From: a virus
IMG/VR virus record: IMGVR_UViG_3300027779_000019
Span: 1 to 64,000 of that record
Length of the DNA stretch: 64,000 bases
Reading direction: 5' to 3' (one strand)
Shown here: piece by piece, positions 1 through 64,000 of the stretch
Position numbering within the stretch: the first letter of the stretch is position 1
Layout of the letters: every line of letters starts with the position of its first letter
Program-made: the position numbers and the translations under genes
Notes under the pieces: generated by a model
Told to the model about the DNA's origin: nothing
The model's input: the letters and a program-made list of their open reading frames with translations, nothing else
Databases searched by the model: none

Positions 1-339
1 TTAAAATTCCTTCGGGATAATACTCAGAGCTTTCCCGACTTGACTGACGAACTGAAGAGATACGGTGAGGCAGACGCTTCCGACGAAGGGCTTGTAAAAT
101 GGAAAGAAGAAATAGATAAAATTATTTGGAGCCTTGAGCATTACGATGACGACATTAGACCTATCCCACCAGAGAACTACAACCCCAAAAGCCGCCGAAC
201 AGAATTCAGCGATGGGTCCACTCAATACGCCCCCATAGATGATAGGCCGCATGATTTTACCCCCTGCGAAGAGCATAAAAAGAGAGTTCAATGCGGGTTA
301 GATTTGTTTGCTAAGTATTTTTACGATTTATGGAGCTAA
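1..339 (+). CDS. conserved phage protein, 5' truncated
   Basis: The frame is open from the first base of the window, so the true start lies upstream; a TTG at 40 is only an internal candidate. The visible part is acidic and rich in aromatic residues (KWKEEIDKIIWSLEHY near the start, KRVQCGLDLFAKYFYDLW at the end). This resembles a small family common in large phages whose C-terminus carries a xGLDLFxKYFxxLW motif. I know no function for it. Confidence 0.6.
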   Translation, partial: LKFLRDNTQSFPDLTDELKRYGEADASDEGLVKWKEEIDKIIWSLEHYDDDIRPIPPENYNPKSRRTEFSDGSTQYAPIDDRPHDFTPCEEHKKRVQCGLDLFAKYFYDLWS

Positions 340-360
340 TCCCGTCGAATTCGACGGGAT
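339..360. terminator. perfect palindrome after the first gene
   Basis: Two 11-bp arms starting ATCCCGTCGAA meet without a loop, beginning at the last base of the preceding stop codon. No T-run follows, so this is either a weak terminator or a protein-binding dyad. Confidence 0.4.
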
Positions 361-384
361 AACGATCAGAGGAATAAAAACAGC

Positions 385-717
385 ATGACAGAAAAAAAAT
401 TAGACGAGATAATCAAACTATTAGCTTCTCAAAAAGAAAAAATCAGCAAGCTCTACCACCTAGGAATAGACGCTTATGAAATTACCGACGAGCTTCATAA
501 GGTTATAGATATTCTTTTAGAGTCTCAATTTAAAGATAAGCACGAAATTCTTTCGTGGTACATTCATGAAGAGCCAGACCCGCCTCTTATCTATAGTTAT
601 GATCTCTCAGAAGAGGAAAAGCTACTCACTAATAAAAAAAATCCGGCAGACTCAAAAAGCAAAATCTTATACGACTTCAGAAAAAAAGGAGATCTATGGA
701 GGTACTTAAATGACTAA
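385..717 (+). CDS. hypothetical protein, 110 aa
   Basis: A small charged protein with a helical N-terminal half (MTEKKLDEIIKLLASQKEKI). No family recognised. A purine-rich AGAGGA lies about 12 nt before the ATG. Its end overlaps the next start by 8 bp, so the two are probably translated from one mRNA. Confidence 0.6.
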   Translation: MTEKKLDEIIKLLASQKEKISKLYHLGIDAYEITDELHKVIDILLESQFKDKHEILSWYIHEEPDPPLIYSYDLSEEEKLLTNKKNPADSKSKILYDFRKKGDLWRYLND

Positions 718-964
718 AGAAAGAAAAAAACAAATCGTAGCATCAACTTGCACCATTCGCGAGGAGAAGGCCGAAGAAGGAGACGGCTTAGACAAATACA
801 TGAAGAAAGCTTTCAAAAAAGAACTTCTATCGTTAATCAACACCTACTGTATGGAAGCCGATTCGGATACCCCAGACTATATACTAGCCGAGTACATGAT
901 ACAATGCTTAAAGTTGTTTAATAAATCAACCCAAGCGCGAGACATGCACATGGGGATAAAGTAA
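710..964 (+). CDS. conserved small phage protein, 84 aa
   Basis: The C-terminal half (TPDYILAEYMIQCLKLFN, then an Arg-rich tail) matches a short protein widespread in myoviruses with the motif TPDxxLAxYxxxCLxxF. Function unknown. A clear GGAGG Shine-Dalgarno lies 8 nt before the ATG, inside the upstream gene. It follows that gene in the same unit. Confidence 0.65.
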   Translation: MTKERKKQIVASTCTIREEKAEEGDGLDKYMKKAFKKELLSLINTYCMEADSDTPDYILAEYMIQCLKLFNKSTQARDMHMGIK

Positions 965-1045
965 CACATTGGCATTAAGTAATAACATAAACCCTCTAGG
1001 CCCACCACTTCCCAGAAACCAATATTAAAAAAGTATCTTTCAATT

Positions 1046-1261
1046 ATGAGCGAAAAACAGCCAAATAAGATGTGTGCGCGAGAGTCAAAAGTGAACGAAA
1101 AAACGCCAAATAAACGCGACAAATGCGTTTCTTGCAACGCCGAGACCGAATACGACGAATTCGAGCATATAGATTTTAGATATTTTTACATAGAGGGCGT
1201 TGGCCAGCTCTGTCAAAATTGCCACAATAGGCTATACTCCTCACATTTGAATGATTCCTAA
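1046..1261 (+). CDS. small zinc-ribbon protein
   Basis: Two CxxC pairs (CVSCNAE and CQNCHNR) make a probable zinc ribbon of about 45 residues. The N-terminus contains the repeat peptide (M/V)(N/S)EKxPNK twice, encoded by the dispersed GCCAAATAA repeat. A GTG at 1091, which starts the second repeat, is an alternative start. The 3' end overlaps the next gene by 11 bp. Could be a DNA- or RNA-binding accessory protein; no function is assigned. Confidence 0.55.
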   Translation: MSEKQPNKMCARESKVNEKTPNKRDKCVSCNAETEYDEFEHIDFRYFYIEGVGQLCQNCHNRLYSSHLNDS

Positions 1262-2090
1262 TATTGTCCATTTTGTTTATGGTTTAGAGGAGCAGGAGTA
1301 CGATTTTTTGTTTGCTTATTATTTATCGATCCTTTCCGCGAAATTGATAAACAATCCCGATAAAATTTATTTCCACTATACCCACGAACCTACCGGCAAG
1401 TGGTGGGACGAAACCCAAAAGTTGGTAGAATCCAATAAAGTCTATCCCCCCACAACGTTAGGAGGTAAGCCGATTCGTCAACTTGCCCACAAAGCGGACA
1501 AAGTTAGACTAGAGGTATTAGAGAGTTGCGGTGGTATATATTTTGATATAGACACGATTTGCGTTTCCCCATACAAACACTTGTTGGATCATCGCTGCGT
1601 TATAGCAACCGAAGGAAAGGATTATAAAGGTGGCCCTAGGTTGTGTAATGCTATTATTTTCGCCGAACCTAATTCTGAATTTATAAGAAAATGGATAGAT
1701 TCGGCTGATATGCTTTTCGATCCGGATAATTGGCCAAGCTATGCCGTTGATGGCCCAAGTATACTGTATCAAAAAAACAAAGAATTAGTTCGCGCAGAGA
1801 AGCCTTCTTCGTTTTGCTTACCCTCTTGGGACGACATACCGAGCATCTTCATCAAGAACAAGCCTATACCAAAAGAACTAATAACCCTACATTTATGGGA
1901 AACCAAACAGAGACAAAACAGAAAAGGCATAGAAGGGTTTAAAAACCCAAATAAGAAGAAAAGCTCAATTATTTCAAAGATTACGAGCTTCGACTGGGCC
2001 ACAGCTTGGCCGGAAACTCTATACGGCAGAATAATGGAGAAAGTAAAAACCTTAAATATGAATGAAAAAACGCCAAATAAACGTATATAA
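1251..2090 (+). CDS. glycosyltransferase with DXD motif
   Basis: The protein (279 aa) starts MIPNIVHFVYG and carries RLEVLESCGGIYFDIDTIC around residue 90-105. This is the R/GGIYxDxD signature of the Gly_transf_sug / OCH1-like family, nucleotide-sugar-dependent transferases in which the DXD binds the metal-sugar-nucleotide complex. Length is normal for the family. The last ten residues (MNEKTPNKRI) are not family sequence but the dispersed junction repeat, so the natural C-terminus was probably shorter. In a phage it most likely modifies host surface glycans or virion proteins; the acceptor cannot be told. Confidence 0.8.
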   Translation: MIPNIVHFVYGLEEQEYDFLFAYYLSILSAKLINNPDKIYFHYTHEPTGKWWDETQKLVESNKVYPPTTLGGKPIRQLAHKADKVRLEVLESCGGIYFDIDTICVSPYKHLLDHRCVIATEGKDYKGGPRLCNAIIFAEPNSEFIRKWIDSADMLFDPDNWPSYAVDGPSILYQKNKELVRAEKPSSFCLPSWDDIPSIFIKNKPIPKELITLHLWETKQRQNRKGIEGFKNPNKKKSSIISKITSFDWATAWPETLYGRIMEKVKTLNMNEKTPNKRI

Positions 2091-2092
2091 TA

Positions 2093-2266
2093 ATGAAGAT
2101 GAGAAGCGAGATCGAAAACTTTATAGAATATTTGCTCCAGCTTGACCTAGGGCATATAGAAAAAGAAAAAAGAGAAGACCTTATTTACGACGTAAATGAC
2201 GCAGTCCTATCCCTTGAAGCTTTAATTGAAGACTATGAAGAAGCTTCAAAAGCGAATGATTTTTAG
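2093..2266 (+). CDS. small acidic helical protein, 57 aa
   Basis: The ATG is 2 nt after the preceding stop; the frame runs to TAG at 2264. The product begins MKMRSEIENFIEYLLQ and is mostly charged helix. No family recognised. Its stop codon is embedded in a copy of the GCCAAATAA junction repeat. Confidence 0.5.
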   Translation: MKMRSEIENFIEYLLQLDLGHIEKEKREDLIYDVNDAVLSLEALIEDYEEASKANDF

Positions 2267-2284
2267 CCAAATAAACGTATATAT

Positions 2285-2716
2285 ATGAACGAGAAAAAGC
2301 CAAATAAACGTGTAATTATAGTCAGACCTATGAACGAGAAAAAGCCAAATAAGCGTAAAGCCGCTTCAGAGTTATTTGTCGGTAAGGATCTTTCAAATAA
2401 GCGTTACATTTTAGAAAAGGATTTGAGACTAAAGGAAAAGGCTAAAGTATTAAACGATAGCGTTGGTTGGTGGGAGGAGAGAATGAACGAATCCTTCAAC
2501 AAACTAGACGCATGGGAGAAAAAAGAGAAAGAGGAAAACAGTTACAGTTTATCCTTTGATCCGTTTGAGACGGAAGAAGAACTAGAGGAAGAACTTCAAG
2601 AAATCATTAGGGAAATTGAGTTTTTATCAAACAGGGGGCAAATCGAAGCGAAAGCGTCCAAGGAACTAGAGAGAGAGATTAACGAGTTTTTAAAAGAGTG
2701 CAAAGGATTGATATAA
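2285..2716 (+). CDS. coiled-coil protein with duplicated MNEKKPNKR start
   Basis: The N-terminus has two exact copies of MNEKKPNKR (residues 1-9 and 16-24); the second Met, at 2330, is an equally good start. The rest is a long Glu/Lys-rich helix, probably coiled coil, with an acidic EEELEEELQEI stretch. No function recognised. Translation starts without a Shine-Dalgarno, directly after an A/T-rich ATATAT tract. Confidence 0.6.
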   Translation: MNEKKPNKRVIIVRPMNEKKPNKRKAASELFVGKDLSNKRYILEKDLRLKEKAKVLNDSVGWWEERMNESFNKLDAWEKKEKEENSYSLSFDPFETEEELEEELQEIIREIEFLSNRGQIEAKASKELEREINEFLKECKGLI

Positions 2717-2732
2717 TTTAATTAAAATATTT

Positions 2733-3521
2733 ATGGCTGAAACCATCTCCTTAAAGCACAAAACCCAAGAAGTAGGAATAAAACTCGGAAAAGAAAGGAT
2801 AAACCCTAAAGTCCTTAAAAACGTATCCGAACTAAAAAGTAGCTTTTTAAAAAACGCCTTTATAGAGGTAGAGGACTTTCTTTTGGAGGATTTTGCTGAA
2901 TTTTGCCATGACTTTTATTTCAAAAAAATGCCTCAAGATTGGTGGCGAGCAGCATCGCTGCCTAACGTAGACCCAAGCAAGAACGAAGTAACATATCAAA
3001 GCGAAAACGAAGATAAGAGTGAGGTTTATCAACATTGCTTGAAGCATTTTGACAAAGGCGATTTTTGTTACTTTTTCCACCGCACTACAGATGACCATAA
3101 AAACTTATGCGGTTGCGGCGAGTGCGATATAAGAGAATTCTTTAAATCAAGCGAGATGTTCAGCTTCCTGTCGGATTTGTCGGGGAGGAAAATATCATCC
3201 GATTCTGGGCATTTTTCGAGTTGGTATAAGAAAGGGGATTTCCTATCCGCGCATCACGATGATGGAAACGGTCAAATTGGGGTAGTATTAGATTTTGCAA
3301 AAAATTGGAGTCCAGTTTTCGGCGGGAACCTGTTCATACTGGAGGATGATTGGGTTACTTGCAAGAAAGTTATAACTCCAAAGTTTAATAACTTAAAGGT
3401 ATTTGACGTTCCTAAAGAAAAAAAAGGAGTTCCCCACTTCGTGTCTACTGTCCTAGCTGATAGCGATTTAGACCAGCATCGCGAAAGAAAAAGAATAGCT
3501 TTCGGTGGATGGTTTAATTAA
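2733..3521 (+). CDS. 2OG-Fe(II) oxygenase-like protein
   Basis: The protein (262 aa) has the double-stranded beta-helix iron-site pattern of prolyl-4-hydroxylase-type oxygenases: HHD in SAHHDDGNG, a distal His in GVPHFVSTV, and an Arg for 2-oxoglutarate in RKRIAFGGWF. An unusual Cys-rich insert (CGCGECD) lies near residue 128. It would use Fe(II), O2 and 2-oxoglutarate to hydroxylate a protein or nucleic-acid substrate. The start is preceded by TTAATTAAAATATTT with no Shine-Dalgarno. A second member lies at 17483. Confidence 0.7.
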   Translation: MAETISLKHKTQEVGIKLGKERINPKVLKNVSELKSSFLKNAFIEVEDFLLEDFAEFCHDFYFKKMPQDWWRAASLPNVDPSKNEVTYQSENEDKSEVYQHCLKHFDKGDFCYFFHRTTDDHKNLCGCGECDIREFFKSSEMFSFLSDLSGRKISSDSGHFSSWYKKGDFLSAHHDDGNGQIGVVLDFAKNWSPVFGGNLFILEDDWVTCKKVITPKFNNLKVFDVPKEKKGVPHFVSTVLADSDLDQHRERKRIAFGGWFN

Positions 3522-3536
3522 AAAAAGAAAAAGGTC

Positions 3537-3565
3537 TTGACAAACGGGCAAACCTGTGGTAAGGT
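3537..3565 (+). promoter_or_regulatory. sigma70-like promoter for rIIA
   Basis: TTGACA at 3537-3542, a 17-bp spacer, then TAAGGT at 3560-3565, 11 nt before the ATG at 3577. The mRNA would have only a few untranslated bases. Confidence 0.6.
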
Positions 3566-3576
3566 ATGCTCGTCTT

Positions 3577-6021
3577 ATGATTACCAAAAAGTCAGACCTA
3601 ACATTAGAGCAATCGCAAGAGTTCACTTCTTATAGCTTTGGCATTAAGGAGTCAGGGTTGCCCCACATCTTTAACGTCTTACGGAACCAACTTTATTCAG
3701 ATAAAGTTCTGGCAGTAATTCGGGAGTATTCTTGCAATGCGGTAGACGCTCATGTTGAAATCGGTAATGGCGACGAACCAATTGAAATTACCCTCCCTAA
3801 CCCCCTTTCCCTAGAGTTCAAGGTTAGGGATTGCGGTAGAGGATTGAGCGAGAATGAAATTGGTGAAGTTTACGCCATGTATGGTGAGTCTACCAAGCGA
3901 GGCACAAACGAGCAGATTGGTCAATTAGGATTGGGTTGCAAGTCAGCATTTGCTTACGGTGATAATTTTATAATCAACTCCTATTTCAACGGAAACAAAA
4001 CTTCCTATAATGCCTTCATTGATCCTTCTCAAATTGGAAGAATTTCTAAACTTTCCCAAGAGAAGTCTAAAGAAAAAAGCGGAATAGAGATAGTCATTCC
4101 CGTCAAGAAAGACGATTGCGAAGAGTTTTTCCAAAAAGCAGTAGACCTATTTGCTTACTTCAAAGTGAAGCCAAACGTAAAAGGCGTTGACCTTGAAGAT
4201 TACAACGCTAAAGTAGGCAAAGGAGGAATCCTAGTAGAAGGCGAAGGATGGAAAGTATTCAGACAAGGCGAGGCAGTTGCGGTCATGGGCAATATTGCCT
4301 ACCCGATTGACCAATACACATTACAAGTAACCAAAAATGGATATGGGGCGAAGGACGATAACGAAAGCGCGAGATCATCTTTAATTGATACATCAATTCA
4401 ACTCAACTTTGATATAGGGGATTTAGAAATATCCGCTTCACGGGAAGCGTTGCAATATACAGAATCCACTAAAAAGAATATTTTAAAGAAACTGGACGAA
4501 ATTATAAAACAAATTCCAACCGCCGTTGGCAAAAGATTCGACGAGTGCAAAACTCTTTGGGAAGCCAAATCCTTCTATGGTGAGACTTTCAAGTACGGGG
4601 GAGTAGGTTATAGTTTAAGTGATATTGTCTCAAAGGCAGGGGTTGTTTGGAACGGTATAAAATTAGATGATACCGATTTCTCTTTCCAAGGATTTAAGGA
4701 AGGCGAAGAAGTCGATGTTTTCCATTATAACAAACCCCGATACGGAAGAAGCAAAAGGATTAGAGGGGAAAAGTTAAAGAACATTATAGCGAATACGGAA
4801 GATACGATGGTTATTCAAGACGATAGGCCATCTCACATAGGCAGACTCAATAGGATCGCGCCTTTGATGGAAGAATACGAAGGCAGGGACGAAAATTTAA
4901 AAATATACAAAAATGTATATCTCATAAAGTTTACCAGCACCACTATAAAGAAAAAGGTTTTAGATAAAAACAAATTAGATTGCAAATTAGTTTCATTGGA
5001 TAGTTTGCCGTTTGTCAAGTTGAGGGACATTTACCCGTCCAACTCTACTGGCAAAAGCAATCCCGCAATGAAAAGCACGAAGCACACAACCAAAGAGTTT
5101 TTCCTAGACCAAGATTCCGAAAGCGGTAGATGGGAAAATTGCAGAAGCAATTTCTTTACAGAGGATGCGGTAGACATAGAGAACGACAAAGGCGTTTACC
5201 TCAAAATCAGCAAATTTTTCGTCGGAGGGAAAAGCGGAAACGACGAAACCCATCCTCATGTTTATATCGAGCATATTAAAAGTTTAAAGAAGATTGGAAT
5301 TAAGGTTCCCAAAATATTCTGTTTCAAGAACGGAAAAGATGAAGCGAAGTGGAACGAGGTTGACGGTAGCGACAACTGGACTCATTTTATAGATTGGGCA
5401 ACCGACAAGATAAAAGAAGCTCTTAAAGACGGTAAATTAGGCCAGCAATATGTCGATAGGAGAGTTGCGCTTCACCATTTAGATACAAACGAAGGAACGG
5501 ATATATTAAATATCGCAGGGACTCATTCCTCAAAATTAGGAGGCGAAAATATCGAACTAAAAATAGAGGAAAAGTTGGTATCAGAAGATTCCTACTTCGG
5601 TCAATACTATAAAGCCCATTTTCAAATGCTCAACGACAGGGACAAGGATAAAATAGATAGCCTAGAGCGTGTTATAAGCTCAATGAGGTTAGACCATGAT
5701 ATGCTTCCCTCAAAAGATGATTGCAGAAAGAAAATCAAATCCGCACTATGCGACAACAAACCTTCATTTAATTTAAAGGAGTTGCTGGAAAAAACATTAT
5801 CAAGATACCCTTTGTTGAGATACCTTGATGATTACAACTTTGGCTATAGATGGAAAAAGAAATTTGCGGAAGGCGTTATAAACTACCTCAATATAATTGA
5901 TTGCACTTTTCATACCGAAAACATATTTGAAGAAGTGGACAGGGCAAAAAAAAAGGCCCAAAACATAGTAGATAAAACTTACGAGACTCTTACTAAAAAC
6001 AAAGAATTAGTAAAAATATAG
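3577..6021 (+). CDS. rIIA: rIIA-like GHKL ATPase
   Basis: About 814 aa. The N-terminal 200 residues carry a GHKL (Hsp90/MutL/histidine-kinase type) ATP site: N box in REYSCNAVDAH, G1 in VRDCGRGLS, G2 in QLGLGCKSAFAY. This is the architecture of T4 rIIA, a membrane-associated protein that with rIIB counters prophage- or abortive-infection-type exclusion. The start at 3577 is chosen over 3556 because 3556 would overlap the -10 box. It is followed by rIIB after 37 bp, as in T4. Exact function here is inferred from family and context. Confidence 0.85.
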   Translation: MITKKSDLTLEQSQEFTSYSFGIKESGLPHIFNVLRNQLYSDKVLAVIREYSCNAVDAHVEIGNGDEPIEITLPNPLSLEFKVRDCGRGLSENEIGEVYAMYGESTKRGTNEQIGQLGLGCKSAFAYGDNFIINSYFNGNKTSYNAFIDPSQIGRISKLSQEKSKEKSGIEIVIPVKKDDCEEFFQKAVDLFAYFKVKPNVKGVDLEDYNAKVGKGGILVEGEGWKVFRQGEAVAVMGNIAYPIDQYTLQVTKNGYGAKDDNESARSSLIDTSIQLNFDIGDLEISASREALQYTESTKKNILKKLDEIIKQIPTAVGKRFDECKTLWEAKSFYGETFKYGGVGYSLSDIVSKAGVVWNGIKLDDTDFSFQGFKEGEEVDVFHYNKPRYGRSKRIRGEKLKNIIANTEDTMVIQDDRPSHIGRLNRIAPLMEEYEGRDENLKIYKNVYLIKFTSTTIKKKVLDKNKLDCKLVSLDSLPFVKLRDIYPSNSTGKSNPAMKSTKHTTKEFFLDQDSESGRWENCRSNFFTEDAVDIENDKGVYLKISKFFVGGKSGNDETHPHVYIEHIKSLKKIGIKVPKIFCFKNGKDEAKWNEVDGSDNWTHFIDWATDKIKEALKDGKLGQQYVDRRVALHHLDTNEGTDILNIAGTHSSKLGGENIELKIEEKLVSEDSYFGQYYKAHFQMLNDRDKDKIDSLERVISSMRLDHDMLPSKDDCRKKIKSALCDNKPSFNLKELLEKTLSRYPLLRYLDDYNFGYRWKKKFAEGVINYLNIIDCTFHTENIFEEVDRAKKKAQNIVDKTYETLTKNKELVKI

Positions 6022-6058
6022 AACACCAAAACCAACTAATATAAATACATTAAATTAA

Positions 6059-6883
6059 ATGTCCATACCATATATACTAACAGATAAATCACTAACGGTT
6101 GTTACCAACGGCAAGTCCATGACAATGGAGTCAACCAACCCCTCATTTGAAAACGCAAAGAAAGCGTTGGCAGACGAGCAATACGAACTCCTAGAGGAAA
6201 TGTTCGACACTCCAAAAGCAGTAGTCAATTTTTCAGAAGGAAATATTGAAGTCAAAGATGGGGTAGTCCTATACAAAGGCGAAAATGTTCACAACCATGT
6301 TGTAGATAGAATCCTTGATTTTATGTCCAATAGCTTACCTTACAAACCACTCGTCAACTTCTTGGACAAGTTAATGGAGAATCCTTCTCGGAGGGCAGTC
6401 AACGAACTATACTCCTTCTTGGAGCATAAAGCGATGCCTCTGACCCCTGACGGCAACTTCCTAGCCTACAAGGGAGTGAGGGAGGATTATACAGATTGGC
6501 ATTCTGGCAAATTCGGAAACAAAGTCGGAGACACAAACGAGATGCCTCGAAGAAACGTCTGCGACGATGCTTACATTGGATGCTCTGAAGGTTTTCATGC
6601 TGGTTCCTTGGATTACGCCAAGGGGTATGGAAACGGAGGACACTTGATGGTTGTCGAAATCAATCCCGCTGATGTTGTCAGCGTTCCAAACGATTGTGAC
6701 TGCCAGAAACTTCGCACTAGCAAATATAAAGTTGCTGCCCACTTTGAAAGGAAGCTGGAAGAACCACTTTACGGTGAGGATGAATCAGCGGGGGATGAAT
6801 CAGCGGAGGCAGACGCTTATAATGCTGGTTACGAAGCGGCGAAAAGACAATTTGAGAGACGCAATAGCGATTCTCAAGCCTAG
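6059..6883 (+). CDS. rIIB: rIIB-like protein
   Basis: The central part has the conserved rIIB block: NPSRRAVNELYSFLEH, PLTPDGNFLAYKGV, the CSEGFHAGSLDYAKGY segment and VVEINPADVVSVP, followed by KLRTSKYKV. The last 40 residues are acidic and low-complexity. rIIB pairs functionally with rIIA, which lies directly upstream. The start follows ACATTAAATTAA with no Shine-Dalgarno, the A/T-rich start style common in this arm. Confidence 0.88.
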   Translation: MSIPYILTDKSLTVVTNGKSMTMESTNPSFENAKKALADEQYELLEEMFDTPKAVVNFSEGNIEVKDGVVLYKGENVHNHVVDRILDFMSNSLPYKPLVNFLDKLMENPSRRAVNELYSFLEHKAMPLTPDGNFLAYKGVREDYTDWHSGKFGNKVGDTNEMPRRNVCDDAYIGCSEGFHAGSLDYAKGYGNGGHLMVVEINPADVVSVPNDCDCQKLRTSKYKVAAHFERKLEEPLYGEDESAGDESAEADAYNAGYEAAKRQFERRNSDSQA

Positions 6884-6984
6884 CGATTGGTAGTCATAGG
6901 TTACTTGTTGAGGCGTTTAGCACTAGGCAGTTCTAATGTAAGTCCTTAACAAGTATCTTATAAATTAAACAATACAAACATCCA

Positions 6985-7398
6985 ATGCTGATTAATAAAA
7001 CTACTTTTAAACCGTTCCTTATAATGAAACAATATCAGATTCCAAGCGTAGGATTGCATTTAATAAATTCCGCAACCAAATTACATTCCGTATTTAGAGA
7101 ATACGGTAAGTCAGTTGGCCCGATGGATGCCGAACAATTTGAAATAGCACTTGAAGAAGTGAGGGATGAATTGCTCAACATAATGAATAGCGAAGCGGAG
7201 ATACAATGCGACTTGCGGGAAGAAGTTGAGTCCCTCAAAGAAACCGTTGCGGGATTTGACGCAAAAATAGGGAGATACAAAGACAGGCTAAAAGGCATGA
7301 AGAATAAAAAGACTGCCCAACTACTCAAGGAGTTGACCAACTCCAAAGAAGAACCTCCAGAGGCTTTTGAAGATGCCCCAATGGAAGAAGGAGATTGA
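6985..7398 (+). CDS. coiled-coil hypothetical protein
   Basis: 137 aa from the first ATG; the Met at 7024 (MKQYQIPSVGLH) is a plausible alternative. Residues 45-105 are charged helix with heptad-like spacing (LREEVESLKETVAGF), and the tail is acidic. No family recognised. It lies between rIIB and the glycosylase-like gene, probably in the same transcript. Confidence 0.6.
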   Translation: MLINKTTFKPFLIMKQYQIPSVGLHLINSATKLHSVFREYGKSVGPMDAEQFEIALEEVRDELLNIMNSEAEIQCDLREEVESLKETVAGFDAKIGRYKDRLKGMKNKKTAQLLKELTNSKEEPPEAFEDAPMEEGD

Positions 7399-7444
7399 TT
7401 TATTATAATCACGCAACCTCAACCATATATTTTAAAGAAATTAA

Positions 7445-8098
7445 ATGCAAACTATAGGAGACAGGCTAGACACTTTTTTTGACTCAATAGAAGATGAGGA
7501 GGCTCAAACCTACTCCAACTATTGGGAAACAGTAAAACCGAAAAATGAAACAGAGATTTTCCAAAGATACCTTTTTGCTTTCATGTCGGTTCACACAACT
7601 TGGAAAATGAACTGTTTGGGCTATAATGGTGTAAAAGACTTTAAGGAATGGGGAGGAAATCGTGAAGTATTACGGGGAAAAATCTACAAGGCTAGAGTTG
7701 GTATGCACAACAATCGGGCTAACTATATCAATCTTTTTCACGATAATTTTTGGGACTCTCCGAGGAATTATGTGGCTAGGCAAAAAGGGGAGAGATGGAC
7801 TAATTGGCGCGATAGGCTTGCTAAAGGTATTCTAGGGTTGGGCAAAGCTAAATCCTCCTTCGCCATAGAGATGCTTTTTCCGAACGATGCAGAAGTCGCT
7901 TGTATGGATGTTCATTTGTTTCGCTTGTACGGTTTGGAACAAAAGCAAGCCCACAAATACTATCATATTATAGAACATGATTGGGTAGAGAGAAGCAGAA
8001 AAAGAGGCATAGCACCTTACATGGCGAGGTGCATATATTGGGACAGGAAACAAAACCGTAAAAACTCACGCTATTGGAGCAAAGTATTAGAAGCATGA
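7445..8098 (+). CDS. possible HhH-type DNA glycosylase-like protein
   Basis: 217 aa. Residues 125-165 read GILGLGKAKSSFAIEML...ACMDVHLFRLYG. This resembles the helix-hairpin-helix G-xG-xAK turn followed by the catalytic-Asp segment (C-x-D-x-H-xx-R) of HhH-GPD base-excision glycosylases. If so it would remove a modified base. The rest of the protein does not look familiar and there is no FeS cluster motif. The stop overlaps the next ATG (ATGA), so the two genes are translationally coupled. Confidence 0.45.
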   Translation: MQTIGDRLDTFFDSIEDEEAQTYSNYWETVKPKNETEIFQRYLFAFMSVHTTWKMNCLGYNGVKDFKEWGGNREVLRGKIYKARVGMHNNRANYINLFHDNFWDSPRNYVARQKGERWTNWRDRLAKGILGLGKAKSSFAIEMLFPNDAEVACMDVHLFRLYGLEQKQAHKYYHIIEHDWVERSRKRGIAPYMARCIYWDRKQNRKNSRYWSKVLEA

Positions 8099-8919
8099 GT
8101 TATACTTATTACACATTATCAAGGACTATCTATATCTGGTCAACAAAACCAGAAGCATGGAAGCACAATGGAACACGCTGGAACGGTTATCGTCAAGCCG
8201 ACCTGACAAACGAATGGAATTTAGGCGACTATTACGCTGGCCAGACAGGGCAATTTCACCTTGACAGTAGATTAGCTACCCCAAAAAAAGGTTATAGAAA
8301 AAGTGAGATTGAATTAGTGTGGAGCAAGAAATTCAGAATGGAGTACGATGGTGAAGATGAGATAGAGCTTCAAGATAGTCGGAGAAGAAAATTCGATGAG
8401 AGAATGGATTTAGCAGAGTATCTTGCTATAAGTGTTTTACGAAATTTTGAACATCTAGGTGACGCTTGCGGGGGGATGGGAGAGTATGGTAAAATCCAAT
8501 TAAATCATTTCCGATGCGTAAATTTTCACGACAACAGCGCGGGATATTCCAAGTACAAAAAAATACTGAAAGGGAACAAAGACATAGAAGAAGAAATTTA
8601 TTGGGACACCTTTGTTAAGGATTTACTGGGAGAAATTACAGAAAAAGTATATGAAAATCACGGTAGCAATCTACTTCCGAGAATAGAAAAAAAGATACTG
8701 CAAGAAGCAAGCCGCTCGTTAGGTTCTCGCGTAGAAAATATAAACAGGATTCAAAAACAACTGATGACTGAACTATTTAACTTGAAAGGGATATTTGACG
8801 AAAAGCGCGAAAGCCTAGAAAAAGAAGGAGTCGAAAAACTGAAAATCGACAGCTTGGTGCAAGACCAATTTAAAAAGTTAGATTTCAGTAATTCAATCGA
8901 ATACTTAATAGCAACATGA
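8095..8919 (+). CDS. hypothetical protein, 274 aa
   Basis: The start at 8095 (MSYTYYTL) overlaps the preceding stop in ATGA; an earlier in-frame TTG at 8074 is less likely. N-terminal half is Trp/Tyr-rich, the C-terminal 90 residues are charged helix. No domain recognised. First of a coupled trio with the next two genes. Confidence 0.6.
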   Translation: MSYTYYTLSRTIYIWSTKPEAWKHNGTRWNGYRQADLTNEWNLGDYYAGQTGQFHLDSRLATPKKGYRKSEIELVWSKKFRMEYDGEDEIELQDSRRRKFDERMDLAEYLAISVLRNFEHLGDACGGMGEYGKIQLNHFRCVNFHDNSAGYSKYKKILKGNKDIEEEIYWDTFVKDLLGEITEKVYENHGSNLLPRIEKKILQEASRSLGSRVENINRIQKQLMTELFNLKGIFDEKRESLEKEGVEKLKIDSLVQDQFKKLDFSNSIEYLIAT

Positions 8920-9653
8920 AAACAAAAATAGCATTCAAAAAAACAAACGCGAAATGGATTGATTTACCAAGCCAACCTCTTTCCGAGGGGGAAGCGGCAA
9001 CGACAAACAGGATTAGGACTTATTCTATAAAGATTAAATTGGATGCACCTTATCCTTCTCCTAAAACCGCGACAGTAAGAAACGTAGATGGGGAATTTGT
9101 ATGGGATAGGTTGGTTACTTGCAAAGGACGATCAGAAGCAGTTTCTATTGCAGGAAATTGGTTTCAAGACTTACGATACAAAGGTCAAAAAGGAGGCGTT
9201 GGCAGAGTCCTCGCAGGAAAAGAGACTCACGAATGCGTAACTGTCGATGACAACTGGAAGGAATGTTTGTATGGTTCTAATTTCAACCCTAATTCTAGCT
9301 GCAATCGCCTTTTAGATAAAGCAACTATAGAAAGAATTATTGAGGACTCTAAAGGGAACTTGAAAATTGCCGACAGTCCTTTTGAAAAAGGGAAAGCATA
9401 TCCATCCCTAGAATGGGCAACGGACAAAAAGATAAATTCACTCCCCATAAAAGTAGGTTTTTCGACTTACTCCGAACCCAAAACTGGAGGAATGAAAGAG
9501 TCATTGGATAAAGCGGTAGAGAAAGCGAAGGGAAGAAAAGTGTCTTGGCCAAGGGAAATGGAGTTGAAAGACGCTAGGGCTATTGTCCAAAGAATGAGAG
9601 TAAAGAATCAGATCAAATCTCGCAAACATAGATACGAACACAAAGCGGCATGA
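8916..9653 (+). CDS. hypothetical protein, 245 aa
   Basis: Coupled by ATGA overlaps to the genes on both sides. The C-terminal 60 residues are strongly basic (KAKGRKVSWPREMELKDA..., ending RKHRYEHKAA), which suggests nucleic-acid contact. No family recognised. Confidence 0.6.
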   Translation: MKTKIAFKKTNAKWIDLPSQPLSEGEAATTNRIRTYSIKIKLDAPYPSPKTATVRNVDGEFVWDRLVTCKGRSEAVSIAGNWFQDLRYKGQKGGVGRVLAGKETHECVTVDDNWKECLYGSNFNPNSSCNRLLDKATIERIIEDSKGNLKIADSPFEKGKAYPSLEWATDKKINSLPIKVGFSTYSEPKTGGMKESLDKAVEKAKGRKVSWPREMELKDARAIVQRMRVKNQIKSRKHRYEHKAA

Positions 9654-9940
9654 AAATCCTTGGGCCTGACAAATTCTCGAAAGAAGATATTGATGAAATG
9701 CGCGAAACCCTGCATGGGTCTGAATTTGAAGGATTAAGTCAACTAGGGCGGAAAGATAAGGATTTGATTAGGATACTTTGGGAAGGTTTCGTTGGTTGGA
9801 AAAACATTCCCGATGCGGAAGTGGTTGAAACGTACCAAAACATCTACGGTGAGACAGATAATGTTGAATTAGTTATTTGTGATAAAAATATCAACAAAGG
9901 ACAAGGCGAAATTATAGCAAAATTTAAAGACATAAAGTAA
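9650..9940 (+). CDS. hypothetical protein, 96 aa
   Basis: Starts in an ATGA overlap with the preceding gene and ends directly against the next ATG. Begins MKILGPDKFSKEDIDEM. No family recognised. Confidence 0.6.
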   Translation: MKILGPDKFSKEDIDEMRETLHGSEFEGLSQLGRKDKDLIRILWEGFVGWKNIPDAEVVETYQNIYGETDNVELVICDKNINKGQGEIIAKFKDIK

Positions 9941-10156
9941 ATGGCACATTTAATAACAGTAACAGACCTAAACGACCATGAACTATTGTTCAATTTAGAT
10001 ACGGTCGTTTCTATGGAAAGAGGAAATGGCGGCAATACGATAGTCACAACTCGTTGGAGCAGAACCGACATTAAAGAAACATTAGAAGAAGTAAAAGACC
10101 TAGCCCAAAAAAGTAGCTTGGAGTACCAAAGAATTAAAAATCACGCAAAGGACTAA
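9941..10156 (+). CDS. small beta-rich protein, 71 aa
   Basis: The pattern MAHLITVTDLNDHELLFNLDTVVSMERGN, then a helix KETLEEVKDLA, resembles small FlbD-like or phage one-domain beta proteins. The similarity is weak and carries no functional weight. The gene at 11908 has the same general design. Confidence 0.5.
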   Translation: MAHLITVTDLNDHELLFNLDTVVSMERGNGGNTIVTTRWSRTDIKETLEEVKDLAQKSSLEYQRIKNHAKD

Positions 10157-10205
10157 ATATTAAAGGAATGGCATGGTATTTAATTTTATTAAAATATTTA
10201 GATGA

Positions 10206-10316
10206 ATGAAAAAGAAATGGAAAGGAATTACTGCTTTGTTATGTTTGTCAGTTCTTGCTCTCCTATGGTACGAGGCTTTAACAACTTTGAATGAAATTAT
10301 ATTATTAGCACGATGA
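10206..10316 (+). CDS. micro membrane protein, 36 aa
   Basis: MKKKWKGITALLCLSVLALL: a basic N-terminus followed by one hydrophobic helix. It ends in an ATGA overlap with the next gene, which supports real translation. The competing frame from 10202 lacks this coupling. Could be a small inner-membrane effector or regulator. Confidence 0.5.
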   Translation: MKKKWKGITALLCLSVLALLWYEALTTLNEIILLAR

Positions 10317-10588
10317 CAAGCGATATGGATACAGACAAAATCAGTTTGACGAAAAAGGAAGAAGTAGCGGAAGCGAATCCTGACGCACTATTCGCAGACG
10401 GTTTTGATGAAGCAATCATTGGGTATGAGGCTACTGGTGCTTGTGCTGTTTACGACTATAACAAATGCCTCAAGGTTTTAATGGAGAGGGATGATATGAC
10501 TTTTCCCGCCGCGCATGAATACATGGAGTTCAATGTTGTAGGTTCTTATGTTGGGGATTTTACGCCAATTTTTATTCACACAATATGA
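10313..10588 (+). CDS. conserved phage protein, 91 aa
   Basis: The segment DALFADGFDEAIIGYE...VYDYNKCLKVLMERDDMT...AHEYMEFNVVGSYVGDFTPIF is characteristic of a small protein found in many myoviruses. Function unknown. It is coupled to the membrane micro-protein upstream. Confidence 0.7.
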   Translation: MTSDMDTDKISLTKKEEVAEANPDALFADGFDEAIIGYEATGACAVYDYNKCLKVLMERDDMTFPAAHEYMEFNVVGSYVGDFTPIFIHTI

Positions 10589-10592
10589 TAAA

Positions 10593-10856
10593 ATGATTTG
10601 GACAATTGAAAAAAGAAAACAAGGCATGGAGATTTGGGTAACAAACTCTACGGGACTTAACGGTCAGTTAGCCTTCAAGACAGACGCTATTTTCATTGGC
10701 GAATGCTATACTACGAAAGAAAGAAAAAGAACTCATTACCTTGCTGCGATAATTGTTGAAGCATTAAACAAGCACGAAGCAAAAGCTGATGAACTTGCTA
10801 TGGAAAATTTTGAAAAAGAGTTGAAAGAAAACGATTCGGGGCATCAACCGTGTTGA
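10593..10856 (+). CDS. hypothetical protein, 87 aa
   Basis: The start at 10593 (MIWTIEKRK) lies 4 bp after the preceding stop and is preferred over an upstream TTG inside the previous gene. The C-terminal half is acidic helix. No family recognised. Confidence 0.55.
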   Translation: MIWTIEKRKQGMEIWVTNSTGLNGQLAFKTDAIFIGECYTTKERKRTHYLAAIIVEALNKHEAKADELAMENFEKELKENDSGHQPC

Positions 10857-10858
10857 GA

Positions 10859-11167
10859 ATGAAAAAAATTATAACTTTCTTACTGGCTTGTACTGTTAGC
10901 GTAAACGCTGCTTCGCTTGAATTAAAAGTTAAGCAACAAAAGGTTTTGCCGAACGGTAATGCTTATGGCTTGGAAAGCGGCATCTACTTTGAATTAACAA
11001 ACTTGGAGCCTTTTATAATGTATAAACTGCAATACTCCGAGGACTTGAACAGATGGACTGATTTGGTTCACCTTGGCACTTACAAAATGGCAATGACTTC
11101 GCCTTACTGGACTTGGGATGAATTGCCGCCACATCAATGCTTTTTTAGAATCGTTATAGCTTGGTGA
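10859..11167 (+). CDS. secreted protein with Verrucomicrobiota-style motif
   Basis: A signal peptide (MKKIITFLLACTVSVNAA) precedes a short beta-rich domain with LTNLEPFIMYKLQYSEDLNRWTDL. That motif (YxLQxSxDLxxWxxL) is one I associate with secreted proteins of Verrucomicrobiota. 102 aa, so a single domain without an anchor. In this phage it could be a host-derived exported protein acting at the cell surface; the role is unknown. Confidence 0.6.
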   Translation: MKKIITFLLACTVSVNAASLELKVKQQKVLPNGNAYGLESGIYFELTNLEPFIMYKLQYSEDLNRWTDLVHLGTYKMAMTSPYWTWDELPPHQCFFRIVIAW

Positions 11168-11172
11168 TAAGA

Positions 11173-11370
11173 ATGAAAATTATGACATATATAGTAGATT
11201 TTGAAGTAGACGGTGATACTGTTTCCTATACGGTCAAGGCGGAGAATGTCCTTGATGCAGAAGATGCAGCGAAGGAAATGCTAAAAGCCGATTCTAAAAT
11301 TAGCAAAAATCGAGGTTCTTCCGTATCCTCATGGGAGGTCAAACATATAGAACACATTGCAGACCTATGA
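11173..11370 (+). CDS. small hypothetical protein, 65 aa
   Basis: Begins MKIMTYIVDFEVDGDTVSYT and has a compact alpha/beta look. The ATG at 11173 is preferred over a GTG at 11161; 11182 is another option. It overlaps the next start in ATGA. Confidence 0.5.
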   Translation: MKIMTYIVDFEVDGDTVSYTVKAENVLDAEDAAKEMLKADSKISKNRGSSVSSWEVKHIEHIADL

Positions 11371-11564
11371 CATTTGCAGAATCAAAGAGTTGGGTATGGT
11401 GCTTGAAATGTTTGGAGTGGATAAATGCCGCCGACAATGTAACCCTCATAAACATAGAAGAAGATATTCACGGCATCGACAACATGACTTTCATTTGCGA
11501 CGAGTGCGAGCAAGAGAGTAAATCAAAAGTAATAGCAAAAGAAACCCAACCAAGAAGTCGATGA
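11367..11564 (+). CDS. small zinc-ribbon protein, 65 aa
   Basis: Two CxxC pairs (CLKCLEW and CDECEQE) separated by about 30 residues suggest a zinc ribbon. The start at 11367 overlaps the preceding stop (ATGA) and the end overlaps the next ATG, so it is translationally coupled on both sides. Confidence 0.6.
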   Translation: MTFAESKSWVWCLKCLEWINAADNVTLINIEEDIHGIDNMTFICDECEQESKSKVIAKETQPRSR

Positions 11565-11905
11565 AAAAAACAAATTATGCTTCCAAGCTCACAAGGGTTA
11601 TGGACGAGGGAGAAAGACGCTATTCCGATAAGATGAGCCATAAGTATTATGCCAAGAATAATTATTACGGCAAAGGAACTAATCGCATAAGCGAGTTGCA
11701 CGATAAGGATTGCCCAAGGACAAATGAACTAGCGGTAATTATAGATATGTTTGTAAACAGTTTAGCGGCGGGAGAAAGTTGCATGAAGCGGAGAACATTA
11801 GTTAAGATAGGTTATGAATTACTTTCCTTGAGGGATACAGTACAAAAGGAAACCCGCAAGAGAATGAAAGTAGTTGACGAGAACGGAAAAGAAATTAAGG
11901 TTTAA
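11561..11905 (+). CDS. basic hypothetical protein, 114 aa
   Basis: Begins MKKTNYASKLTRVMDEGERR. Rich in Lys/Arg/Tyr, with a central helical stretch (TNELAVIIDMFVNSLAAG). No family recognised. Coupled to the zinc-ribbon gene by ATGA. Confidence 0.55.
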   Translation: MKKTNYASKLTRVMDEGERRYSDKMSHKYYAKNNYYGKGTNRISELHDKDCPRTNELAVIIDMFVNSLAAGESCMKRRTLVKIGYELLSLRDTVQKETRKRMKVVDENGKEIKV

Positions 11906-11907
11906 TT

Positions 11908-12147
11908 ATGTATATTACATTATCACAAACACCAGATAGAGATGGGTTTCAAGGCCAAGTAGCCTTGAATACGAACAGGATCAACGGCTTTAGGGAAGTT
12001 TCCTATAAAGATATAGGAGGTAATTCTCAAAAAGACGATGCAGGGTATGTGGGAACATATACAGAAGTATTGATGAAAGGTGCTACTGTTTTAGTAGCCG
12101 ATCCAATAGCCACTATACTAACAAAAATTGAAGAATCCAAAAATTAA
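11908..12147 (+). CDS. small beta-rich protein, 79 aa
   Basis: Begins MYITLSQTPDRDGFQGQVAL and ends in a short helix (ATILTKIEESK). Overall design resembles the 9941 protein, though sequence identity is low. Function unknown. Confidence 0.5.
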   Translation: MYITLSQTPDRDGFQGQVALNTNRINGFREVSYKDIGGNSQKDDAGYVGTYTEVLMKGATVLVADPIATILTKIEESKN

Positions 12148-12148
12148 A

Positions 12149-12454
12149 ATGAGATCATCGAAGTTTATATTGAACATCATGGCGGCGATATTATTACTTT
12201 TATTTATATCGTTGATTGCGACAGGATGCGTAACTAAAAAAGAAGTGGTTTATAAAAAAATCTACTTCGCAGACGCAAACGGAGTAACAACGACAATCTA
12301 CTACCCCAACAGCTTTGAAAAAGACATGAGGGTAAAAACGGTTGACGATGAAAGATGGAAGTATGTGGCCTCTAAAATCGCCCCCGATGATGGAGCAGCA
12401 AAAGAGATGAAACTTCAACCTATAGATTTAAGCGAGCAGAATTCTCGTCCATAA
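12149..12454 (+). CDS. small lipoprotein
   Basis: An N-terminal hydrophobic segment ends in LIATGC, a lipobox with Cys at about residue 23, so the mature protein (about 78 aa) should be lipid-anchored. The start is ATG 12149 rather than the TTG at 12128. Small phage lipoproteins often mediate superinfection exclusion or act as outer-membrane spanins; no lysis partner is adjacent, so exclusion is the likelier guess. Confidence 0.6.
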   Translation: MRSSKFILNIMAAILLLLFISLIATGCVTKKEVVYKKIYFADANGVTTTIYYPNSFEKDMRVKTVDDERWKYVASKIAPDDGAAKEMKLQPIDLSEQNSRP

Positions 12455-12459
12455 TATTC

Positions 12460-12488
12460 TTGACTTTTTAGTAAAATCGTGATACAGT
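12460..12488 (+). promoter_or_regulatory. sigma70-like promoter
   Basis: TTGACT at 12460-12465, a 17-bp spacer ending CGTGA, TACAGT at 12483-12488, then 9 nt to the ATG at 12498. Predicted leader is 2-3 nt. Confidence 0.7.
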
Positions 12489-12497
12489 CTATCTACG

Positions 12498-12965
12498 ATG
12501 AATGACCAACCAAGAAGAACTCTTAAAAGATTAGGGGAAAGAGTAAATTTAGTTTGGTTCTTATCTTTAGATAAAGAAGAGCAAGAACGAGTATTTAAAA
12601 GTTGTATCGACAAGCCAAAGTTGAAAGGCATGAAAGAAGTGATGCTTAAACTTGTTGAAAAATACGACGAAGAAAAGATAACCCTAAACTTTTACCCCTG
12701 CCCACATTGCCAAGGTTTTCATCTCACCAGAGCGGACAAGCACCGTAGAAGTCTTATAAGAAGGATGATAATCGAATGGAAGCGAAAAAACAAAATACCA
12801 ACGTCAAGGCGACAGAGCAACAAACTTTTAAAACAAGATAACCGTTATTCAAGGAAAATTTTAGAACAAATTTACGACCATAGGTCTAAAGACAGAAATG
12901 ACTATTATAATACCGATACTAATAACACTAATACTAACCTACCTTCTGGTGAAGCGGGTAAGTGA
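12498..12965 (+). CDS. basic protein with Cys/His motif
   Basis: 155 aa. CPHCQGFHLTRADKH around residue 73-87 could bind zinc (C-x2-C-x4-H), followed by a very basic helix (RRSLIRRMIIEWKRKNK). The last 25 residues are Asn/Thr-rich. Probably nucleic-acid binding. First gene after an early-type promoter. Confidence 0.55.
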   Translation: MNDQPRRTLKRLGERVNLVWFLSLDKEEQERVFKSCIDKPKLKGMKEVMLKLVEKYDEEKITLNFYPCPHCQGFHLTRADKHRRSLIRRMIIEWKRKNKIPTSRRQSNKLLKQDNRYSRKILEQIYDHRSKDRNDYYNTDTNNTNTNLPSGEAGK

Positions 12966-12991
12966 TTCGGAGTTATAAAAACAAACACGGC

Positions 12992-13141
12992 ATGAAACCC
13001 GAAAGAGAACTTAAAAGAAAAGAACTTAAAAGATACCGTAAAGCTAATGGTATTAAAAAGCGTAGAGCATCAACAAGAGATCAAGGCAGCAAACCGTGGA
13101 CGGCCCCACTAATAGGAGCAAAACAATCACCACCTGTTTAG
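12992..13141 (+). CDS. small basic protein, 49 aa
   Basis: Begins MKPERELKRKELKRYRKANG; about a third Lys/Arg. The ATG follows a short gap after the previous gene. Probably a nucleic-acid-binding accessory protein. Confidence 0.45.
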   Translation: MKPERELKRKELKRYRKANGIKKRRASTRDQGSKPWTAPLIGAKQSPPV

Positions 13142-13154
13142 GGTATTAAGTAAA

Positions 13155-13631
13155 ATGGGATTAAAAACTAGACATATAGAACAGAACATGAAGCAAATCC
13201 AAAAAACGCTAGAGTACCCCTTTCGTCCCGATTATCTGGAGAAGTGGAACGAGACGGTCGAGATGGTGCATTGGGAAGGCAACTCTTTTATTAAGCGGCA
13301 TCCACATATTGACCCCTCTAAAATCATAACTAAAGGTTCAACTTACAATTTTCCCGCCAATGCAATTACCGTCAGGTTTCGCAACCAGAGAACGGGGGAG
13401 GTAGGAGTTTATTTCTACGGGGAAAGGAAAACAAGCACATTGGGCAATACCTCGACAGGAAGAACATATACTTACATTGATAAAAAACTCCGAGTAACCT
13501 TACCGATGACTCGTTATAATGGTCATTCTTTCGGTTTTTCATTCCAAGGGGAGTTACCTTCAAACATGGACATGGAGAGTCTTAAAATAGCATTGGATTA
13601 CATTAAGGATACAATAGAGGAAATTAAGTAA
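13155..13631 (+). CDS. hypothetical protein, 158 aa
   Basis: Beta-rich central part (YNFPANAITVRFRNQRTGEV) and an acidic helical C-terminus. No family recognised. The last base of its stop is the first base of the next ATG (TAATG). Confidence 0.6.
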   Translation: MGLKTRHIEQNMKQIQKTLEYPFRPDYLEKWNETVEMVHWEGNSFIKRHPHIDPSKIITKGSTYNFPANAITVRFRNQRTGEVGVYFYGERKTSTLGNTSTGRTYTYIDKKLRVTLPMTRYNGHSFGFSFQGELPSNMDMESLKIALDYIKDTIEEIK

Positions 13632-13771
13632 TGGCAGCGAATACATCAACAAACAAAATCACTTTCGGCAAAGGCAAGAAAAAGAGAAAAGGAGTCAACT
13701 CGAAAAGTAAAAACTCTTGGAACAAAAAAAGTAAAAATTATGTCAAAGCATATAGAGGACAAGGGAGATAA
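13631..13771 (+). CDS. small basic protein ending RGQGR, 46 aa
   Basis: Almost entirely Lys/Asn/Ser/Arg with the tail AYRGQGR, a pattern seen in tiny phage proteins of unknown role. TAATG overlap with the previous gene supports translation. Confidence 0.5.
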   Translation: MAANTSTNKITFGKGKKKRKGVNSKSKNSWNKKSKNYVKAYRGQGR

Positions 13772-13772
13772 G

Positions 13773-13922
13773 ATGGAACTGAAAGACAGATGCCGTCAAT
13801 TGCAAAAAGAACGAGAAGAAATGTGGGAGAGATTAGGAATGAACTGGACAGAAAGCAGTTGCCTACCGAGAGCAAAAGAAAAAGCATCTTGCTCGTTCCT
13901 TACGACTCTCTTGATAAAATAG
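13773..13922 (+). CDS. small hypothetical protein (alternative frame)
   Basis: From ATG 13773 it begins MELKDRCRQLQKEREEMWER, which looks like a genuine coiled-coil start, but the later part looks less natural. It overlaps the 13790 frame for most of its length. Only one of the two may be real, or both may be made. Confidence 0.35.
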   Translation: MELKDRCRQLQKEREEMWERLGMNWTESSCLPRAKEKASCSFLTTLLIK

Positions 13923-14011
13923 ACCAATTACATTACAGAGCTTATATAAAAAATATTATAACTCTCGAAAGCCTTAAATCTAATACTAATGAGAATAACT
14001 ATCGAAGATGA
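13790..14011 (+). CDS. small hypothetical protein, 73 aa
   Basis: The second half (YDSLDKIDQLHYRAYIKNI) looks protein-like, and the gene extends into the next by 23 bp. It competes with the 13773 frame. A frameshift joining the first half of one to the second half of the other is conceivable but not shown. Confidence 0.45.
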   Translation: MPSIAKRTRRNVGEIRNELDRKQLPTESKRKSILLVPYDSLDKIDQLHYRAYIKNIITLESLKSNTNENNYRR

Positions 14012-14153
14012 TAAAGATAAGTGGATTCACGAAGGTGAAATCGAACATATCTTGGATCTGTTCAAAGCCTTCAAGCAGCTATCCCTTGCTGTTGGGCATC
14101 ACTCCGAAAATGTCGAGAGGTACTTTGGAGACTGCGAGAATTGGTCAGAATAA
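13989..14153 (+). CDS. small acidic protein, 54 aa
   Basis: ATG at 13989, TAA at 14151. Begins MRITIEDDKDKWIHEGEIEH and ends GDCENWSE; predicted helix in the middle. No family recognised. Confidence 0.5.
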   Translation: MRITIEDDKDKWIHEGEIEHILDLFKAFKQLSLAVGHHSENVERYFGDCENWSE

Positions 14154-14195
14154 ACAAACAACTCGCTTTGATATATTTTAATTTATTTATTTAGC

Positions 14196-14513
14196 ATGAA
14201 AATCACACGAAACTTAAAACATAGCTCATTTGAATGGGATGACGAAACCAAGAAGTTCAAAATTACCCAAGGTGACGTTGAGATCGAATTAGGAAAGGTC
14301 TACGCCTTCGCTTTTGTACGATTCGCCTTTAGGGTTGCTCAACGAAATTGGTTTAGAAAACAATCGAAGCCAGAAGTGACTATAGTAAAAGGTAATGAAG
14401 TCACTTCTATTAAGGATACTAACTTGGATAATGGCAGTACCGCGCCTAGTGGTAAGCTCATGCTCGTTCAGCAGGAAGAAGGCATGGAAATCGAACAGTA
14501 CGAATTACTATAA
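14196..14513 (+). CDS. hypothetical protein, 105 aa
   Basis: Begins MKITRNLKHSSFEWDDETKK. Preceded by an A/T-rich box (ATATATTTTAATTTATTTATTTAG split over 14170-14195) and no Shine-Dalgarno. No family recognised. Confidence 0.55.
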   Translation: MKITRNLKHSSFEWDDETKKFKITQGDVEIELGKVYAFAFVRFAFRVAQRNWFRKQSKPEVTIVKGNEVTSIKDTNLDNGSTAPSGKLMLVQQEEGMEIEQYELL

Positions 14514-14514
14514 C

Positions 14515-14769
14515 ATGAAAAAAGAAATGGGATTCCAAGTTGGAGGTAGGCAAATCAAAATCAAAGAATTTGACGACAGGTACTCTGTACTGCTACCTAT
14601 TGACCTATCAGAAGGTTCTGATGACGAGTGGGCAGATGAACCCGATAAGGAGGCAATTAAAGAAAAAGCCAATGCTTACGCTAATCAAACAATGAAATAT
14701 TTAGTCAGCGAGGGCTTTATAAGCGAGGATAAAAAGACCCAAGTCCACATAGCGGTAAAGAAAGATTAA
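14515..14769 (+). CDS. hypothetical protein, 84 aa
   Basis: The start at 14515 (MKKEMGFQVGG) lies 1 bp after the preceding stop; the longer upstream frame runs through that gene and is rejected. Acidic centre (LSEGSDDEWADEPDKE), helical end. No family recognised. Confidence 0.5.
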   Translation: MKKEMGFQVGGRQIKIKEFDDRYSVLLPIDLSEGSDDEWADEPDKEAIKEKANAYANQTMKYLVSEGFISEDKKTQVHIAVKKD

Positions 14770-14788
14770 CTTTCCCCAAAAAAAACTC

Positions 14789-14817
14789 TTGACAAAAGAC
14801 CAAAACTATGTTAGCCT
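14789..14817 (+). promoter_or_regulatory. sigma70-like promoter
   Basis: TTGACA 14789-14794, a 17-bp spacer, TAGCCT 14812-14817, then AATCAAAGTT and the ATG at 14828. This is the same AGTT-ATG arrangement as in the minus-strand early genes. Confidence 0.65.
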
Positions 14818-14827
14818 AATCAAAGTT

Positions 14828-16141
14828 ATGCACATATCGAAAGAAGTTACCAGTAAGGGCGCGGCCAACACCAACACCAACGCGAACGATGTTGAGGGTT
14901 CTGTCACGCAAAACAAGGACAACAAATCCCTACAAGACTCAATCAACAAGGTCTTGAATAAGTCCCTACCACTATCGGAGCAAAAGCCTCAAGAGAAGAA
15001 AGTCTCGACTTTTAAGAAGGTAAGTTCTGCGAGCGGCTTGAAAGACATCCCTCTTTCTGACGCGAAAAAGGACGAACTTGAGACGCTTTGGAAGAAGGAG
15101 TTCGTTTCCGCAACCCCTAAAGGGTTTGAGGCGACCATAACTCCCGAATTAGCACATTACGCTGTTAAGTATTGTATGCCTCGGAATCGACTGACGAAGG
15201 TGTACGTCTTGAACAAGTATTGCAAAGCGATGCTCGCCGGTAAGTGGGAGTTGAACGGTTGCTCTATTATCGTAAACACCGATGGCAAAATCGAGGATGG
15301 AGGGCATCGTTTAACGGCTTGCTATAATTCTCAATTACCCTTGAAGACTATGGCGAATGTTGGTCAACCTGTCGCGTCCCACAAGACAATCGACAGAGGT
15401 GCTTCTAGGCAGATTCACGACGATTTGGAGTTTGAATTTTTCCTTTCTTCCAAATTGGATATTCCAGCGGGAGCAAAGGGTCATACGATTTGTCGAAAAG
15501 TTGTCAGTTGGATGAAGGCATGGCGAAAAACAATCACGACTACTAATAATAGTTCTGCTGTGCTTTGTCATCCAGATACGGCTCGCGGAGACGCTTTGAC
15601 GGACGAGATTAAGCGAGTGCTTTGCGAAAACGAAAGGATATTTGCTTCTTTCGCGGCATTTGAGAAAATGACTCGAAATATGCCCTCCGAAGTTACTATA
15701 AGTTCCAGAGGGTATAATAGGTTTGAGTTCATTCGCCTGACGGGAGCAGCAACCCCATTGTGTCAATACTATTACCTTCAACCCGAAAAAGCTACGTCTT
15801 TTGTCGAGCGAATACTGAACCCCTATAAGGTTGACAAGGAAGGCAAGATCGTACATATCCCAAAAGACGATCCCGCTTCGCAAGTTCGTGATTACCTCAT
15901 AAACAATAGAGGGGTAGTCAGTAACGGCATGGGCAAAGTGGAGGAACTGTACTTTCGGATGGTTTCAGCTATTCACGCCGACTACAAAGACCGTAAAATA
16001 TCGGTCTTGAGGCGAACGAAATGCTGGTTTCCGAATTGGAGTATTCCAATTGACGGTTCACATGACAAGTTCCCCTCGCCAGAGGAAACAGAGGGAACGA
16101 CAGCAACGCAACAAGAGTTGGACTCGACCGTCGAAGCGTAA
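14828..16141 (+). CDS. ParB-like phage protein
   Basis: 437 aa. After a low-complexity N-terminus comes YCKAMLAGKWELNGCSIIVN...DGGHRLTACYNSQLPLKTMANVG. That is the ParB/sulfiredoxin-like core (G-x-H-R-L) found in many phage proteins annotated as ParB-like nucleases, whose role is mostly unknown. The start at 14828 rather than 14789 is chosen because the upstream Met lies inside the -35 box. A strong hairpin follows the stop. Confidence 0.6.
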   Translation: MHISKEVTSKGAANTNTNANDVEGSVTQNKDNKSLQDSINKVLNKSLPLSEQKPQEKKVSTFKKVSSASGLKDIPLSDAKKDELETLWKKEFVSATPKGFEATITPELAHYAVKYCMPRNRLTKVYVLNKYCKAMLAGKWELNGCSIIVNTDGKIEDGGHRLTACYNSQLPLKTMANVGQPVASHKTIDRGASRQIHDDLEFEFFLSSKLDIPAGAKGHTICRKVVSWMKAWRKTITTTNNSSAVLCHPDTARGDALTDEIKRVLCENERIFASFAAFEKMTRNMPSEVTISSRGYNRFEFIRLTGAATPLCQYYYLQPEKATSFVERILNPYKVDKEGKIVHIPKDDPASQVRDYLINNRGVVSNGMGKVEELYFRMVSAIHADYKDRKISVLRRTKCWFPNWSIPIDGSHDKFPSPEETEGTTATQQELDSTVEA

Positions 16142-16153
16142 AGTAGCTCTCAA

Positions 16154-16200
16154 ATCCCCCTCGCTCAATATAAGTCTTGGGCGGGGGGGATATTTTTTTA
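16154..16200 (+). terminator. rho-independent terminator
   Basis: ATCCCCC pairs with GGGGGAT across a 25-nt loop and is followed by ATTTTTTT. Ends the ParB-like transcript. Confidence 0.7.
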
Positions 16201-16209
16201 TTTATTTAT

Positions 16210-16305
16210 ATGGAACCTCTACCGACACTACTCACGCCGATATTCATTGCTATAATTGCAGGTTGGATTTTCGTGAGAGAAATCAAAAAACAACAAAAAA
16301 AGTAA
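16210..16305 (+). CDS. micro membrane protein, 31 aa
   Basis: MEPLPTLLTPIFIAIIAGWI then a basic tail (KKQQKK): a single transmembrane helix, N-out type. Its stop shares a base with the next ATG (TAATG). Directly preceded by TTTTTTTATTTATTTAT. Confidence 0.5.
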   Translation: MEPLPTLLTPIFIAIIAGWIFVREIKKQQKK

Positions 16306-16778
16306 TGCCTAATTGGAGTACAAACAAAATGACGGTAAAAGGTAACGATGTTGCCTTGGCTAAATTTGCCTCTAGGATGAAGGGTGAATTTTCGCTTGAG
16401 AAAGTCCTACCAACCCCCCCGAAGTTGCTTGAGAGCAATCCTGACGCGAATAAAGGGAACCCTCCCGAATGGTATAACTGGAGACTTCAACATTGGGGAA
16501 CCAAATGGGACTTGCGAAACGCCGAGGGAGAAGTGGCGGCAAATCGCGGGGCTAAATTAGCCCTCGACGAAAGCGGTAAAGCATATACCTGTGAATTTGA
16601 TACCGCTTGGCATCCCCCATTGGTAGCGTTAGAAAACTTGAGTAAACAGATTCCAGATTTGGAAATTCATTTGAGCTACTATGATGACATGATGAATTTC
16701 ACAGGTAAGGCTAACTTCCTAAACGGCGAGTCAGATTTCGTATTTGAGGAACCGAGTCCCATTGTCGGAACGGATTAA
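16305..16778 (+). CDS. Api92-like (DUF1281-type) protein
   Basis: 157 aa from ATG 16305. MPNWSTNKMTVKGN..., YNWRLQHWGTKWDLRNAEGE and FDTAWHPPLVALENLSKQIPDLEIHLSYYDD match the ferredoxin-like Api92 family common in phages and plasmids, of unknown function. A longer frame from 16050 overlaps the ParB-like gene and is rejected. Confidence 0.75.
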   Translation: MPNWSTNKMTVKGNDVALAKFASRMKGEFSLEKVLPTPPKLLESNPDANKGNPPEWYNWRLQHWGTKWDLRNAEGEVAANRGAKLALDESGKAYTCEFDTAWHPPLVALENLSKQIPDLEIHLSYYDDMMNFTGKANFLNGESDFVFEEPSPIVGTD

Positions 16779-16780
16779 AC

Positions 16781-16808
16781 TTGACTTTTGGTAAGAAGGT
16801 GTTACTAT
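16781..16808 (+). promoter_or_regulatory. sigma70-like promoter, leaderless
   Basis: TTGACT 16781-16786, a 16-bp spacer, TACTAT 16803-16808, 7 nt to the ATG at 16816. The earlier ATG at 16807 is part of the -10 box, so it cannot be the start of this mRNA. Confidence 0.7.
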
Positions 16809-16815
16809 GGCTATT

Positions 16816-17253
16816 ATGGACGATATTGAAAAACAATTAAAAAAACTGCAAGACCGCCTAATAGAGATGGCAAAATCAAAAACCAATCATCAGACCAGCA
16901 AGCGGAGCAAGCGGAGCAAGAAGCAAGGGGAAAACCTCCTAGACGAAGCTAAAGCTAACTGGGGCGGCGGGACAGGAGGCAATGCGTATGTCAGGCAATG
17001 CCTCGGTAAAAGATACCAAGTGATTCGGGAAGTATTATACTACCAACTTCCGCAATGGAAAAAGAACGTAGTTGATTCCGACCCAAACGGTAGAATCTCA
17101 ACCGAACTCGCGTCAGACGTTTGTCGAACTACCGAGCATTTTGATTACTACCTTGAATTAGTTAACGGCTTGAGCGAAAATCCAGTATCGGAAGAATTGA
17201 GATCATCACTAATAACGCTCACCGACGAAGCTAGGAGAGACATTGCTTGGTGA
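16816..17253 (+). CDS. hypothetical protein with LPxWKKN domain
   Basis: MDDIEKQLKKLQDRL helix and a Lys/Ser-rich linker precede a C-terminal domain with YYQLPQWKKNVVDSDPNG. The same domain makes up the 18149 protein (FLELPHWKKNEIG), so the two are paralogues. No known family. Confidence 0.55.
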   Translation: MDDIEKQLKKLQDRLIEMAKSKTNHQTSKRSKRSKKQGENLLDEAKANWGGGTGGNAYVRQCLGKRYQVIREVLYYQLPQWKKNVVDSDPNGRISTELASDVCRTTEHFDYYLELVNGLSENPVSEELRSSLITLTDEARRDIAW

Positions 17254-17282
17254 AACGCTCCGCAAAACAGTAATATCATTAT

Positions 17283-17486
17283 GTGGAGAGCGCGGAAACA
17301 GTTCATACTTATATTTGCGTGTCTGACGATTACAATGGTATTATAGGTTATAAAAACGCTTTTATGAAGATGATCCAAGACGAGATCGACCAATCGAAGT
17401 ACAGTAGAATAGTAGTGGATGACGGTATAGTATCAGATACCCACTACTTATTTTGCTCTTTTAGGTTTGAGCCATTGAGTCAATGA
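17283..17486 (+). CDS. small hypothetical protein, 67 aa
   Basis: GTG start giving VESAETVHTYICVSDDYNGI; an ATG at 17364 would give a 40-residue form. A second frame from ATG 17281 encodes a 21-residue hydrophobic peptide (MWRARKQFILIFACLTITMV) over the same DNA. The end overlaps the next ATG. Confidence 0.4.
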   Translation: MESAETVHTYICVSDDYNGIIGYKNAFMKMIQDEIDQSKYSRIVVDDGIVSDTHYLFCSFRFEPLSQ

Positions 17487-18136
17487 ATAATCAAATACTT
17501 ATAGTTGATAACGTGATTGAGGACAAAGGGGTTCTTGATTTCTTAACCGACGAACTTACCAACGACCCAATCCCAATGAACACATTCATTAAAAAGAATG
17601 ACGTTTTTGAGGAAAGTGACGATAAGTTAATGAACGTCTTAAAGCGGGTTATCGGTAAGATTTGGTACGATACTGCTTACCATCTGTTAGCGTCCCAAGA
17701 ATCAGCCTTGGTTGGCTTTGAGCTTTGGAGCAATGCCTTACCAGCGGATTATACCCCTAAACACCTTGCAGGGGGCATTGGAGGGCTTAATTACCATGTC
17801 GATAAGGACGAGGGCGCATTACCCAATTTGGTGTTGCCGATGTACGCGACGGCATTCTACTTGTCTCCCGAAAAGGATGAGATGAATGGAGGGTCAGTCT
17901 ATATTGATACCAATGGGCTTGGCAGTTATGAGGTTTACAAATACGGCGAAAAGGTGCTAGATATGAATACTGATGCTTGGGTTAAAATCCCCTTCAAGTC
18001 GAATAGGATGGTTATCTTTGATTCAAGTTATCCTCATTTTGTCGAACCTATAATAGATATTGAAAAGGGTAAAAAAAGACTAGGACTTCAAATTAACCCT
18101 TGGGATAAAGAACTAACACAAGTGGAGAAAGTGTAA
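17483..18136 (+). CDS. second 2OG-Fe(II) oxygenase-like protein
   Basis: 217 aa. HVD in LNYHVDKDEG, distal His in SSYPHFVEPI and Arg in KKRLGLQINPW fit the iron/2-oxoglutarate site; GGSVYID is the usual strand between them. Not closely similar to the 2733 protein. Probably hydroxylates a protein or surface component. Confidence 0.65.
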   Translation: MNNQILIVDNVIEDKGVLDFLTDELTNDPIPMNTFIKKNDVFEESDDKLMNVLKRVIGKIWYDTAYHLLASQESALVGFELWSNALPADYTPKHLAGGIGGLNYHVDKDEGALPNLVLPMYATAFYLSPEKDEMNGGSVYIDTNGLGSYEVYKYGEKVLDMNTDAWVKIPFKSNRMVIFDSSYPHFVEPIIDIEKGKKRLGLQINPWDKELTQVEKV

Positions 18137-18148
18137 TTAACCTTGGTA

Positions 18149-18370
18149 ATGAAATCTGCCAAAAAAAGGACTCTGATATTAGAATTGGGAAACAAGGAGA
18201 AATACGAACTCGCTTGGCGTAAATGCTTTCTGGAGTTACCGCATTGGAAGAAGAATGAGATAGGGCAGAAGAAAATGAAAAGTGCAAGAATTCAAGACGA
18301 ATTAGCCCATGAAGTAGCGATTCTCGCGGAGTCAGAAGGTTTCGTCCAGAATATTATCAATGAAATATAA
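18149..18370 (+). CDS. LPxWKKN-domain protein, paralogue of 16816
   Basis: 73 aa. YELAWRKCFLELPHWKKNEI followed by a helical end mirrors the C-terminal domain of the 16816 protein. Start ATG 18149; the TTG at 18143 is less likely. The end overlaps the next gene by 11 bp. Confidence 0.5.
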   Translation: MKSAKKRTLILELGNKEKYELAWRKCFLELPHWKKNEIGQKKMKSARIQDELAHEVAILAESEGFVQNIINEI

Positions 18371-18560
18371 AACTATTCCCCTAGAGGATATAAAAAAATA
18401 TATTTATATGAAGCTCGACAACCCAAAGTGCGACCCCGTATCAATATGCAGGGCATACGAGCATTTGTCGGGAAATACAGTTAGCAGTAAGAACGAATCA
18501 GAGAGAAGCAGGGGAGATGATCTGCTTAATGTTATAATTCACAACCCTAAAGAGGTATAA
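18360..18560 (+). CDS. small hypothetical protein, 66 aa
   Basis: MKYKTIPLEDIKKYIYMKLD. Overlaps the previous gene; no family recognised. Confidence 0.5.
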   Translation: MKYKTIPLEDIKKYIYMKLDNPKCDPVSICRAYEHLSGNTVSSKNESERSRGDDLLNVIIHNPKEV

Positions 18561-18568
18561 TAGCTACC

Positions 18569-18823
18569 ATGAACGAACTAGGAGAAGGTCTATACGAAGC
18601 GCAAATGGTCAAAATGGAAGCGGAGGCAGTTGAAGCGAGAGCAATCCTCAACGTCTACTTTAATTCGCCAGTAGGAATCGGTGAGCATCCAGACCTATTG
18701 ACCGAGATTGATAAATACACCGATAAATTAGCCCAAGCAGAGGACAAAATGGACGCGCTAAAGAGGAATTTTGGAAATTCTGGCTCGAAAGAGTGTTGTG
18801 GAGCAAAGGATAAAGTCTTTTAA
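18569..18823 (+). CDS. conserved phage protein, 84 aa
   Basis: Helical, with AILNVYFNSPVGIGEHPDLLTEIDKY. The VGIGEHPD motif is one I know from small proteins in T4-like marine phages. A Cys pair near the end (KECCGAKD) is unusual. Function unknown. Confidence 0.6.
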   Translation: MNELGEGLYEAQMVKMEAEAVEARAILNVYFNSPVGIGEHPDLLTEIDKYTDKLAQAEDKMDALKRNFGNSGSKECCGAKDKVF

Positions 18824-18827
18824 GGGC

Positions 18828-18856
18828 TTGACAATAGCCCAATCTGATGCTATACT
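18828..18856 (+). promoter_or_regulatory. sigma70-like promoter
   Basis: TTGACA 18828-18833, a 17-bp spacer, TATACT 18851-18856, 9 nt to the ATG at 18866. Confidence 0.75.
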
Positions 18857-18865
18857 TCTTCCCTT

Positions 18866-19231
18866 ATGGAGTCATATACTAATACAGACATGGCGGTTGT
18901 CGATAGTTGCGCCCAATCGTATGATATAAAAATCGGAGATAAGAAAATATTCGATGACGCATACGCGAAGTGGGCCAAGAAAAACGGCATCCAAGCAGGT
19001 TGGAACAACCAGCAACACAACTATAAGTCTGAATCTACCCTAGAGAATGAGGGGCGCGAATCAGCTAAACAAAACAAAGCCGATAGACAAGAGTTGGTGA
19101 AGTTAAGTAAAGCAGCCAGCAAAGCAGCCAGCAAAGCAAAAGCAGAGATAAATAGGGTAAACAAAGCGAAAAAGAAAATTAGAGATGCAAAAAAAAGAGA
19201 TATTAAACCAAAGAGCGAAAAGGCTAGTTGA
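18866..19231 (+). CDS. Lys/Ala-rich basic protein
   Basis: 121 aa. The first 55 residues look folded (YDIKIGDKKIFDDAYAKWAKK); the rest is a histone-tail-like Lys/Ala/Ser repeat (KAASKAASKAKAEINR). Probably binds nucleic acid. Expressed from its own early-type promoter. Confidence 0.55.
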   Translation: MESYTNTDMAVVDSCAQSYDIKIGDKKIFDDAYAKWAKKNGIQAGWNNQQHNYKSESTLENEGRESAKQNKADRQELVKLSKAASKAASKAKAEINRVNKAKKKIRDAKKRDIKPKSEKAS

Positions 19232-19478
19232 GCTTTGTTCAAAGTTTCACTTCGCTAAACGGCCAACTGGTACGCAACGAACCTTCCTTGAGAACTACGA
19301 TGTATCCTTCGATGGACGAGTTGACAAAATCAAGGTTAAGAGGCAGAAGCGCGGCTTAACAAAAGTTATATTTAATTCAGTTTGGTTGGGCGACCAATCC
19401 AATAAGGAAGGCATATTTAACCCTTCCGACACAATAGACGCTTTACTTCTAGCTATCAAACAAGCAGACTCCGCTTAA
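19185..19478 (+). CDS. hypothetical protein, 97 aa
   Basis: Starts inside the previous gene (47-bp overlap). Basic N-terminus, then RTFLENYDVSFDGRVDKIKV and a helical end. No family recognised. A terminator overlaps its last codons. Confidence 0.5.
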   Translation: MQKKEILNQRAKRLVELCSKFHFAKRPTGTQRTFLENYDVSFDGRVDKIKVKRQKRGLTKVIFNSVWLGDQSNKEGIFNPSDTIDALLLAIKQADSA

Positions 19479-19493
19479 TTGCGGAGTTTTTTC
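19468..19493 (+). terminator. rho-independent terminator
   Basis: ACTCCGC / GCGGAGT stem, TTAATT loop, then TTTTT. It overlaps the last codons of the 19185 gene. Confidence 0.8.
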
Positions 19494-19505
19494 TTTATAG
19501 TATCA

Positions 19506-20036
19506 ATGAATATATTTGCTACCGACCGTAGCCCTACTGTCGCGGCTCGAAATCTTTGCGATAAACATATCAATAAGATGATTGTCGAATCGGCTCAAAT
19601 GCTGGCTAATGCCTTTCCGCTTGAGAGATTAGCTGAATCAGATTGCCCCCGAAGCCAGAAGGGTTCGATCCGAAAGCATGGATACCCAAAGCATCCATGT
19701 ACCCTTTGGGGTTATAGGACTAGAGGCAATATGGAGTGGTTAATAGAACACGCAATGGAGATGGGCAGGGAGCGTAACTATAGGTGGAGGGACAAACCAG
19801 AGCATTTCTCATCGCAGTTCGTTGCTTGGAGCTACATGGCCATTAACGATTCACTTGCCCCAAGAGGAGACTTGACTGAATTTACTACTGCTATTTCGGA
19901 AGATAAGACTTGTCGAAACATAGATGGATTTGATAACCTTTCGCCAGTTCGTAAATATCGTCTTTACTATAAACACGATAAACCTTTTGTGAGTTGGACT
20001 AAACGAGCGAAGCCTTCATGGTTTGGTTTGGAATAA
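19506..20036 (+). CDS. conserved phage protein with DKHxxKMIxE motif
   Basis: 176 aa. MNIFATDRSPTVAARNLCDKHINKMIVESAQMLANAF, KHPCTLWGYRTRGNMEWLIEH and the C-terminal YRLYYKHDKPFVSWTKR are hallmarks of a family in many large phages with no established function. The His/Asp/Glu-rich N-terminus could bind metal. Start 19506 rather than 19479, which lies in the terminator. Confidence 0.7.
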   Translation: MNIFATDRSPTVAARNLCDKHINKMIVESAQMLANAFPLERLAESDCPRSQKGSIRKHGYPKHPCTLWGYRTRGNMEWLIEHAMEMGRERNYRWRDKPEHFSSQFVAWSYMAINDSLAPRGDLTEFTTAISEDKTCRNIDGFDNLSPVRKYRLYYKHDKPFVSWTKRAKPSWFGLE

Positions 20037-20112
20037 ACGATTAGGCATTTGGAACATAGACTACCAGTCATTATGGATTTAATTACATTAAAATATATGA
20101 AAGGCAGAAAAA

Positions 20113-20217
20113 GTGGGAGATGTTATAGTTTGGTTAGGTATTTTTGTTTTTTGTTATTCTCTCTATTCTTCTTTGGCAGAAGCTAGGGAGATAGACAAGA
20201 ATAACGACGATTGGTAA
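20113..20217 (+). CDS. micro membrane protein, 34 aa, GTG start
   Basis: VGDVIVWLGIFVFCYSLYSS: one transmembrane helix with an acidic tail (EIDKNNDDW). An overlapping ATG frame at 20098 would give another hydrophobic 28-mer; the GTG frame has the more natural charged tail. Confidence 0.4.
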   Translation: MGDVIVWLGIFVFCYSLYSSLAEAREIDKNNDDW

Positions 20218-20997
20218 GATTCTTTAGGTTTCTTGCTATTTCATGCTATTGCCTACCCATCTTCCCCCCTCTTCCCCCCACACAATAAACCAAACACAAA
20301 CAAAGCAATATAAACAAGTACATTGTTTCTTATCTTCTTATTAGAATGATATTATAGGTAGTGTCGAATTTATTTCTATAAATAAGGGTTTTCATTTGAT
20401 TATTTAGAATAACTAATCTATTGAGGTTTTTTGCAATTACTACTATCTACTATACTGTATTTGTGAATGCGAATGATCAAAATATAAAGAAGAAAAATAC
20501 AAACAAAGTAAGCCGCCAAATAAATTCATTTAAATATATCAAATACATTCCAAATATTTTCATTTAAATATATGGCAGCTTTCATTTATTTTCATTTATT
20601 TATATGGGGCTATTTGTGAGCGACTTTGCTCGAAATATAGTAGTGCCAAAAATGAACAAGTCGGCCCGAAATAACCTACAGCTAGATATACAAAGTACAT
20701 ACAACAAAATACAAGCCTGATATATTTTCATTTAAATATATAAGGGGCCAAAAACTAACGATATTTAGCCAAATAACCCGCCTAGAAGCATCTATTTTTT
20801 CAACTGTTAAAACAATGACATTTTAGCAGGAAGATAACTATGTTAAACTGTCAGTTGATTGATAGATTTACATACTTCTTATTTAGAATTATTCTAATTA
20901 CAATCTCAATACAATAACACGATAATATAAGTAGATTCACCGCCGATATATTTTCATTTAAATATTTAAGAGAGTTGAAATTCATTTAATTATTTGA
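20218..20997. other. AT-rich non-coding region with promoter-like repeats
   Basis: No credible gene in about 780 bp. It contains poly-C tracts near 20265-20280, two GCCAAATAA cores, and at least five copies of TTCATTTAAATATAT or close variants. It separates the plus-strand small-gene arm from the RuvB-like region. It could be a regulatory or replication-origin region; neither is shown. Confidence 0.6.
20525..20995 (+). repeat. TTCATTTAAATATAT repeats
   Basis: Copies at 20525-20539, 20559-20573, 20581-20609 (a TTCATTTATTT doublet), 20727-20741, 20953-20967 and 20981-20995. Related boxes (TTAATTAAAATATTT and similar) sit directly before genes at 2733, 10206, 14196, 16210, 20098 and, on the minus strand, 35543. 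They may be phage-specific promoters. Confidence 0.6.
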
Positions 20998-21026
20998 TTG
21001 ACATTTAGCCAGAAGTATGGTATGCT
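20998..21026 (+). promoter_or_regulatory. sigma70-like promoter
   Basis: TTGACA 20998-21003, 17-bp spacer, TATGCT 21021-21026, 10 nt to the ATG at 21037. Confidence 0.75.
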
Positions 21027-21036
21027 CTTTCTTGAC

Positions 21037-21291
21037 ATGGCGGGAACAAGCAAATCTGGAAAAACAAAAGGCGCGGGATCGTTCGTAAGAATCTCTCTCT
21101 GCGAGTTGAACAGATGCCTCAAACCAGAAGCATCAGTTATAGTCAATCGCAGATACGTCGAAGCATTAAACATGGAAGCGTCCTCGTTCCAAGCAAACAC
21201 CATCGCCTTGAAGAACGTAGTGAAGCATTCAGCAGTTGCCACTATAGACGAAAAGGAGAAGATTCAAGTAGAAGTAAAAACTGACTGGTAA
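21037..21291 (+). CDS. small conserved phage protein, 84 aa
   Basis: MAGTSKSGKTKGAGSFVRIS, then LCELNRCLKPEASVIVNRRY. The GSFVxxSLxELN type N-terminus occurs in small phage proteins of unknown function. Start 21037 is dictated by the promoter; the TTG at 20998 is part of the -35 box. Confidence 0.6.
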   Translation: MAGTSKSGKTKGAGSFVRISLCELNRCLKPEASVIVNRRYVEALNMEASSFQANTIALKNVVKHSAVATIDEKEKIQVEVKTDW

Positions 21292-21315
21292 AACTTAACT
21301 AAATACAAAAAAACT

Positions 21316-22290
21316 ATGGCTACCACCACACTAATCGAAAAATTGTTCCCGAATATCGTCGGGCAGACAGCGGCAAAAGGAAAAATGCGATTCTATATCG
21401 AAGGGCATTCCGCAAGCAATATGATCCCCCACATGATGCTTGTCGCACCCAAAGGGTGCGGCAAGACCACTATGGCAGAGGCATTCGGACGGAACCTAGT
21501 TCAGAAAGGCGAGATCAAGCAGAAGCCTTGGTTGAGCATAAACTGTTCTTCGATTAAGAACTTGGAGCAATTCTTCGACCAGATAGTAATGCCTCACTTG
21601 ATGGATAAAGATATAACATTTATGATGGATGAATGTCACATGATTCCCAATGATGTTCAAAACGCGCTTCTGACGGTTCTTAACCCCAACCCATCGCATA
21701 CCAATACGTTTTCTTTTGGTGAGTTCGATTGGAATGTTGATTTTAAGCGCATTTCTTTTATCTTCGCAACTACCGAATCGCAGAAGATGGCATCACCGCT
21801 AATGGACAGATGCGAGCGCATCGACTTGGAGGAATACTCTAACGAGGAACTTGCAGAAATTGTCAAACTTAATACGAAGGTTGTATTTAAGCAGAATATC
21901 CTTGACGATATATCAACTACGCTTCGCGGCAATGCGCGGGGAGCGCAGAAAATGGCAACCAACATCGACATATACTGTAAGAAGAATGTTAAGAAGGTCT
22001 TCCAAAGGAATGATTGGAAACGGTTAACGAACGCTTTGGACATTATGCCGTTGGGACTGCACCGCATGGAGATGAGGGTTCTCCGTACCCTGTCAGAGCA
22101 ACCGTTCACTAGGTTGGGCAGTCTGGCGGCGAAGTTAGGGATGAACAGGACGGTCATCCAGCGCGACTTCGAGATGTTCCTTGCGAAGAATGGGCTTTTC
22201 GACGTTGATCCGCTTGGCCGACAACTGACCAAGAAGGGGCTGGAACTTCTTTCCACCTACGACAAGAACAAAGACAAGACTACTAAATGA
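21316..22290 (+). CDS. RuvB-like AAA+ ATPase
   Basis: 324 aa. Walker A APKGCGKTT (residues 44-52), Walker B TFMMDECH (101-108), sensor I FIFATTES, Arg finger DRCERI, and a C-terminal winged helix (GSLAAKLGMNRTVIQRDFEMFL). This is the RuvB domain order, where the hexamer drives branch migration of Holliday junctions. No RuvA is visible. It probably serves recombination-dependent phage replication. Coupled by ATGA to a short downstream gene. Confidence 0.8.
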   Translation: MATTTLIEKLFPNIVGQTAAKGKMRFYIEGHSASNMIPHMMLVAPKGCGKTTMAEAFGRNLVQKGEIKQKPWLSINCSSIKNLEQFFDQIVMPHLMDKDITFMMDECHMIPNDVQNALLTVLNPNPSHTNTFSFGEFDWNVDFKRISFIFATTESQKMASPLMDRCERIDLEEYSNEELAEIVKLNTKVVFKQNILDDISTTLRGNARGAQKMATNIDIYCKKNVKKVFQRNDWKRLTNALDIMPLGLHRMEMRVLRTLSEQPFTRLGSLAAKLGMNRTVIQRDFEMFLAKNGLFDVDPLGRQLTKKGLELLSTYDKNKDKTTK

Positions 22291-22460
22291 AAATAGACGA
22301 CCATTGGTTGAGGCCGCGAACAAAAGCGGGAACAGAGGAAATGCGGAAAAGGCTCAACGCTATGAGAGAGCTACTGCAAGCAGCAGCCAAGACCGACAGT
22401 ATAGAAACAAAAATAGTTAAAAAAGTATTTGATGAATATTTTACATTTGATTGGGAATGA
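22287..22460 (+). CDS. small helical protein, 57 aa
   Basis: MKIDDHWLRPRTKAGTEEMR; mostly charged helix. Its start overlaps the RuvB-like stop (ATGA), so it is probably a translationally coupled partner. Confidence 0.55.
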   Translation: MKIDDHWLRPRTKAGTEEMRKRLNAMRELLQAAAKTDSIETKIVKKVFDEYFTFDWE

Positions 22461-22476
22461 ATAAAAAAATAAAGTA

Positions 22477-22505
22477 TTGACAAAGCGATAACTTTGTGCT
22501 ATATT
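22477..22505 (+). promoter_or_regulatory. promoter of the non-coding RNA
   Basis: TTGACA 22477-22482, a 17-bp spacer ending TTTGTGC, TATATT 22500-22505. Transcription should start near 22512. Confidence 0.75.
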
Positions 22506-22511
22506 AGTTTG

Positions 22512-22681
22512 TTGGTTGTTTGGTAGACCAAGAATACACGTAAGCTCACGCGTATGGTGTCGGGAGAGACTCTCGAACAAAGGTTATTTTTTAAATGACC
22601 TGCATGAAACAAAGCTGAGCTTACGCGACTCTCTCTCATAACTAGAGTCGGAGACCCCCGCAATGGGGGTCTCTTTTTTTT
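22512..22681 (+). ncRNA. structured antisense-type small RNA, about 170 nt
   Basis: Bounded by its own promoter and a terminator, with no convincing ORF. Stems I can pair: GTAAGCTCA 22540-22548 with 22616-22624 (closing stem); CGGGAG/CTCTCG inside it; AGGTTAT 22581-22587 with ATGACCT 22595-22601; and CGACTCT 22626-22632 with AGAGTCG 22644-22650. The last presents the loop CTCTCATAACT (22633-22643). That loop is the exact reverse complement of AGTTATGAGAG, the start-codon region of the minus-strand genes beginning at 31778, 32110 and 32393. I infer a trans-acting antisense RNA. A 14-codon ORF from 22553 inside it is not supported. Confidence 0.7.
22651..22681 (+). terminator. rho-independent terminator of the small RNA
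   Basis: GAGACCCCC pairs with GGGGGTCTC around GCAAT, followed by eight T residues. Textbook strength. Confidence 0.9.
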
Positions 22682-22877
22682 ATACATATGCGATCGCCAA
22701 ATAATCAAATAACACCAAATAATGAATGATATATTATCAAATAATTATATAGAAGGCAAATGAAAAATATACGAAATAATGCCAAATAAGAATACAAATA
22801 ATATAAATAACTATAATTGCAATAAACGCTATAAATACAACTCATTGATTACCAAGGACTTACATAGGCCGCCCTCC
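22682..22877. other. AT-rich non-coding spacer with a solo dyad arm
   Basis: No gene seen. It holds CCAAATAA-type repeats at 22690-22790 and a single copy of one dyad arm (TTGATTACCAAGGACTTAC) ending at 22863, just before the first complete double-dyad element. Confidence 0.5.
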
Positions 22878-22954
22878 TAAGTCGCTGACTACCAAGGACT
22901 TACGGCCGCCGGGTAGCCCGGGGTGCGTAAACCGTTGATGCTCAATAGTTTACG
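22878..22954. repeat. double-dyad element R1
   Basis: Two 25-bp imperfect palindromes, 22878-22902 (TAAGTCGCTG...GACTTA) and 22928-22952, flank a GC-rich centre containing CCGGGTAGCCCGG. Arm starts are 50 bp apart. A sigma70-like promoter follows 26 bp later. Confidence 0.75.
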
Positions 22955-22979
22955 ACAGCGAGAAAGTTTCATTTAGTGC

Positions 22980-23008
22980 TTGACTTTTAGGCAAAAGTAT
23001 GAGATCAT
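22980..23008 (+). promoter_or_regulatory. sigma70-like promoter, leaderless
   Basis: TTGACT 22980-22985, 17-bp spacer, GATCAT 23003-23008, exactly 6 nt to the ATG at 23015, so the first mRNA base should be the A of the start codon. Confidence 0.75.
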
Positions 23009-23014
23009 ATCCTC

Positions 23015-23287
23015 ATGCGTTACATTAACAGCAACTGCACCTATACCGAAAACCACGTTGAGGGAACCTATACGTTCACAGGGCCGTGTCGTGTCACCGG
23101 AGACGACTATAGCGTCACTATACCGGGGCATGAACTTTGGGATCTAAACCAAGGTAAGCCGATCATGTGCTTGAAATCTCTTGATGCGAGCGACAGAGAG
23201 TTCGTCTTGAGTGGAACAAGCCCCAAAGGGTGGGAGAAGCTTTTTGGTGGAGTAGAAGAGATCGCGAAGTCATTAGTCGCGGAGTAG
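23015..23287 (+). CDS. conserved phage protein, 90 aa
   Basis: MRYINSNCTYTENHVEGTYT, GPCRVTGDDYSVTIPG and a C-terminal REFVLSGTSPKGWEKLFGG. The SGxSPxGWxxxFG ending is shared by small proteins of other large phages; no function known. Its last 10 bp are also the first bases of the tRNA gene. Confidence 0.65.
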   Translation: MRYINSNCTYTENHVEGTYTFTGPCRVTGDDYSVTIPGHELWDLNQGKPIMCLKSLDASDREFVLSGTSPKGWEKLFGGVEEIAKSLVAE

Positions 23288-23351
23288 CCAAGCGGTAAGG
23301 CAGGAGATTGCAAATCTCTTATCGTCGGTTCGATTCCGACCTCCGCGTCCA
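23278..23351 (+). tRNA. tRNA-Cys (anticodon GCA)
   Basis: Full cloverleaf: acceptor CGCGGAG with CTCCGCG, D stem GCC/GGC, anticodon stem GGAGA/TCTCT with loop TTGCAAA (anticodon GCA), T arm GTCGG-TTCGATT-CCGAC, discriminator T and an encoded CCA at 23349-23351. It overlaps the upstream CDS by 10 bp, so processing and translation of that transcript compete. No other tRNA was found in the window. Confidence 0.93.
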
Positions 23352-23361
23352 TATTTAGTGC

Positions 23362-23390
23362 TTGACTTTTGAGTAAAGATGTGATACCAT
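23362..23390 (+). promoter_or_regulatory. sigma70-like promoter
   Basis: TTGACT 23362-23367, 17-bp spacer ending GTGA, TACCAT 23385-23390, then ATTTGAAGTT and ATGAGG at 23401. Confidence 0.75.
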
Positions 23391-23400
23391 ATTTGAAGTT

Positions 23401-23955
23401 ATGAGGGAAAGAGAAGAGCCAAAAGGATTTATTAGCTGGGCAGACGCAGGGCCGCGTAAGGTTGTCGACGGATGTGAGGTAGCGCCGGATCGCGTGAAGG
23501 TTTACTTCAATCTTCAAAAAGACTGCCTTTCGGTAATTGATGCGGAGACTGGACTGCTATACTGTCATGCTCATCGGGTTGAGTTGCGTAATGCCAAGTT
23601 TCGGGTACAGCCAGCAGGTCGGGAGCGAGTCATTCGGGAGAAGCGTAAGAACGTCCACGCTTACATTATCGGTGACTGCCATGACATTGGTGACGTTTCC
23701 AAGGAACGTTTTCGCTTGGTTGATAATGAGTTGTTCGAGAAGTACAGCATCTGTGATTGCGGTGACAAACCATACGACTACTGTGAGGAGTGCGTACCGG
23801 AATCAAGTGATGAGTTTCGCGGAGGGTGTTACAATCCTTATAAGTATAAGACTTTCGTAGACGATGTAGAGAAGACGCCGATCCTCAAGTCAGACAGGGT
23901 GATCGTCAGAGACAAGACGGCGATAGGGTCACATTATAATATATTTTATGTTTGA
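23401..23955 (+). CDS. conserved phage protein with Cys-rich C-terminus
   Basis: 184 aa. NLQKDCLSVIDAETGLLYCHAHRVELRNAKFRVQPAGRERVIREKRKNVHAYIIG matches a phage family with a GRxRVxxExRKNVHA core and no known function. CDCGDKPYDYCEEC adds a possible zinc site. The start ATGAGGG follows AGTT, the shared early-start context. Overlaps the next gene by 8 bp. Confidence 0.65.
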   Translation: MREREEPKGFISWADAGPRKVVDGCEVAPDRVKVYFNLQKDCLSVIDAETGLLYCHAHRVELRNAKFRVQPAGRERVIREKRKNVHAYIIGDCHDIGDVSKERFRLVDNELFEKYSICDCGDKPYDYCEECVPESSDEFRGGCYNPYKYKTFVDDVEKTPILKSDRVIVRDKTAIGSHYNIFYV

Positions 23956-24301
23956 ATTAAACCTATGTTATGAATGCAATGAGGTTATAGAGGGTCGATG
24001 GGATTCTCAAATCGGATTAGGCATCGAGACGGGCGAGTTGAAAGACACTCCTTATAAACACCTTATCTACGATAAGCATATCAAATGCTCTCCTAGTAGA
24101 GCGCAGAGGATCGTTCATAAGAAGTTTTCTCCCGTTATAGACGAGAGGTCGCAGTACGATTGGAGGCCGGAAGCAGACAATACTTGGACGGACGAGATGA
24201 GAGAGAAGTACGAAAAGCTTTATACTGAAGCGTGGGTTAGTCTTCAGTTGAAATTTAACCCTACATGGAGAAACAATTATGCAAAACACTGTAAAAACTG
24301 A
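23948..24301 (+). CDS. hypothetical protein, 117 aa
   Basis: MFELNLCYECNEVIEGRWDS, then charged and Trp-rich. One CxxC pair near the start. Overlaps the next gene by 23 bp. No family recognised. Confidence 0.55.
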   Translation: MFELNLCYECNEVIEGRWDSQIGLGIETGELKDTPYKHLIYDKHIKCSPSRAQRIVHKKFSPVIDERSQYDWRPEADNTWTDEMREKYEKLYTEAWVSLQLKFNPTWRNNYAKHCKN

Positions 24302-24590
24302 GATCAAACCTTCCAAAGACTGGAATGGGTTTAATTTTGTGTTCTCAAATGGATGGGGACTCTCCATCCAACAGAGCGAACATCATTACTGTAAGGTCGG
24401 CAAGACGGCAGAGGTCGCTATCTTTGACCCCGAAGGGAATTGGCTCGCTTACGACGAAAAAACCAATTCAGTCGATGTCTTGCTAAATGCAGATACTCAC
24501 GTTAATGGGTGGTTGGATGCTGACGCTATTGCTAAGCTTTTTGCTATACTTTCGCAGAAAGAGGTTGACATTATAGCAGAAGTGTGTTAG
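24279..24590 (+). CDS. conserved phage protein, 103 aa
   Basis: NGWGLSIQQSEHHYC...AEVAIFDPEGNWLAYDE...HVNGWLDAD is a small family seen in many phages; function unknown. Last coding gene before a 450-bp non-coding stretch. Confidence 0.65.
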   Translation: MQNTVKTEIKPSKDWNGFNFVFSNGWGLSIQQSEHHYCKVGKTAEVAIFDPEGNWLAYDEKTNSVDVLLNADTHVNGWLDADAIAKLFAILSQKEVDIIAEVC

Positions 24591-25040
24591 ACTACTTATC
24601 TTCCGTTAAGGGAGGATGTCATAGTTAAGGTTATTGAAAAGGGAGTCTGGCAGGGCGGACTTAAAAGATTAGGGTAGGAATACAATGCTAATCAACCCCT
24701 GACACTTTCTAAAAGCTCTTTGAGCTTTTTAATTGTTCTTTGATTTTGAGTTGGCGGAGTTAAATACCCCTGTGTGTTTGTTCTGACGGTGCAGACACAC
24801 GCCCGCTTTACTGTTGGTGGTGCGACAGCAACTCATTTAATTTTCTCGCTCGACGGAGTGGGATCGGTGTGACGGAATAATCCCTCCCAAAGGGGTAACG
24901 TAGCGACTGCGACAAGTACGGAGACCAATCGGTTGAGGAATCTCGTGGGTGAGTCCGAAGTAAGTAGATCTGAAACATTTGTTTTCTGGGTACTGAAAAG
25001 GTGCGGGTACACAAATACTCCCGCCACCATTTTATTTAAT
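24591..25040 (+). ncRNA. probable structured non-coding RNA
   Basis: No credible ORF on either strand, yet dense in helices: ATCTTCC/GGAGGAT, GATTAG/CTAATC, AAAAGCTC-TTT-GAGCTTTT near 24720, a GAGTTG...CAACTC closing pair (about 24758-24833) enclosing a GTGTGTTTG/CAGACACAC arm and a CTGTTG/CGACAG arm, GGAG..GGAT/ATCCCTCC, and a final GGTG-CGGG/CCCG-CCACC hairpin at 24999-25033 followed by ATTTTATTT. The family was not recognised and no promoter is obvious, so it may be processed from the upstream mRNA. Confidence 0.45.
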
Positions 25041-25349
25041 ATGAAGGTAAGTAATTCGGAGATACTGCTTGAGTCAAAGTTGACCCATGATAAGTTACTA
25101 GAGGCATTCAGAGAAAAGAAAGTGAAAACTAAACATTTAAAGCAAAAGGCTGACAAAAAGAAAGCAGCCAAGAAGACTCGCGCAATTAAGCGAGCAGATG
25201 CAGATAAGCTGGATGCGTTGCGCAAAGACTTTACGCGTAAGATAGAATATAGTTTAGGGCACATCGTCCAAACCAATGCCAAAAACTGTGAAGCGGTATC
25301 CTTCTTAAAGAGTAAGATGAAAAAGATACGTCAGGCAATTTCAGAATAG
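25041..25349 (+). CDS. Lys-rich coiled-coil protein, 102 aa
   Basis: MKVSNSEILLESKLTHDKLL then a strongly basic helix (KQKADKKKAAKKTRAIKRAD). Start 25041 is taken rather than 24933, which would read through the structured region. Probably nucleic-acid binding. Confidence 0.55.
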   Translation: MKVSNSEILLESKLTHDKLLEAFREKKVKTKHLKQKADKKKAAKKTRAIKRADADKLDALRKDFTRKIEYSLGHIVQTNAKNCEAVSFLKSKMKKIRQAISE

Positions 25350-25360
25350 TATTATACTTT

Positions 25361-25474
25361 ATGAGGCAAGAAACAAAAGAACAGCGTTGGGCCACAGACT
25401 ACAAAAAGAAAATGGCAAAGATGAGCAAAAGCGTAGACCCAAAAGTGTGGGACTATATTTACGGCTCCAAATAA
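25361..25474 (+). CDS. small basic protein, 37 aa
   Basis: ATGAGGCAAG start, directly after TATTATACTTT, a likely -10 box at 4-9 nt. Product MRQETKEQRWATDYKKKMAK. A terminator follows. Another member of the ATGAGR start class. Confidence 0.5.
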   Translation: MRQETKEQRWATDYKKKMAKMSKSVDPKVWDYIYGSK

Positions 25475-25497
25475 TCCTCCTAGAGCTATTATAGTTC

Positions 25498-25536
25498 GCC
25501 TCCTTTCTGCGCACGAGTAGGAAGGGGGTTTTTTTT
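25498..25536 (+). terminator. rho-independent terminator
   Basis: CCTCCTT pairs with AAGGGGG (one G-T) and is followed by TTTTTTTT. It abuts double-dyad element R2. Confidence 0.8.
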
Positions 25537-25542
25537 GCGCCC

Positions 25543-25620
25543 TAAAGTACTGACAGTTAAGCACTTACGGGGCGGCGGCTGCGGGCGGCGGCGTAAGTCC
25601 TTGGTACTCAGTGACTTACG
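25543..25620. repeat. double-dyad element R2
   Basis: Arms 25543-25567 and 25594-25618 (TAAGTCCTTG...GACTTA), arm spacing 51 bp, with a 26-bp GC-only-like centre. It lies 6 bp after a terminator and 27 bp before a promoter. Confidence 0.75.
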
Positions 25621-25646
25621 TACGTAAAGTTTTATTCTTTTTTTGC

Positions 25647-25675
25647 TTGACTTTTTAGGTAAAGTGTGGCATAAT
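25647..25675 (+). promoter_or_regulatory. sigma70-like promoter, leaderless
   Basis: TTGACT 25647-25652, 17-bp spacer ending GTGTGG, CATAAT 25670-25675, 6 nt to the ATG at 25682. Confidence 0.75.
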
Positions 25676-25681
25676 ACTCTC

Positions 25682-25873
25682 ATGGAAATTGAGAACGTTA
25701 AGGAGTGTGTCGAGAGCGCAATGTCGGACTTCTTTTTTGGTGAAGGCTATATTGACGGCGGCGTTGCTTACGCTATTTGCACTAGGGAAGATATGAACGG
25801 CAGGAGCCAGATGACAGAACTTCAGGAAACTATAACTGAAAGAATTATTAACTTTAACAAAGAAAAGGATTGA
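25682..25873 (+). CDS. small acidic protein, 63 aa
   Basis: MEIENVKECVESAMSDFFFG, then a short alpha/beta segment. Start fixed by the promoter, 6 nt upstream. No family recognised. Confidence 0.6.
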   Translation: MEIENVKECVESAMSDFFFGEGYIDGGVAYAICTREDMNGRSQMTELQETITERIINFNKEKD

Positions 25874-25898
25874 CATTTAAGCAAAAGTATGATAGACT
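25870..25898 (+). promoter_or_regulatory. sigma70-like promoter with GAGTGAGAG leader
   Basis: TTGACA 25870-25875 overlaps the stop of the preceding gene; TAGACT 25893-25898. The leader begins TTTGAGTGAGAGAAC and is about 45 nt long before the ATG at 25950. Confidence 0.75.
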
Positions 25899-25949
25899 AT
25901 ATTCTTTGAGTGAGAGAACTATATAACAAAAAACTAAACTAAAAAACAT

Positions 25950-26852
25950 ATGGCAAGAACAACTAGACCCACATCAGACAACTACTCCTTCGGCGTACAG
26001 CACACGGCCCTCAAAGCCTCTGACGGTACACCTTCGGGATGGTTTGGAATACAGCGCACCGACAACAACAAAGTTATAGGTGTTAGCTCGGAAAAGTACG
26101 GTATCGTCAAAAACGATGACGTTATAGGAGCCGTCAAGGAGGCGTTAGGAGAGCATCAATCGACTCTTGGAGAATACGAGGAGGAAATCAGCTGCGTGCG
26201 TGATGGTTCGCGTATGTACGGAGGTTTTACCTTTAAGGACTACAAACGTGACCACAAGGACGGTGGTCAGTACGAAAAAGGCGATTACATGGGAATGAAG
26301 TTGACGGTCAATAACTCCTATGACCGCACTTGTCGGGTGTCTCTATCGGTTGGAATGCTTCGCTTGGTTTGCACCAACGGCATGACCTCGCTAGAGCAGG
26401 AACAGTCTATGACTCGCAAGCATTCTCTGCAAGTGGACATTTCTTTCATTCGTGACGCAATCTCTGGCTGCATTGAAAAGTTCGAGTCATCGGTTGACCA
26501 TCTTGGTAGACTGTCAAAGGTTTCCTTGACACAAGACCAAGGCACGAACATATTGAAGAACCTTACCGATAAGAAGATTATATCGGAAGTCGTTCGCGCT
26601 GGTGTCGCTAGTATTTGGGCGAATCCATCCTACGATCAGGACAAACCTCGAAACTTGTATACCTTGTATAACGCATCGACGCAGTACCTCACGCATGATC
26701 CCAACCCTTCTGCTCGGCTTGAGTATTCCAGCAGGGTGGACAAGGTGTTGCTGGGCAAGTTCAGCGAAATGAGTTCGATCCCCAGCAAGTTCAACCTGTT
26801 ATCGGCCAAGCCGAAAGAAAAGAAGCAGGAACAAATTGTCGTTGCTGTCTAA
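25950..26852 (+). CDS. DUF932 / phage-plasmid-like protein
   Basis: 300 aa. WFGIQRTDNNKVIGVSSEKYGIVKNDDVIGAVKEAL, a middle VNNSYDRTCRVSLSVGMLRLVCTNGMT and a Tyr-rich C-terminal part match the DUF932 / TIGR03299 family found in phages and plasmids. Its biochemical role is unsettled. Longest gene in the early region with a true leader, so probably expressed strongly. Confidence 0.75.
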   Translation: MARTTRPTSDNYSFGVQHTALKASDGTPSGWFGIQRTDNNKVIGVSSEKYGIVKNDDVIGAVKEALGEHQSTLGEYEEEISCVRDGSRMYGGFTFKDYKRDHKDGGQYEKGDYMGMKLTVNNSYDRTCRVSLSVGMLRLVCTNGMTSLEQEQSMTRKHSLQVDISFIRDAISGCIEKFESSVDHLGRLSKVSLTQDQGTNILKNLTDKKIISEVVRAGVASIWANPSYDQDKPRNLYTLYNASTQYLTHDPNPSARLEYSSRVDKVLLGKFSEMSSIPSKFNLLSAKPKEKKQEQIVVAV

Positions 26853-26869
26853 CCCAGCAATGCCTCACG

Positions 26870-26905
26870 CCCCGTCGAAGGCTTAATCTTTCTCCTTCGG
26901 CGGGG
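26870..26905 (+). terminator. 12-bp hairpin terminator
   Basis: CCCCGTCGAAGG pairs with CCTTCGGCGGGG (one G-T) around a 12-nt loop, 17 bp after the DUF932 stop. The T-run is poor. Confidence 0.65.
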
Positions 26906-26935
26906 TCACTTTAATATATAAAAAATAAAATATAA

Positions 26936-27187
26936 ATGAGCAAATATATAAATTCCCCAAAACGAAAATATTCCGTAACACACTTTGACATGAAGGCAAG
27001 GGGCAGCTTCGCCCTTGGAGATAAGCAGCTCCAAGGCCCCATCGAAATAGAGAGGGTACAAATAGCATGGCAACCCGACGAGCAAACGAGCCACGCGCTA
27101 TTATTTGAAAATCCCAATCATATAAATTTGATTCCGCTGATATTAGAAGAGGCGGGGTACGAGCTATCAGAAGATTCCGTGTTCTAA
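26936..27187 (+). CDS. hypothetical protein, 83 aa
   Basis: MSKYINSPKRKYSVTHFDMK. No family recognised. Preceded by an A/T-rich box rather than a sigma70 promoter. Its stop codon TAA is the first three bases of dyad element R3. Confidence 0.5.
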   Translation: MSKYINSPKRKYSVTHFDMKARGSFALGDKQLQGPIEIERVQIAWQPDEQTSHALLFENPNHINLIPLILEEAGYELSEDSVF

Positions 27188-27260
27188 GTCGTTGACTATC
27201 AGGGACTTACGCGCGCCGGGCTGCCCGCGGCCGTAAACCCTTGGGCATCAATGACTTAAG
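27185..27260. repeat. double-dyad element R3
   Basis: Arms 27185-27209 (TAAGTCGTTGACTATC...) and 27234-27258, spacing 49 bp, centre containing CGGGCTGCCCG. A promoter lies 68 bp downstream. Confidence 0.75.
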
Positions 27261-27327
27261 GCCAAGAGAAAATTACAAAAAAACTATAATAGGATAATCA
27301 GAGGGCCTAAAAAGTTATTCTTTTTGC

Positions 27328-27356
27328 TTGACTATTAGCCGAAGCTGTGCTATACT
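27328..27356 (+). promoter_or_regulatory. sigma70-like promoter, leaderless
   Basis: TTGACT 27328-27333, 17-bp spacer ending CTGTGC, TATACT 27351-27356, 7 nt to a GTG at 27364. Confidence 0.8.
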
Positions 27357-27363
27357 TTCGGGA

Positions 27364-28008
27364 GTGATTGCAAAAAAGAAAATGACAATAAAACAGGCTC
27401 AAGGGTTGGTCGGTTCGTTATCGACACCATCGAAAATGCCCGGCTTTGGATACAGCACACCGGCAGAAGATTGCGTTACAGGCTCAAAACTGGTTCAGGT
27501 AGTGAATTCTATTTGTTCGTTTTGCTATGCTAGAAAAGGCCGTTACGTTTTCCCAAACGTAATTGCAGCAATGAAAAAACGACTTGCCGCATTGCGTCAA
27601 TTGAATTGGGTGGACGTGATGACCTTCCTAATTGAAAAAAGGGAAAAGAGTGGCTTTTTTCGCTGGCACGATAGCGGAGACGTTCAAGGCGTTTGGCATC
27701 TCGAAAAGATCGCAGAAGTTGCAAGGCGATTGCCCAACATTAAATTTTGGCTGCCGACGAGAGAGTATGGCTTTGTGCGCGAATGGATGAGCTTGGGCAT
27801 CAAGCCGGACAATCTGACTATCCGCTTGTCGGCTTACATGATGGACGGCGCACCACCAGCCACGTTAGCCAAAAAGCTCGGCTTGACGACCAGCGGGGTT
27901 GTTCGTGACGGATTCAGTTGCCCAGCATCTGACCAAGGCAATGAATGCAAAGAGTGCCGCGCTTGCTGGGACGAGACGGTGGAAAATATAAACTATAAGA
28001 AGCACTAA
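27364..28008 (+). CDS. Gp88-like cysteine-motif phage protein
   Basis: 214 aa from GTG 27364; ATG 27382 is the alternative. SKMPGFGYSTPAEDCVTGSK, NSICSFCYARKGRYVF, FFRWHDSGDVQ and FWLPTREYG, plus a C-terminal CPAS...CKECRACW, resemble the Gp88 family of phages. The CxxCYA and C-terminal Cys cluster could bind iron-sulfur or zinc. Function unknown. Confidence 0.6.
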   Translation: MIAKKKMTIKQAQGLVGSLSTPSKMPGFGYSTPAEDCVTGSKLVQVVNSICSFCYARKGRYVFPNVIAAMKKRLAALRQLNWVDVMTFLIEKREKSGFFRWHDSGDVQGVWHLEKIAEVARRLPNIKFWLPTREYGFVREWMSLGIKPDNLTIRLSAYMMDGAPPATLAKKLGLTTSGVVRDGFSCPASDQGNECKECRACWDETVENINYKKH

Positions 28009-28012
28009 AAGC

Positions 28013-28040
28013 TTGACTTTATTGGGAATTGTGATATACT
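28013..28040 (+). promoter_or_regulatory. sigma70-like promoter
   Basis: TTGACT 28013-28018, 16-bp spacer ending TTGTGA, TATACT 28035-28040, 9 nt to the ATG at 28050. Confidence 0.75.
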
Positions 28041-28049
28041 CCTTTGTGA

Positions 28050-28115
28050 ATGGAGATGCCATTACTACTGATACTAGCGGTCATTGTAACCTACCTACAA
28101 CAAAAAACAGAATGA
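28050..28115 (+). CDS. micro membrane peptide, 21 aa
   Basis: MEMPLLLILAVIVTYLQQKT, almost entirely one hydrophobic helix, the first ORF after a promoter and ending in an ATGA overlap with the next gene. The position and coupling support translation; it may be a leader peptide or a membrane effector. Confidence 0.5.
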   Translation: MEMPLLLILAVIVTYLQQKTE

Positions 28116-28345
28116 GAAAACTAATGCAAAAACTAAAGCGGTTAATGAGGCCGCGCTTCACCTTGGTTTACCGTAAAAGAGACGGTGCGAGTGGAATCTA
28201 CGAGATTTCCAGACCAAGAACAGACAACACCTTTGGCAACATCGGAGAGGGAGAGGATGAGGTTGGCTTTCGCGCCTATTGTTACAATCGCGAAAACTGG
28301 CGTTCTTTCCGTCACGATGGAGTCATTTCTATGGTGAAAAATTAG
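28112..28345 (+). CDS. conserved small phage protein, 77 aa
   Basis: MRKLMQKLKRLMRPRFTLVY, then KRDGASGIYEISRPR...GFRAYCYNRENWRSFRHDGV. This looks like a small WYL-type beta fold often found in phages. Coupled to the preceding micro-peptide by ATGA. Faces a bidirectional terminator. Confidence 0.55.
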   Translation: MRKLMQKLKRLMRPRFTLVYRKRDGASGIYEISRPRTDNTFGNIGEGEDEVGFRAYCYNRENWRSFRHDGVISMVKN

Positions 28346-28374
28346 CCTCCGGTTTACCGGAGTACGTCAAGGAA

Positions 28375-28405
28375 AAGCCCACCGGAAACGGTGGGCTTAT
28401 TTCTT
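28375..28405. terminator. bidirectional terminator between convergent genes
   Basis: AAGCCCACCG-GAAA-CGGTGGGCTT is a perfect 10-bp stem with a GNRA tetraloop and partial T-runs on both sides. A CTCCGG/CCGGAG hairpin lies just before it (28348-28363). Confidence 0.8.
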
Positions 28406-28427
28406 ATAATAGATAAGGTCTTATTTT

Positions 28428-28841
28428 TTAGTTATCCGGCCGGTTGGCTTCCATGTCGTGAGCAGAGGCAACACGGTAGCCAATCTCGCTTCTTGGGGGA
28501 AGCAGAGAGAACGAAGCGTTATAGTCAATTGACTCCCAAGCCTCTTGGGCAAGTTTCGCAACGTGTGGGTATACGCCGCCTCTAATGCCTTTGAAGGCGT
28601 CACAGCTTTCATTTAGCACACGCATCAACGTGCGGGAAAAGACGGCTTGTTTCAATCGCTTGGAAGTAGACCAAAACCAAAAGAAGTTTTCGCCAATCCA
28701 ATTTGGTTCATCGCAAGCGGCCGCGCCGTGATTATGCCAACCAAAAAACTCATACTTTAGAGCTTGATTGTCGCCGTTGCCCATTATACCAACGGCCCAA
28801 CTAGAGCCGTTACGCTGCACAATAATATTACTGTTTTGCAT
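28428..28841 (-). CDS. hypothetical protein, 137 aa
   Basis: MQNSNIIVQRNGSSWAVGIM, with an aromatic middle (NWIGENFFWFWSTSKR). No family recognised. Downstream of the small basic gene at 28953 with a 14-bp overlap, so they share a transcript. Confidence 0.6.
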   Translation of the reverse strand: MQNSNIIVQRNGSSWAVGIMGNGDNQALKYEFFGWHNHGAAACDEPNWIGENFFWFWSTSKRLKQAVFSRTLMRVLNESCDAFKGIRGGVYPHVAKLAQEAWESIDYNASFSLLPPRSEIGYRVASAHDMEANRPDN

Positions 28842-28953
28842 TTTTCTTTTTCCTTGAATAAGAGCCTTTGCCCTTCTCGGTTTTATGTGTTCGTGTTCCC
28901 GTATTAAAAGGAACCACCTTTCTAGGTTTAGAAATTTTCTTCTTCTCTCTCAT
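28828..28953 (-). CDS. small basic protein, 41 aa
   Basis: MREKKKISKPRKVVPFNTGT, tail KGKGSYSRKKKNAKQ. The start ATGAGAGAG lies 6 nt after the -10 box, so the mRNA should be leaderless, and it matches the small-RNA loop over TCTCTCTCAT. Resembles tiny Lys-rich phage proteins with a KxGKGSYxRKKK ending. Confidence 0.6.
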   Translation of the reverse strand: MREKKKISKPRKVVPFNTGTRTHKTEKGKGSYSRKKKNAKQ

Positions 28954-28959
28954 GCGTTT

Positions 28960-28988
28960 ATAGTCTCATAATTTCGGGCAAATGTCAA
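28960..28988 (-). promoter_or_regulatory. sigma70-like promoter, leaderless
   Basis: On the minus strand TTGACA (28988-28983), 17-bp spacer, GACTAT (28965-28960), 6 nt to the ATG at 28953. Confidence 0.75.
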
Positions 28989-29098
28989 GGTAAATATACA
29001 ACTATTTCAAATATGTAAACACCTAAAAACGAAATAGGTTAAGAGCAAATAACTCAAATATATAAAAAAACTATAAAAGTATATTTTTTCCACAGTTG

Positions 29099-29173
29099 TA
29101 AGTCATTGACTATCAACGACTTACGTCCGGCGGGCTGCCCCCAGCCCGTAACCCATTAGTACTCAAAGGGTTA
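29099..29173. repeat. double-dyad element R4
   Basis: Arms 29099-29123 (TAAGTCATTGACTATC...) and 29149-29173, spacing 50 bp, centre with GGGCTGCCC. It starts 5 bp beyond the stop of the operon to its right and lies about 110 bp upstream of the minus-strand promoter at 28988. Confidence 0.75.
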
Positions 29174-29178
29174 CACCT

Positions 29179-29364
29179 TTAAAGTCCGCACTTATAGCAG
29201 GGCAAATACCCCGCAAATGGATCTACCCCATTCGCTTCGCCGCCCCAGCCTCCGCATTGTGGGCAATTCTCTTGCGTGTCCCGTTCTTTAAGTTCTTCCT
29301 CTTTGAACTCAGGATCTTTGCCCCTATAGGGCTTGGTGTGTCTGTGCTCTTGCTTCATGTCCAT
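29179..29364 (-). CDS. small zinc-ribbon protein
   Basis: 61 aa. CPQCGGWGGEANG...LPCYKCGL gives two CxxC pairs at the C-terminus after a charged N-terminus. Last gene of a three-gene unit starting at 29881; it overlaps the preceding gene by 10 bp. Confidence 0.6.
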   Translation of the reverse strand: MDMKQEHRHTKPYRGKDPEFKEEELKERDTQENCPQCGGWGGEANGVDPFAGYLPCYKCGL

Positions 29365-29564
29365 TGCTTGCGGTCGGTTTCCTCTTCGTAGCCTGCGTGG
29401 TAGGCGTCCAGATCAGCCTTCGTCATGTCTTCCACCTTGACGCGGGGGGCATTACCGGTACCGTTCGGGTAGTAGTGGGCATCGCTGCCCCTGCCATAGT
29501 AGCGGTCAGCAGATCCCCGATCATAGGGGCTGCCGTGTTTCGTATCGTATTTTTCTGTTCGCAT
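29355..29564 (-). CDS. conserved small phage protein (KHGSPYDRGSADRYYGR)
   Basis: 69 aa from ATG 29564. YDTKHGSPYDRGSADRYYGRG, HYYPNGTG and a C-terminal ADLDAYHAGYEEE match a small protein common in phages of many hosts. Function unknown. An upstream in-frame start at 29591 is less likely. Confidence 0.65.
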   Translation of the reverse strand: MRTEKYDTKHGSPYDRGSADRYYGRGSDAHYYPNGTGNAPRVKVEDMTKADLDAYHAGYEEETDRKQWT

Positions 29565-29587
29565 AATTATATAAAAGGGGTTACCGG

Positions 29588-29881
29588 TCACAGCATCTCA
29601 CAGCCTCCGCCGTAATCCTCATCCGTGCCCCAGCCCGCACTAGCGAGCGCATCCCCGTCCGCTTCCGCGTCCGAGTTGAAACCGTCCCAATCCTCGCCTG
29701 CGGCGTCATCGATAGACCACACCACCTCGCGAGAATTGTCGGTATGATGCTCGATAACGTCCTCGCCCACCTGATCGGCCAACCTAATGGCCGCGTTCAA
29801 TGCTGTGTGATCGGCATCACCCACGTTCTGCGTGAAACTCTGCACTACACCCTCTCCATCAACAACTGAGTATTTCCTCAT
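29588..29881 (-). CDS. acidic hypothetical protein, 97 aa
   Basis: MRKYSVVDGEGVVQSFTQNV; the second half is very acidic and Gly-rich (WDGFNSDAEADGDALASAGW). Start fixed by the promoter: ATGAGGAAA after TGTT. Higher GC than its neighbours. Confidence 0.6.
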   Translation of the reverse strand: MRKYSVVDGEGVVQSFTQNVGDADHTALNAAIRLADQVGEDVIEHHTDNSREVVWSIDDAAGEDWDGFNSDAEADGDALASAGWGTDEDYGGGCEML

Positions 29882-29891
29882 AACAGAAAAC

Positions 29892-29920
29892 AGTATACCA
29901 CAAAATGGAGAAATGTCAAT
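29892..29920 (-). promoter_or_regulatory. sigma70-like promoter
   Basis: TTGACA (29920-29915), 17-bp spacer, TATACT (29897-29892), 10 nt to the ATG at 29881. Confidence 0.8.
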
Positions 29921-30018
29921 CAATAATGTCACTTTTTTAAAAAAGATATTTTAACTATTTATCGTACTTGGCATGAAAACCCTCCTAAGGTATCGCTTTT
30001 TAGGGTAGTTGGGGTGCG

Positions 30019-30093
30019 TAAGTTACTGATTACCAAAGACTTACATTTTCGCGGGCAGCCCGCGGCCGTAAACTACTGGTAATCAAAGAGTTA
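30019..30093. repeat. double-dyad element R5
   Basis: Arms 30019-30043 (TAAGTTACTGATTACC...) and 30069-30093, spacing 50 bp, centre with a perfect CGCGGGC-A-GCCCGCG. Directly abuts the hairpin at 30094. Confidence 0.75.
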
Positions 30094-30164
30094 GCCCCCC
30101 CAAGGACAAGTGAGTGAAACCTTGGGAGGGCTTGAGGAAGGTAGCCGGAGAGATGACGGCTACC
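30094..30164 (-). ncRNA. paired hairpins with antisense loops (3' UTR or small RNA)
   Basis: Read on the minus strand, GGTAGCCG/CGGCTACC (30164-30140) displays the loop TCATCTCTC. GCCCTCCCAAGG/CCTTGGGGGGGC (30131-30094) displays TTTCACTCACTTGT. The second loop contains TCACTCACT, the complement of AGTGAGTGA that begins four early mRNAs; the first contains ATCTCTC, complementary to the GAGAGAT of the ATGAGAGAT starts. They form the 3' end of the operon from 31778. No T-run follows, so termination is uncertain. Confidence 0.5.
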
Positions 30165-30168
30165 AAAG

Positions 30169-30306
30169 TCAGCGGCAATTATAGATTTTCTTTAGTTTTC
30201 TATTTCTTTTTAATCGCGCTTGAGTTATAAGTTCGTCGATCCTTTCGTCAACTAAACTAAAGGCAAGGATAGATTTTCCGCTTCGATTTTTTAGGTTGAT
30301 CTTCAT
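30169..30306 (-). CDS. small basic protein, 45 aa
   Basis: MKINLKNRSGKSILAFSLVD then a basic helix (QARLKRNRKLKKIYNCR). One base separates its ATG from the stop of the preceding gene. Last coding gene before the hairpin pair. Confidence 0.5.
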   Translation of the reverse strand: MKINLKNRSGKSILAFSLVDERIDELITQARLKRNRKLKKIYNCR

Positions 30307-30307
30307 T

Positions 30308-30499
30308 TTATTGTTTTACTATTTTTATAGCTTTCGCGCACCAGCCATCATAATCGCTTTCGGTTGCGGTGACTTTGCCTTCCCAAGTTGCGCCTCGAAC
30401 CTCAGCAAGCCATGACGGAGTTGGTAGAATCGCTGTATCGCCTACGCTTGCCTGTTCGTCGGTTTCGTATGTATAGTTATTGTTTATTTTTATTTTCAT
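30308..30499 (-). CDS. small hypothetical protein, 63 aa
   Basis: MKIKINNNYTYETDEQASVG, with WLAEVRGATWEGKVTATESD, which suggests a compact beta domain common in small phage ORFs. Overlaps the preceding gene (ATGA). Confidence 0.55.
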   Translation of the reverse strand: MKIKINNNYTYETDEQASVGDTAILPTPSWLAEVRGATWEGKVTATESDYDGWCAKAIKIVKQ

Positions 30500-30768
30500 G
30501 TAGAGTAGATTTCGCGGGGTGTCTCAAGGATTGCTTTATCAAACCAGCTTTGCGGCTGCACTTCGCATTTGACACCTTCTAGCCACCTGTTTAAATGTCG
30601 TGATGTTGTTTTGCTAAACTTTTCTTCTGTCTTATAATACTTCACGCCAACCTTGGCGGCTACGGGCGTACCGTAAGAGAAGAAAACAGTAGTACGTTTT
30701 GTCTCATCGACAAGCCTTTTGTTGAAGTGGACTTCCGTCTCGTTAGTGCTTATGTTTTTTATATACAT
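30496..30768 (-). CDS. conserved hypothetical protein, 90 aa
   Basis: FFSYGTPVAAKVGVKYYKTEEKFSKTTSRHLNRWL. The SYxTPVA...YYKTxxxxSxTTSRHxNxWL pattern is a small family in phages and mobile elements. Function unknown. Confidence 0.6.
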   Translation of the reverse strand: MYIKNISTNETEVHFNKRLVDETKRTTVFFSYGTPVAAKVGVKYYKTEEKFSKTTSRHLNRWLEGVKCEVQPQSWFDKAILETPREIYST

Positions 30769-30770
30769 GA

Positions 30771-31079
30771 TTAGAAATCTGGATCGCTTGTATGCTTGTA
30801 GTTTTTAAAAAATTCCGCTCTGGCTTGTTTCCTTAATTCTTTAAAGTAGCCATCAATCGACAAGGCAACCTCGTCCCGAGCATCACCGCTCCAAGGCATG
30901 TTTTCAATGTCACCAACAACAATGTCAACAACCTCCTTTATTGGCTGACCCCATGGGTTATCGGTATCTTTCACGAGCAGCTCCCTAACGCTCAGGTGTT
31001 CGCCCATTGGCTTGCTGCGGAAGTCGTTGCTAGCTATTTCCCAAACCTTATCTATTGCTTTTTTTATGTTAGAGTCCAT
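30771..31079 (-). CDS. hypothetical protein, 102 aa
   Basis: Start ATG 31079 (MDSNIKKAIDKVWEIAS), overlapping the preceding stop; the longer frame from 31160 runs into the hydrolase gene and is rejected. Helical, acidic. No family recognised. Confidence 0.5.
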   Translation of the reverse strand: MDSNIKKAIDKVWEIASNDFRSKPMGEHLSVRELLVKDTDNPWGQPIKEVVDIVVGDIENMPWSGDARDEVALSIDGYFKELRKQARAEFFKNYKHTSDPDF

Positions 31080-31534
31080 TATAGTTTGTAAAAAACGTGT
31101 TGCCCGATAACCTTGACGGGCTTTTGACCTTTTGCCCAGTAAGGTTTCTTTTTCATCCAAGTCGCGTGGTAATGATTAGCGAAGCCAACAAAGTCACGAC
31201 TTAAAAGTTTGATGTTTTTAGCCAATGCCAGCGCGTACTTCGCTTGCGGAACCTTCAACAAGTGTTCAAGATTCTTTAACTTTTTACCGTTCCAACAACT
31301 AAATTGGTAGGGCTTGAGACAGATTTCGGTTGCTGTTCTCTTTCTCTCGAATGCGCGTTGAGCAATGACAGCAGCCACCGCGTACATTCCTCCCTGTCCT
31401 TCGCCACGGGCTTCTGCCAATATAGTGATAGCAATGATTTTGGTTTCTCTGGTGAGTTTTGCATTTGTGTGAGTGTGCGCGTAAACAGTAAGAGCAAAGG
31501 CGGCGACTAGTATAGTTGTTATTATTTTTTTCAT
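31079..31534 (-). CDS. SleB-type cell-wall hydrolase
   Basis: 151 aa. A signal peptide (MKKIITTILVAAFALTVYAH) precedes LAEARGEGQGGMYAVAAVIAQRA, QFSCWNG and a C-terminal ANHYHATWMKKKPYWAKGQK...IGQHVFYKL. This is the Hydrolase_2 / SleB fold, with the catalytic Glu in the AEARGE helix, which cleaves peptidoglycan. Being exported, it could act as endolysin or in entry or superinfection control; it sits in an early-type operon rather than with the late genes. Confidence 0.8.
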   Translation of the reverse strand: MKKIITTILVAAFALTVYAHTHTNAKLTRETKIIAITILAEARGEGQGGMYAVAAVIAQRAFERKRTATEICLKPYQFSCWNGKKLKNLEHLLKVPQAKYALALAKNIKLLSRDFVGFANHYHATWMKKKPYWAKGQKPVKVIGQHVFYKL

Positions 31535-31535
31535 T

Positions 31536-31778
31536 TTAAGCTAAAAGGGTGACAGTTGCGTTAGAGTTAAGAGCGTGGACAGTCGGTTCTTTTGGTTCGT
31601 CATCGAATCCGCAATGATTGCCAAGCGCGTGTTTTATTATAGCCCAAAGACTTGGGACTGGCCCGAACTGCTCAAGTGTTTTGTCGCCTCGCTTAACGGT
31701 AAGAGTCCAAGCGACTTTGCCGCTTTCTTCGCATTCGAAGATGTCTACTGTTTTTGTCGGATGGTTTATATCTCTCAT
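31536..31778 (-). CDS. hypothetical protein with MRD start, 80 aa
   Basis: MRDINHPTKTVDIFECEESG, then WTLTVKRGDKTLEQFGPVPS. First gene of the operon ending at 30169. ATGAGAGAT is preceded by AGTT, identical to two neighbouring genes although the proteins are unrelated. Confidence 0.6.
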   Translation of the reverse strand: MRDINHPTKTVDIFECEESGKVAWTLTVKRGDKTLEQFGPVPSLWAIIKHALGNHCGFDDEPKEPTVHALNSNATVTLLA

Positions 31779-31788
31779 AACTTGTAAT

Positions 31789-31817
31789 ATCGTATCAGAT
31801 TTTAGGGCAAAAGTCAA
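31789..31817 (-). promoter_or_regulatory. sigma70-like promoter
   Basis: TTGACT (31817-31812), 17-bp spacer, TACGAT (31794-31789), then ATTACAAGTT and the ATG at 31778. Confidence 0.75.
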
Positions 31818-32110
31818 GCACTATCTTTGCAAATTTCACATTCGCATTCTTGTGCTTTTATAGCTTCTTCGTTCCAGTCATCGCAAAATGTGGTAAGTTC
31901 CTTAACTTCCTTTTTCGTTTTCAGTCCACGCTTGAATTGTTCCCAAGTGGGGCGTTGCGCTTCGGGAATTGCTTCCCAGCCTTTCATCAATTCGGCACGA
32001 CGAGCCTGTTCCTCCGCCAACCACGGCAGAACGCTATTTGCTGACATATCGCCACCCTTTTCCGCTCTCCTGCGGATTCCTTCTGTTATTGCTCTTGAAT
32101 TATCTCTCAT
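31814..32110 (-). CDS. hypothetical protein with MRD start, 98 aa
   Basis: MRDNSRAITEGIRRRAEKGG; helical with a C-terminal CECEICKD cluster (possible metal site). The start is AGTT-ATGAGAGATA. No family recognised. Its stop overlaps the -35 box of the next unit. Confidence 0.6.
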   Translation of the reverse strand: MRDNSRAITEGIRRRAEKGGDMSANSVLPWLAEEQARRAELMKGWEAIPEAQRPTWEQFKRGLKTKKEVKELTTFCDDWNEEAIKAQECECEICKDSA

Positions 32111-32120
32111 AACTGGGAAT

Positions 32121-32149
32121 AGTATAACACAATCTCGCAAAATAGCAAG
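32121..32149 (-). promoter_or_regulatory. sigma70-like promoter, weak -35
   Basis: TATACT (32126-32121) with GTGT before it; the -35 is a degenerate CTTGCT (32149-32144). ATTCCCAGTT leads to the ATG at 32110. Confidence 0.6.
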
Positions 32150-32165
32150 CTTTAATGTCACTTTT

Positions 32166-32393
32166 TTAAGCCTCGATTCCCGCTTTGTCTTCGATCCATT
32201 CGAGATCTTCGCTATTCTCGATTTCGGTTAGCCTGTTCTGGACGTCGGCGAGTTTCTCTTCCCAATGCTCTATGCGGATTTGAATCGCTTCCTTCCCAAT
32301 GAGGTTAGTCTGCGCTAATATTTGCAACGCTCCACGCACTTCGGCGATAGCAATGCCTTCGTTCCTCAAACTCTTCTGTGTCGTATCTCTCAT
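32166..32393 (-). CDS. coiled-coil protein with MRD start, 75 aa
   Basis: MRDTTQKSLRNEGIAIAEVR, then a heptad-rich helix (WEEKLADVQNRLTEIENSED). Start AGTT-ATGAGAGATA, third exact match to the small-RNA loop. Confidence 0.6.
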   Translation of the reverse strand: MRDTTQKSLRNEGIAIAEVRGALQILAQTNLIGKEAIQIRIEHWEEKLADVQNRLTEIENSEDLEWIEDKAGIEA

Positions 32394-32403
32394 AACTGCA
32401 AAG

Positions 32404-32432
32404 AGCATAGCACAATCAGCCAAAAAGTCAAG
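32404..32432 (-). promoter_or_regulatory. sigma70-like promoter
   Basis: TTGACT (32432-32427), 17-bp spacer, TATGCT (32409-32404), then CTTTGCAGTT and the ATG at 32393. Confidence 0.75.
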
Positions 32433-32544
32433 AGAAAAGAATCACTTTTTTAACAAATATGAATAAAAAAAAGAACAAATATTAGGACAAATATGCTTGA
32501 CAAGTTCATCAAAAACCGAAAAAAATGACTTTTTAAAACTACCG

Positions 32545-32619
32545 TAAGTTATTGACTATCAAGGGTTTACGGCGGGCGGGCAGCCCGAGGCCCGTAAGTC
32601 CTTGGCGGGCAGAGGGTTA
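32545..32619. repeat. double-dyad element R6
   Basis: Arms 32545-32569 (TAAGTTATTGACTATC...) and 32595-32619, spacing 50 bp, centre with CGGGC-A-GCCCG. Lies between the terminator hairpin of the RHH gene and the promoter at 32432. Confidence 0.75.
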
Positions 32620-32621
32620 GC

Positions 32622-32663
32622 ACCATCATCGGCGCGCTGTGTCTCAAGCGAAACGATGATGGT
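32622..32663 (-). terminator. 10-bp hairpin after the RHH gene
   Basis: ACCATCATCG pairs with CGATGATGGT across a 22-nt loop, 2 bp from element R6 and 13 bp after the stop of the ribbon-helix-helix gene. No T-run. Confidence 0.5.
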
Positions 32664-32675
32664 TTACGCTAGAGA

Positions 32676-32954
32676 CTATATTGAGTCACCAGCGGGCGTT
32701 CGCCTATTCGCGATCCTGTTGAGTTCCGCATTGCATTTACTCATTCGTTTCCGTAGGTTCTGCACCTCCAGTAACGTCTTGCGCTCAAGCATTTCTTCAG
32801 TCTTCATTTCGCTGAAGTACTCAATCATGAAGCGGAGCGTTTTGGTTTTGGTAGTGAACAGCTCATTGCTGAGCTTATCTAGGCTTTGCTTAACTTCGGG
32901 GGATACCCGAAGGTTGATGGCGACGCTTTGGTTGTTTTTCGTTATGTAGTTCAT
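32676..32954 (-). CDS. ribbon-helix-helix DNA-binding protein
   Basis: 92 aa from ATG 32954. QSVAINLRVSPEVKQSLDKLSNELFTTKTKTLRFMIEYF is a typical RHH (CopG/Arc-type) strand-helix-helix unit, followed by a helical dimer or partner region (MLERKTLLEVQNLRKRM). RHH dimers bind short dyads. The nearest dyads are element R6, 57 bp away, making this a candidate repressor for the double-dyad system (inference). Confidence 0.65.
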   Translation of the reverse strand: MNYITKNNQSVAINLRVSPEVKQSLDKLSNELFTTKTKTLRFMIEYFSEMKTEEMLERKTLLEVQNLRKRMSKCNAELNRIANRRTPAGDSI

Positions 32955-33058
32955 TATAAGTTTAAAGTTAGAGCCGCAGCCGTTAATGCTGCACTGCCCG
33001 TTATGCATAGCCACGCATTCAGTTCATTCAATCCGAGATCATTAATTAACCATTTCAT
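32954..33058 (-). CDS. micro membrane protein, 34 aa
   Basis: MKWLINDLGLNELNAWLCIT then an Ala/Leu-rich helix (GSAALTAAALTLNL). It ends in a TAATG overlap with the RHH start, so the two are translationally coupled. Confidence 0.5.
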   Translation of the reverse strand: MKWLINDLGLNELNAWLCITGSAALTAAALTLNL

Positions 33059-33084
33059 TTTATTTATCATAATTCTTTTTATAT

Positions 33085-33309
33085 CTAGTTGGGCCATACT
33101 TGCTCGATGTCCCAGCCATCACGGTCGTTACGCTTACGGCACTCGATGCGAACATCTAATACAGTTGTTTTCCTTATAACACCAGCGAAACCGATTGCGT
33201 CATTGAACGCCCTATGGTCAGGCTCACCCTTCACCATAGGGAAGGCTTTGAAGTTGATGGTGCCGTCTGTCTTCCAGAACACCGTAAACGTTTTGTTTGT
33301 ATCTCTCAT
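33085..33309 (-). CDS. hypothetical protein with MRD start, 74 aa
   Basis: MRDTNKTFTVFWKTDGTINF...DVRIECRKRNDRDGWDIEQVW; compact alpha/beta look. ATGAGAGATAC start, but here with an AAGGA Shine-Dalgarno in a co-transcribed position 12 bp after the upstream gene. Confidence 0.6.
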   Translation of the reverse strand: MRDTNKTFTVFWKTDGTINFKAFPMVKGEPDHRAFNDAIGFAGVIRKTTVLDVRIECRKRNDRDGWDIEQVWPN

Positions 33310-33321
33310 TATATTAAATCC

Positions 33322-33522
33322 TTATTCGCACTCGTGGCACTGGTAGTTTTCCAAGCCGTGATCCCATTGGCCAACTTCTTCTAGGCTGATCACTACTTCC
33401 GCACCGCATCCGCAGCACACAACCTCATGTCCATCCACGGTGTTGTTGTCGTCGTTCCGATCCATCTCGTTGTTCATTTCGTTATTCATCTTATTCATTT
33501 CGTTGCTCTTTCTCTCACTCAC
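33322..33522 (-). CDS. small zinc-ribbon protein, possible leaderless GTG start
   Basis: From GTG 33522 the protein starts VSERKSNEMNKMNNEMNNEM; the ATG at 33498 is the conventional alternative. The C-terminal CCGCGAEV...YQCHECE provides CxC/CxxC metal ligands. The predicted transcript starts one base before the GTG. Confidence 0.55.
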   Translation of the reverse strand: MSERKSNEMNKMNNEMNNEMDRNDDNNTVDGHEVVCCGCGAEVVISLEEVGQWDHGLENYQCHECE

Positions 33523-33529
33523 TTGTTAT

Positions 33530-33558
33530 ATCGTATCACATTTAAGGTTGAAAGTCAA
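33530..33558 (-). promoter_or_regulatory. sigma70-like promoter, AGTGAGTGAGAG class
   Basis: TTGACT (33558-33553), 17-bp spacer, TACGAT (33535-33530), then ATAACA and AGTGAGTGAGAGAAAG from 33523. Confidence 0.75.
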
Positions 33559-33561
33559 CAC

Positions 33562-33750
33562 TTATTTTGGATTATTTCCACAATATCCAGCCAGTTGATT
33601 GGCTTGGTGCTTGGGGTCATTGTTCACCGTGTAGGTGTTACCGTTCAAGGTGAAGGTGTCACGCTTGGCCTCACGGCGGCGACGTTGCTCCAAGTGTCTG
33701 CGGATCTCTGATATTGTCATTTGATTGTTCATTGTCTTTCTCTCACTCAC
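33562..33750 (-). CDS. small basic protein, GTG or ATG start
   Basis: From GTG 33750 it starts VSERKTMNNQMTISEIRRHL; from ATG 33732 it has 56 aa. Arg-rich helix, then FTLNGNTYTVNNDPKHQANQ. No family recognised. The first codons are the AGTGAGTGAGAG leader read in frame. Confidence 0.5.
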   Translation of the reverse strand: MSERKTMNNQMTISEIRRHLEQRRRREAKRDTFTLNGNTYTVNNDPKHQANQLAGYCGNNPK

Positions 33751-33757
33751 TGGGTAT

Positions 33758-33786
33758 AGTCTAACACGATAGGCCCGAAAAGTCAA
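33758..33786 (-). promoter_or_regulatory. sigma70-like promoter, AGTGAGTGAGAG class
   Basis: TTGACT (33786-33781), 17-bp spacer ending TCGTGT, TAGACT (33763-33758), ATACCC, then AGTGAGTGAGAGAAAG from 33751. Confidence 0.75.
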
Positions 33787-33876
33787 GCGGTTTCTTTGTT
33801 TTATTTCATTTTTATTTCGTGTGATTCTTTACCTAGTTGGCACGATTATTGCCTAGTGATGATTGTATAACTGTCG

Positions 33877-33950
33877 TAAGTCATTGACTATTAGGTACTT
33901 ACGCCTCGGGGCCAGCCCGCCGACGTAAGTCCTTGGTGCTCAGTGGGTTA
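33877..33950. repeat. double-dyad element R7
   Basis: Arms 33877-33901 (TAAGTCATTGACTATT...) and 33926-33950 (TAAGTCCTTGGTGC...), spacing 49 bp, centre with GGGCCAGCCC. Lies about 90 bp from each of two divergent promoters (33786 minus, 34041 plus). Confidence 0.75.
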
Positions 33951-34040
33951 CGCGAATGGCATGCTTCATGTGTGGCAGGTATCGTGCCAAGTCATTATAA
34001 TACGACACGAAAAGAAAGTTATTTTTTTTACATTTAGGGG

Positions 34041-34069
34041 TTGACTTTTGAGGTAAGATGTGATATCAT
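34041..34069 (+). promoter_or_regulatory. sigma70-like promoter, AGTGAGTGAG class
   Basis: TTGACT 34041-34046, 17-bp spacer, TATCAT 34064-34069, ATTCCT, then AGTGAGTGAGGGGAG from 34076. The GTG at 34077 opens a 15-codon leader ORF (VSEGRPSNRKTDYGR) that overlaps the next ATG. Confidence 0.75.
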
Positions 34070-34113
34070 ATTCCTAGTGAGTGAGGGGAGACCCTCCAAC
34101 AGAAAGACAGATT

Positions 34114-34266
34114 ATGGAAGATAAGAAGATTAAGACAGTTAAGGTCAAAGGGCCTTGGGTAGATGGAGTGCAGACAGTCAAGGAGATCAGCCTAGACGAG
34201 TGGACAAGCTATACGCCACTAAACAGGCGAGTACGGGGAGAATGGTTCCGAGTAGTTAAGTGGTAA
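34114..34266 (+). CDS. small protein, 50 aa
   Basis: MEDKKIKTVKVKGPWVDGVQ, ending RVRGEWFRVVKW. Probably a short beta barrel-like domain. Start 34114 preferred over GTG 34081. Confidence 0.5.
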   Translation: MEDKKIKTVKVKGPWVDGVQTVKEISLDEWTSYTPLNRRVRGEWFRVVKW

Positions 34267-34273
34267 AAAGGGC

Positions 34274-34302
34274 TTGACTTTATAGGTAAAGTGTGATATC
34301 AT
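34274..34302 (+). promoter_or_regulatory. sigma70-like promoter, AGTGAGTGAGAG class
   Basis: TTGACT 34274-34279, 17-bp spacer ending GTGTGA, TATCAT 34297-34302, TTATCC, then AGTGAGTGAGAGAAAC from 34309. Confidence 0.8.
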
Positions 34303-34309
34303 TTATCCA

Positions 34310-34582
34310 GTGAGTGAGAGAAACAGTAAGATGAAAAACAAAATAAAATTCCTAAACGTAGTGTTCAACGTCAAGCGCAACGCCGCTTACCAAGGCAACC
34401 ACGAGCTTGCCAGAACCGATAGAATCCACACGACCTTCCCGCTCGGCACAACCGAGGAGGAAATGATCAGCGAGTTTCACTCGGAGCTAGTCAACATCGA
34501 CATTAACGGTAAGACTTGGCTAAAGGGTGAAATGATTCAGGTCACCAGCATTGATAATTGTTTCGAAGATTCAACTAACTAA
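34310..34582 (+). CDS. small protein, GTG (leaderless) or ATG start
   Basis: GTG 34310 gives VSERNSKMKNKIKFLNVVFN; ATG 34331 is the conventional option. DRIHTTFPLGTTEEEMISEF suggests a small alpha/beta domain. Third ORF in which the leader motif is in frame as VSER. Confidence 0.55.
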   Translation: MSERNSKMKNKIKFLNVVFNVKRNAAYQGNHELARTDRIHTTFPLGTTEEEMISEFHSELVNIDINGKTWLKGEMIQVTSIDNCFEDSTN

Positions 34583-34604
34583 ATTAAAACTAAACTATAA
34601 CAAG

Positions 34605-34835
34605 ATGAGTATGCAAAGTATATGTTTCGCAGGGGTCACGCACAGCGATGGCCAGATTGCCGATGAAGACACAGCCAACCACGTTGACGGCGGCTTCTTC
34701 GGTGTAGAGAACACAGTCCAACTCGGTGAGTGGGCGCAGGTTGACGGGGTAGGGCTGGGCGACTGGGCCAGCGAACTGGCGAGCTTGGCGGAGGATGGGT
34801 ACAGTGACGTCACGTCCCTTGACTACGTAGGGTAG
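34605..34835 (+). CDS. small acidic protein, 76 aa
   Basis: MSMQSICFAGVTHSDGQIAD; acidic and Gly/Ala-rich, ending SDVTSLDYVG. No family recognised. Last plus-strand ORF before the GC-rich inverted repeat. Confidence 0.4.
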   Translation: MSMQSICFAGVTHSDGQIADEDTANHVDGGFFGVENTVQLGEWAQVDGVGLGDWASELASLAEDGYSDVTSLDYVG

Positions 34836-34855
34836 GCCACCCCCTCCCCCCACGG

Positions 34856-34893
34856 CCCCGCCCCCTTTTTGAAAACAAGAGGGGGGGCGGGGG
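34856..34893. terminator. large GC-rich inverted repeat
   Basis: CCCCGCCCCC pairs with GGGGGGCGGGG around a 15-nt A/T-rich loop: a very stable hairpin at the boundary between the early small-gene block and the late half. No long T-run follows (GTAATATATAG). Confidence 0.6.
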
Positions 34894-34902
34894 TAATATA
34901 TA

Positions 34903-35090
34903 GCATGGGGGAGGGTGTTTTCATTCTCCCCGAAATCTTTGGGGGTATTGGAATAAACAAATCTAAAAAAATCCCAGACAATCTAAAAAAATATCACCCT
35001 TTCGAATATCAATCCAGCTGCGCTGGATTTAAATTAATGAATTTATATCGAAGACAAGTGCACTTATATTTAGCGCCGCCCATCTCTTAA
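34903..35090 (+). CDS. doubtful small ORF
   Basis: MGEGVFILPEIFGGIGINKS and a basic C-terminus. It overlaps the 3' end of the opposite-strand nucleotidyltransferase gene and contains the AATCCAGC hairpin, so it may be spurious. Confidence 0.2.
35011..35029. terminator. short hairpin downstream of the HldE-like gene
   Basis: AATCCAGC-TGC-GCTGGATT, a perfect 8-bp stem about 40 bp past the stop of the minus-strand gene at 35070. Possible terminator for it. Confidence 0.4.
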
Positions 35091-35543
35091 CCGATTGATA
35101 ATCAGGGAAGTAGAGCGCCCTTTCTTAAACGGTAGGATGCAAATTTCCGCCCTGACCATCTCTAAAACGCTCCTTTCGCATATATTGAGAGACTCTACGG
35201 AGTAATCTCCGCCTTTTGCATAAATGTGAGGCCTACTAGAAGCTATAAAGTCTCTGCCACCCTTTTCGGGGAAGACAGTTACTACGTCGACGGCTCTTAA
35301 GGCGTCGAGAACGGCCGCTCTATCGTTTTCTGAGTTAATTGGGCGGTCAGACCCCTTAAGTTGGCGTACGGAGGCGTCACTATCGCATCCTACAAGTAGC
35401 AGGTCGCCCAAAGCAGCAGCTTTATTAAGATAATCTACATGACCAGCATGCAACAGGTCGAAACAACCATTCGTTACAACTAACTTCGTGCTTGGGTCAA
35501 GATCGTCTCGCCAACTACGTAAATCATCAATAGAAACAAACAT
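35070..35543 (-). CDS. HldE/RfaE C-terminal type nucleotidyltransferase
   Basis: 157 aa. TNGCFDLLHAGHVDYLNKAA (HxGH nucleotidyl-transfer motif), LLLVGCDSDASVRQLKG, RPINSENDRAAVLDALRAVD and KGGDYSVESL make this a stand-alone heptose-1-phosphate adenylyltransferase-like protein, the C-terminal half of HldE, which makes ADP-heptose for lipopolysaccharide. The kinase half is absent. It probably reroutes or modifies host LPS precursors during infection. Preceded by TTTATCTAAATATATTTG, an A/T-rich box of the type seen in the left arm. Confidence 0.85.
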   Translation of the reverse strand: MFVSIDDLRSWRDDLDPSTKLVVTNGCFDLLHAGHVDYLNKAAALGDLLLVGCDSDASVRQLKGSDRPINSENDRAAVLDALRAVDVVTVFPEKGGRDFIASSRPHIYAKGGDYSVESLNICERSVLEMVRAEICILPFKKGRSTSLIINRLRDGRR

Positions 35544-35588
35544 ACAAATATATTTAGATAAACGGGTGTCTTTTTACTATAATTTTTC

Positions 35589-36620
35589 ATGTGCAAGGAA
35601 CTCTCTTCCGCCAAAGGGATCGTCTATAGGATACAGTGTTTAGTCTCCGATAAATCCTACGTAGGTCAAACAGGTAAACATTTATCCTTCTTCGATAGAT
35701 ACTCCGTAAAAAGATCATTACAAGATAAAACTCAAATCGAGCTACTAGAATACTTCAAAAGAGGTAAAACAAATAGATTTGGATCTGAACTTAGGAGAGA
35801 CGTCGAAGCTTACCCCCCTGATCAGTTCAGGGTTACTATATTAGCCAAAGAAATAAAAAAAGACAAGGAAAGAGACTCCCTAGAGGCGGAATTCATCAAA
35901 AAATACAAAACCCTTGAAAAAGGATACAATACGATGAAAAATAGCTCTTTCGCCCGTCGCGAATTGAACTCTCCTTATTCTATCGTAGATCTAAGGACAA
36001 TGAAGGAACTAAAAGGTAGTGACTTAAATGCCTTCGTCAAATCAATAATAACTGAAATAAGGCCCACCCATCGGTCAGGTAAGGAAAAAGAAAACGCCTT
36101 CAAGGTGACAAGATCACTGCTTTCGACTTTGCCTGTGTCGTTTAGGACTAATTTGCGAACCGGAAGATGGAATTGGCACACCTCGATTGAAAATTTCTCA
36201 ATATACGGATACGCCTCGTCTTGGTGGTTAAAAAGCGGAGTACCGGACAACATGGAAGTAGTTCCCCATGAATACGACACAATTTCCGGTAAAATGACAT
36301 TACCGCTGCTTAAAATAAAAGAAGGGTACCTAGTAGAACACGGGCGAGGAAAAGCGTTTAATCCTGAACCGTTTATTTTCTCTATAGACCCAATAGAGCA
36401 TCAAAAACAAAAAGAAATCATAAAAAATGAATTATCAGAGTGGATCTCGAACGAAGCTCTCAGTTATGCAGAAAAATTAGCGGAAAAATACAAATTTATA
36501 TTAAATACCCCAATCGGGCCGGGAGGTGTGGATTCTTATCTGAATCTAATAGTCGAAGACGGCGGCCGGAACTCGTCGCACGCGCACCCGCAACTTGGTG
36601 GCCGCGACCGAAAAAAGTAG
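35589..36620 (+). CDS. GIY-YIG nuclease family protein
   Basis: 343 aa. The N-terminus has KGIVYRIQCLVSDKSYVGQT (GIY..YVG), FFDRYSVKR with the catalytic Arg, and LEAEFIKKYKT with the metal-binding Glu, then GYNTM. The remaining 220 residues are unrecognised and probably bind DNA. A free-standing enzyme of this type is usually a homing or intron-like endonuclease. It is the only plus-strand gene in a minus-strand block, which fits an inserted element. Confidence 0.75.
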   Translation: MCKELSSAKGIVYRIQCLVSDKSYVGQTGKHLSFFDRYSVKRSLQDKTQIELLEYFKRGKTNRFGSELRRDVEAYPPDQFRVTILAKEIKKDKERDSLEAEFIKKYKTLEKGYNTMKNSSFARRELNSPYSIVDLRTMKELKGSDLNAFVKSIITEIRPTHRSGKEKENAFKVTRSLLSTLPVSFRTNLRTGRWNWHTSIENFSIYGYASSWWLKSGVPDNMEVVPHEYDTISGKMTLPLLKIKEGYLVEHGRGKAFNPEPFIFSIDPIEHQKQKEIIKNELSEWISNEALSYAEKLAEKYKFILNTPIGPGGVDSYLNLIVEDGGRNSSHAHPQLGGRDRKK

Positions 36621-36650
36621 AAAAGAGAGGTCTAAGCTTTTACGACTTAC

Positions 36651-37420
36651 TTAAACTTCTATAGCGCCTCTAAAAACTGAACCCGGCTGGGACATAACTA
36701 TATCGAAAGTCCCTTCAGGCCACTTTTCGACATCGTCAAAAACATAACCCAAGTCTTTTAAGTTATTTAAAGTAATTTGAAGATTCTTCATATCATAATG
36801 CTTCGAGCCGTCAGCTATCTCAACGACAAGGGGGGGCTTTTCCTCTAGATTTGTCAAAGTCTCCTTCATTCCGTTAAGGACCTTTACTTCGTATCCTTCT
36901 ACGTCTATCTTAATTAAGTCTATACCGTTTTTGAGTTGGAAGGTCGGGTATACTTCGTCAAAAGGCACCATAGGAACGTCTAGGATCGAGCCTGAGCAAT
37001 CTTTTTGCCAATCCTTGACCATTGTGTTCCATCCGAAATTACAGTCCTTGTTGTTTATTGCTATTTTTCCTATACCTCTTTCGTCAGATAGGGAGTACTC
37101 CATTATCTCGATAGATGGATCACTAATCAAGCAAGAAAATCACTAATCAAGCAAGAAAATTTAAACGCCGCCCATCTTGCGTATAAAGGGACGGGCTCAA
37201 ACAAAAGTATCCTTTCGAACTCGTAAGGAGATTCATTCAACATAAGTTCAGCGAAAGTTCCTGTATTGGCTCCTACGTCAATTATGGTTAATTTTTTTTC
37301 TTTATTTAACTCGGGAAGCTTATCTTTTACGTTCCTGAGCTCGTTCGTGCAGGTGGTATCCCACCTAGTTAAGTTTTTCGCTGATTGGGCGGTAACTTTC
37401 CAACCCGGTTCTATAGCCAT
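36651..37420 (-). pseudogene. FkbM-family methyltransferase, interrupted by a 20-bp tandem duplication
   Basis: Two reading frames together make one protein. From 37420 the first frame has IIDVGANTGTFAELML (SAM-binding motif I) and ILLFEPVPLYARWA; from 37130 the second has GIDLIKIDVEGYEVKVLNGM, the FkbM signature, and a normal end. The frames split at 37120-37159, a perfect double copy of TCACTAATCAAGCAAGAAAA (plus strand). Deleting one copy joins them as ...FKFSCLISDPSIEIMEY... without a stop. As assembled, the product ends after 97 residues. Substrate unknown; FkbM enzymes methylate sugars or lipids. Confidence 0.8.
37120..37159. repeat. 20-bp perfect tandem duplication
   Basis: Two adjacent identical copies, 37120-37139 and 37140-37159, inside the FkbM gene. 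Twenty is not a multiple of three, so each gain or loss toggles the frame. Confidence 0.9.
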
Positions 37421-37423
37421 ATG

Positions 37424-37639
37424 TTATTGTATATTAGTCTGCCTGCTCATTTCTATTGTTTTTTCATGAGCAATATTGTTTATTTTAACTAATTTATCAT
37501 ATACGTAATTAAACCTTTTCCTATCTAACGTTAGGCTGTCGTTAGTTACTGCATGTTTTATTATTTGTATTAATTCATTTGAGATTTTCATTATGTCTTG
37601 CATCGTTTGGCTTTGGTTGTTCATGATGTTTTTGGGCAC
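37424..37639 (-). CDS. small helical protein, 71 aa, GTG start
   Basis: AGGAGG lies 5 nt before a GTG at 37639, the best Shine-Dalgarno in the block, so I take GTG over the ATG at 37624. The product (NNQSQTMQDIMKISNELIQI...) is helical. No family recognised. Confidence 0.55.
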   Translation of the reverse strand: MPKNIMNNQSQTMQDIMKISNELIQIIKHAVTNDSLTLDRKRFNYVYDKLVKINNIAHEKTIEMSRQTNIQ

Positions 37640-37687
37640 TAATCCTCCTGCTCTCTGCGAGAGGAGGGAGCTAGTTTAAGTAACACG

Positions 37688-37945
37688 TCACCTCGCTTCT
37701 GTAAATCTATCTATTTTCACCTCTAGCTTGTCGAATCTTTCATGTACCGCGGTGAGGCCTTGGTTGAGGTCCGCTTTAGTTACGTATTGCCTTGGGAGCT
37801 CTATAGCTAATTGGGTTATTCTGGTAGTCGTTTCGTCGTGCTTCCTCCACAGATCGTCTATACTGATGTATACTCTTTTAAGCATCCATGCCGCGAAGAA
37901 AGCTATCAGCCCAAAGGCTATATCTATAATATATTGAGGTTCCAT
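37688..37945 (-). CDS. membrane-anchored coiled-coil protein, 85 aa
   Basis: MEPQYIIDIAFGLIAFFAAW forms one N-terminal transmembrane helix, then a coiled coil (TKADLNQGLTAVHERFDKLEVKIDR). This design fits a holin-associated protein or an inner-membrane spanin; no partner identified. Preceded by the late motif GTGTAAT. Confidence 0.55.
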   Translation of the reverse strand: MEPQYIIDIAFGLIAFFAAWMLKRVYISIDDLWRKHDETTTRITQLAIELPRQYVTKADLNQGLTAVHERFDKLEVKIDRFTEAR

Positions 37946-37959
37946 GACGTCGAAACACT

Positions 37960-37966
37960 ATTACAC
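37960..37966 (-). promoter_or_regulatory. late-type motif GTGTAAT
   Basis: GTGTAAT on the minus strand, 14 nt before the ATG at 37945. Confidence 0.5.
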
Positions 37967-37970
37967 GAAA

Positions 37971-38339
37971 TTAATCCTCTTTCATTCTAAAACCTATCCT
38001 CCAGAGGAAATTAGCCATGCTGTCCGACATCTCCGCGACATACTCATTATCAAGAGAAAAAATACAAGCATGTATAGCTTCATCTAAACAAGTAGTTAGG
38101 AAGTCGTACTCTGCTAGATTAGGATTGATATGTATGGTTTTTTCTGGAGCCTTATTGTCTTCGCATAATCCCCAAGCGTCTCCTCCGGCTAGAGACTTAG
38201 GAGGCTTTTTCCAAACTACTCTATACCTATGACTTGCGAAATCGTGGACCCTCACCTTATCCCTTAGAGCTCTTCTCGCTTTAATTGAGACCTTGCGTCC
38301 ATAGGGTGATTGTGGTTTTCCTTTTGTGGTCCGGCTCAT
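37971..38339 (-). CDS. zincin-like protein with altered HExxH
   Basis: 122 aa. HINPNLAEYDFLTTCLDEAIHACIFSLDNEYVAEMSDSMANFLWRIGFR follows the small phage metallopeptidase-like family, where an HExxH helix precedes a D-E-x-V segment. Here the first His is Asp (DEAIH), so zinc binding and catalysis are doubtful. It overlaps the next gene. Confidence 0.5.
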   Translation of the reverse strand: MSRTTKGKPQSPYGRKVSIKARRALRDKVRVHDFASHRYRVVWKKPPKSLAGGDAWGLCEDNKAPEKTIHINPNLAEYDFLTTCLDEAIHACIFSLDNEYVAEMSDSMANFLWRIGFRMKED

Positions 38340-38875
38340 ATTTTTAGGTCTGCTTTAGATTTGCGGGAGGGAACCTTAATGACACTTTCTCGTGGTGCGT
38401 ATTTTTTAACTTTTTTCTCGTCTCTTTTATCGTTGTCCTTCTTTTCGCTACGCGGCATTAACTTCGGAGTAGATCTTCCCCTGCCGGAAGCCACTAATGT
38501 AGTAGGCAATGAATTGCTTTTCAAGCTTAAAAGCCTATAACGACCGTTGTCGCTTACGTAAACGGTATTTGGCCCTATCTTTTCGAGCTTAATGCCGTTT
38601 TTGAGCTGTTTTTCCAGTAATGAAATATATTTATTGGACGCTCCGTGCCGCTTAATAAGCAAATGTACTTTTTGGACCTTGTTTAGCCGCGTAATGCCCG
38701 TCAGATACATATCTGTACTGATGATATTTGTGATGGGTGGCAAAATCCTTATCGCCTTTTCTTTGGCAAGGTTAAAAGCGTTACGCTCGACTACGCTATT
38801 GTAAACATTGGTCTCTTGGCCATTTAGGGCAGCAATTAGGCTAAAAAATACAAAAACTGTAAATATAGTCCTCAT
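38336..38875 (-). CDS. secreted host-like protein
   Basis: 179 aa. A signal peptide (MRTIFTVFVFFSLIAALNGQ) is followed by VVERNAFNLAKEK...YLTGITRLNKVQKVHLLIKRHG...LEKQLKNGIKLEKI. The NxFxLxxP...LTGIT design occurs, as I recall it, in secretion-associated proteins of Verrucomicrobiota. The tail is basic. Probably acquired from the host; possible partner of the pseudopilins in the same block. Preceded by GTGTAAT. Confidence 0.5.
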   Translation of the reverse strand: MRTIFTVFVFFSLIAALNGQETNVYNSVVERNAFNLAKEKAIRILPPITNIISTDMYLTGITRLNKVQKVHLLIKRHGASNKYISLLEKQLKNGIKLEKIGPNTVYVSDNGRYRLLSLKSNSLPTTLVASGRGRSTPKLMPRSEKKDNDKRDEKKVKKYAPRESVIKVPSRKSKADLKI

Positions 38876-38882
38876 AACAACA

Positions 38883-38889
38883 ATTACAC
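38883..38889 (-). promoter_or_regulatory. late-type motif GTGTAAT
   Basis: GTGTAAT on the minus strand, 7 nt before the ATG at 38875. Confidence 0.5.
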
Positions 38890-38927
38890 CATAGCACCTA
38901 TTTCTAGTTCAAGTTTCATTTTCTTTC

Positions 38928-38993
38928 TTACTGTTTCGCCTTTCCTTCTTCCAAAATACTCTTTGCCAATATTTGCGCAAATGCTTTCTCCAT
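38928..38993 (-). CDS. possible 21-aa peptide
   Basis: MEKAFAQILAKSILEEGKAK: an amphipathic helix in the gap between 39007 and 38875. Nothing but position supports it. Confidence 0.2.
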   Translation of the reverse strand: MEKAFAQILAKSILEEGKAKQ

Positions 38994-39006
38994 TGCGGTG
39001 ATCTGG

Positions 39007-39192
39007 TTAATTTGCTTTTTCTGGCCATTCTTCTTTTCTTCTTTCCTGTATGGTAAGTTTTTCTTTTTTGTTGCCGTGCGCGCTACGTCGCGGGTTGCAG
39101 CAGCATTGACAGCGAGGCTTGTTGTCTCTTGTTTTCTCTGGCCTACCGGTTTCTAGATTTAAATTGTTTCTTATAGTTCTGCTCATTTTCAT
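39007..39192 (-). CDS. small basic Cys-rich protein, 61 aa
   Basis: MKMSRTIRNNLNLETGRPEK, then RCQCCCNPRRSAHGNKKEKL. The CQCCC cluster could bind metal. GTGTAAATG precedes it, so the late motif touches the start codon; the inner Met at 39186 is possible. Confidence 0.45.
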   Translation of the reverse strand: MKMSRTIRNNLNLETGRPEKTRDNKPRCQCCCNPRRSAHGNKKEKLTIQERRKEEWPEKAN

Positions 39193-39284
39193 TTACACGC
39201 CTTTAAGATGCCCAACGCTACAAAACCAATTATAATAATTACCGCAAGATAAAGATCATAGCCCGGAAACCATTTAATCTTTAT
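39189..39284 (-). CDS. micro membrane protein with no ATG/GTG/TTG start
   Basis: Reading ATA-AAG-ATT-AAA-TGG gives xKIKWFPGYDLYLAVIIIIG, closely parallel to the MKVKW start of the adjacent 39420 gene, and it ends in an ATGA overlap with the next gene. There is no standard start; AAGGAA lies immediately upstream. Either ATA/ATT initiates or the start has been lost. Confidence 0.35.
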   Translation of the reverse strand: MKIKWFPGYDLYLAVIIIIGFVALGILKACK

Positions 39285-39291
39285 TTCCTTT

Positions 39292-39420
39292 TTATTTTTT
39301 TATTAGCCATTGGAAACCCATAATTACGAGTTCAGCAAGTATAAAAGGAGATAATATAAGTAGCCCAAAACCAACCGCCACCTTGTCGAACCATGTTTCT
39401 TTTACCCATTTAACTTTCAT
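39292..39420 (-). CDS. micro membrane protein, 42 aa
   Basis: MKVKWVKETWFDKVAVGFGL, then one strong hydrophobic helix (LLILSPFILAELVIMGF) and a basic end. Paralogous in layout to the 39284 gene. Overlaps the glutaredoxin gene end by 11 bp. Confidence 0.5.
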   Translation of the reverse strand: MKVKWVKETWFDKVAVGFGLLILSPFILAELVIMGFQWLIKK

Positions 39421-39745
39421 CTCTTTTAAACTTAATATAAGCTGTTTCCGCTTCGTTTTCGCACGAACTGTTAGTCGGTGCGTCTGCTTCTTTTTCGCTC
39501 ATGCCCACAAGGCTATTAGCCAATAAATAAGCCTCAACCTCTTCACCGCTAACGTCAGCCAACATTTTGCCATCAATTTCAACACAGGGTTGCAGCATTT
39601 GGTTTGTTTTTAGTATCATTTCTTGTCGATGCTCTGGGTCGTTGATTATATCTCGATCATCGAATGGTAGATCGTACTTACGCATTATAGAGCGTACTCC
39701 ATTGCTCCATCCGCAGGACGGTTTCATGTATGTTGTTATTTTCAT
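39410..39745 (-). CDS. monothiol-type glutaredoxin
   Basis: 111 aa. KITTYMKPSCGWSNGVRSIMRKYDLPFDDRDI gives a CGWS active site in the thioredoxin-fold position, then QPCVEIDGKMLADVSGEEVEAYL (cis-Pro region and glutathione site). The CGWS form suggests a monothiol glutaredoxin. Many phages carry such redox proteins to feed ribonucleotide reductase; none is seen here. The C-terminal 30 residues are an acidic extension. Confidence 0.75.
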   Translation of the reverse strand: MKITTYMKPSCGWSNGVRSIMRKYDLPFDDRDIINDPEHRQEMILKTNQMLQPCVEIDGKMLADVSGEEVEAYLLANSLVGMSEKEADAPTNSSCENEAETAYIKFKRDES

Positions 39746-39750
39746 TCTTT

Positions 39751-40149
39751 TTATCTTGTTCCGCCTGCTTCAGTTTCCCTTGGGTACCCCGAGGCAGGAA
39801 GAAACGGGTGTGGTGGATTATGGAGTTCTTGTTGTTGTACAGACTTAATTCTAAGGGTGTCAACGTGGGCTTCCATTATTTCAACATCTTTTTCGATAAA
39901 CCGTAGACGCATATTCTGTTCCGCATCGTCTGGGAGGGCTCCGAGTTGACCAAGAGGCCACTTGACGCGAAATTCTGAGTTCATGAGCACGCTATCTTTC
40001 ATTCTTATTACGTCTGTTTCTAGGTGAGAAATCTTAGAAGTCAAACCAAAATACCCCCAGACAATCATCGCTGCTAGTACTATAATTTGTATTAGCCACT
40101 TGACGTTAATACCCAAACTTGTTTGGTCGTTTAACTTATGCTGCTCCAT
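39751..40149 (-). CDS. membrane-anchored coiled-coil protein, 132 aa
   Basis: One transmembrane helix (VKWLIQIIVLAAMIVWGYFG) after a short N-terminus, then a long charged helix (TSKISHLETDVIRMKDSV...EKDVEIMEAHVDTLRIKS) and a Pro-rich end. This topology fits an i-spanin-like or holin-accessory protein. Preceded by GTGTAAT. Confidence 0.5.
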   Translation of the reverse strand: MEQHKLNDQTSLGINVKWLIQIIVLAAMIVWGYFGLTSKISHLETDVIRMKDSVLMNSEFRVKWPLGQLGALPDDAEQNMRLRFIEKDVEIMEAHVDTLRIKSVQQQELHNPPHPFLPASGYPRETEAGGTR

Positions 40150-40159
40150 GATATATCTA

Positions 40160-40166
40160 ATTACAC
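40160..40166 (-). promoter_or_regulatory. late-type motif GTGTAAT
   Basis: GTGTAAT on the minus strand, 10 nt before the ATG at 40149. Confidence 0.5.
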
Positions 40167-40168
40167 GA

Positions 40169-40486
40169 TTAAGGCTTATTATACCTTTGGGGCTCTTTTT
40201 TCTTAAGCCATTTTATAGAGTGAACTTCGTATCCGGCATTTTTTACTATTTTTCTTATTTCAGAAGGGTGGATCTCTATACCAAAATATTCTATTAAAAC
40301 TACTTGTCTATTTATATCTAATTTAAGTAGCTTTACCAATCTAGTCTTCGAGAACCCTTTTTTAATACCTATACCGCAAGAAGAACAAACTAAACCTTTT
40401 ACTCCTATTTCTATGTCAGGATCAAATATATCCGCTTTTAAGGAGGCGGACAGACAAAAAAACAATATTAATAAGTATTTAATCAT
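40169..40486 (-). CDS. exported HMA-domain (metal-binding) protein
   Basis: 105 aa. A signal peptide (MIKYLLILFFCLSASLKADI) precedes IGVKGLVCSSCGIGIKKGFSKT...DINRQVVLIEYFGIEIHPSEIRKIVKNAGYEV. That is an HMA/MerP-like beta-alpha-beta fold with the GxxCxxC metal site. It should bind a soft metal (Cu, Hg, Zn) in the periplasm. The start at 40486 is chosen over an upstream frame that runs into the pilin gene. Confidence 0.65.
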   Translation of the reverse strand: MIKYLLILFFCLSASLKADIFDPDIEIGVKGLVCSSCGIGIKKGFSKTRLVKLLKLDINRQVVLIEYFGIEIHPSEIRKIVKNAGYEVHSIKWLKKKEPQRYNKP

Positions 40487-40493
40487 AGTGGTT

Positions 40494-40500
40494 ATTACAC
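40494..40500 (-). promoter_or_regulatory. late-type motif GTGTAAT
   Basis: GTGTAAT on the minus strand, 7 nt before the ATG at 40486. Confidence 0.5.
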
Positions 40501-40508
40501 TCGATCTC

Positions 40509-41489
40509 CTACCATTGATGATTCCAGTACCATCCCCATGAATCTCTTCTGCCGTATCGAACATAAGAGTCTCGCGCCTCTTCTGGTCCCGCATTAGTTT
40601 TGCGCATTTGTCTTGATAGCCCATGAACCCAAGGAAACCATGTATATTTCTGGGTCTTGAAGTTTTCTATTTTGGTGGTGGACCTATCTTTTAACCATTT
40701 TACATCTACGCTGCCATATGCCCTTCTTATCCCGTACTTGAAATTAGAACCGTCAATGTAATATTTACCTTGCGCAGTTTTTGTCCGCTCGTCCAGCCAT
40801 CTTTTGGTTTCGACATGACCATCCGCGAAAGCTAGCGCTGTTCCATCAATGTGGTACTTACCCGGAACGTCCATGTCGTATACTTTATGCGTAGGTCCTC
40901 CTTCATTCATTACTACCCGAAAGCAGCCAGCATTTATAAATTCAAATGGCATTTCTATAAAAGTAAAAATATTAGAAGGTTTTTCTATGTCGGCTTGTTT
41001 ATGGTATATTTTCCATTCTTTATCATTTTCTACTGGCCAGCCAGCCCACCCTCCTACGTGGATATTCATGCTATAGCTCCTATGACGCGGGAAGATCTGC
41101 CTTAACTCACCGGCCTTGTTTGTTATTCTGAGCATGTCCTTGTCTGCTGGGCATTTAAATACTCCAACAGATTTGCCCACGTAAGGAAAAAGGGGAGTAC
41201 TTTCTAGAAATTGTGCTTTATTTAGATATCGAGAAAGATTTAAACTTCCCGGTGCCCATGTATACTTCGAACATTTTTCATACTTCCAAGAACTTGAATA
41301 TAATATTTTGTCACCGTGGTCATCACTAAATATTGTGTGAGCCATTTGTAATTGTTTCTGATTATTTATGCAGGCTACTCTTTGTGCGATTGATTTCGCT
41401 TTGTTGATCGCAGGGAGAAGAAGGGCAACTAAGAGCGCAATGATCCCAATAACAACGAGCAACTCGACTAAAGTAAATCCTTTTTTCAT
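40509..41489 (-). CDS. prepilin-type (pseudopilin) protein 1
   Basis: 326 aa. [20 protein letters not shown] is a class III prepilin signal (cleaved after KKG, N-methylated Phe, Glu+5) followed by the hydrophobic pilin helix. The globular part carries [20 protein letters not shown] and the C-terminal [16 protein letters not shown], the H/DGHVE-type motif of the many pseudopilin-like proteins of Planctomycetota, Verrucomicrobiota and Lentisphaerota. It ends WGWYWNHQW. Paralogue of the next gene upstream (ATGA overlap). Maturation would need the host prepilin peptidase. Confidence 0.85.
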
Positions 41490-42436
41490 CAATAAGGGTT
41501 CCAAGTTGGATGGCTACCCCAACTGTCATTCCAATACCAACCCCACGAAGCGGACACCTTACCATCTATAGTGCGGTGATTCCCGTCCCTATTGTATCTA
41601 CCTATACCTCCCATAACTCCATACCATCTATGATTGTTGGGGTCTGGGACAATTGCTCTTGCCCTTAGCCATGCAAGATCGCGATTATTTGGACTTACTA
41701 TTTTATCCGTATTAGTCGTTGGATCTGTCGCATCAGATGATATATTTATTGTGTCTTGTTCAAGCCATCGTTTAAATTCGACGTGCGCGTCCACGAAAGA
41801 AACAACAGAGCCGTTGTTGTGATAAACCCCGGGCCAGTCTTGTGAGAAAAAGCTCTCACCACCTTTAAGTGTTGGCGCTACTCTAAAGTTTCCAGCATTA
41901 ATAGATTGAGGTGGCATTTCAATAAAAGTAAATAACAGGCTCGAATTATTTACATCGCCATATTCGTGATGAACTTTGTACTGGCTATCTGATAACCAAG
42001 GCCACCCCGACCAACCACCGACAAAGAGATTTACGCTATAGGAACGTGGCCTATTTATAGTCTTCGCATTAACCGTAACAGTGGATCTATCTCCGGGGCA
42101 ATGATATATGCCCATACCCGCATAAGGCTTTAAGGGAGAAAAGAAGAGAGGCCTATCGGTTTGACCCCATGTACCGTTACCACTCATACTGTCAGCAACC
42201 CATGCCCACATACCGGTCGGCTCTCCAGCCCAAGCTGAGGCGTAAGGGAACCTATTTTCGTGATCCCCTGCGAACTCCGAGTAAGCGAGATTAAGTTGGC
42301 GTTGGTTATTTATGCACGCGGCTCGCCACCCTGTCTGTTTAGCGGAACTTAATGAAGGGAGTAAAAGGGCCGCTAATATCGCAATGATGGCTATCACCAC
42401 CAGAAGCTCAATTAAAGTAAACCCTTTTCCTTTCAT
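41489..42436 (-). CDS. prepilin-type (pseudopilin) protein 2
   Basis: 315 aa. [20 protein letters not shown], the conserved [36 protein letters not shown] and [14 protein letters not shown] mirror pseudopilin 1, and both end in a WGWYWN motif. Two tandem paralogues in a phage late block suggest assembly of a host-type pseudopilus or filament component, a decoy, or a competitor of host pili. Overlaps the upstream MscS-like gene (ATGA). Confidence 0.85.
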
Positions 42437-42867
42437 TTTTTTAATCCAGTATTTTTTTCTATTTCGGGATGCTCTTTCATTTTGTCCCTTATAGCTTTTT
42501 GCTCTTCGAATCCTTGTTCTCCGCCTTTCATTAAATAAGGGAAGCCTCCATTCAGAGGTAGTTTCTTTTCTATAACTAGCAATTTCAATCTGTCATTGGG
42601 CACGATCATTTTGGTCCCGCGATCTGTCATATAGAAAATCGTTTTTAAAAATCCGACCCTCACTATTCTAGCTTGTCGTCCACTTATGTACAAAACGTCA
42701 TCATTGCAGAAGTCTTTTCCAATGCATATTATAAGCCCTTCCGCGGACTTATGTATTGCGTCTTTAAACAAGAGTCCAACGAAAGCTACTAAAATGAACC
42801 ATCCGTAGGTTCCCATGGCCCATTCTACTTGGTTTTGGAATTCTGGCGTTACTAATTGACTTTCCAT
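42433..42867 (-). CDS. MscS-domain membrane protein
   Basis: 144 aa. One hydrophobic helix ([23 protein letters not shown]) leads into [51 protein letters not shown]. This looks like the TM3/beta-domain segment of MscS-type mechanosensitive channels (GDxVxxxGxxGxVxxIxxxxTxxxxxDGxxxxxPNxxL). The first two TM helices are absent, so it may be a truncated channel, a modulator of host MscS, or a lysis protein. First gene of the minus-strand late block. Confidence 0.55.
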
Positions 42868-42882
42868 TTTTATTCATTACAG

Positions 42883-42912
42883 ATTACACTACTAAAGGCA
42901 TATTAGTGTAAT
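42883..42912. promoter_or_regulatory. divergent late-type promoters
   Basis: TAGTGTAAT occurs on both strands: minus 42891-42883, 15 nt before the ATG at 42867, and plus 42904-42912, 8 nt before the ATG at 42921. It forms the centre from which both late blocks are transcribed. Confidence 0.6.
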
Positions 42913-42920
42913 AGCTTGTA

Positions 42921-43679
42921 ATGCCTAAGGTAAAGCGTTTCGACAGCTTGGTCTTTGATGGGGAGAATGACGTTAGGATCCTTCAAAGAGAATCTATAAG
43001 ACACAGGGACAAAATACGAATTAGAGATTTTAATTGGACCAAAAAACAAAAACAATTTATAGACTTAGCTTCCTCTAAGGACACTAAAATAATATTGGTA
43101 AAAGGCCCAGCAGGATCATCAAAAACTCTTATTTCTGTATATTCAGCACTACATTTGCTAAATGACGCCAAAGTCTCGGAAATTATATATCTGAGATCAG
43201 CCGTAGAAAGCTCTGACGCTAGACTAGGGTTTCTTCCGGGAGACGCAGACCAAAAGCTTCATTTTTTTAATTTGCCGTTTATGCATAAAATGGAAGAGTT
43301 GGTAAATGAGTCGGACAGCAAAAAACTCCAAAAAGACGAACATATAAGTTGCTATCCGGTAAATTTCTCCAGAGGGATGAGCTGGGATGGAAAATGCATG
43401 ATCCTAGACGAAGCTCAAAATAGCTCAATGCGAGAAATCGTTACCGTTCTAACTAGGCTAGGCGTAGGATCCAAATGCTTCGTATTAGCAGACCCAAACC
43501 AAACCGATCTTAAAAATGGCTCTAGAGGAGGTTTCAACAAAATCTACGAGGCCTTGGGCGACGAAAAAAGTAAAGATAACGGTATTTTTACTTTTGAGTT
43601 CTCGGAAGAAGATATAGTTAGGTCAGATTTAGTTAGGTTTTTGGTCGGAAAACTCAGTACTATAATTAGTGGCCAATAG
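42921..43679 (+). CDS. phoH: PhoH-family ATPase
   Basis: 252 aa. Walker A GPAGSSKT (62-69), LRSAVESSDARLGFLPGD, Walker B MILDEAQN (160-167) and FVLADPNQTDL are the PhoH core. PhoH proteins are ATPases/RNA helicase-like and common in marine phages; their role in infection is unsettled. First gene of the plus-strand late block. Confidence 0.88.
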   Translation: MPKVKRFDSLVFDGENDVRILQRESIRHRDKIRIRDFNWTKKQKQFIDLASSKDTKIILVKGPAGSSKTLISVYSALHLLNDAKVSEIIYLRSAVESSDARLGFLPGDADQKLHFFNLPFMHKMEELVNESDSKKLQKDEHISCYPVNFSRGMSWDGKCMILDEAQNSSMREIVTVLTRLGVGSKCFVLADPNQTDLKNGSRGGFNKIYEALGDEKSKDNGIFTFEFSEEDIVRSDLVRFLVGKLSTIISGQ

Positions 43680-44463
43680 ATATTTTTCACAGAAAAAAAG
43701 CGAATCGAAGATTGTCTTCGAATTGTTAAGGACTAAACGCAAGAGTCTTTTGGAGAAGCTTAATGAGTTGGATTTTTCGGAAAAAGCTTGTATTAGCGAC
43801 GTGGTTTCCAAATTTAGAGAAGAAGGTCTAGACAGGTTAGCGGCAAATTTCGAAAAATTCCATAAAAAAAACGTGAAATCCCCTATCTTCTGGAACAATC
43901 CGGAAATAAACGAAAGAGGATGTTGGACATCTCGTGCGAAACAGGAATTTGACGAAACGTTATGCGGCAAGCTAGTGAATTTTTTTAAAGAAGAGGGGCC
44001 CGTGACCGTTTGCGACTTGGGGTGTGGATGCGAGGGGTACTACACTTTGGCGATGTTAAAAGCGGGAGTCAACTGCAAGGGGTTTGACGGCAACCCGCTT
44101 ACAGCGGAAATCACAAATAATATTTGCAAAGTGAGGGATTTGACTGAAGATTATAATGACGTTTATGATTGGGCTTTATGCTTGGAGGTCGGAGAACATA
44201 TACCGAAAGAATATGAGAAGGTTTTTATAGAAAATCTTCACCGAAGTAATAAAATGGGAATTATACTTTCTTGGGCTGTTGAGGGGCAAGGGGGGAAAGG
44301 TCATGTGAACGAGCGAAATAACGAATACATCAAAAAGATTTTTTCTGATTTGGGCTACCTGAACGACGTAGTGACGGAGAAGCGCTTTAGGAAAGACTGC
44401 GACCACCCTTGGTTTAAGAACACGACGATGGTCTTCAGGAACTTAAAGAATAACTTAATTTAG
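43669..44463 (+). CDS. class I SAM-dependent methyltransferase
   Basis: 264 aa, GTG start overlapping the phoH stop by 11 bp. CDLGCGCEGYYTLAMLKAGVNCKGFDGNP is motif I with the following acidic residue; LCLEVGEHIPKEY is motif IV-like. The first 80 residues are a charged helical region. Substrate unknown. Confidence 0.75.
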   Translation: MANRYFSQKKSESKIVFELLRTKRKSLLEKLNELDFSEKACISDVVSKFREEGLDRLAANFEKFHKKNVKSPIFWNNPEINERGCWTSRAKQEFDETLCGKLVNFFKEEGPVTVCDLGCGCEGYYTLAMLKAGVNCKGFDGNPLTAEITNNICKVRDLTEDYNDVYDWALCLEVGEHIPKEYEKVFIENLHRSNKMGIILSWAVEGQGGKGHVNERNNEYIKKIFSDLGYLNDVVTEKRFRKDCDHPWFKNTTMVFRNLKNNLI

Positions 44464-44469
44464 TGTATA
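44463..44469 (+). promoter_or_regulatory. late-type motif variant GTGTATA
   Basis: GTGTATA, 15 nt before the ATG at 44485; one base differs from the GTGTAAT core. Confidence 0.35.
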
Positions 44470-44484
44470 CACCGTAATAATAAA

Positions 44485-44871
44485 ATGAAAATATATTGTC
44501 CAAAATGCGGATCAGGATCCAATTACAACATGACTAAGCCCAAGTTCTGTCAGGGGTGCGGCAAGTCCTTTTTAAACGTAGAGTCAAATAGCGCAGTAAA
44601 GAAACAAAAAACAGTAACAAAGATAGAGGCACAGATAGCTCCTAAAATCGAGAAAGAAACTATCCCTAAAAATATAAATAAATTAGAATTCGACACTGTT
44701 GGAACGCTACAAGTAAAAGGATCTGCGCTAGGTCAATTAGTGGGAACGTCTGAAGATACCGCAGTCTTCGGGGATAGGCAACAATCAACGGAACCCAACT
44801 TTAGCAGGGAGGAGTTTCTGGAGCAGTTCAAAAAAGAAGCTGGAACTAGCCGTCCTCCAACAGATGGCTAA
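44485..44871 (+). CDS. zinc-ribbon protein, 128 aa
   Basis: YCPKCGSGSNYNMTKPKFCQGCGKSF at the N-terminus is a classic four-Cys zinc ribbon; the rest is a Lys-rich linker and an acidic tail. It overlaps the sigma-like gene by 8 bp, suggesting a transcription-related partner (inference). Confidence 0.6.
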   Translation: MKIYCPKCGSGSNYNMTKPKFCQGCGKSFLNVESNSAVKKQKTVTKIEAQIAPKIEKETIPKNINKLEFDTVGTLQVKGSALGQLVGTSEDTAVFGDRQQSTEPNFSREEFLEQFKKEAGTSRPPTDG

Positions 44872-45556
44872 CAATAGAAAGACACCTAAAAAATCTTTTG
44901 AGTCGAGAATAAAGGAGATAGACTCTGAGATTCAAAAAAGAAGAAGCAGGTGGAGGTTATCCTCCCTGTCTTGGATGGATTTTGACGATATATCTCAAAT
45001 ACTGAGAATCCATATTTTTAAAAAATGGCATCTATACGACGATAGCAAACCGTTGGGTCCTTGGCTAAATAGGATAATATCTAATCAGATAAAAAATCTA
45101 GTAAGGAATAATTACGGAAATTACGCTAGGCCTTGCTTGAAATGCGCTGCTGCTGAATCGGATAGTTTGTGCACTATATACGGAACGCAAGGCCCTGAAT
45201 GCCCCTTGTATCTAAACTGGGTCAGGACAAAGAAAGCCGCTCATGACCTAAAAATAACCGTACCTATAGAAAATCACTATAAAGAAATATACTCTAAGGA
45301 AAACGACAACACTTATAGTGAATCGTCCATAGGTAGGATTCATGAAAAAATGAAAGAAGTGTTGAAAACTTTAGAGTGGAAGGTTTATGATTATTTGTAC
45401 ATACAAGGCTACTCTGAGGAGAAGACCGCTAAACTCATGGGGTACAAGACTACAGAGAAAAATAGGAGCCCCGGCTACAAGCAAATAAAAAATATCAAAA
45501 AATCCATAATAGCCAAAGTAAAAAAATGTCTGAAGAACGACGAGATAGATCTATAG
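44864..45556 (+). CDS. sigma-factor-like protein
   Basis: 230 aa. WMDFDDISQILRIHIFKKWHLYDDSKPLGPWLNRIISNQIKNLVRN resembles sigma region 2 (core-binding and -10 recognition helices). CLKCAAAESDSLCTIYGTQGPECPLY is a Cys cluster replacing region 3. VYDYLYIQGYSEEKTAKLMGYKT resembles a region-4 helix-turn-helix. I read it as a phage late sigma factor, comparable in role to T4 gp55. It lies in the block whose genes carry GTGTAAT. Confidence 0.65.
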   Translation: MANNRKTPKKSFESRIKEIDSEIQKRRSRWRLSSLSWMDFDDISQILRIHIFKKWHLYDDSKPLGPWLNRIISNQIKNLVRNNYGNYARPCLKCAAAESDSLCTIYGTQGPECPLYLNWVRTKKAAHDLKITVPIENHYKEIYSKENDNTYSESSIGRIHEKMKEVLKTLEWKVYDYLYIQGYSEEKTAKLMGYKTTEKNRSPGYKQIKNIKKSIIAKVKKCLKNDEIDL

Positions 45557-46665
45557 TCCACGAGGAACTATTAAACGAAGACCACAAAAGAAAGGCCTTA
45601 GACGAATGGAATAGTCGCCCAGAGGACCCGCCGTCCCAGCAAGAGATTATAGATTGTACTGGCTATAGGAGTCCTGACGGAACGATACCGGACGGGAGGA
45701 GTAAGTTCGGCCGACAAATGAAAGCCTTTATGGCTAGTAAGGAATGCAAACCTAAAGGAGCTCATGAACACAGGATAAAAGGGCCTGTTGACTTAACTGA
45801 AGAGCATAGAGCGTACTTAGACGGTAACCGAGCATTAATGACGGGCTTTGAGATGGCTAAGATATTATTCGGAAATCTTATAAGCCCCCTAAGTCGGGAG
45901 ACCCTTACCGTTAATGAGTACCTAGCTTCTCAAGGGCAGACTCGACAGCGGCCCGCTCAGGTTAGTCAAAGAGAGGGTCAAAGGGTTGAGTATAGAGCCC
46001 CTAGGTCTCTTGATAAAATACTACAAAGGTATAATAAATATTTTCATCTACATCCATTAAATAAAGAGTCCATGCTTTCGAGAGAAAGAAAGAACTTGGA
46101 GGTTTTGATGAAATACATGAATACCTACAGGTTCTCACACCAGATGGGTACTTACGCCTCTGTGACTGATAGAGAGTTGTTCGAGAGTAGTTTCATTAGA
46201 TACACAAACGATAAGAACGACCTAACCCAAGAAGAGGTTGATCAATATATAGTTTTATGTATAGAGGTAGTCATAGCTTCGAATATTCAGATGAGAGTTG
46301 AGAGGCTTCAAAATATGCTAGACGATACGGCTGACGACACAGAAGGAAGGAGAATATCCATGGGGCTAGTCGAAGCAGTCAGCTCCAGACAGTCTGAATA
46401 TAATCAATGCGTAAACAGGCAGCAAAAACTTTTAGAAAGCCTAAAGGAAAAAAGAAGCGCAAGGCTAAGTAAGGAAATTAAAGAAAGCGCAAGTATATTA
46501 AACCTAGTACAACTATGGAAAGACGAAGAGAGTAGAAAGAAACTCATAAAGCTTGCGGAATTAAGAAAAAGCGTTTTAAAGGATGAGGTGGAGAATTTAA
46601 GCACTATGGACGAAGTAAAATCTAGGATACTCGGCTTGTCGGAAGAGGAGGTTTTAAATGGTTAA
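45526..46665 (+). CDS. hypothetical protein of the packaging module
   Basis: 379 aa. Charged, mostly helical; the N-terminal 120 residues include a possible DNA-binding region (PPSQQEIIDCTGYRSPDG) and the C-terminal 150 are coiled coil. Position before the nuclease and terminase genes suggests a small-terminase-like or packaging role, but no signature confirms it. Overlaps its neighbours by 31 and 8 bp. Confidence 0.5.
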   Translation: MSEERRDRSIVHEELLNEDHKRKALDEWNSRPEDPPSQQEIIDCTGYRSPDGTIPDGRSKFGRQMKAFMASKECKPKGAHEHRIKGPVDLTEEHRAYLDGNRALMTGFEMAKILFGNLISPLSRETLTVNEYLASQGQTRQRPAQVSQREGQRVEYRAPRSLDKILQRYNKYFHLHPLNKESMLSRERKNLEVLMKYMNTYRFSHQMGTYASVTDRELFESSFIRYTNDKNDLTQEEVDQYIVLCIEVVIASNIQMRVERLQNMLDDTADDTEGRRISMGLVEAVSSRQSEYNQCVNRQQKLLESLKEKRSARLSKEIKESASILNLVQLWKDEESRKKLIKLAELRKSVLKDEVENLSTMDEVKSRILGLSEEEVLNG

Positions 46666-47599
46666 TTGTGTAGTTTGCGAGAAGGGGTTTAAGGAAGATA
46701 AGAACCTACACGCTCACCTCAAAGCTCATGGTTTGAGAATGGCTGAGTATTATCAAAAATATTTCCCACGTAAAGATTTACATACCGGAGATATAATAAA
46801 GTTCAAAAGCAAGGAGTACTATTTTTCTACTGATTTCAATTCCAGAATAAGCATGAAAAAGTGGTTAAGCGCGCAACCAAAAAATAAAGCGAGAGAATAC
46901 GTAAAAGAAATATTATCCAAAAGAATAGAAAGAAAGAACTTAAAATGTACGCCGAGTCAGGTAGAGTTAAGGACGGTCATGAGTCCCCCCATACAGTACT
47001 TTAATGAATTGTTCGGGGATTATTACGGCATATGCAAAGAGGTTGGGTTAAAGTCTAGATTTAACGGTTACCCTAATGAGGGTAGCTTTTCTTTAACTGA
47101 CTACTCCGATCAGAAAGACTTAGAAATACTAATGGATACAAGAGAGCAGTTTCCATTCAAGTTGGATTATCCATTTCAAATTAAAGCTTTAAAATTCGGA
47201 GACTACACGTTGAGCGACGAGGAAGTGTGCTGCGGCTGCTATATAGAGAGGAAGTCTATAAAGGATTTTGTAGGGACGCTAAGCGGTGGGTTAGAAAGGT
47301 TTAGAAGAGAAATAGAAAGGGCGAACGAAAACGAAGCTTACTTAGTGGTTCTAGTGGAAAGCCCCATAAGTAAATGCATGGCTTTCGATAGACTGCCCTA
47401 TGTGAGCAAAAAGATAAGAGCAACTCCGGAATATATATTCAGAAACGTTAGGGATATCTGTCAGGATTATGATCATGTCCAGTTTCTGTTTGTCGACGGC
47501 AGAAAAGAAGCTGTCAGAGTCATGAAGAAGATATTTTTCTGTGGGTGCGTATATAAGGATTACGACCTACAACTAGCTTACGACCTGAAGGTTTTATAA
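46658..47599 (+). CDS. ERCC4/XPF-type nuclease with zinc finger
   Basis: 313 aa. The N-terminus has CVVCEKGFKEDKNLHAHLKAHG (C2H2-like finger). The C-terminal half has ILMDTREQFPF...LKFGDYTLSDEEVCCGCYIERKSIKDFVGTL, the ERCC4 catalytic core (GDY, ERKxxxD), followed by GLERFRREIERA. Such enzymes cut branched DNA. Next to the terminase it probably resolves branched replication products before packaging. Its stop shares a base with the terminase ATG. Confidence 0.8.
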   Translation: MVNCVVCEKGFKEDKNLHAHLKAHGLRMAEYYQKYFPRKDLHTGDIIKFKSKEYYFSTDFNSRISMKKWLSAQPKNKAREYVKEILSKRIERKNLKCTPSQVELRTVMSPPIQYFNELFGDYYGICKEVGLKSRFNGYPNEGSFSLTDYSDQKDLEILMDTREQFPFKLDYPFQIKALKFGDYTLSDEEVCCGCYIERKSIKDFVGTLSGGLERFRREIERANENEAYLVVLVESPISKCMAFDRLPYVSKKIRATPEYIFRNVRDICQDYDHVQFLFVDGRKEAVRVMKKIFFCGCVYKDYDLQLAYDLKVL

Positions 47600-49422
47600 T
47601 GTGGCATTGTCCCGATAAATACAAAGATCCCGTAGTAAACATAAACAAGGAGATTCTTGAGTTAGGCGGCGAGCTAGAAGACAAGCAAGCGAAAATAACT
47701 TTAGCTAAATTCCTAAGGTCCAACTTGGGCGTAACAACAGAGTTGATATCCGGGATCAAATTAGCACCTTTCCAAGAGATAACTCTCAAGGCATTTTTCA
47801 ATAGGAATTTCAGTATGTGCGTCTGGGGTCGAGGTTGTGGCAAAACCTTTATAGCCGCTATTTATTGTTTTCTGCAGTGTATTTTTGAACCGCGAACAAA
47901 AATACTGATTGCTGGCCCTACTTTTCGTACAGCTAGATTTATCTTTAACAATCTAGAAACTATAGTAGAATCGAAAGGGGCTCAGCTGTTAGCTCAAGCT
48001 TTTGGGGCGAGATCAAAAAGGAACGACCAATACGAATGGAAAATAAACGGCGGCAGCATAACCGCTATACCTTTAAGTGGAGAAAAGATAAGGGGCTTCA
48101 GGGCTAATATATTGGTATTGGACGAGTTTCTATTATTGCCGGAAGAAATAATTAGAAATGTTTTGATGCCTTTCTTAGTGGCTCCTCAGGACATAGCGGA
48201 AAGAATAAAAATTAGGGAAATAGAAGACGAACTTATAAAAAAAGGAAAAATGACAGAAAGCCAAAAAATGGTTTTCGAAAACAACTCAAAAATGATAGCC
48301 CTTTCTTCCGCGTCTTATACTTTTGAAAACCTATATAAGGTATACAAGGAATGGTCCGAGAGGATAAATTCAAAAGAATCAGGGGAATCTAAATATTTCA
48401 TTTCCCAAATGGGGTACGAATCTTTGCCAAAAGAAATGATAGATAGTACTATTATTGAAGAGGCTCAGTCAGACTCCTCTTCGCTATCTTCATTCCAAAG
48501 GGAGTATTGCGCTCAGTTTACGGATGGTAGCGATAGTTACTTTAGCGCAAGAAAAATGCACGAATGCACTATACCAAACGGGGAAGAGCCAAGCATGAAG
48601 ATTATTGGTACGTCTGGATCCAAATATATTTTAGGCATTGATCCTAGTTTTAGCAATAGCCCTACTTCTGATTATTTCGCGATGTCCGTTATGGAAATCG
48701 ACGACGAATCGAAACAAGGCACTTTGGTCCATTGTTATGCGGTAGCTGGTGGCAACTTAAAGGACCATATTAATTATCTTTTTTATCTAATTCAAAATTT
48801 CGATATTATCATGGTCATCATCGATAACGCTGGTTATCAATTTATAGATAGCGCTAATGAATCCGAGAAGTTCCTGAAAGCTAATATAAATTTAAAGTTT
48901 TTTGATTTCAATACAGACAAAGAAGGAGAGGAGTACAACAAGGAGATTAAGAGGGCTAGAAGAGGCTACAACCTGCAAGAAAAGAAAATTTGCATCAAGC
49001 AGTTGTTTTCTACCAGCTTTATAAGAAGAGCTAACGAACAGTTACAGGCAGATATAGACCATAAAAGAATATGGTTTGGCTCTAAGGTTACCGCTGATGG
49101 GGCAATTTTTAATAAAGTCTCCGAACAAAGAGTTCCCCTCAAGGCGACCAATCACGAAACTATACTAGATCTTATCGAATTCCAAGACGACTTTGTATAC
49201 CAAACAAAAAAACAATGTTCTCTAATAGAGGTCAAAACCACATCTAAGGGAACCCAAAGTTTCGATCTGCCTCAACATCTAAGGAGAAGCACGTCCCCTA
49301 ACAAGGCTAGAAAAGACAACTATACTACTCTTATGTTGGGAAATTGGGCGGTAAAAAGGTATTATGACATGATGAATGTAGAAGAGGAAACGGAAACTAC
49401 TTTTTCCCCTATATTAATTTAA
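47599..49422 (+). CDS. terL: terminase large subunit
   Basis: 607 aa. Walker A WGRGCGKT (76-83), Walker B ILVLDEF (171-177), an ATPase coupling segment (MIALSSASYT), and a C-terminal RNase H-like nuclease starting YILGIDPSFSNSPTSDYF. This is the motor and headful or site-specific nuclease of DNA packaging. Normal length. Upstream of the portal, the usual order. Confidence 0.92.
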   Translation: MWHCPDKYKDPVVNINKEILELGGELEDKQAKITLAKFLRSNLGVTTELISGIKLAPFQEITLKAFFNRNFSMCVWGRGCGKTFIAAIYCFLQCIFEPRTKILIAGPTFRTARFIFNNLETIVESKGAQLLAQAFGARSKRNDQYEWKINGGSITAIPLSGEKIRGFRANILVLDEFLLLPEEIIRNVLMPFLVAPQDIAERIKIREIEDELIKKGKMTESQKMVFENNSKMIALSSASYTFENLYKVYKEWSERINSKESGESKYFISQMGYESLPKEMIDSTIIEEAQSDSSSLSSFQREYCAQFTDGSDSYFSARKMHECTIPNGEEPSMKIIGTSGSKYILGIDPSFSNSPTSDYFAMSVMEIDDESKQGTLVHCYAVAGGNLKDHINYLFYLIQNFDIIMVIIDNAGYQFIDSANESEKFLKANINLKFFDFNTDKEGEEYNKEIKRARRGYNLQEKKICIKQLFSTSFIRRANEQLQADIDHKRIWFGSKVTADGAIFNKVSEQRVPLKATNHETILDLIEFQDDFVYQTKKQCSLIEVKTTSKGTQSFDLPQHLRRSTSPNKARKDNYTTLMLGNWAVKRYYDMMNVEEETETTFSPILI

Positions 49423-49455
49423 TAACTAAATTTTAAGGTGAATATAACTTTAAAC

Positions 49456-49462
49456 GTGTAAT
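49456..49462 (+). promoter_or_regulatory. late-type motif GTGTAAT
   Basis: GTGTAAT, 12 nt before the portal ATG at 49475, in a 52-bp gap after terL. Confidence 0.6.
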
Positions 49463-49474
49463 TTTAACTAAGAT

Positions 49475-51427
49475 ATGGCAGCCCCGAGAAAGAAGCAAGT
49501 CGATAGTTCTGCTAAGCCCTTAATGGCCGCTTATGGAGGAAAGGAGTCTATTGCGGTGCAAGCTACCCGCACAAGAAGGAATAAATCCGGAAGCATAGAA
49601 AGGACGGATAGGTTTGAGAATATCAATGACGGACTTTCTCCTTTTAAGTATACTAGCAGCGGAGCGTACAATACAAGCAACTTAGACGTAAGGGACGCTG
49701 TCATTTTATGCCAAAAGGCTTATTATAATTTTTCAATATTTAGAAATACTATAGATTTGATGACGGAGTTTTCCGTTAGTGACTTGTACTTTTCTGGAGG
49801 CAGCAAGAAATCTAGGGATTTTTTCACACATTTCTTTAAAAAAATAAACATTAGCTCTTTACTGGATAAGTTCTTCAGGGAGTATTACCGTTCAGGTAAC
49901 GTCTTTATTTATAGGTTTGATGCGGCCATAACTCCGGCAGATTTTACTAAGATATCTCAAACGTTTGGAACCGGCGACTACCTAAATGAATCTGAGAAAA
50001 TAACTATACCTTCTAGGTATTGCATACTTAATCCGGCAGATATCCAACTAGGAGGCAATATATCTTTCACTTCTGGAAAATACTACAAGCTGCTTTCAGA
50101 TTATGAATTGGAAAGACTTAGGAATCCGAAAACGGAAGAAGATACAGAAGTCTTAGAGAATTTATCCAAAGAAATACAAGAACAAATTGCTAATCCAAAA
50201 AATACGTCTATAGTTTTACCGCTAAATTCAGACAAAATAACAGCTCTATTCTATAAGAAGCAGGACTACGAACCATTCGCTGTTCCCATGGGCTACCCAG
50301 TTCTAGAAGATATAAACTGGAAACAGGAAATGAAAAAAATGGATATGGCCATAACAAGAACAACCCAACAAGTTGTCCTTCTCGTGACAATGGGCACCGA
50401 CCCAGATAAGGGTGGGGTCAGCCAAAAGAATCTTGAAGCTATGAGGACCTTATTTGAGAATCAATCAGTAGGAAGGGTCCTTATCGCCGACTATACGACT
50501 AAGGCTGAATTTGTAGTTCCGAATATAGCTAGTATACTCGACCCTAAAAAATACGAAGTAGTTAACAGGGACATACAACTAGGGCTAAATAATATCCTGA
50601 TAAGCGGGGACGAGAAGTTCGCTAACGCTCAAATTAAGACTCAGGTATTCGTGGAGAGACTGAAGCAGGGTAGGGATTTATTTATTAACGAGTTTCTTTT
50701 GCCGGAAATCAAAAGAATGTCTAAGTCTTTAGGTTTTAAGAATTACCCGACGCCTAATTTTAACGACATAGAGCTTAAGGACGATAATACATATTCAAGA
50801 GTTTATACTAGGTTGATAGAGCTAGGTATACTTACTCCAGAAGAAGGTATCGAGGCTATTAACACAGGCAGACTGCCGACAAGTGAAGAGTCTCAAGAAA
50901 GCCAAAAAGGCTATAGGGGGCTAAGAGACAAGGGTTTATACGAGCCAATTATGGGGGGGCCTAGTACCCAAAAAGAAATGTCGGAAAACAAAGAGAGCTC
51001 CCCAGCAAGTGGTAGTCCTACCGTTTCTAATCCTAATGAATCGCAAACGGGAAGGCCACCGGGGACTAAGGGAGTACCTCAAGAAACAAAAAAGGTTTCC
51101 CCGATAGGGGCGTCTATGCAATTCAGCCTCTCTAGAGTAAAAGATAATTTGATACTAGCCCAAGAGCTAGTTACTGAAGTAGAGTCGTCCTTAAGGAAGC
51201 TCCACAAAAAGAGAAAACTAAGCCAACTACAGAAGGACGTAGCGGTGGAAATAGCTTCCGTCATTATAGCTAACGAAGATCCCGAAAATTGGAAACCGAA
51301 AACGAACGAATATTGTCAGAGTCCAGTAGACACAAACATGGACAGAATAAAAGACATAAGAGAAATAGCTTTCGAACACCAAGTAGATGACTACTTAGCT
51401 TCTATCTTGTACAACAGCAAAAAATAA
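49475..51427 (+). CDS. portal protein
   Basis: 650 aa, directly after terL. Central TIDLMTEFSVSDLYFSGGSKKSRDFF, EYYRSGNVFIYRFDA and a long helix-rich C-terminal half with QLGLNNILISGDEKFANAQ are consistent with a phage portal (dodecameric DNA gate). The tail after residue 480 is low-complexity, ending in a helix. Identification rests on position, length and motif style. Confidence 0.8.
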   Translation: MAAPRKKQVDSSAKPLMAAYGGKESIAVQATRTRRNKSGSIERTDRFENINDGLSPFKYTSSGAYNTSNLDVRDAVILCQKAYYNFSIFRNTIDLMTEFSVSDLYFSGGSKKSRDFFTHFFKKINISSLLDKFFREYYRSGNVFIYRFDAAITPADFTKISQTFGTGDYLNESEKITIPSRYCILNPADIQLGGNISFTSGKYYKLLSDYELERLRNPKTEEDTEVLENLSKEIQEQIANPKNTSIVLPLNSDKITALFYKKQDYEPFAVPMGYPVLEDINWKQEMKKMDMAITRTTQQVVLLVTMGTDPDKGGVSQKNLEAMRTLFENQSVGRVLIADYTTKAEFVVPNIASILDPKKYEVVNRDIQLGLNNILISGDEKFANAQIKTQVFVERLKQGRDLFINEFLLPEIKRMSKSLGFKNYPTPNFNDIELKDDNTYSRVYTRLIELGILTPEEGIEAINTGRLPTSEESQESQKGYRGLRDKGLYEPIMGGPSTQKEMSENKESSPASGSPTVSNPNESQTGRPPGTKGVPQETKKVSPIGASMQFSLSRVKDNLILAQELVTEVESSLRKLHKKRKLSQLQKDVAVEIASVIIANEDPENWKPKTNEYCQSPVDTNMDRIKDIREIAFEHQVDDYLASILYNSKK

Positions 51428-51428
51428 A

Positions 51429-52568
51429 ATGAGCGAAAATGTAGACGTAAGTCAATACGCAGCAGGGGCAGATATATCCTTACCGGATATTCCTATGCCG
51501 GAACCAGTGGTAGAGACCAAAAAGGTCATAAGCGACGAAGTGGAGGTGGCTTATAAGTTCTGCTTTGTGGGTTCGGGTCAAGGAGGGTCTAGACTCGCCG
51601 AAACCTTTCATGGATTGGGGTATAGGAAGGTTTGCGCTTTGAATACCGCAAAGCAAGACCTCAATACCGTAAAGTTAGACAATAAGCTTTGCATAGGGGA
51701 CGGCGGAGCTGGAAAAGATCCGGATGTAGCTAAAGAGATTTTTGATTCCAAAAGGGAAGACGTTTTGGATTTCATGAGGTATTCTTTCGGTGACGATTTT
51801 GACCGAATATTTGTATGTGTCGGGGCCGGTGGAGGGACAGGGGCTGGTACTCTCGGCCCGTTAGTCAGTACCGCAAAAGAGCTGCAGGAAACCGTTGGCG
51901 TAAAAAATAATAAGGTCGGAGCTATCGTGGCGCTACCTAAAAACTCCGAAGGCAAGAGAGTTAACGCAAACGCTCATAAGACCCTAAAGGAAGCCTATGA
52001 ATTAGTTGAGTCGGGAGATATTTCGCCTTTAATTATAGTAGATAACGAAAGGATAAGTAAACTATACCCCGGTTTGGTGGTTTCTAGTTTTTGGCAAACA
52101 GCAAATAGGAGTATGGCTGGATTGTTTCATTTGTTTAATTTGACCGCCGCCAAGGATAGTACTTATTCTGCATTCGACTCAAAAGACTACCTAAGTATAT
52201 TAGACTCTGGCTTAATGGTCTTTGGAGCTTCCCCAGTTAAGGACTGGAGTGACCCGGTAAGTATATCTAGATCAGTTAGGGATAATTTAAAAGGAAACAT
52301 CCTCTCCGGAGGGATAAATTTAGGATCTGGGACTTGTGCCGGGGTCGTAATAGTGGGAGGAAAAGAAGCTTTGGATAACGTACCTCAATCCAACTTAGAC
52401 CAAGCTTACGCTCAATTGTCAAGAATACTGAAGGCAAACAGTACCGTCCATAGAGGAATATATAGCGGAGATAAAGAAGGTCTGACGGTCTATAGCTGCA
52501 TAGGTGGGCTAGAAGAGCCTAAAGAAAAACTAGAGGAATTAAAACTTTTAGGCGATCTAACCGAGTAA
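51429..52568 (+). CDS. FtsZ/tubulin-superfamily GTPase
   Basis: 379 aa. After a 40-residue Pro/Glu-rich tail comes YKFCFVGSGQGGSRLAETF (residues 42-60), INT-like ALNTAKQD, IGDGGAGKDPDVAKE, the tubulin signature AGGGTGAGT (133-141), ALPKNSEGKR, IIVDNERI and a T7-loop-like FDSKDYLS (249-256) with the catalytic Asp pair. Every FtsZ GTP-site element is present, so it probably hydrolyses GTP and polymerises. Jumbo-phage PhuZ and plasmid TubZ are the nearest functional parallels. Its position, 1 bp after the portal stop inside the head operon, is unusual. Confidence 0.85.
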   Translation: MSENVDVSQYAAGADISLPDIPMPEPVVETKKVISDEVEVAYKFCFVGSGQGGSRLAETFHGLGYRKVCALNTAKQDLNTVKLDNKLCIGDGGAGKDPDVAKEIFDSKREDVLDFMRYSFGDDFDRIFVCVGAGGGTGAGTLGPLVSTAKELQETVGVKNNKVGAIVALPKNSEGKRVNANAHKTLKEAYELVESGDISPLIIVDNERISKLYPGLVVSSFWQTANRSMAGLFHLFNLTAAKDSTYSAFDSKDYLSILDSGLMVFGASPVKDWSDPVSISRSVRDNLKGNILSGGINLGSGTCAGVVIVGGKEALDNVPQSNLDQAYAQLSRILKANSTVHRGIYSGDKEGLTVYSCIGGLEEPKEKLEELKLLGDLTE

Positions 52569-52572
52569 AACT

Positions 52573-52579
52573 GTGTAAC
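52573..52579 (+). promoter_or_regulatory. late-type motif GTGTAAC
   Basis: GTGTAAC, 15 nt before the ATG at 52595, right after the tubulin-like gene. Confidence 0.45.
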
Positions 52580-52594
52580 ATTCCTCTAGGAACG

Positions 52595-53062
52595 ATGAGG
52601 ATGGAGGCTAAAGAAATCGACCTACTAGACGAATGGATTTTTCCAGAGAGAAAAGATCCTCATGTTGAGCTTTCTATCAAAGTCTTAGAAGCCTTAAAGG
52701 ATAGGGTAAAAACATATAATAAGGCAAAAGACAGTAAAGTTAGCCTAAAAGAACTAAAGCAAGCTTTCGTAGCTGGGGCTTCTAATTCCGCTCTAAAAGA
52801 TACAGAACTGCTTAGCGCTGGGTTCGAAAGAGTTGCAGTCTACCTAAGCGGGAAGAATAAAAAATTTAAAAAAGAAAATTTCACAATGCAGCAGGACTCT
52901 AGATCTAAAGAGTTTGAAATAATTTATGCCGACAACGAAGAACCTAGTACGGAGCCCTCCGGAAACGAAGAAGTCAAAAGACATAATTTGTCAGACTATA
53001 AAGTTGACAGCGTAGAAGAGTTATACCTCGAAGACTACAGAACCTGCATTTTAAATATTTAA
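52595..53062 (+). CDS. hypothetical head-module protein, 155 aa
   Basis: MRMEAKEIDLLDEWIFPERK; helical, Lys/Glu-rich. Between the tubulin-like GTPase and the protease. Could be a virion protein or a partner of the GTPase; no family recognised. Confidence 0.55.
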   Translation: MRMEAKEIDLLDEWIFPERKDPHVELSIKVLEALKDRVKTYNKAKDSKVSLKELKQAFVAGASNSALKDTELLSAGFERVAVYLSGKNKKFKKENFTMQQDSRSKEFEIIYADNEEPSTEPSGNEEVKRHNLSDYKVDSVEELYLEDYRTCILNI

Positions 53063-53065
53063 GAC

Positions 53066-54655
53066 ATGAAAGAATTTAAATTCAAAACAACATTCAGCTC
53101 TTCCGTTAGACCTATGGTTTCGGAAGAAAAGGATAAACATCTAGCTTTGGCGTCGTTGATAGACGTCGGAAACTTTCTACCTCAGGTTGACGTGGAGAAA
53201 AATATAGACCTTCTCCCAATAGCTTTTAACGCCTGCGTAGTTAATAGAGTAAACAAGAACGGAGACGTTGTAGATACGGAAACTGCTTTGGCAATGTACG
53301 AATCTTTCAAAAATAAGCCCATCAATGTAGAGCATAACAGAGACAAGGTCTTAGGGACTATACTAACGGCAGGTTTTTCTAAATTTGGCTCCGACGAACT
53401 AATGACGGAAGAAGAGGCTAGGAGCACGACTGACCCGTTTAATATAACCTTGGGTGGAGTTGTGTGGAGAGTCGTCAACGAGAAGTTGGCTAATATTATA
53501 GAAAACTCAAGCGATCCGACCAGTGAGGACTTTATGAAAATAAGCGCTAGCTGGGAACTAGGATTCGAGGAATATAATATAGTTGTCATGGAGAATGAAG
53601 ATGACAAAAATATGGAAAACGCTATAGAAATAATCTCGTCCGAAGGAGATGTAGATAAATTTTCGAAATACCTTAGAGCCGAAGGGGGGAAGGGTAAAAT
53701 AGAAGAAAAAGGGTTTGTTTATAGGCAAGTCGTTGCGAACGTCGTCCCCTTGGGAATAGGCTTGACAGAAAACCCAGCTGCCGACGTAAAAGGTATAACA
53801 ACGAACCGAACGCTGGAAGAGAAAGGCCTTCTAGACCTAGGGGACAGGGTCAAATTTGAAGAAAAGGCGACCAACGAAAAGGAAAACGAACCAATTAAGG
53901 CTTCCGAAACCAAAGAAAACTTTTCCCAAAAGGGAAATAGTGTTGTAAACAAAAATACACAAGAGGGAATCATAATGATGAAACTGACAAATATTAACGA
54001 TATTACAGATGAGTCCTTGAAGACTGTTTCCGCTTCTACCGTAACCGATTTCATTCAAGAGGAACTGAAGCGAGCTTCAGAGAACTTCTCAGAAGATAGA
54101 AATAAGTTAGATACGGAATTAGCTGCAGCCAAGGAAGAATTAGATACCGTCTCTTCGGCGAGCAAAGAGCTCAAAGAGGAAATGGAAAAAATCAAGGCTG
54201 CTCTCGATCAACTCGAGAAGGAGAAATCAGAAAGAATTAATGAGGAGAAATTCAATCAGCGTATGGCTTTTATGGATGACACTTATAATCTTTCCGATGA
54301 GGACCGTAAGGTTGTCGCTTCTCAGATTGGTGACTTGGACGATGAGACTTTTGAGTCTTATCAAGGCGAAATGTCCATTTTGCTATCCTCTAGGAATAAA
54401 GAGGAAATCGAGAAGCAGGTTAAGGAAACGGAAGCTGCTAAAGAAGCAGAACTGCAAGAAACTAATGAGGAGGCTAAAGCTTCTGAGGAAACTCAGGCAG
54501 ATGTCGCTGAAGAGGTTGTTGAGCAGATTGTTGAGCAGGCCAAGGAAGAGCCGGAAACAGTTCCGGTTTCTGCCACAGCGTCTGACCCCTCTGATACAGT
54601 TTATGATAAATACAGAAAAGCTTTTGATATCGACAATTTCGAAATCAAACTATAA
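53066..54655 (+). CDS. prohead protease-scaffold fusion
   Basis: 529 aa. Residues 1-270: NKPINVEHNRDKVLGTIL (His), GGVVWRVVN, FMKISASWELGFEEYNI (Ser) and PLGIGLTENPAADVKGI form a serine prohead-protease-like domain. Residues 300-400 are a long coiled coil (AAKEELDTVSSASKELKEEM) and the tail is very acidic, as in phage scaffolds. The protease would mature the shell and remove the scaffold. Immediately upstream of decoration and capsid genes. Confidence 0.75.
   Translation: MKEFKFKTTFSSSVRPMVSEEKDKHLALASLIDVGNFLPQVDVEKNIDLLPIAFNACVVNRVNKNGDVVDTETALAMYESFKNKPINVEHNRDKVLGTILTAGFSKFGSDELMTEEEARSTTDPFNITLGGVVWRVVNEKLANIIENSSDPTSEDFMKISASWELGFEEYNIVVMENEDDKNMENAIEIISSEGDVDKFSKYLRAEGGKGKIEEKGFVYRQVVANVVPLGIGLTENPAADVKGITTNRTLEEKGLLDLGDRVKFEEKATNEKENEPIKASETKENFSQKGNSVVNKNTQEGIIMMKLTNINDITDESLKTVSASTVTDFIQEELKRASENFSEDRNKLDTELAAAKEELDTVSSASKELKEEMEKIKAALDQLEKEKSERINEEKFNQRMAFMDDTYNLSDEDRKVVASQIGDLDDETFESYQGEMSILLSSRNKEEIEKQVKETEAAKEAELQETNEEAKASEETQADVAEEVVEQIVEQAKEEPETVPVSATASDPSDTVYDKYRKAFDIDNFEIKL
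53975..54655 (+). CDS. nested scaffold protein (internal start)
   Basis: In the same frame as the protease fusion, ATG 53975 (MMKLTNINDITDESLK) is preceded by AAGAGGGA at good Shine-Dalgarno spacing. It would produce the 226-residue coiled-coil scaffold alone, as in the lambda C/Nu3 arrangement. Confidence 0.45.
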   Translation: MMKLTNINDITDESLKTVSASTVTDFIQEELKRASENFSEDRNKLDTELAAAKEELDTVSSASKELKEEMEKIKAALDQLEKEKSERINEEKFNQRMAFMDDTYNLSDEDRKVVASQIGDLDDETFESYQGEMSILLSSRNKEEIEKQVKETEAAKEAELQETNEEAKASEETQADVAEEVVEQIVEQAKEEPETVPVSATASDPSDTVYDKYRKAFDIDNFEIKL

Positions 54656-54672
54656 AACAGGAGAAATAAATT

Positions 54673-55236
54673 ATGGCTACAACATGTGACTTAAGACCCT
54701 TTAGGGATTACAGCGATCATAACGTAATCAATCTCTTTGCGTGGAGCGGTGCCGTGCCTGTCAAGAAGGGGACTTTCGTAAAAGTCGTCCCCGGTTCTGA
54801 AGGACACGGTGGCTGGAAAGCAACTGATGAGATAGAAATGCAAGGCGATGTAGGCGCTGCCTTCACTAATACCGTTTCACAACGGTATGGTGTGGCTGCC
54901 AAAATCACTGCCGCCGTCAACGGAGACGAAGACGACGCTATCGGCATGCTGCTTTACGACGTTAAAGAGACTGATGAGAATGGGGAGAAGCTAGTCTTCA
55001 ACCCTCGGAAGGCTGCCGAGTTATCGGTTGCCTTGAGTGGACAAGCGGTACCGGTTGTTTCAAGAGGCGTATTCCTTTATAAGGGCGTTGACGGAACACC
55101 AGCTGCTGGTGGTAAAGCGTACATTGGTGCAGGAGGACTGCTTAGTGCTACGGTTGGCTCTGCGCCAAACGTGGTAGGATCTTTCCTAGGTGCCAAAGAC
55201 GCCGATAACAATGTTTTGGTTAAACTTTCAATTTAA
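54673..55236 (+). CDS. head decoration-like protein
   Basis: 187 aa, Gly/Ala/Val-rich and beta-strand-like (VKKGTFVKVVPGSEGHGGWK, GQAVPVVSRGVFLYKGVDG), between the scaffold and the major capsid gene, the usual place of a capsid cement protein. A good AGGAGA Shine-Dalgarno precedes it. Confidence 0.7.
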   Translation: MATTCDLRPFRDYSDHNVINLFAWSGAVPVKKGTFVKVVPGSEGHGGWKATDEIEMQGDVGAAFTNTVSQRYGVAAKITAAVNGDEDDAIGMLLYDVKETDENGEKLVFNPRKAAELSVALSGQAVPVVSRGVFLYKGVDGTPAAGGKAYIGAGGLLSATVGSAPNVVGSFLGAKDADNNVLVKLSI

Positions 55237-55256
55237 TTATAAAAGGATATAAAATT

Positions 55257-56378
55257 ATGAATTTAAAACTTAAAAATACACCAGAACAAATTGAACTTAT
55301 CAAAGCTATGGGCTCTAAGGATAGAGCCGTTGCTAGAGAGGCTCAGGAAGCTTTTGCAGCTTTCCTAGGCCCTGTAGTGAGACAGGTTTTGAATCAGGCA
55401 GGCACAACCGGAGCGATCTATAGTGACGTTCCTTTTGATGAGGACGACTCACCGAGTTATCCTTTGGACCTGTATTACGATGAGGGTGACAACTACGTCC
55501 AAACTTGGTCTCAGTCAGTAGCTGGCGGTCTTCCGACCAGCACTGTTGAGGGTATGTCGGAGCTGAAGATTTCTACTTATAGGATCGACAGCGCTGTCAG
55601 TTTCCTCGCCAAGTATGCCCGTCGTGGTCGCTTGGACGTCGTTAGTAAAGGTATCGAGAGAATGGCTCAGGAAGTTCTTGTTAAACAAGAGCGTAATGGT
55701 TGGGCGGTTATCCTTAAGGCTTTGGCCGAGGGTACGACCAGCAGCTTGAGACATGTCGAAGTTGGAACTACAGCTAATGAGTTCCAATTGCATGACCTCA
55801 ATAGGCTTGTGACCAGAGGTCGCAGGATTAATGAGTCGTTCGCAAACGGTACTCCGGACGCTGCTTATAGTAGCGGTGTCACGGACCTTTATGTGAGTCC
55901 TGAGATTATGCAGAACGTGAGAGCGTTCGCTTACCAGCCGATGAATACTCGCGCTGGATCAACAGGTAGTGGATCGGACACAAGCACGTCAGTTCCATTG
56001 CCCGATAATGTTCGTTCTGATATTTACAACGCTGCTGGTACCCAAGAAATCTACGGTATCAACCTTGTTGAAATGAACGAGCTCGGCGTGAGCAAGAAGT
56101 ATAACACTTTGTTTGATACTTTTGCTACTCACACTGATATCAATGGTCCCGGTGGAGCAGACTTTGCTACCGGTACAGACGAGATTCTCGTCGGTATCGA
56201 CAATAGCAAGGGGGCGTTTATTCGTCCGTTGGCACAGAATGCCGATAGTGGGTCTACCTTTACGGCCTCTCCCGATGACCAGTTCAACGCTAGAGCCGAG
56301 AAGATCGGCTTCTACGGTGCTCTCGAAGAGGGTAGGGTTTGTATTGACGCCCGTGCGGTTGTCGGTATCACCATCTAA
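55257..56378 (+). CDS. major capsid protein
   Basis: 373 aa. An N-terminal helical part is followed by IYSDVPFDEDDSPSYPLDLYY, a long spine-like helix (RLDVVSKGIERMAQEVLVKQERN) and a LYVSPEIMQNVRAF segment typical of HK97-fold shells; it ends in a beta strand. Position after decoration and before a strong terminator, and higher-GC, codon-biased DNA, support high expression. Confidence 0.82.
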   Translation: MNLKLKNTPEQIELIKAMGSKDRAVAREAQEAFAAFLGPVVRQVLNQAGTTGAIYSDVPFDEDDSPSYPLDLYYDEGDNYVQTWSQSVAGGLPTSTVEGMSELKISTYRIDSAVSFLAKYARRGRLDVVSKGIERMAQEVLVKQERNGWAVILKALAEGTTSSLRHVEVGTTANEFQLHDLNRLVTRGRRINESFANGTPDAAYSSGVTDLYVSPEIMQNVRAFAYQPMNTRAGSTGSGSDTSTSVPLPDNVRSDIYNAAGTQEIYGINLVEMNELGVSKKYNTLFDTFATHTDINGPGGADFATGTDEILVGIDNSKGAFIRPLAQNADSGSTFTASPDDQFNARAEKIGFYGALEEGRVCIDARAVVGITI

Positions 56379-56402
56379 CAGAGCTCGTCAAGAGATTATA
56401 CG

Positions 56403-56431
56403 AAAGTCCGGCTTCGGCCGGGCTTTTTTTT
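56403..56431 (+). terminator. rho-independent terminator after the capsid gene
   Basis: AGTCCGGC-TTCG-GCCGGGCT with a UUCG tetraloop, then eight T residues. Confidence 0.92.
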
Positions 56432-56454
56432 ATTTCCCATTGAATTTTTCGCTT

Positions 56455-56461
56455 GTGTAAG
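56455..56461 (+). promoter_or_regulatory. late-type motif variant GTGTAAG
   Basis: GTGTAAG, 23 nt before the ATG at 56485, just after the capsid terminator. Confidence 0.4.
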
Positions 56462-56484
56462 CGATAATATAAAGGAACAAGGAT

Positions 56485-56919
56485 ATGAAGAACAAACCTA
56501 CACAAAAAAAGACCGCGGCCTCCAAAAGGAAACCCACAGCTAAAGGAAAAGCTACTTCTAGCGGTAAATTAAAAAAAATGTCTCAAACCCACGGAAAGAA
56601 CGAAACTGTCGAATCTAAGTTCGAGCCTAGAACATTGGATCAAGTATGGGGGGATACAGGGTTAGGAAAATACAACACTCTTGACGAAGATGCATATAGG
56701 GGTAAATTAGACTACATGGCTAAAACGGATCTTCAGGCTCATGCGACTAAGGTGGGACTCGTCCCTATAGACAATAGGTCCACTCTAACCCAAAGACTAA
56801 TGAGGGAGTTCAGAAAACATGCAAACTCTTTTAAGCCTACAAGTCTCAAAGCTTCTAAGCCTATAGCTAAAGACTCTCTTTCTCCGGAAGTAAGAAAAGT
56901 GCTAGACGAAGGTAAATAA
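56485..56919 (+). CDS. basic head-tail region protein, 144 aa
   Basis: The first 40 residues are Lys/Ser/Thr-rich and basic. LDYMAKTDLQAHATKVGLVPIDNRSTLTQRLMREFRKH looks like a small SAP- or HeH-type helical DNA-binding fold. A family seen next to capsid genes in other phages; probably a virion or DNA-binding protein. Confidence 0.55.
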   Translation: MKNKPTQKKTAASKRKPTAKGKATSSGKLKKMSQTHGKNETVESKFEPRTLDQVWGDTGLGKYNTLDEDAYRGKLDYMAKTDLQAHATKVGLVPIDNRSTLTQRLMREFRKHANSFKPTSLKASKPIAKDSLSPEVRKVLDEGK

Positions 56920-56943
56920 ACCTAATTTAGAAATTGTTTTAAT

Positions 56944-56971
56944 AAAGCGCCTTTATGGCGCTTTTTCTTTT
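56944..56971 (+). terminator. rho-independent terminator
   Basis: AAAGCGCC-TTTAT-GGCGCTTT then TTCTTTTT. Confidence 0.85.
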
Positions 56972-57000
56972 TATATTTATGCTATATTTCCTTAGCTAAG

Positions 57001-57007
57001 GTGTAAT
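57001..57007 (+). promoter_or_regulatory. late-type motif GTGTAAT
   Basis: GTGTAAT, 10 nt before the ATG at 57018, between a terminator and the fibre operon. Confidence 0.55.
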
Positions 57008-57017
57008 TCTTTGTAAT

Positions 57018-57395
57018 ATGGCGACTAGTTACAATTTTACTGTTACACAAGGTTCGGAACTAGATGTTCAGTTAAAGGTTACAGACGAAAATGGAGTAGC
57101 TCTAAACTTAAGCGGCTTCGACGTCAGAGGGTCCGTTAAGTATAGGTATAGCGATTCCGCAACTCTGATCGACTTAGATCCAGTTATAGCCACGGGCTCA
57201 AACGGTGACGGTTACATTAGCGGCTTGGTCGACGTCTTTTTAAGTGGGGTACAGACTAAAGCGTTGCCTGTAACTGACGCTTGTTACGATATAGAAAGAT
57301 TTCACGCTGGGTTAGGGGCAGCCTCTCCTAGCGTGATAAAGCTACTAAATGGCAAGTTTAGCATTTACCCCGAAGTAACAACAGCGACGTATTAG
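57018..57395 (+). CDS. fibre-associated structural protein, 125 aa
   Basis: YNFTVTQGSELDVQLKVTDE...LNLSGFDVRGSVKYRYSD and a final KLLNGKFSIYPEVTTATY match small beta-sandwich proteins encoded just before phage tail fibres (BppU-N-like or adaptor). Probably attaches the fibre. 10 bp from the fibre gene. Confidence 0.6.
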   Translation: MATSYNFTVTQGSELDVQLKVTDENGVALNLSGFDVRGSVKYRYSDSATLIDLDPVIATGSNGDGYISGLVDVFLSGVQTKALPVTDACYDIERFHAGLGAASPSVIKLLNGKFSIYPEVTTATY

Positions 57396-57405
57396 GGAGT
57401 AAATT

Positions 57406-60400
57406 ATGCCAGTTATAGTTGATGTAAAAGTTCCATCGAAGGTCACGACCTCAGTCTTAGCTGAGTCTACCAAGACTAGCTCGACTATTACGGTCGGGAG
57501 ACAAGGCCCTCCCGGTGCAGGATTTATAAACGTAGATAATGACACTAAATGGGGACTTACCAAAGCCCTTAGGCCAACTACCTCTGGTGTCTACAGTTTA
57601 GGAACAGACTCTTACCCTTTCGGCGACTTTCATTCTCAAGATGGAAATTTTTACGGAAATTTAAATGTACAGGGTAACGTTAGCATTACCGGAAGCCTTG
57701 GGTTAAGTGGTAATTTTATTATAGGAGACGAGACTACAGATAGCATAACAACTAGAGGAGACCTGTTTGTAGCGGATGATGCATTTTTCTCCGATGACGT
57801 TAATATAACAGGTGACCTAACAACCCGGAACGTATACCCAGAAGCGACCACTACTTACGATTTAGGTTCAGCCGCGAAAAAATGGAATAACATTCACGCC
57901 AAAACAGTTCATATTGACGGAAGCACTTTAATGATGGGTGCAGATGGGGCCCAAGTAAAAGTAGTTAGCAATAGGATTCAATTTCAAGGCAACACATCAA
58001 ATGATGGTGCGTATTTTGTAGGCGATACGTATATTGACGGGGGGACATTTTTTGCTCAAAAAGCTTTTGGGCCACAATTCGAAATACTTAACACTAATTC
58101 TACAAATAGGTATGAATTTGAGCTAGATGATAATGGCCACTTAAATATATCTGGTAACTTAAACGGTTCGGTAAAGTTCAATAATGATCTATTGCCTTCT
58201 TCCAACGGGGGGAACGTAGGTGCCAGTTCGGCGAAGTGGAATTATTCTTATTTTACAACTGGGGTAATAGCTAACACTTTGTCGGTAGGAACTTCCGAAA
58301 ACACAAAGACCTTAAGCGTTGGTGGAGATACGAATATATACGGAGACTTAGATATATACGACGAAAACAACACAAGCAACAAAATTGTTTCTATATACGA
58401 TAGTTCAGACGAAGGGAGAATTGATATTAAAAACGCTGGTTCTACGAAAATTAGACTAGCTTCAAATTCTAATAGTTATTTTAATAATGGAAACCTTGGA
58501 ATAGGAACTTCTTCCCCTTCTGTTAAGCTGGATATAAACTCCAACGATGCAATAAAAATTCCGGTAGGTACCACAGCGCAAAGACCTACTGGTTCCGACG
58601 GTATGATGAGGCTGAATACCACAGCTTCACAATTCGAAGGATACCACGGCGGAAATTGGCACAATTCGAAGGATACCACGGCGGAAATTGGCAGGGGCTG
58701 GGTGGCGTAATAGACGTCGATCAAGACACTTACGTAAGTACGGAGAAAACTTCAGATGATGATGCTTTATATTTTTACACCTCGGGAATAGAGAGGGCAA
58801 AAATAAATAATAATGGAAATGTTTATATAGCTAAAAGCTTTTATACTTCTGGCAGCGCTTATATAGAAAGCGACCTTACTGTTTCAGGCGACTTGAACGT
58901 TAGTGGGAATTTCAATCTTGGAGACTCCACCACCGACAGGATAACAACTCAAGGTGACCTATACGTAAAAGATGACGCTTTCTTTTCGGACGCGGTACAT
59001 ATAACGGGGAACCTAACTGTCGACGGGACAGCTTCGGCGGCTACCCCAAGTTCGAATGGACACTTAACTACAAAGCTTTATGTAGATTCTAGCGACAATA
59101 CGCTAACTACCAATTTAGCGACGACGGGAACTACTCTACAAAATCAAATCACAAGTAACGATTCCGACATAGTAGCATTAAATACAGCAACCGGAAGTTT
59201 ACAAACGCAAACGACAAGTAATGATGGAGATATATCCGCGTTAAATACAGCAACAGGAAGTCTTCAAACTCAAGTTGTAAATAACGACACCGACATATCG
59301 ACTTTGCAAACAGCTACCGGAAGCCTTCAAACGCAAGTCACAAGTAATGATGGAGATATAACTGACCTAAACACTAAGGTTACGAATTTAAGCGGCGACG
59401 CTGTTCTGTTGGCTGGAGGCCAAACTATAGCAGGAAGCAAAACTTTTTCAGACAACACAATTTTTAGCAGCGGCGTAACGGTGTTAGGTACTCTTGGAGT
59501 AAGCGGAAACTTTACATTAGGAGACGACGCAACAGACAGCATAACAACAAGGGGAGATTTATTCGTAGAAGATGATGCGGTTTTCAGTGACGATATGACC
59601 GTTACTGGTAACGCGCGTTTTGTAGGTAATGTTGGTATAGGCGTAGGGTCGGCTACTCCTAGCGCTCAATTGGAGTTGGGTTCTTCAGGAGGATCCGCAA
59701 GATATATAAGATATAAAGACACAGACGGTTCTCCTACTAAGTACAATTACGAACTAGGAGTCCAAAGAGTGGATCAGTCTTGGACGGTGACTCCATCTAC
59801 CCTTCCCGGTGGAAACTCTTTTTCCAGTCCGGCCCTTATTGTTAATAGTGACGGAAACGTTGGAGTAGGTGCAGCGCCTAGTAAAAAGTTCCAAGTTGAA
59901 TCTTCCAGCAGCCAAATCAAACTAACTGACACTGGCCAAAGTGGGAGCAACAGCCAACATGCTATATTTAATTTTAGTGATTCGAGCGATAACTCATTGG
60001 ACATTCTTACGGCTTACGCCGCAGGGACAGCTAACAAAATAACATTATCGCCAGCCGGTTCGACAGCAATGACTTTACTGCAGGGGGGTAAGGTCGGTAT
60101 AGGAGTTAATACTCCCACGCAAACACTTCATGTCGATGGTAATTTGCGTTTAACAGGCGCAATATATGATACAAACAATTCCGCCGGTACCAATGGTCAA
60201 ATTTTAATATCTACCGGATCAGCTATAGATTGGAAGTCCTTGAGCGAGATAACTGGTGTTGATGGAACCGGTACGGCAAACTATATTCCTAAATGGAGTG
60301 ATGCGGATACTATTGGGAATTCCATTATATACGACGATGGAACAAACGTTGGTATCGGGAGCGCTTCGCCATCATACAGACTGGACGTACAGGATTCTTC

Positions 60401-63400
60401 GGATGCGACTTTCAGATTGCAGGCAGGATCGACATCAGACGCTACAATACGACTAGATCAAAACGGAACCCAACAAGCCACTATTGGTTATGATCATAGT
60501 TCCTCTTTATTAAAGTTAAATAATAATAGTAATTTCGGAGGAACCGATCATTTAGTAATTAACTCGGACGGCAACGTTGGTTTAGGAATAACAACCCCAA
60601 GCGTCCAGCTACAAACAAGCGGTGACGTTATAGTCGGCGGTAACCTTACGGTTTCTGGAACTACGTTTACTGTTGACACGTCTAATGTTCTTGTCGAGGA
60701 CCCAGTTCTTCTACTTGCGAAAAACCAGACAGGAGGAGCAGCTTTAGATTCTGGATTCATTGTTGAACGTGGGTCCGACCAAAATGTTGGTTTCATTTGG
60801 GACGAATCCTCGGATCATTTTACGTTCATCAACACGAACGAAATCGCGGACGACAACGACATTACTATAGCCAGCTATGCAAATATAAAAGCCGCAAACG
60901 CTATAGTAGCGGACTTGACTTCCCCTAATGGTTATTTCGATTGGACGAGAAATTCGACTTCGGTAGCGGCTAAAATAACCCAATCTGGAACAGGAGATAT
61001 TTTAAATTTATTTGACGGAGCTTCTAATATTCTCTCCGTCTTGGATGGTGGTAACGTAAAGGCTGTCGGCAACTTTGCTATTGGTGGTGGAGATCCTGTC
61101 GCGACAAAAGGTTTATATATTTTACAGGACGGAGGTACAGTAACTACCGATAGTTACGGGTTACATATATCAAACACAGAAGCAAACGCAGGCCCTAATG
61201 ATATAAAATACGGATTAAGGGTAGATAGCGTTGGAACTCATTGGTCGGGCAACAACGCTAAAACTTACGGCCTATACGTTAGCAATACAGATGGGTATAG
61301 CGGAGCTAGTCAGTCGACTGAAAACTTTGGGGCTTATATAGCGGTCGCCAACGCGAATCCGAATAAAAACTGGGGACTATACGTAACCGGAGAGGATAAA
61401 AGCTATTTTTCCGGTAACGTCGGAATAGGAACAACTGCGCCGACATACAAACTTCAAGTAGTTGGAACTAGTCATTTTAGCAGCAAGCTAATAGCGGCTG
61501 GTAGCGTTGGTATAGGGGTAACTAATCCTTCAGTTTCTCTTGAAGTCGTAGGAACAGATGCAATTAGAGTTCCCGTAGGTACCGACGCACAAAGACCAAC
61601 ACCGGCGGACGGCATGGTCCGCTTGAATACCGACAGTAATCAGTTTGAAGGTTATAGCAATAGTAATTGGCAGGGTCTCGGGGGAGTTATAGATGTAGAC
61701 CAAGACACCTACGTTAGTACAGAAAAAACCACCGATGACGATACTTTATTTTTCTATACCGCCGGAGGGGAAAGAGCAAAGATAGATAACGCAGGTAATA
61801 CTTTCGTTGCCGGAGACCTAACTATTTCAGGAAGCCTTGCGGTAAGCGGGGACTTTACATTAGGAGACACAACAACCGATAAGATAACTACGAGAGGCGA
61901 TCTTTATGTTGAAGATGACGCTTTCTTCGCTGATGCTGTTGAAATAACCGGAAGTTTAACTGTAGATGGTACAGCTTCCGCAGCTACCCCGACTCAAAAC
62001 GGACACCTAACTACAAAGCTTTATGTAGACTCTGCTGATAATACGCTAACTACTAATTTAGCGACTTCAGGAACTACCCTACAAAATCAGATCACTAGTA
62101 ACGATTCCGACATAACGGCGTTAAATGCCGCGACTGGAAGCCTGCAGACTCAAGTTACGAGTAACGACTCTGACATTTCCACGTTAACAACGAATCTCGC
62201 TGCGACCGGTAGCAACCTGCAGGCTCAAATTACTAGTAACGACGGCGACGTATCAGCTTTACAGACAGCTACTGGAAGCTTGCAAACGCAGGTCTCTAGT
62301 AACGATACCGATATTGCGACTATCAATACTAACATTACCAGTCTTAGTGGCGACGCCGTTTTGTTAGCCGGAAATCAAACTATAGCGGGCGATAAAACTT
62401 TTTCAGATGACGTAACGATCTTGGGTGACCTAGCTGTAAGTGGTGATTTTACTTTAGGGGATGCGACAACCGATAAGATTACTACCAGAGGCGACCTTTA
62501 TGTCGAAGATGATGCGGTGTTCAGTGATACTATAAGTGTCACCGGTGTTGCGCATTTCGCTGCGAACGTTGGCATCGGTACAGCTTCTCCTTCTGTGGCT
62601 TTGGATATTTCAGCTACTGACGCCATTAAGATTCCGGTAGGTACAACAGCCCAAAGGCCAGCGACTGCTGATGGTTTGATGCGTCTCAATACCACCACCA
62701 ATCAATTTGAAGGATATCAAAATAGCAACTGGCAGGGACTCGGTGGAGTAATCGATGTTGATCAGGATACTTACGTTAGCACAGAGAAGACTTCTGATGA
62801 TGATACATTATTTTTCTATACTGCGGGTTCGGAGAAAGCGCGTTTAACGTCAGCGGGTCTTTTTGGCATCGGAACTAGCGCGCCGGGATACACTTTAGAA
62901 GTGGCGGCATCTAGCGCGACTTGGTTGTCCAGAATTTACAACACACATGGGGGTGTAGGAAATGGACTACTAGTGCGAGTAGATTCTACTAGCTCGGACG
63001 CTATTTTGTCGGCTTACAGTGCTGGGTCGCATCGTTTTGTTGTTAAGGGCGATGGCAAGGTTGGCATTGGAACATATTCGCCAAGCTATAAACTTCATGT
63101 TGCTGGTGATTATATTTTTGTAGATAGCAATAAGGGTATTCGGTTTGGGGGAAGCTCTCATCAGATTGGTAGAGAAGCCTCAAATGAATTAAGACTTAAG
63201 TCTAGCAACACAACAGGGTTTACGACTTTCTACACAGGTGGCGACACGGAAAAAATGAGGATTCTAGCCGACGGCAAAGTCGGTATTGGGACTACTGCGC
63301 CAAGCTCATTACTGCACATATCCAGCACTTCTCCAGCTTTTTATATTCAGGACTCAGATGCGACTAGTACACATAGTATTACGAGCATGTCGGGGGGGAT

Positions 63401-64000
63401 CAACTTCACTGTCGATACTCGTCAAAGCGATGGGACTTTTGTTAGCACGGATTATCAAATCGTCAAGGATGCAAGTGGAGCCAATTACCAAAGATGGTTT
63501 ACTCAGGGTGCAGAGCGAATGCGGATTATATCTGACGGCAATGTCGGTATAGGAACAGCAACCCCAAGTGCTCAACTCCAAACAACCGGCGACGTTATAG
63601 TCGGAGGCAACCTTACTGTTTCAGGTACGACGTTTACGGTCGATACATCGAACGTTCTTGTCGAAGATCCGGTTCTCTTACTTGCCAAGAATCAAACTGG
63701 TGGAGCGGCTTTGGATGCAGGATTTATCGTCGAGCGTGGCAGTGATACAAACGTTGGGTTTATTTGGGATGAGTCTGCTGATCAATTTGCAGTAATCAAT
63801 ACAACTGAAATAGCCGACGACAATGATATAACTATAGCAAGTTATGCGGCCTTTAAGGCTGGATCTCTGACGACTCCCGGAAATATAACAACTACGGGAA
63901 CAGGAACAATCACATCAGCTTCAAGTCTTACAGCGGGTGGAACCTTATATGTTGATGAAAATATTCGACATACAGCAGACACCAATAATTATATAAACTT
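57406..64000 (+). CDS. giant modular tail fibre, interrupted by a 32-bp tandem duplication, 3' end beyond window
   Basis: The first frame (57406-58710) encodes 434 aa, then stops 18 bp after a perfect 32-bp tandem duplication (58629-58692). With one copy removed the frame continues ...FEGYHGGNWQGLGGVIDVDQDTYVSTE... without a stop to the window end, over 2,180 codons. Modules recur: xxVSGNFxLGDxxTDxITTRGDL (five times), a RLNTxxxQFEGYxxxNWQGLGG block (three), an NDSDIxxLNTATGSLQTQ coiled-coil array (two), a GGNLTVSGTTFTVDTSNVLV block (two) and many GIGTxxPSxKL repeats. It should be a trimeric receptor-binding fibre. The C-terminal chaperone expected for this type would lie outside the window. 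Confidence 0.8.
58629..58692. repeat. 32-bp perfect tandem duplication in the fibre gene
   Basis: Identical copies at 58629-58660 and 58661-58692. Thirty-two is not a multiple of three. The paralogous blocks near 61640 and 62710 of the same gene have a single copy and stay in frame, showing which state is ancestral. Confidence 0.92.
58886..63860 (+). repeat. large internal repeats of the tail fibre
   Basis: A stretch of about 1 kb (58886-59610) recurs at 61833-62550 with the same module order (fibre strand block, coiled-coil array, AVLLAGxQTIAGxKTFSD). A 300-bp block at 60592-60895 recurs at 63560-63850. The DNA copies have diverged but the protein copies remain close. Confidence 0.75.

Follow-up and report, generated by a model that had tools for sequence, protein, structure and literature searches.

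Introduction

Among phage antisense RNAs, lambda OOP, P22 sar and P1/P4 C4 and their like are mostly cis-antisense or directed at one operon. The RNA described here has in common with them that it is phage-encoded and predicted to pair with phage mRNA, whereas in our case one short word fits a dispersed regulon. Trans-encoded base-pairing small RNAs of bacteria and phages, which block ribosome binding (phage review, PMC12197685), have a promoter and terminator of their own, as is predicted for it, and share with it a loop seed antisense to several translation starts. Our RNA differs in that its predicted targets are the extreme 5' tags of near-leaderless early phage mRNAs, that its seed recurs before terminators on unrelated scaffolds and that it bears a conserved three-way-junction domain. 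Among 3'-UTR-derived small RNAs, CisR (PMC13250501) is comparable with what is seen in relatives of our phage, where the complement of the tag (anti-tag) likewise sits in a 3' UTR directly before the terminator; in contrast, our unit is predicted to be served by a separate promoter and does not follow on from a gene. Furthermore, intergenic phage ribozymes of the hammerhead and permuted types (PMC10085705) resemble the core of the RNA in size (~65-85 nt), multi-stem junction, conserved junction strands and intergenic position, while the core is without CUGANGA and GAAA.

In the present work we analysed a small RNA unit at positions 22477-22681 of a 64,000-base stretch of viral DNA (the window). 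The RNA resembles a trans-acting antisense small RNA, of which the tag/anti-tag design would represent a novel form. Neither the fold nor a tag circuit of this kind was found described in the open-access papers searched, whose coverage is incomplete.

Methods

Tagged phages were identified by scanning for a promoter followed by AGTTATGAG, the 5' tag being GTTATGAG or AGTGAGTGAG. Promoters and transcription starts are consensus calls. For an unbiased count, terminators from 12 tagged phages were deduplicated to 91, and all 8-mers were enumerated in the 45 nt preceding each. The covariance model of the core was built from five copies and then from fourteen; its E-values are rough, and the contigs are metagenomic. 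IMG/VR was searched with two exact patterns drawn from the conserved strands, and either one matched at least 120 contigs. A genome-wide covariance-model screen missed copies found by cmsearch, and its blanks were not counted as absence.

Layout of the small RNA unit

The window comprises bases 1-64000 of a 77,679-base IMG/VR virus record and carries a tailed-phage gene set (RIIA/RIIB homologues, terminase, portal, PhoH and endolysin). BLASTN against known phages returned no close GenBank phage for the window; its terminase is common to many metagenomic viral contigs, two of them at 100% amino-acid identity. The source of the small RNA unit is a marine phage.

The unit lies on the plus strand, directly downstream of a clamp-loader ATPase gene (21316-22290, plus strand), which is a syntenic marker in relatives. 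Its promoter (22477-22505) consists of TTGACA, a 17-nt spacer, TG and TATATT, scoring 11/12 in the consensus scan, and transcription is predicted to start near 22512. The predicted 170-nt RNA folds at -66 kcal/mol (z = -6.1) into, in order, a 5' hairpin (22512-22531, minimum-energy fold), a branched middle, the hairpin P4 and a Rho-independent terminator with T tract (22651-22681, scan and fold). The branched middle is the three-way-junction core of a new RNA family (22539-22625), delimited by covariance models R1/R2, phage homologues and covariation. It is built of P1 (22539-22548 with 22616-22625), an AUGGUG strand (22554-22559), P2 with a GAGAC loop (22560-22576), an AC strand (22577-22578), P3 (22581-22601) and a AUGAAACA strand (22604-22611). 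The adjoining P4 (22626-22650), CGACTCT-CTCTCATAACT-AGAGTCG, displays the antisense loop, which has a probability of 0.99 of being unpaired in the fold. This loop counts 11 nt, CUCUCAUAACU, at 22633-22643; together with position 22632 the complement reaches 12 nt, and pattern search identified 22632-22643 as the exact anti-tag of AGTTATGAGAGA.

The longest sense ORF of the unit is a 41-aa TTG ORF, and promoter and terminator were both called by consensus. The proposal, made from the sequence before this analysis, of a promoter-to-terminator unit devoid of a convincing ORF was borne out, at the level of consensus calls, by the promoter match, the terminator stem and the ORF list. The loop was also considered as a gene start on the minus strand, where an ORF beginning MRES is open, but the terminator occupies the expected promoter site and this candidate was rejected.

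On the 3' side of the small RNA, in the AT-rich region, there are conserved noncoding repeats of TACCAAGGACTTAC with GC-rich palindromes (22847-22975), found also at L110:5700-5780 and L207:11390-11470; these may be a replication origin. A tRNA-Cys gene (23278-23351) is flanked by early genes.

Complementarity of the loop to early gene starts

Pattern search located AGTTATGAGAG at exactly four places in the window, namely the loop and the gene starts 31778, 32110 and 32393; one mismatch being allowed, six occurrences were counted against 1.2 expected. The antisense match of the 11-nt loop to these three starts, which had been noticed in the sequence-only reading, is exact and extends to 12 nt. 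The corresponding 5' tags, AGTTATGAGAGA, are on the minus strand at 31771-31782 (gene 31778-31536, ~10 nt past its -10 box), 32103-32114 (gene 32110-31814) and 32386-32397 (gene 32393-32166). Related tags are AGTTATGAGGGA at 23397-23408 (plus strand; gene 23401, L5 gp82-like) and TGTTATGAGGAA at 29874-29885 (minus strand; gene 29881), the latter start (TGTTATGAGGA) being a further tagged one absent from that reading. A second tag class, AGTGAGTGAGAG, was found at 33512-33523 and 33740-33751 (minus strand; genes 33522 and 33750) and at 34309-34320 (plus strand; gene 34310), with a variant, AGTGAGTGAGGG, at 34076-34087 (plus strand; gene near 34081). Both start classes have TGAGAG/TGAGGG in common. 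As for the lesser matches claimed previously, 23401 has a promoter-linked tag, whereas 33309 lacks a promoter of this type and is preceded by an SD-like leader, and 28953 has only ATGAGAGA in common.

Transcription starts about 7 nt past the -10 hexamer. Extended -10 promoters of TTGAC(N)..TGnTAnnnT type are located ~10 nt before starts 31778, 32110, 32393 and 23401, a spacing by which the predicted 5' end of the mRNA falls within the match; under the 7-nt rule the mRNAs are predicted to start AGUUAUGAGAG, with leaders of 0-4 nt. Many genes have the start codon ~10 nt past the -10 hexamer, with starts predicted from consensus, and the suggestion that the targets are leaderless agrees with the leaders that the promoters predict at tagged starts. 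Since the GTT before the ATG is also shared, the tag is not explained by coding alone.

Two further gene observations in the window should be added. ArfA is a ribosome-rescue factor, and an ArfA-like 41-aa near-leaderless gene (28828-28953, minus strand; Pfam E 2.4e-5, just under the cut-off) is conserved in G042, G049, G090, G094, G098 and G099. At 40509-42436 (minus strand) two proteins are encoded whose N-termini are of the type IV pseudopilin kind, unusual for a phage; these proteins and the Verrucomicrobia matches of the RNA family are weak hints at a Verrucomicrobia-like host.

Calculated pairing was far stronger with promoter-linked starts than with others: 59% of promoter-linked starts gave duplexes with the loop of -10 kcal/mol or stronger, whereas the share was 4.5% for other starts and 1.6% for random windows, and median energies were -14 kcal/mol with promoter-linked and -3.2 with other starts. 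The mean duplex energy of the window RNA with the tags was matched by 2 of 200 shuffles. The loop offers an accessible seed whose complementarity to several target starts exceeds what chance would give. The earlier judgement that the match was unlikely by chance is correct, but the case is less extreme than it appears: when the RNA was dinucleotide-shuffled 3000 times, 5 of the shuffled sequences contained a 12-nt complement to one or other of 17 starts of this kind. For this reason the match is significant but not overwhelming, and comparison with relatives is the better test.

Recurrence of the anti-tag in related phages

The promoter and AGTTATGAG scan yielded about ten more phage contigs, with one to ten tag-initiated genes each. 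The four most enriched 8-mers before the 91 terminators of the 12 tagged phages were CCTCATAA, TCATAACA, CATAACAC and CTCATAAC. The last of these preceded 9 of the 91 against 0.31 expected, corresponding to about five distinct loci as orthologous terminators are not independent, and 1 of 216 terminators in other fetched phage sequence (Fisher p ~1e-4). A fortuitous complementarity between a CT-rich RNA and AG-rich starts could be argued from the simple composition of both partners and from the shuffles that reach 12 nt; the recurrence of the anti-tag before terminators of related phages speaks against it, and we regard this explanation as disfavoured and extremely unlikely.

The sense word, GTTATGAG, preceded none of the 91 tagged-phage terminators. 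This bears on the notion that GTTATGAG is a DNA operator, bound by a phage regulator at early promoters and near terminators, with the RNA complement as a by-product. In all of these phages the tag belongs to a single promoter class and spans roughly +1 to +12, which would suit an operator. The strictly antisense orientation before terminators (9 vs 0) disfavours it, and so does the placement of the anti-tag in loops of different stems and, in the window RNA, at the terminator and not at the promoter; we consider the operator highly improbable.

The same loop is carried by three unrelated stems, GACUCU..AGAGUC in the window, GUAGU..ACUAC in G098 and G094, and GGCAAC..GUUGC in G092 and G095. 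The same word appears in loops on different stems and in 3' UTRs, so that selection seems to act on the pairing and not on the scaffold. Moreover, the anti-tag following the clamp loader in the window, G098 and G094 occupies the same locus, the order in the latter two being clamp loader, small ORF, anti-tag hairpin and terminator. G049 has mostly AGTGAGTGAG starts, and its RNA at the clamp-loader locus contains UUCAUUCACU, able to form 10 bp, two of them G-U, with AGUGAGUGAG; only 1 of 200 shuffles equalled the mean duplex energy. The syntenic RNA of G042 showed no significant tag complement (41 of 200 shuffles), although both tag classes are kept in this phage; CTCATAACA stands before a terminator-like structure elsewhere in it (10280-).

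Thus, complementarity of seed and targets recurs in tagged phages and the altered seed of G049 fits its own tags, with G042 as the exception. The refuting condition named in the earlier reading, relatives with the loop but no such starts or the reverse, gave a mixed outcome: G042 has the tags with no significant anti-tag in its syntenic RNA, yet carries CTCATAACA elsewhere. The antisense interpretation itself gains from the enrichment before terminators, the unrelated stems and the shared locus, while the syntenic RNA of G042 counts against it. The pairing is, as we see it, supported by comparison.

In several relatives the anti-tags sit in mRNA 3' UTRs and not in stand-alone RNAs, and for these pairing in cis is possible: the 3' anti-tag might form a panhandle with the 5' tag of the same transcript, serving stability or self-limited translation, of which the window RNA would be a detached derivative. 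The strand that bears the tagged starts in G098 and G092 also bears the anti-tag terminators, and the two could bound one transcript; in relatives cis pairing is a live rival. The window unit, on the other hand, has a predicted promoter of its own and a 5' end without the tag, and its main targets are 9 kb away. As unit and main targets are on opposite strands, cis pairing is not live for the window, and as a general account we hold it to be doubtful. In G092 and G095 some anti-tags coincide in part with a stop codon (TCA TAA), and coding may be a contributing factor there.

More distant relatives (L091-L098, L115 and L139) have long series of near-leaderless genes with ATGAAA starts and strict TTGACA-N14-TGTGnTATATTAT-like promoters; these series clearly are an early regulon.

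Proposed mode of action

We favour, with moderate confidence, an antisense RNA joined to a new fold, which would keep ribosomes off a set of co-regulated, near-leaderless early mRNAs. The unit would encode a small RNA of the phage, ~165 nt long, in which two parts do the work. The P4 loop would be antisense to the first 8-12 nt of early, almost leaderless mRNAs starting (N)GUUAUGAGAG; pairing in trans would cover the start codon and the 5' end and stop the ribosome from entering, so that the regulon would presumably be repressed rather than activated, and in this way damped or timed. The core probably gives the small RNA stability or a dock for protein. Loop and tag, matching as they do, probably constitute a phage control circuit of RNA against RNA.

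If this is true, an early regulon is coordinated through a common mRNA 5' tag and an antisense RNA to that tag, a simple circuit open to reporter testing. A broader reading, on which we are evenly divided, combines a very widespread undescribed viral three-way-junction RNA, possibly catalytic or protein-binding, with a 5'-tag/3'-anti-tag circuit by which early transcripts, through their RNA ends, silence or mark one another.

A three-way-junction RNA family

The branched middle of the window RNA is shared with RNAs downstream of the clamp loader in the relatives G042 and G049, and also in G017 and G019, which are more distantly related. With the covariance model, copies were found in about ten phages having this clamp loader, the window copy scoring 61-75 bits; a further 1.37 Mb of fetched viral sequence contained no copy at E up to 1. 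Among fourteen sequences, 88% of cells pair and 22 of 25 pairs change on both sides; this covariation score was reached by none of 500 shuffles and was lost on sliding, and 75 distinct sequences gave the same picture. The search of related phages by covariance, proposed earlier as a check, thus recovered the fold with very strong covariation. Copies consist of P1; AAUAGAG or (C)AUGGUG; P2 of 6 bp with a GAGAN loop; AC; P3; UUGAACA or AUGAAACA; and P1', and it is by these stems, junction strands and covariation that we recognise the family.

Of the IMG/VR loci read, the model fits 153 of 160 (80/80 and 73/80 for the two patterns). Nine of twelve matches in bacterial genomes also fit, six of the nine in Verrucomicrobia records; in one of these, AH-558-L06, the copy adjoins an integrase gene. 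In an Ayaqvirus (AP013544.1) the copy (L634:3994-4074) lies 9 nt before a T7-like RNA polymerase gene. The core occurs, beside the window, in Verrucomicrobia-associated phages or prophages and in an Ayaqvirus, and such phages are included in the well over a hundred viral contigs that carry this structured RNA, which has no Rfam entry.

Against Rfam 15, only a tRNA reached gathering in the window, the best hit in the RNA region being below gathering at E 0.17. In the loci with core copies nothing fell on the core at E up to 1; elsewhere in them neighbouring tRNAs and weak sub-threshold matches were obtained. No Rfam family, tmRNA, 6S, riboswitches and ribozymes included, could be assigned by covariance-model match in gathering or permissive mode. 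Hammerhead and permuted hammerhead were rejected by their junction strands, CUGANGA and GAAA as against AAUAGAG or AUGGUG, AC, and UUGAACA or AUGAAACA. The three-way-junction family is new relative to Rfam 15 and the open-access papers searched. The first statement that no described family was recognised holds in Rfam 15, but the widespread core had been missed. An exact search for the P4 arm in IMG/VR gave one match, in unrelated sequence and apparently by chance.

Copies are mostly intergenic and usually directly 3' of a same-strand ORF, often within 15 nt; some are tandem, and one directly follows a consensus promoter (L158). A role in mRNA ends, in processing or in protein binding, or as a ribozyme, would all be possible for such an element. 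A P4-like hairpin is absent from most other family members, hence core and P4 need not work together. One may accordingly ask whether the core alone is functional, as mRNA-end stabiliser, processing element, protein-binding element or ribozyme, and the loop match incidental: it is the widely conserved part, found in many phages, mostly intergenic and directly after an ORF, and most members lack P4. The anti-tag is, however, enriched in related phages without the core, also at the same locus, and we judge this alternative to the antisense RNA improbable.

A glutamine riboswitch near some clamp loaders was considered and rejected, as Rfam gave only manA RNAs elsewhere in the loci; manA RNA (RF01745) is present in the clamp-loader phages L128, L133, L134, L136, L137 and L143. 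Copies of the core directly before tRNA genes (L458:1555-1633, L426:142-221 and L502:536-616) might hint at RNA processing.
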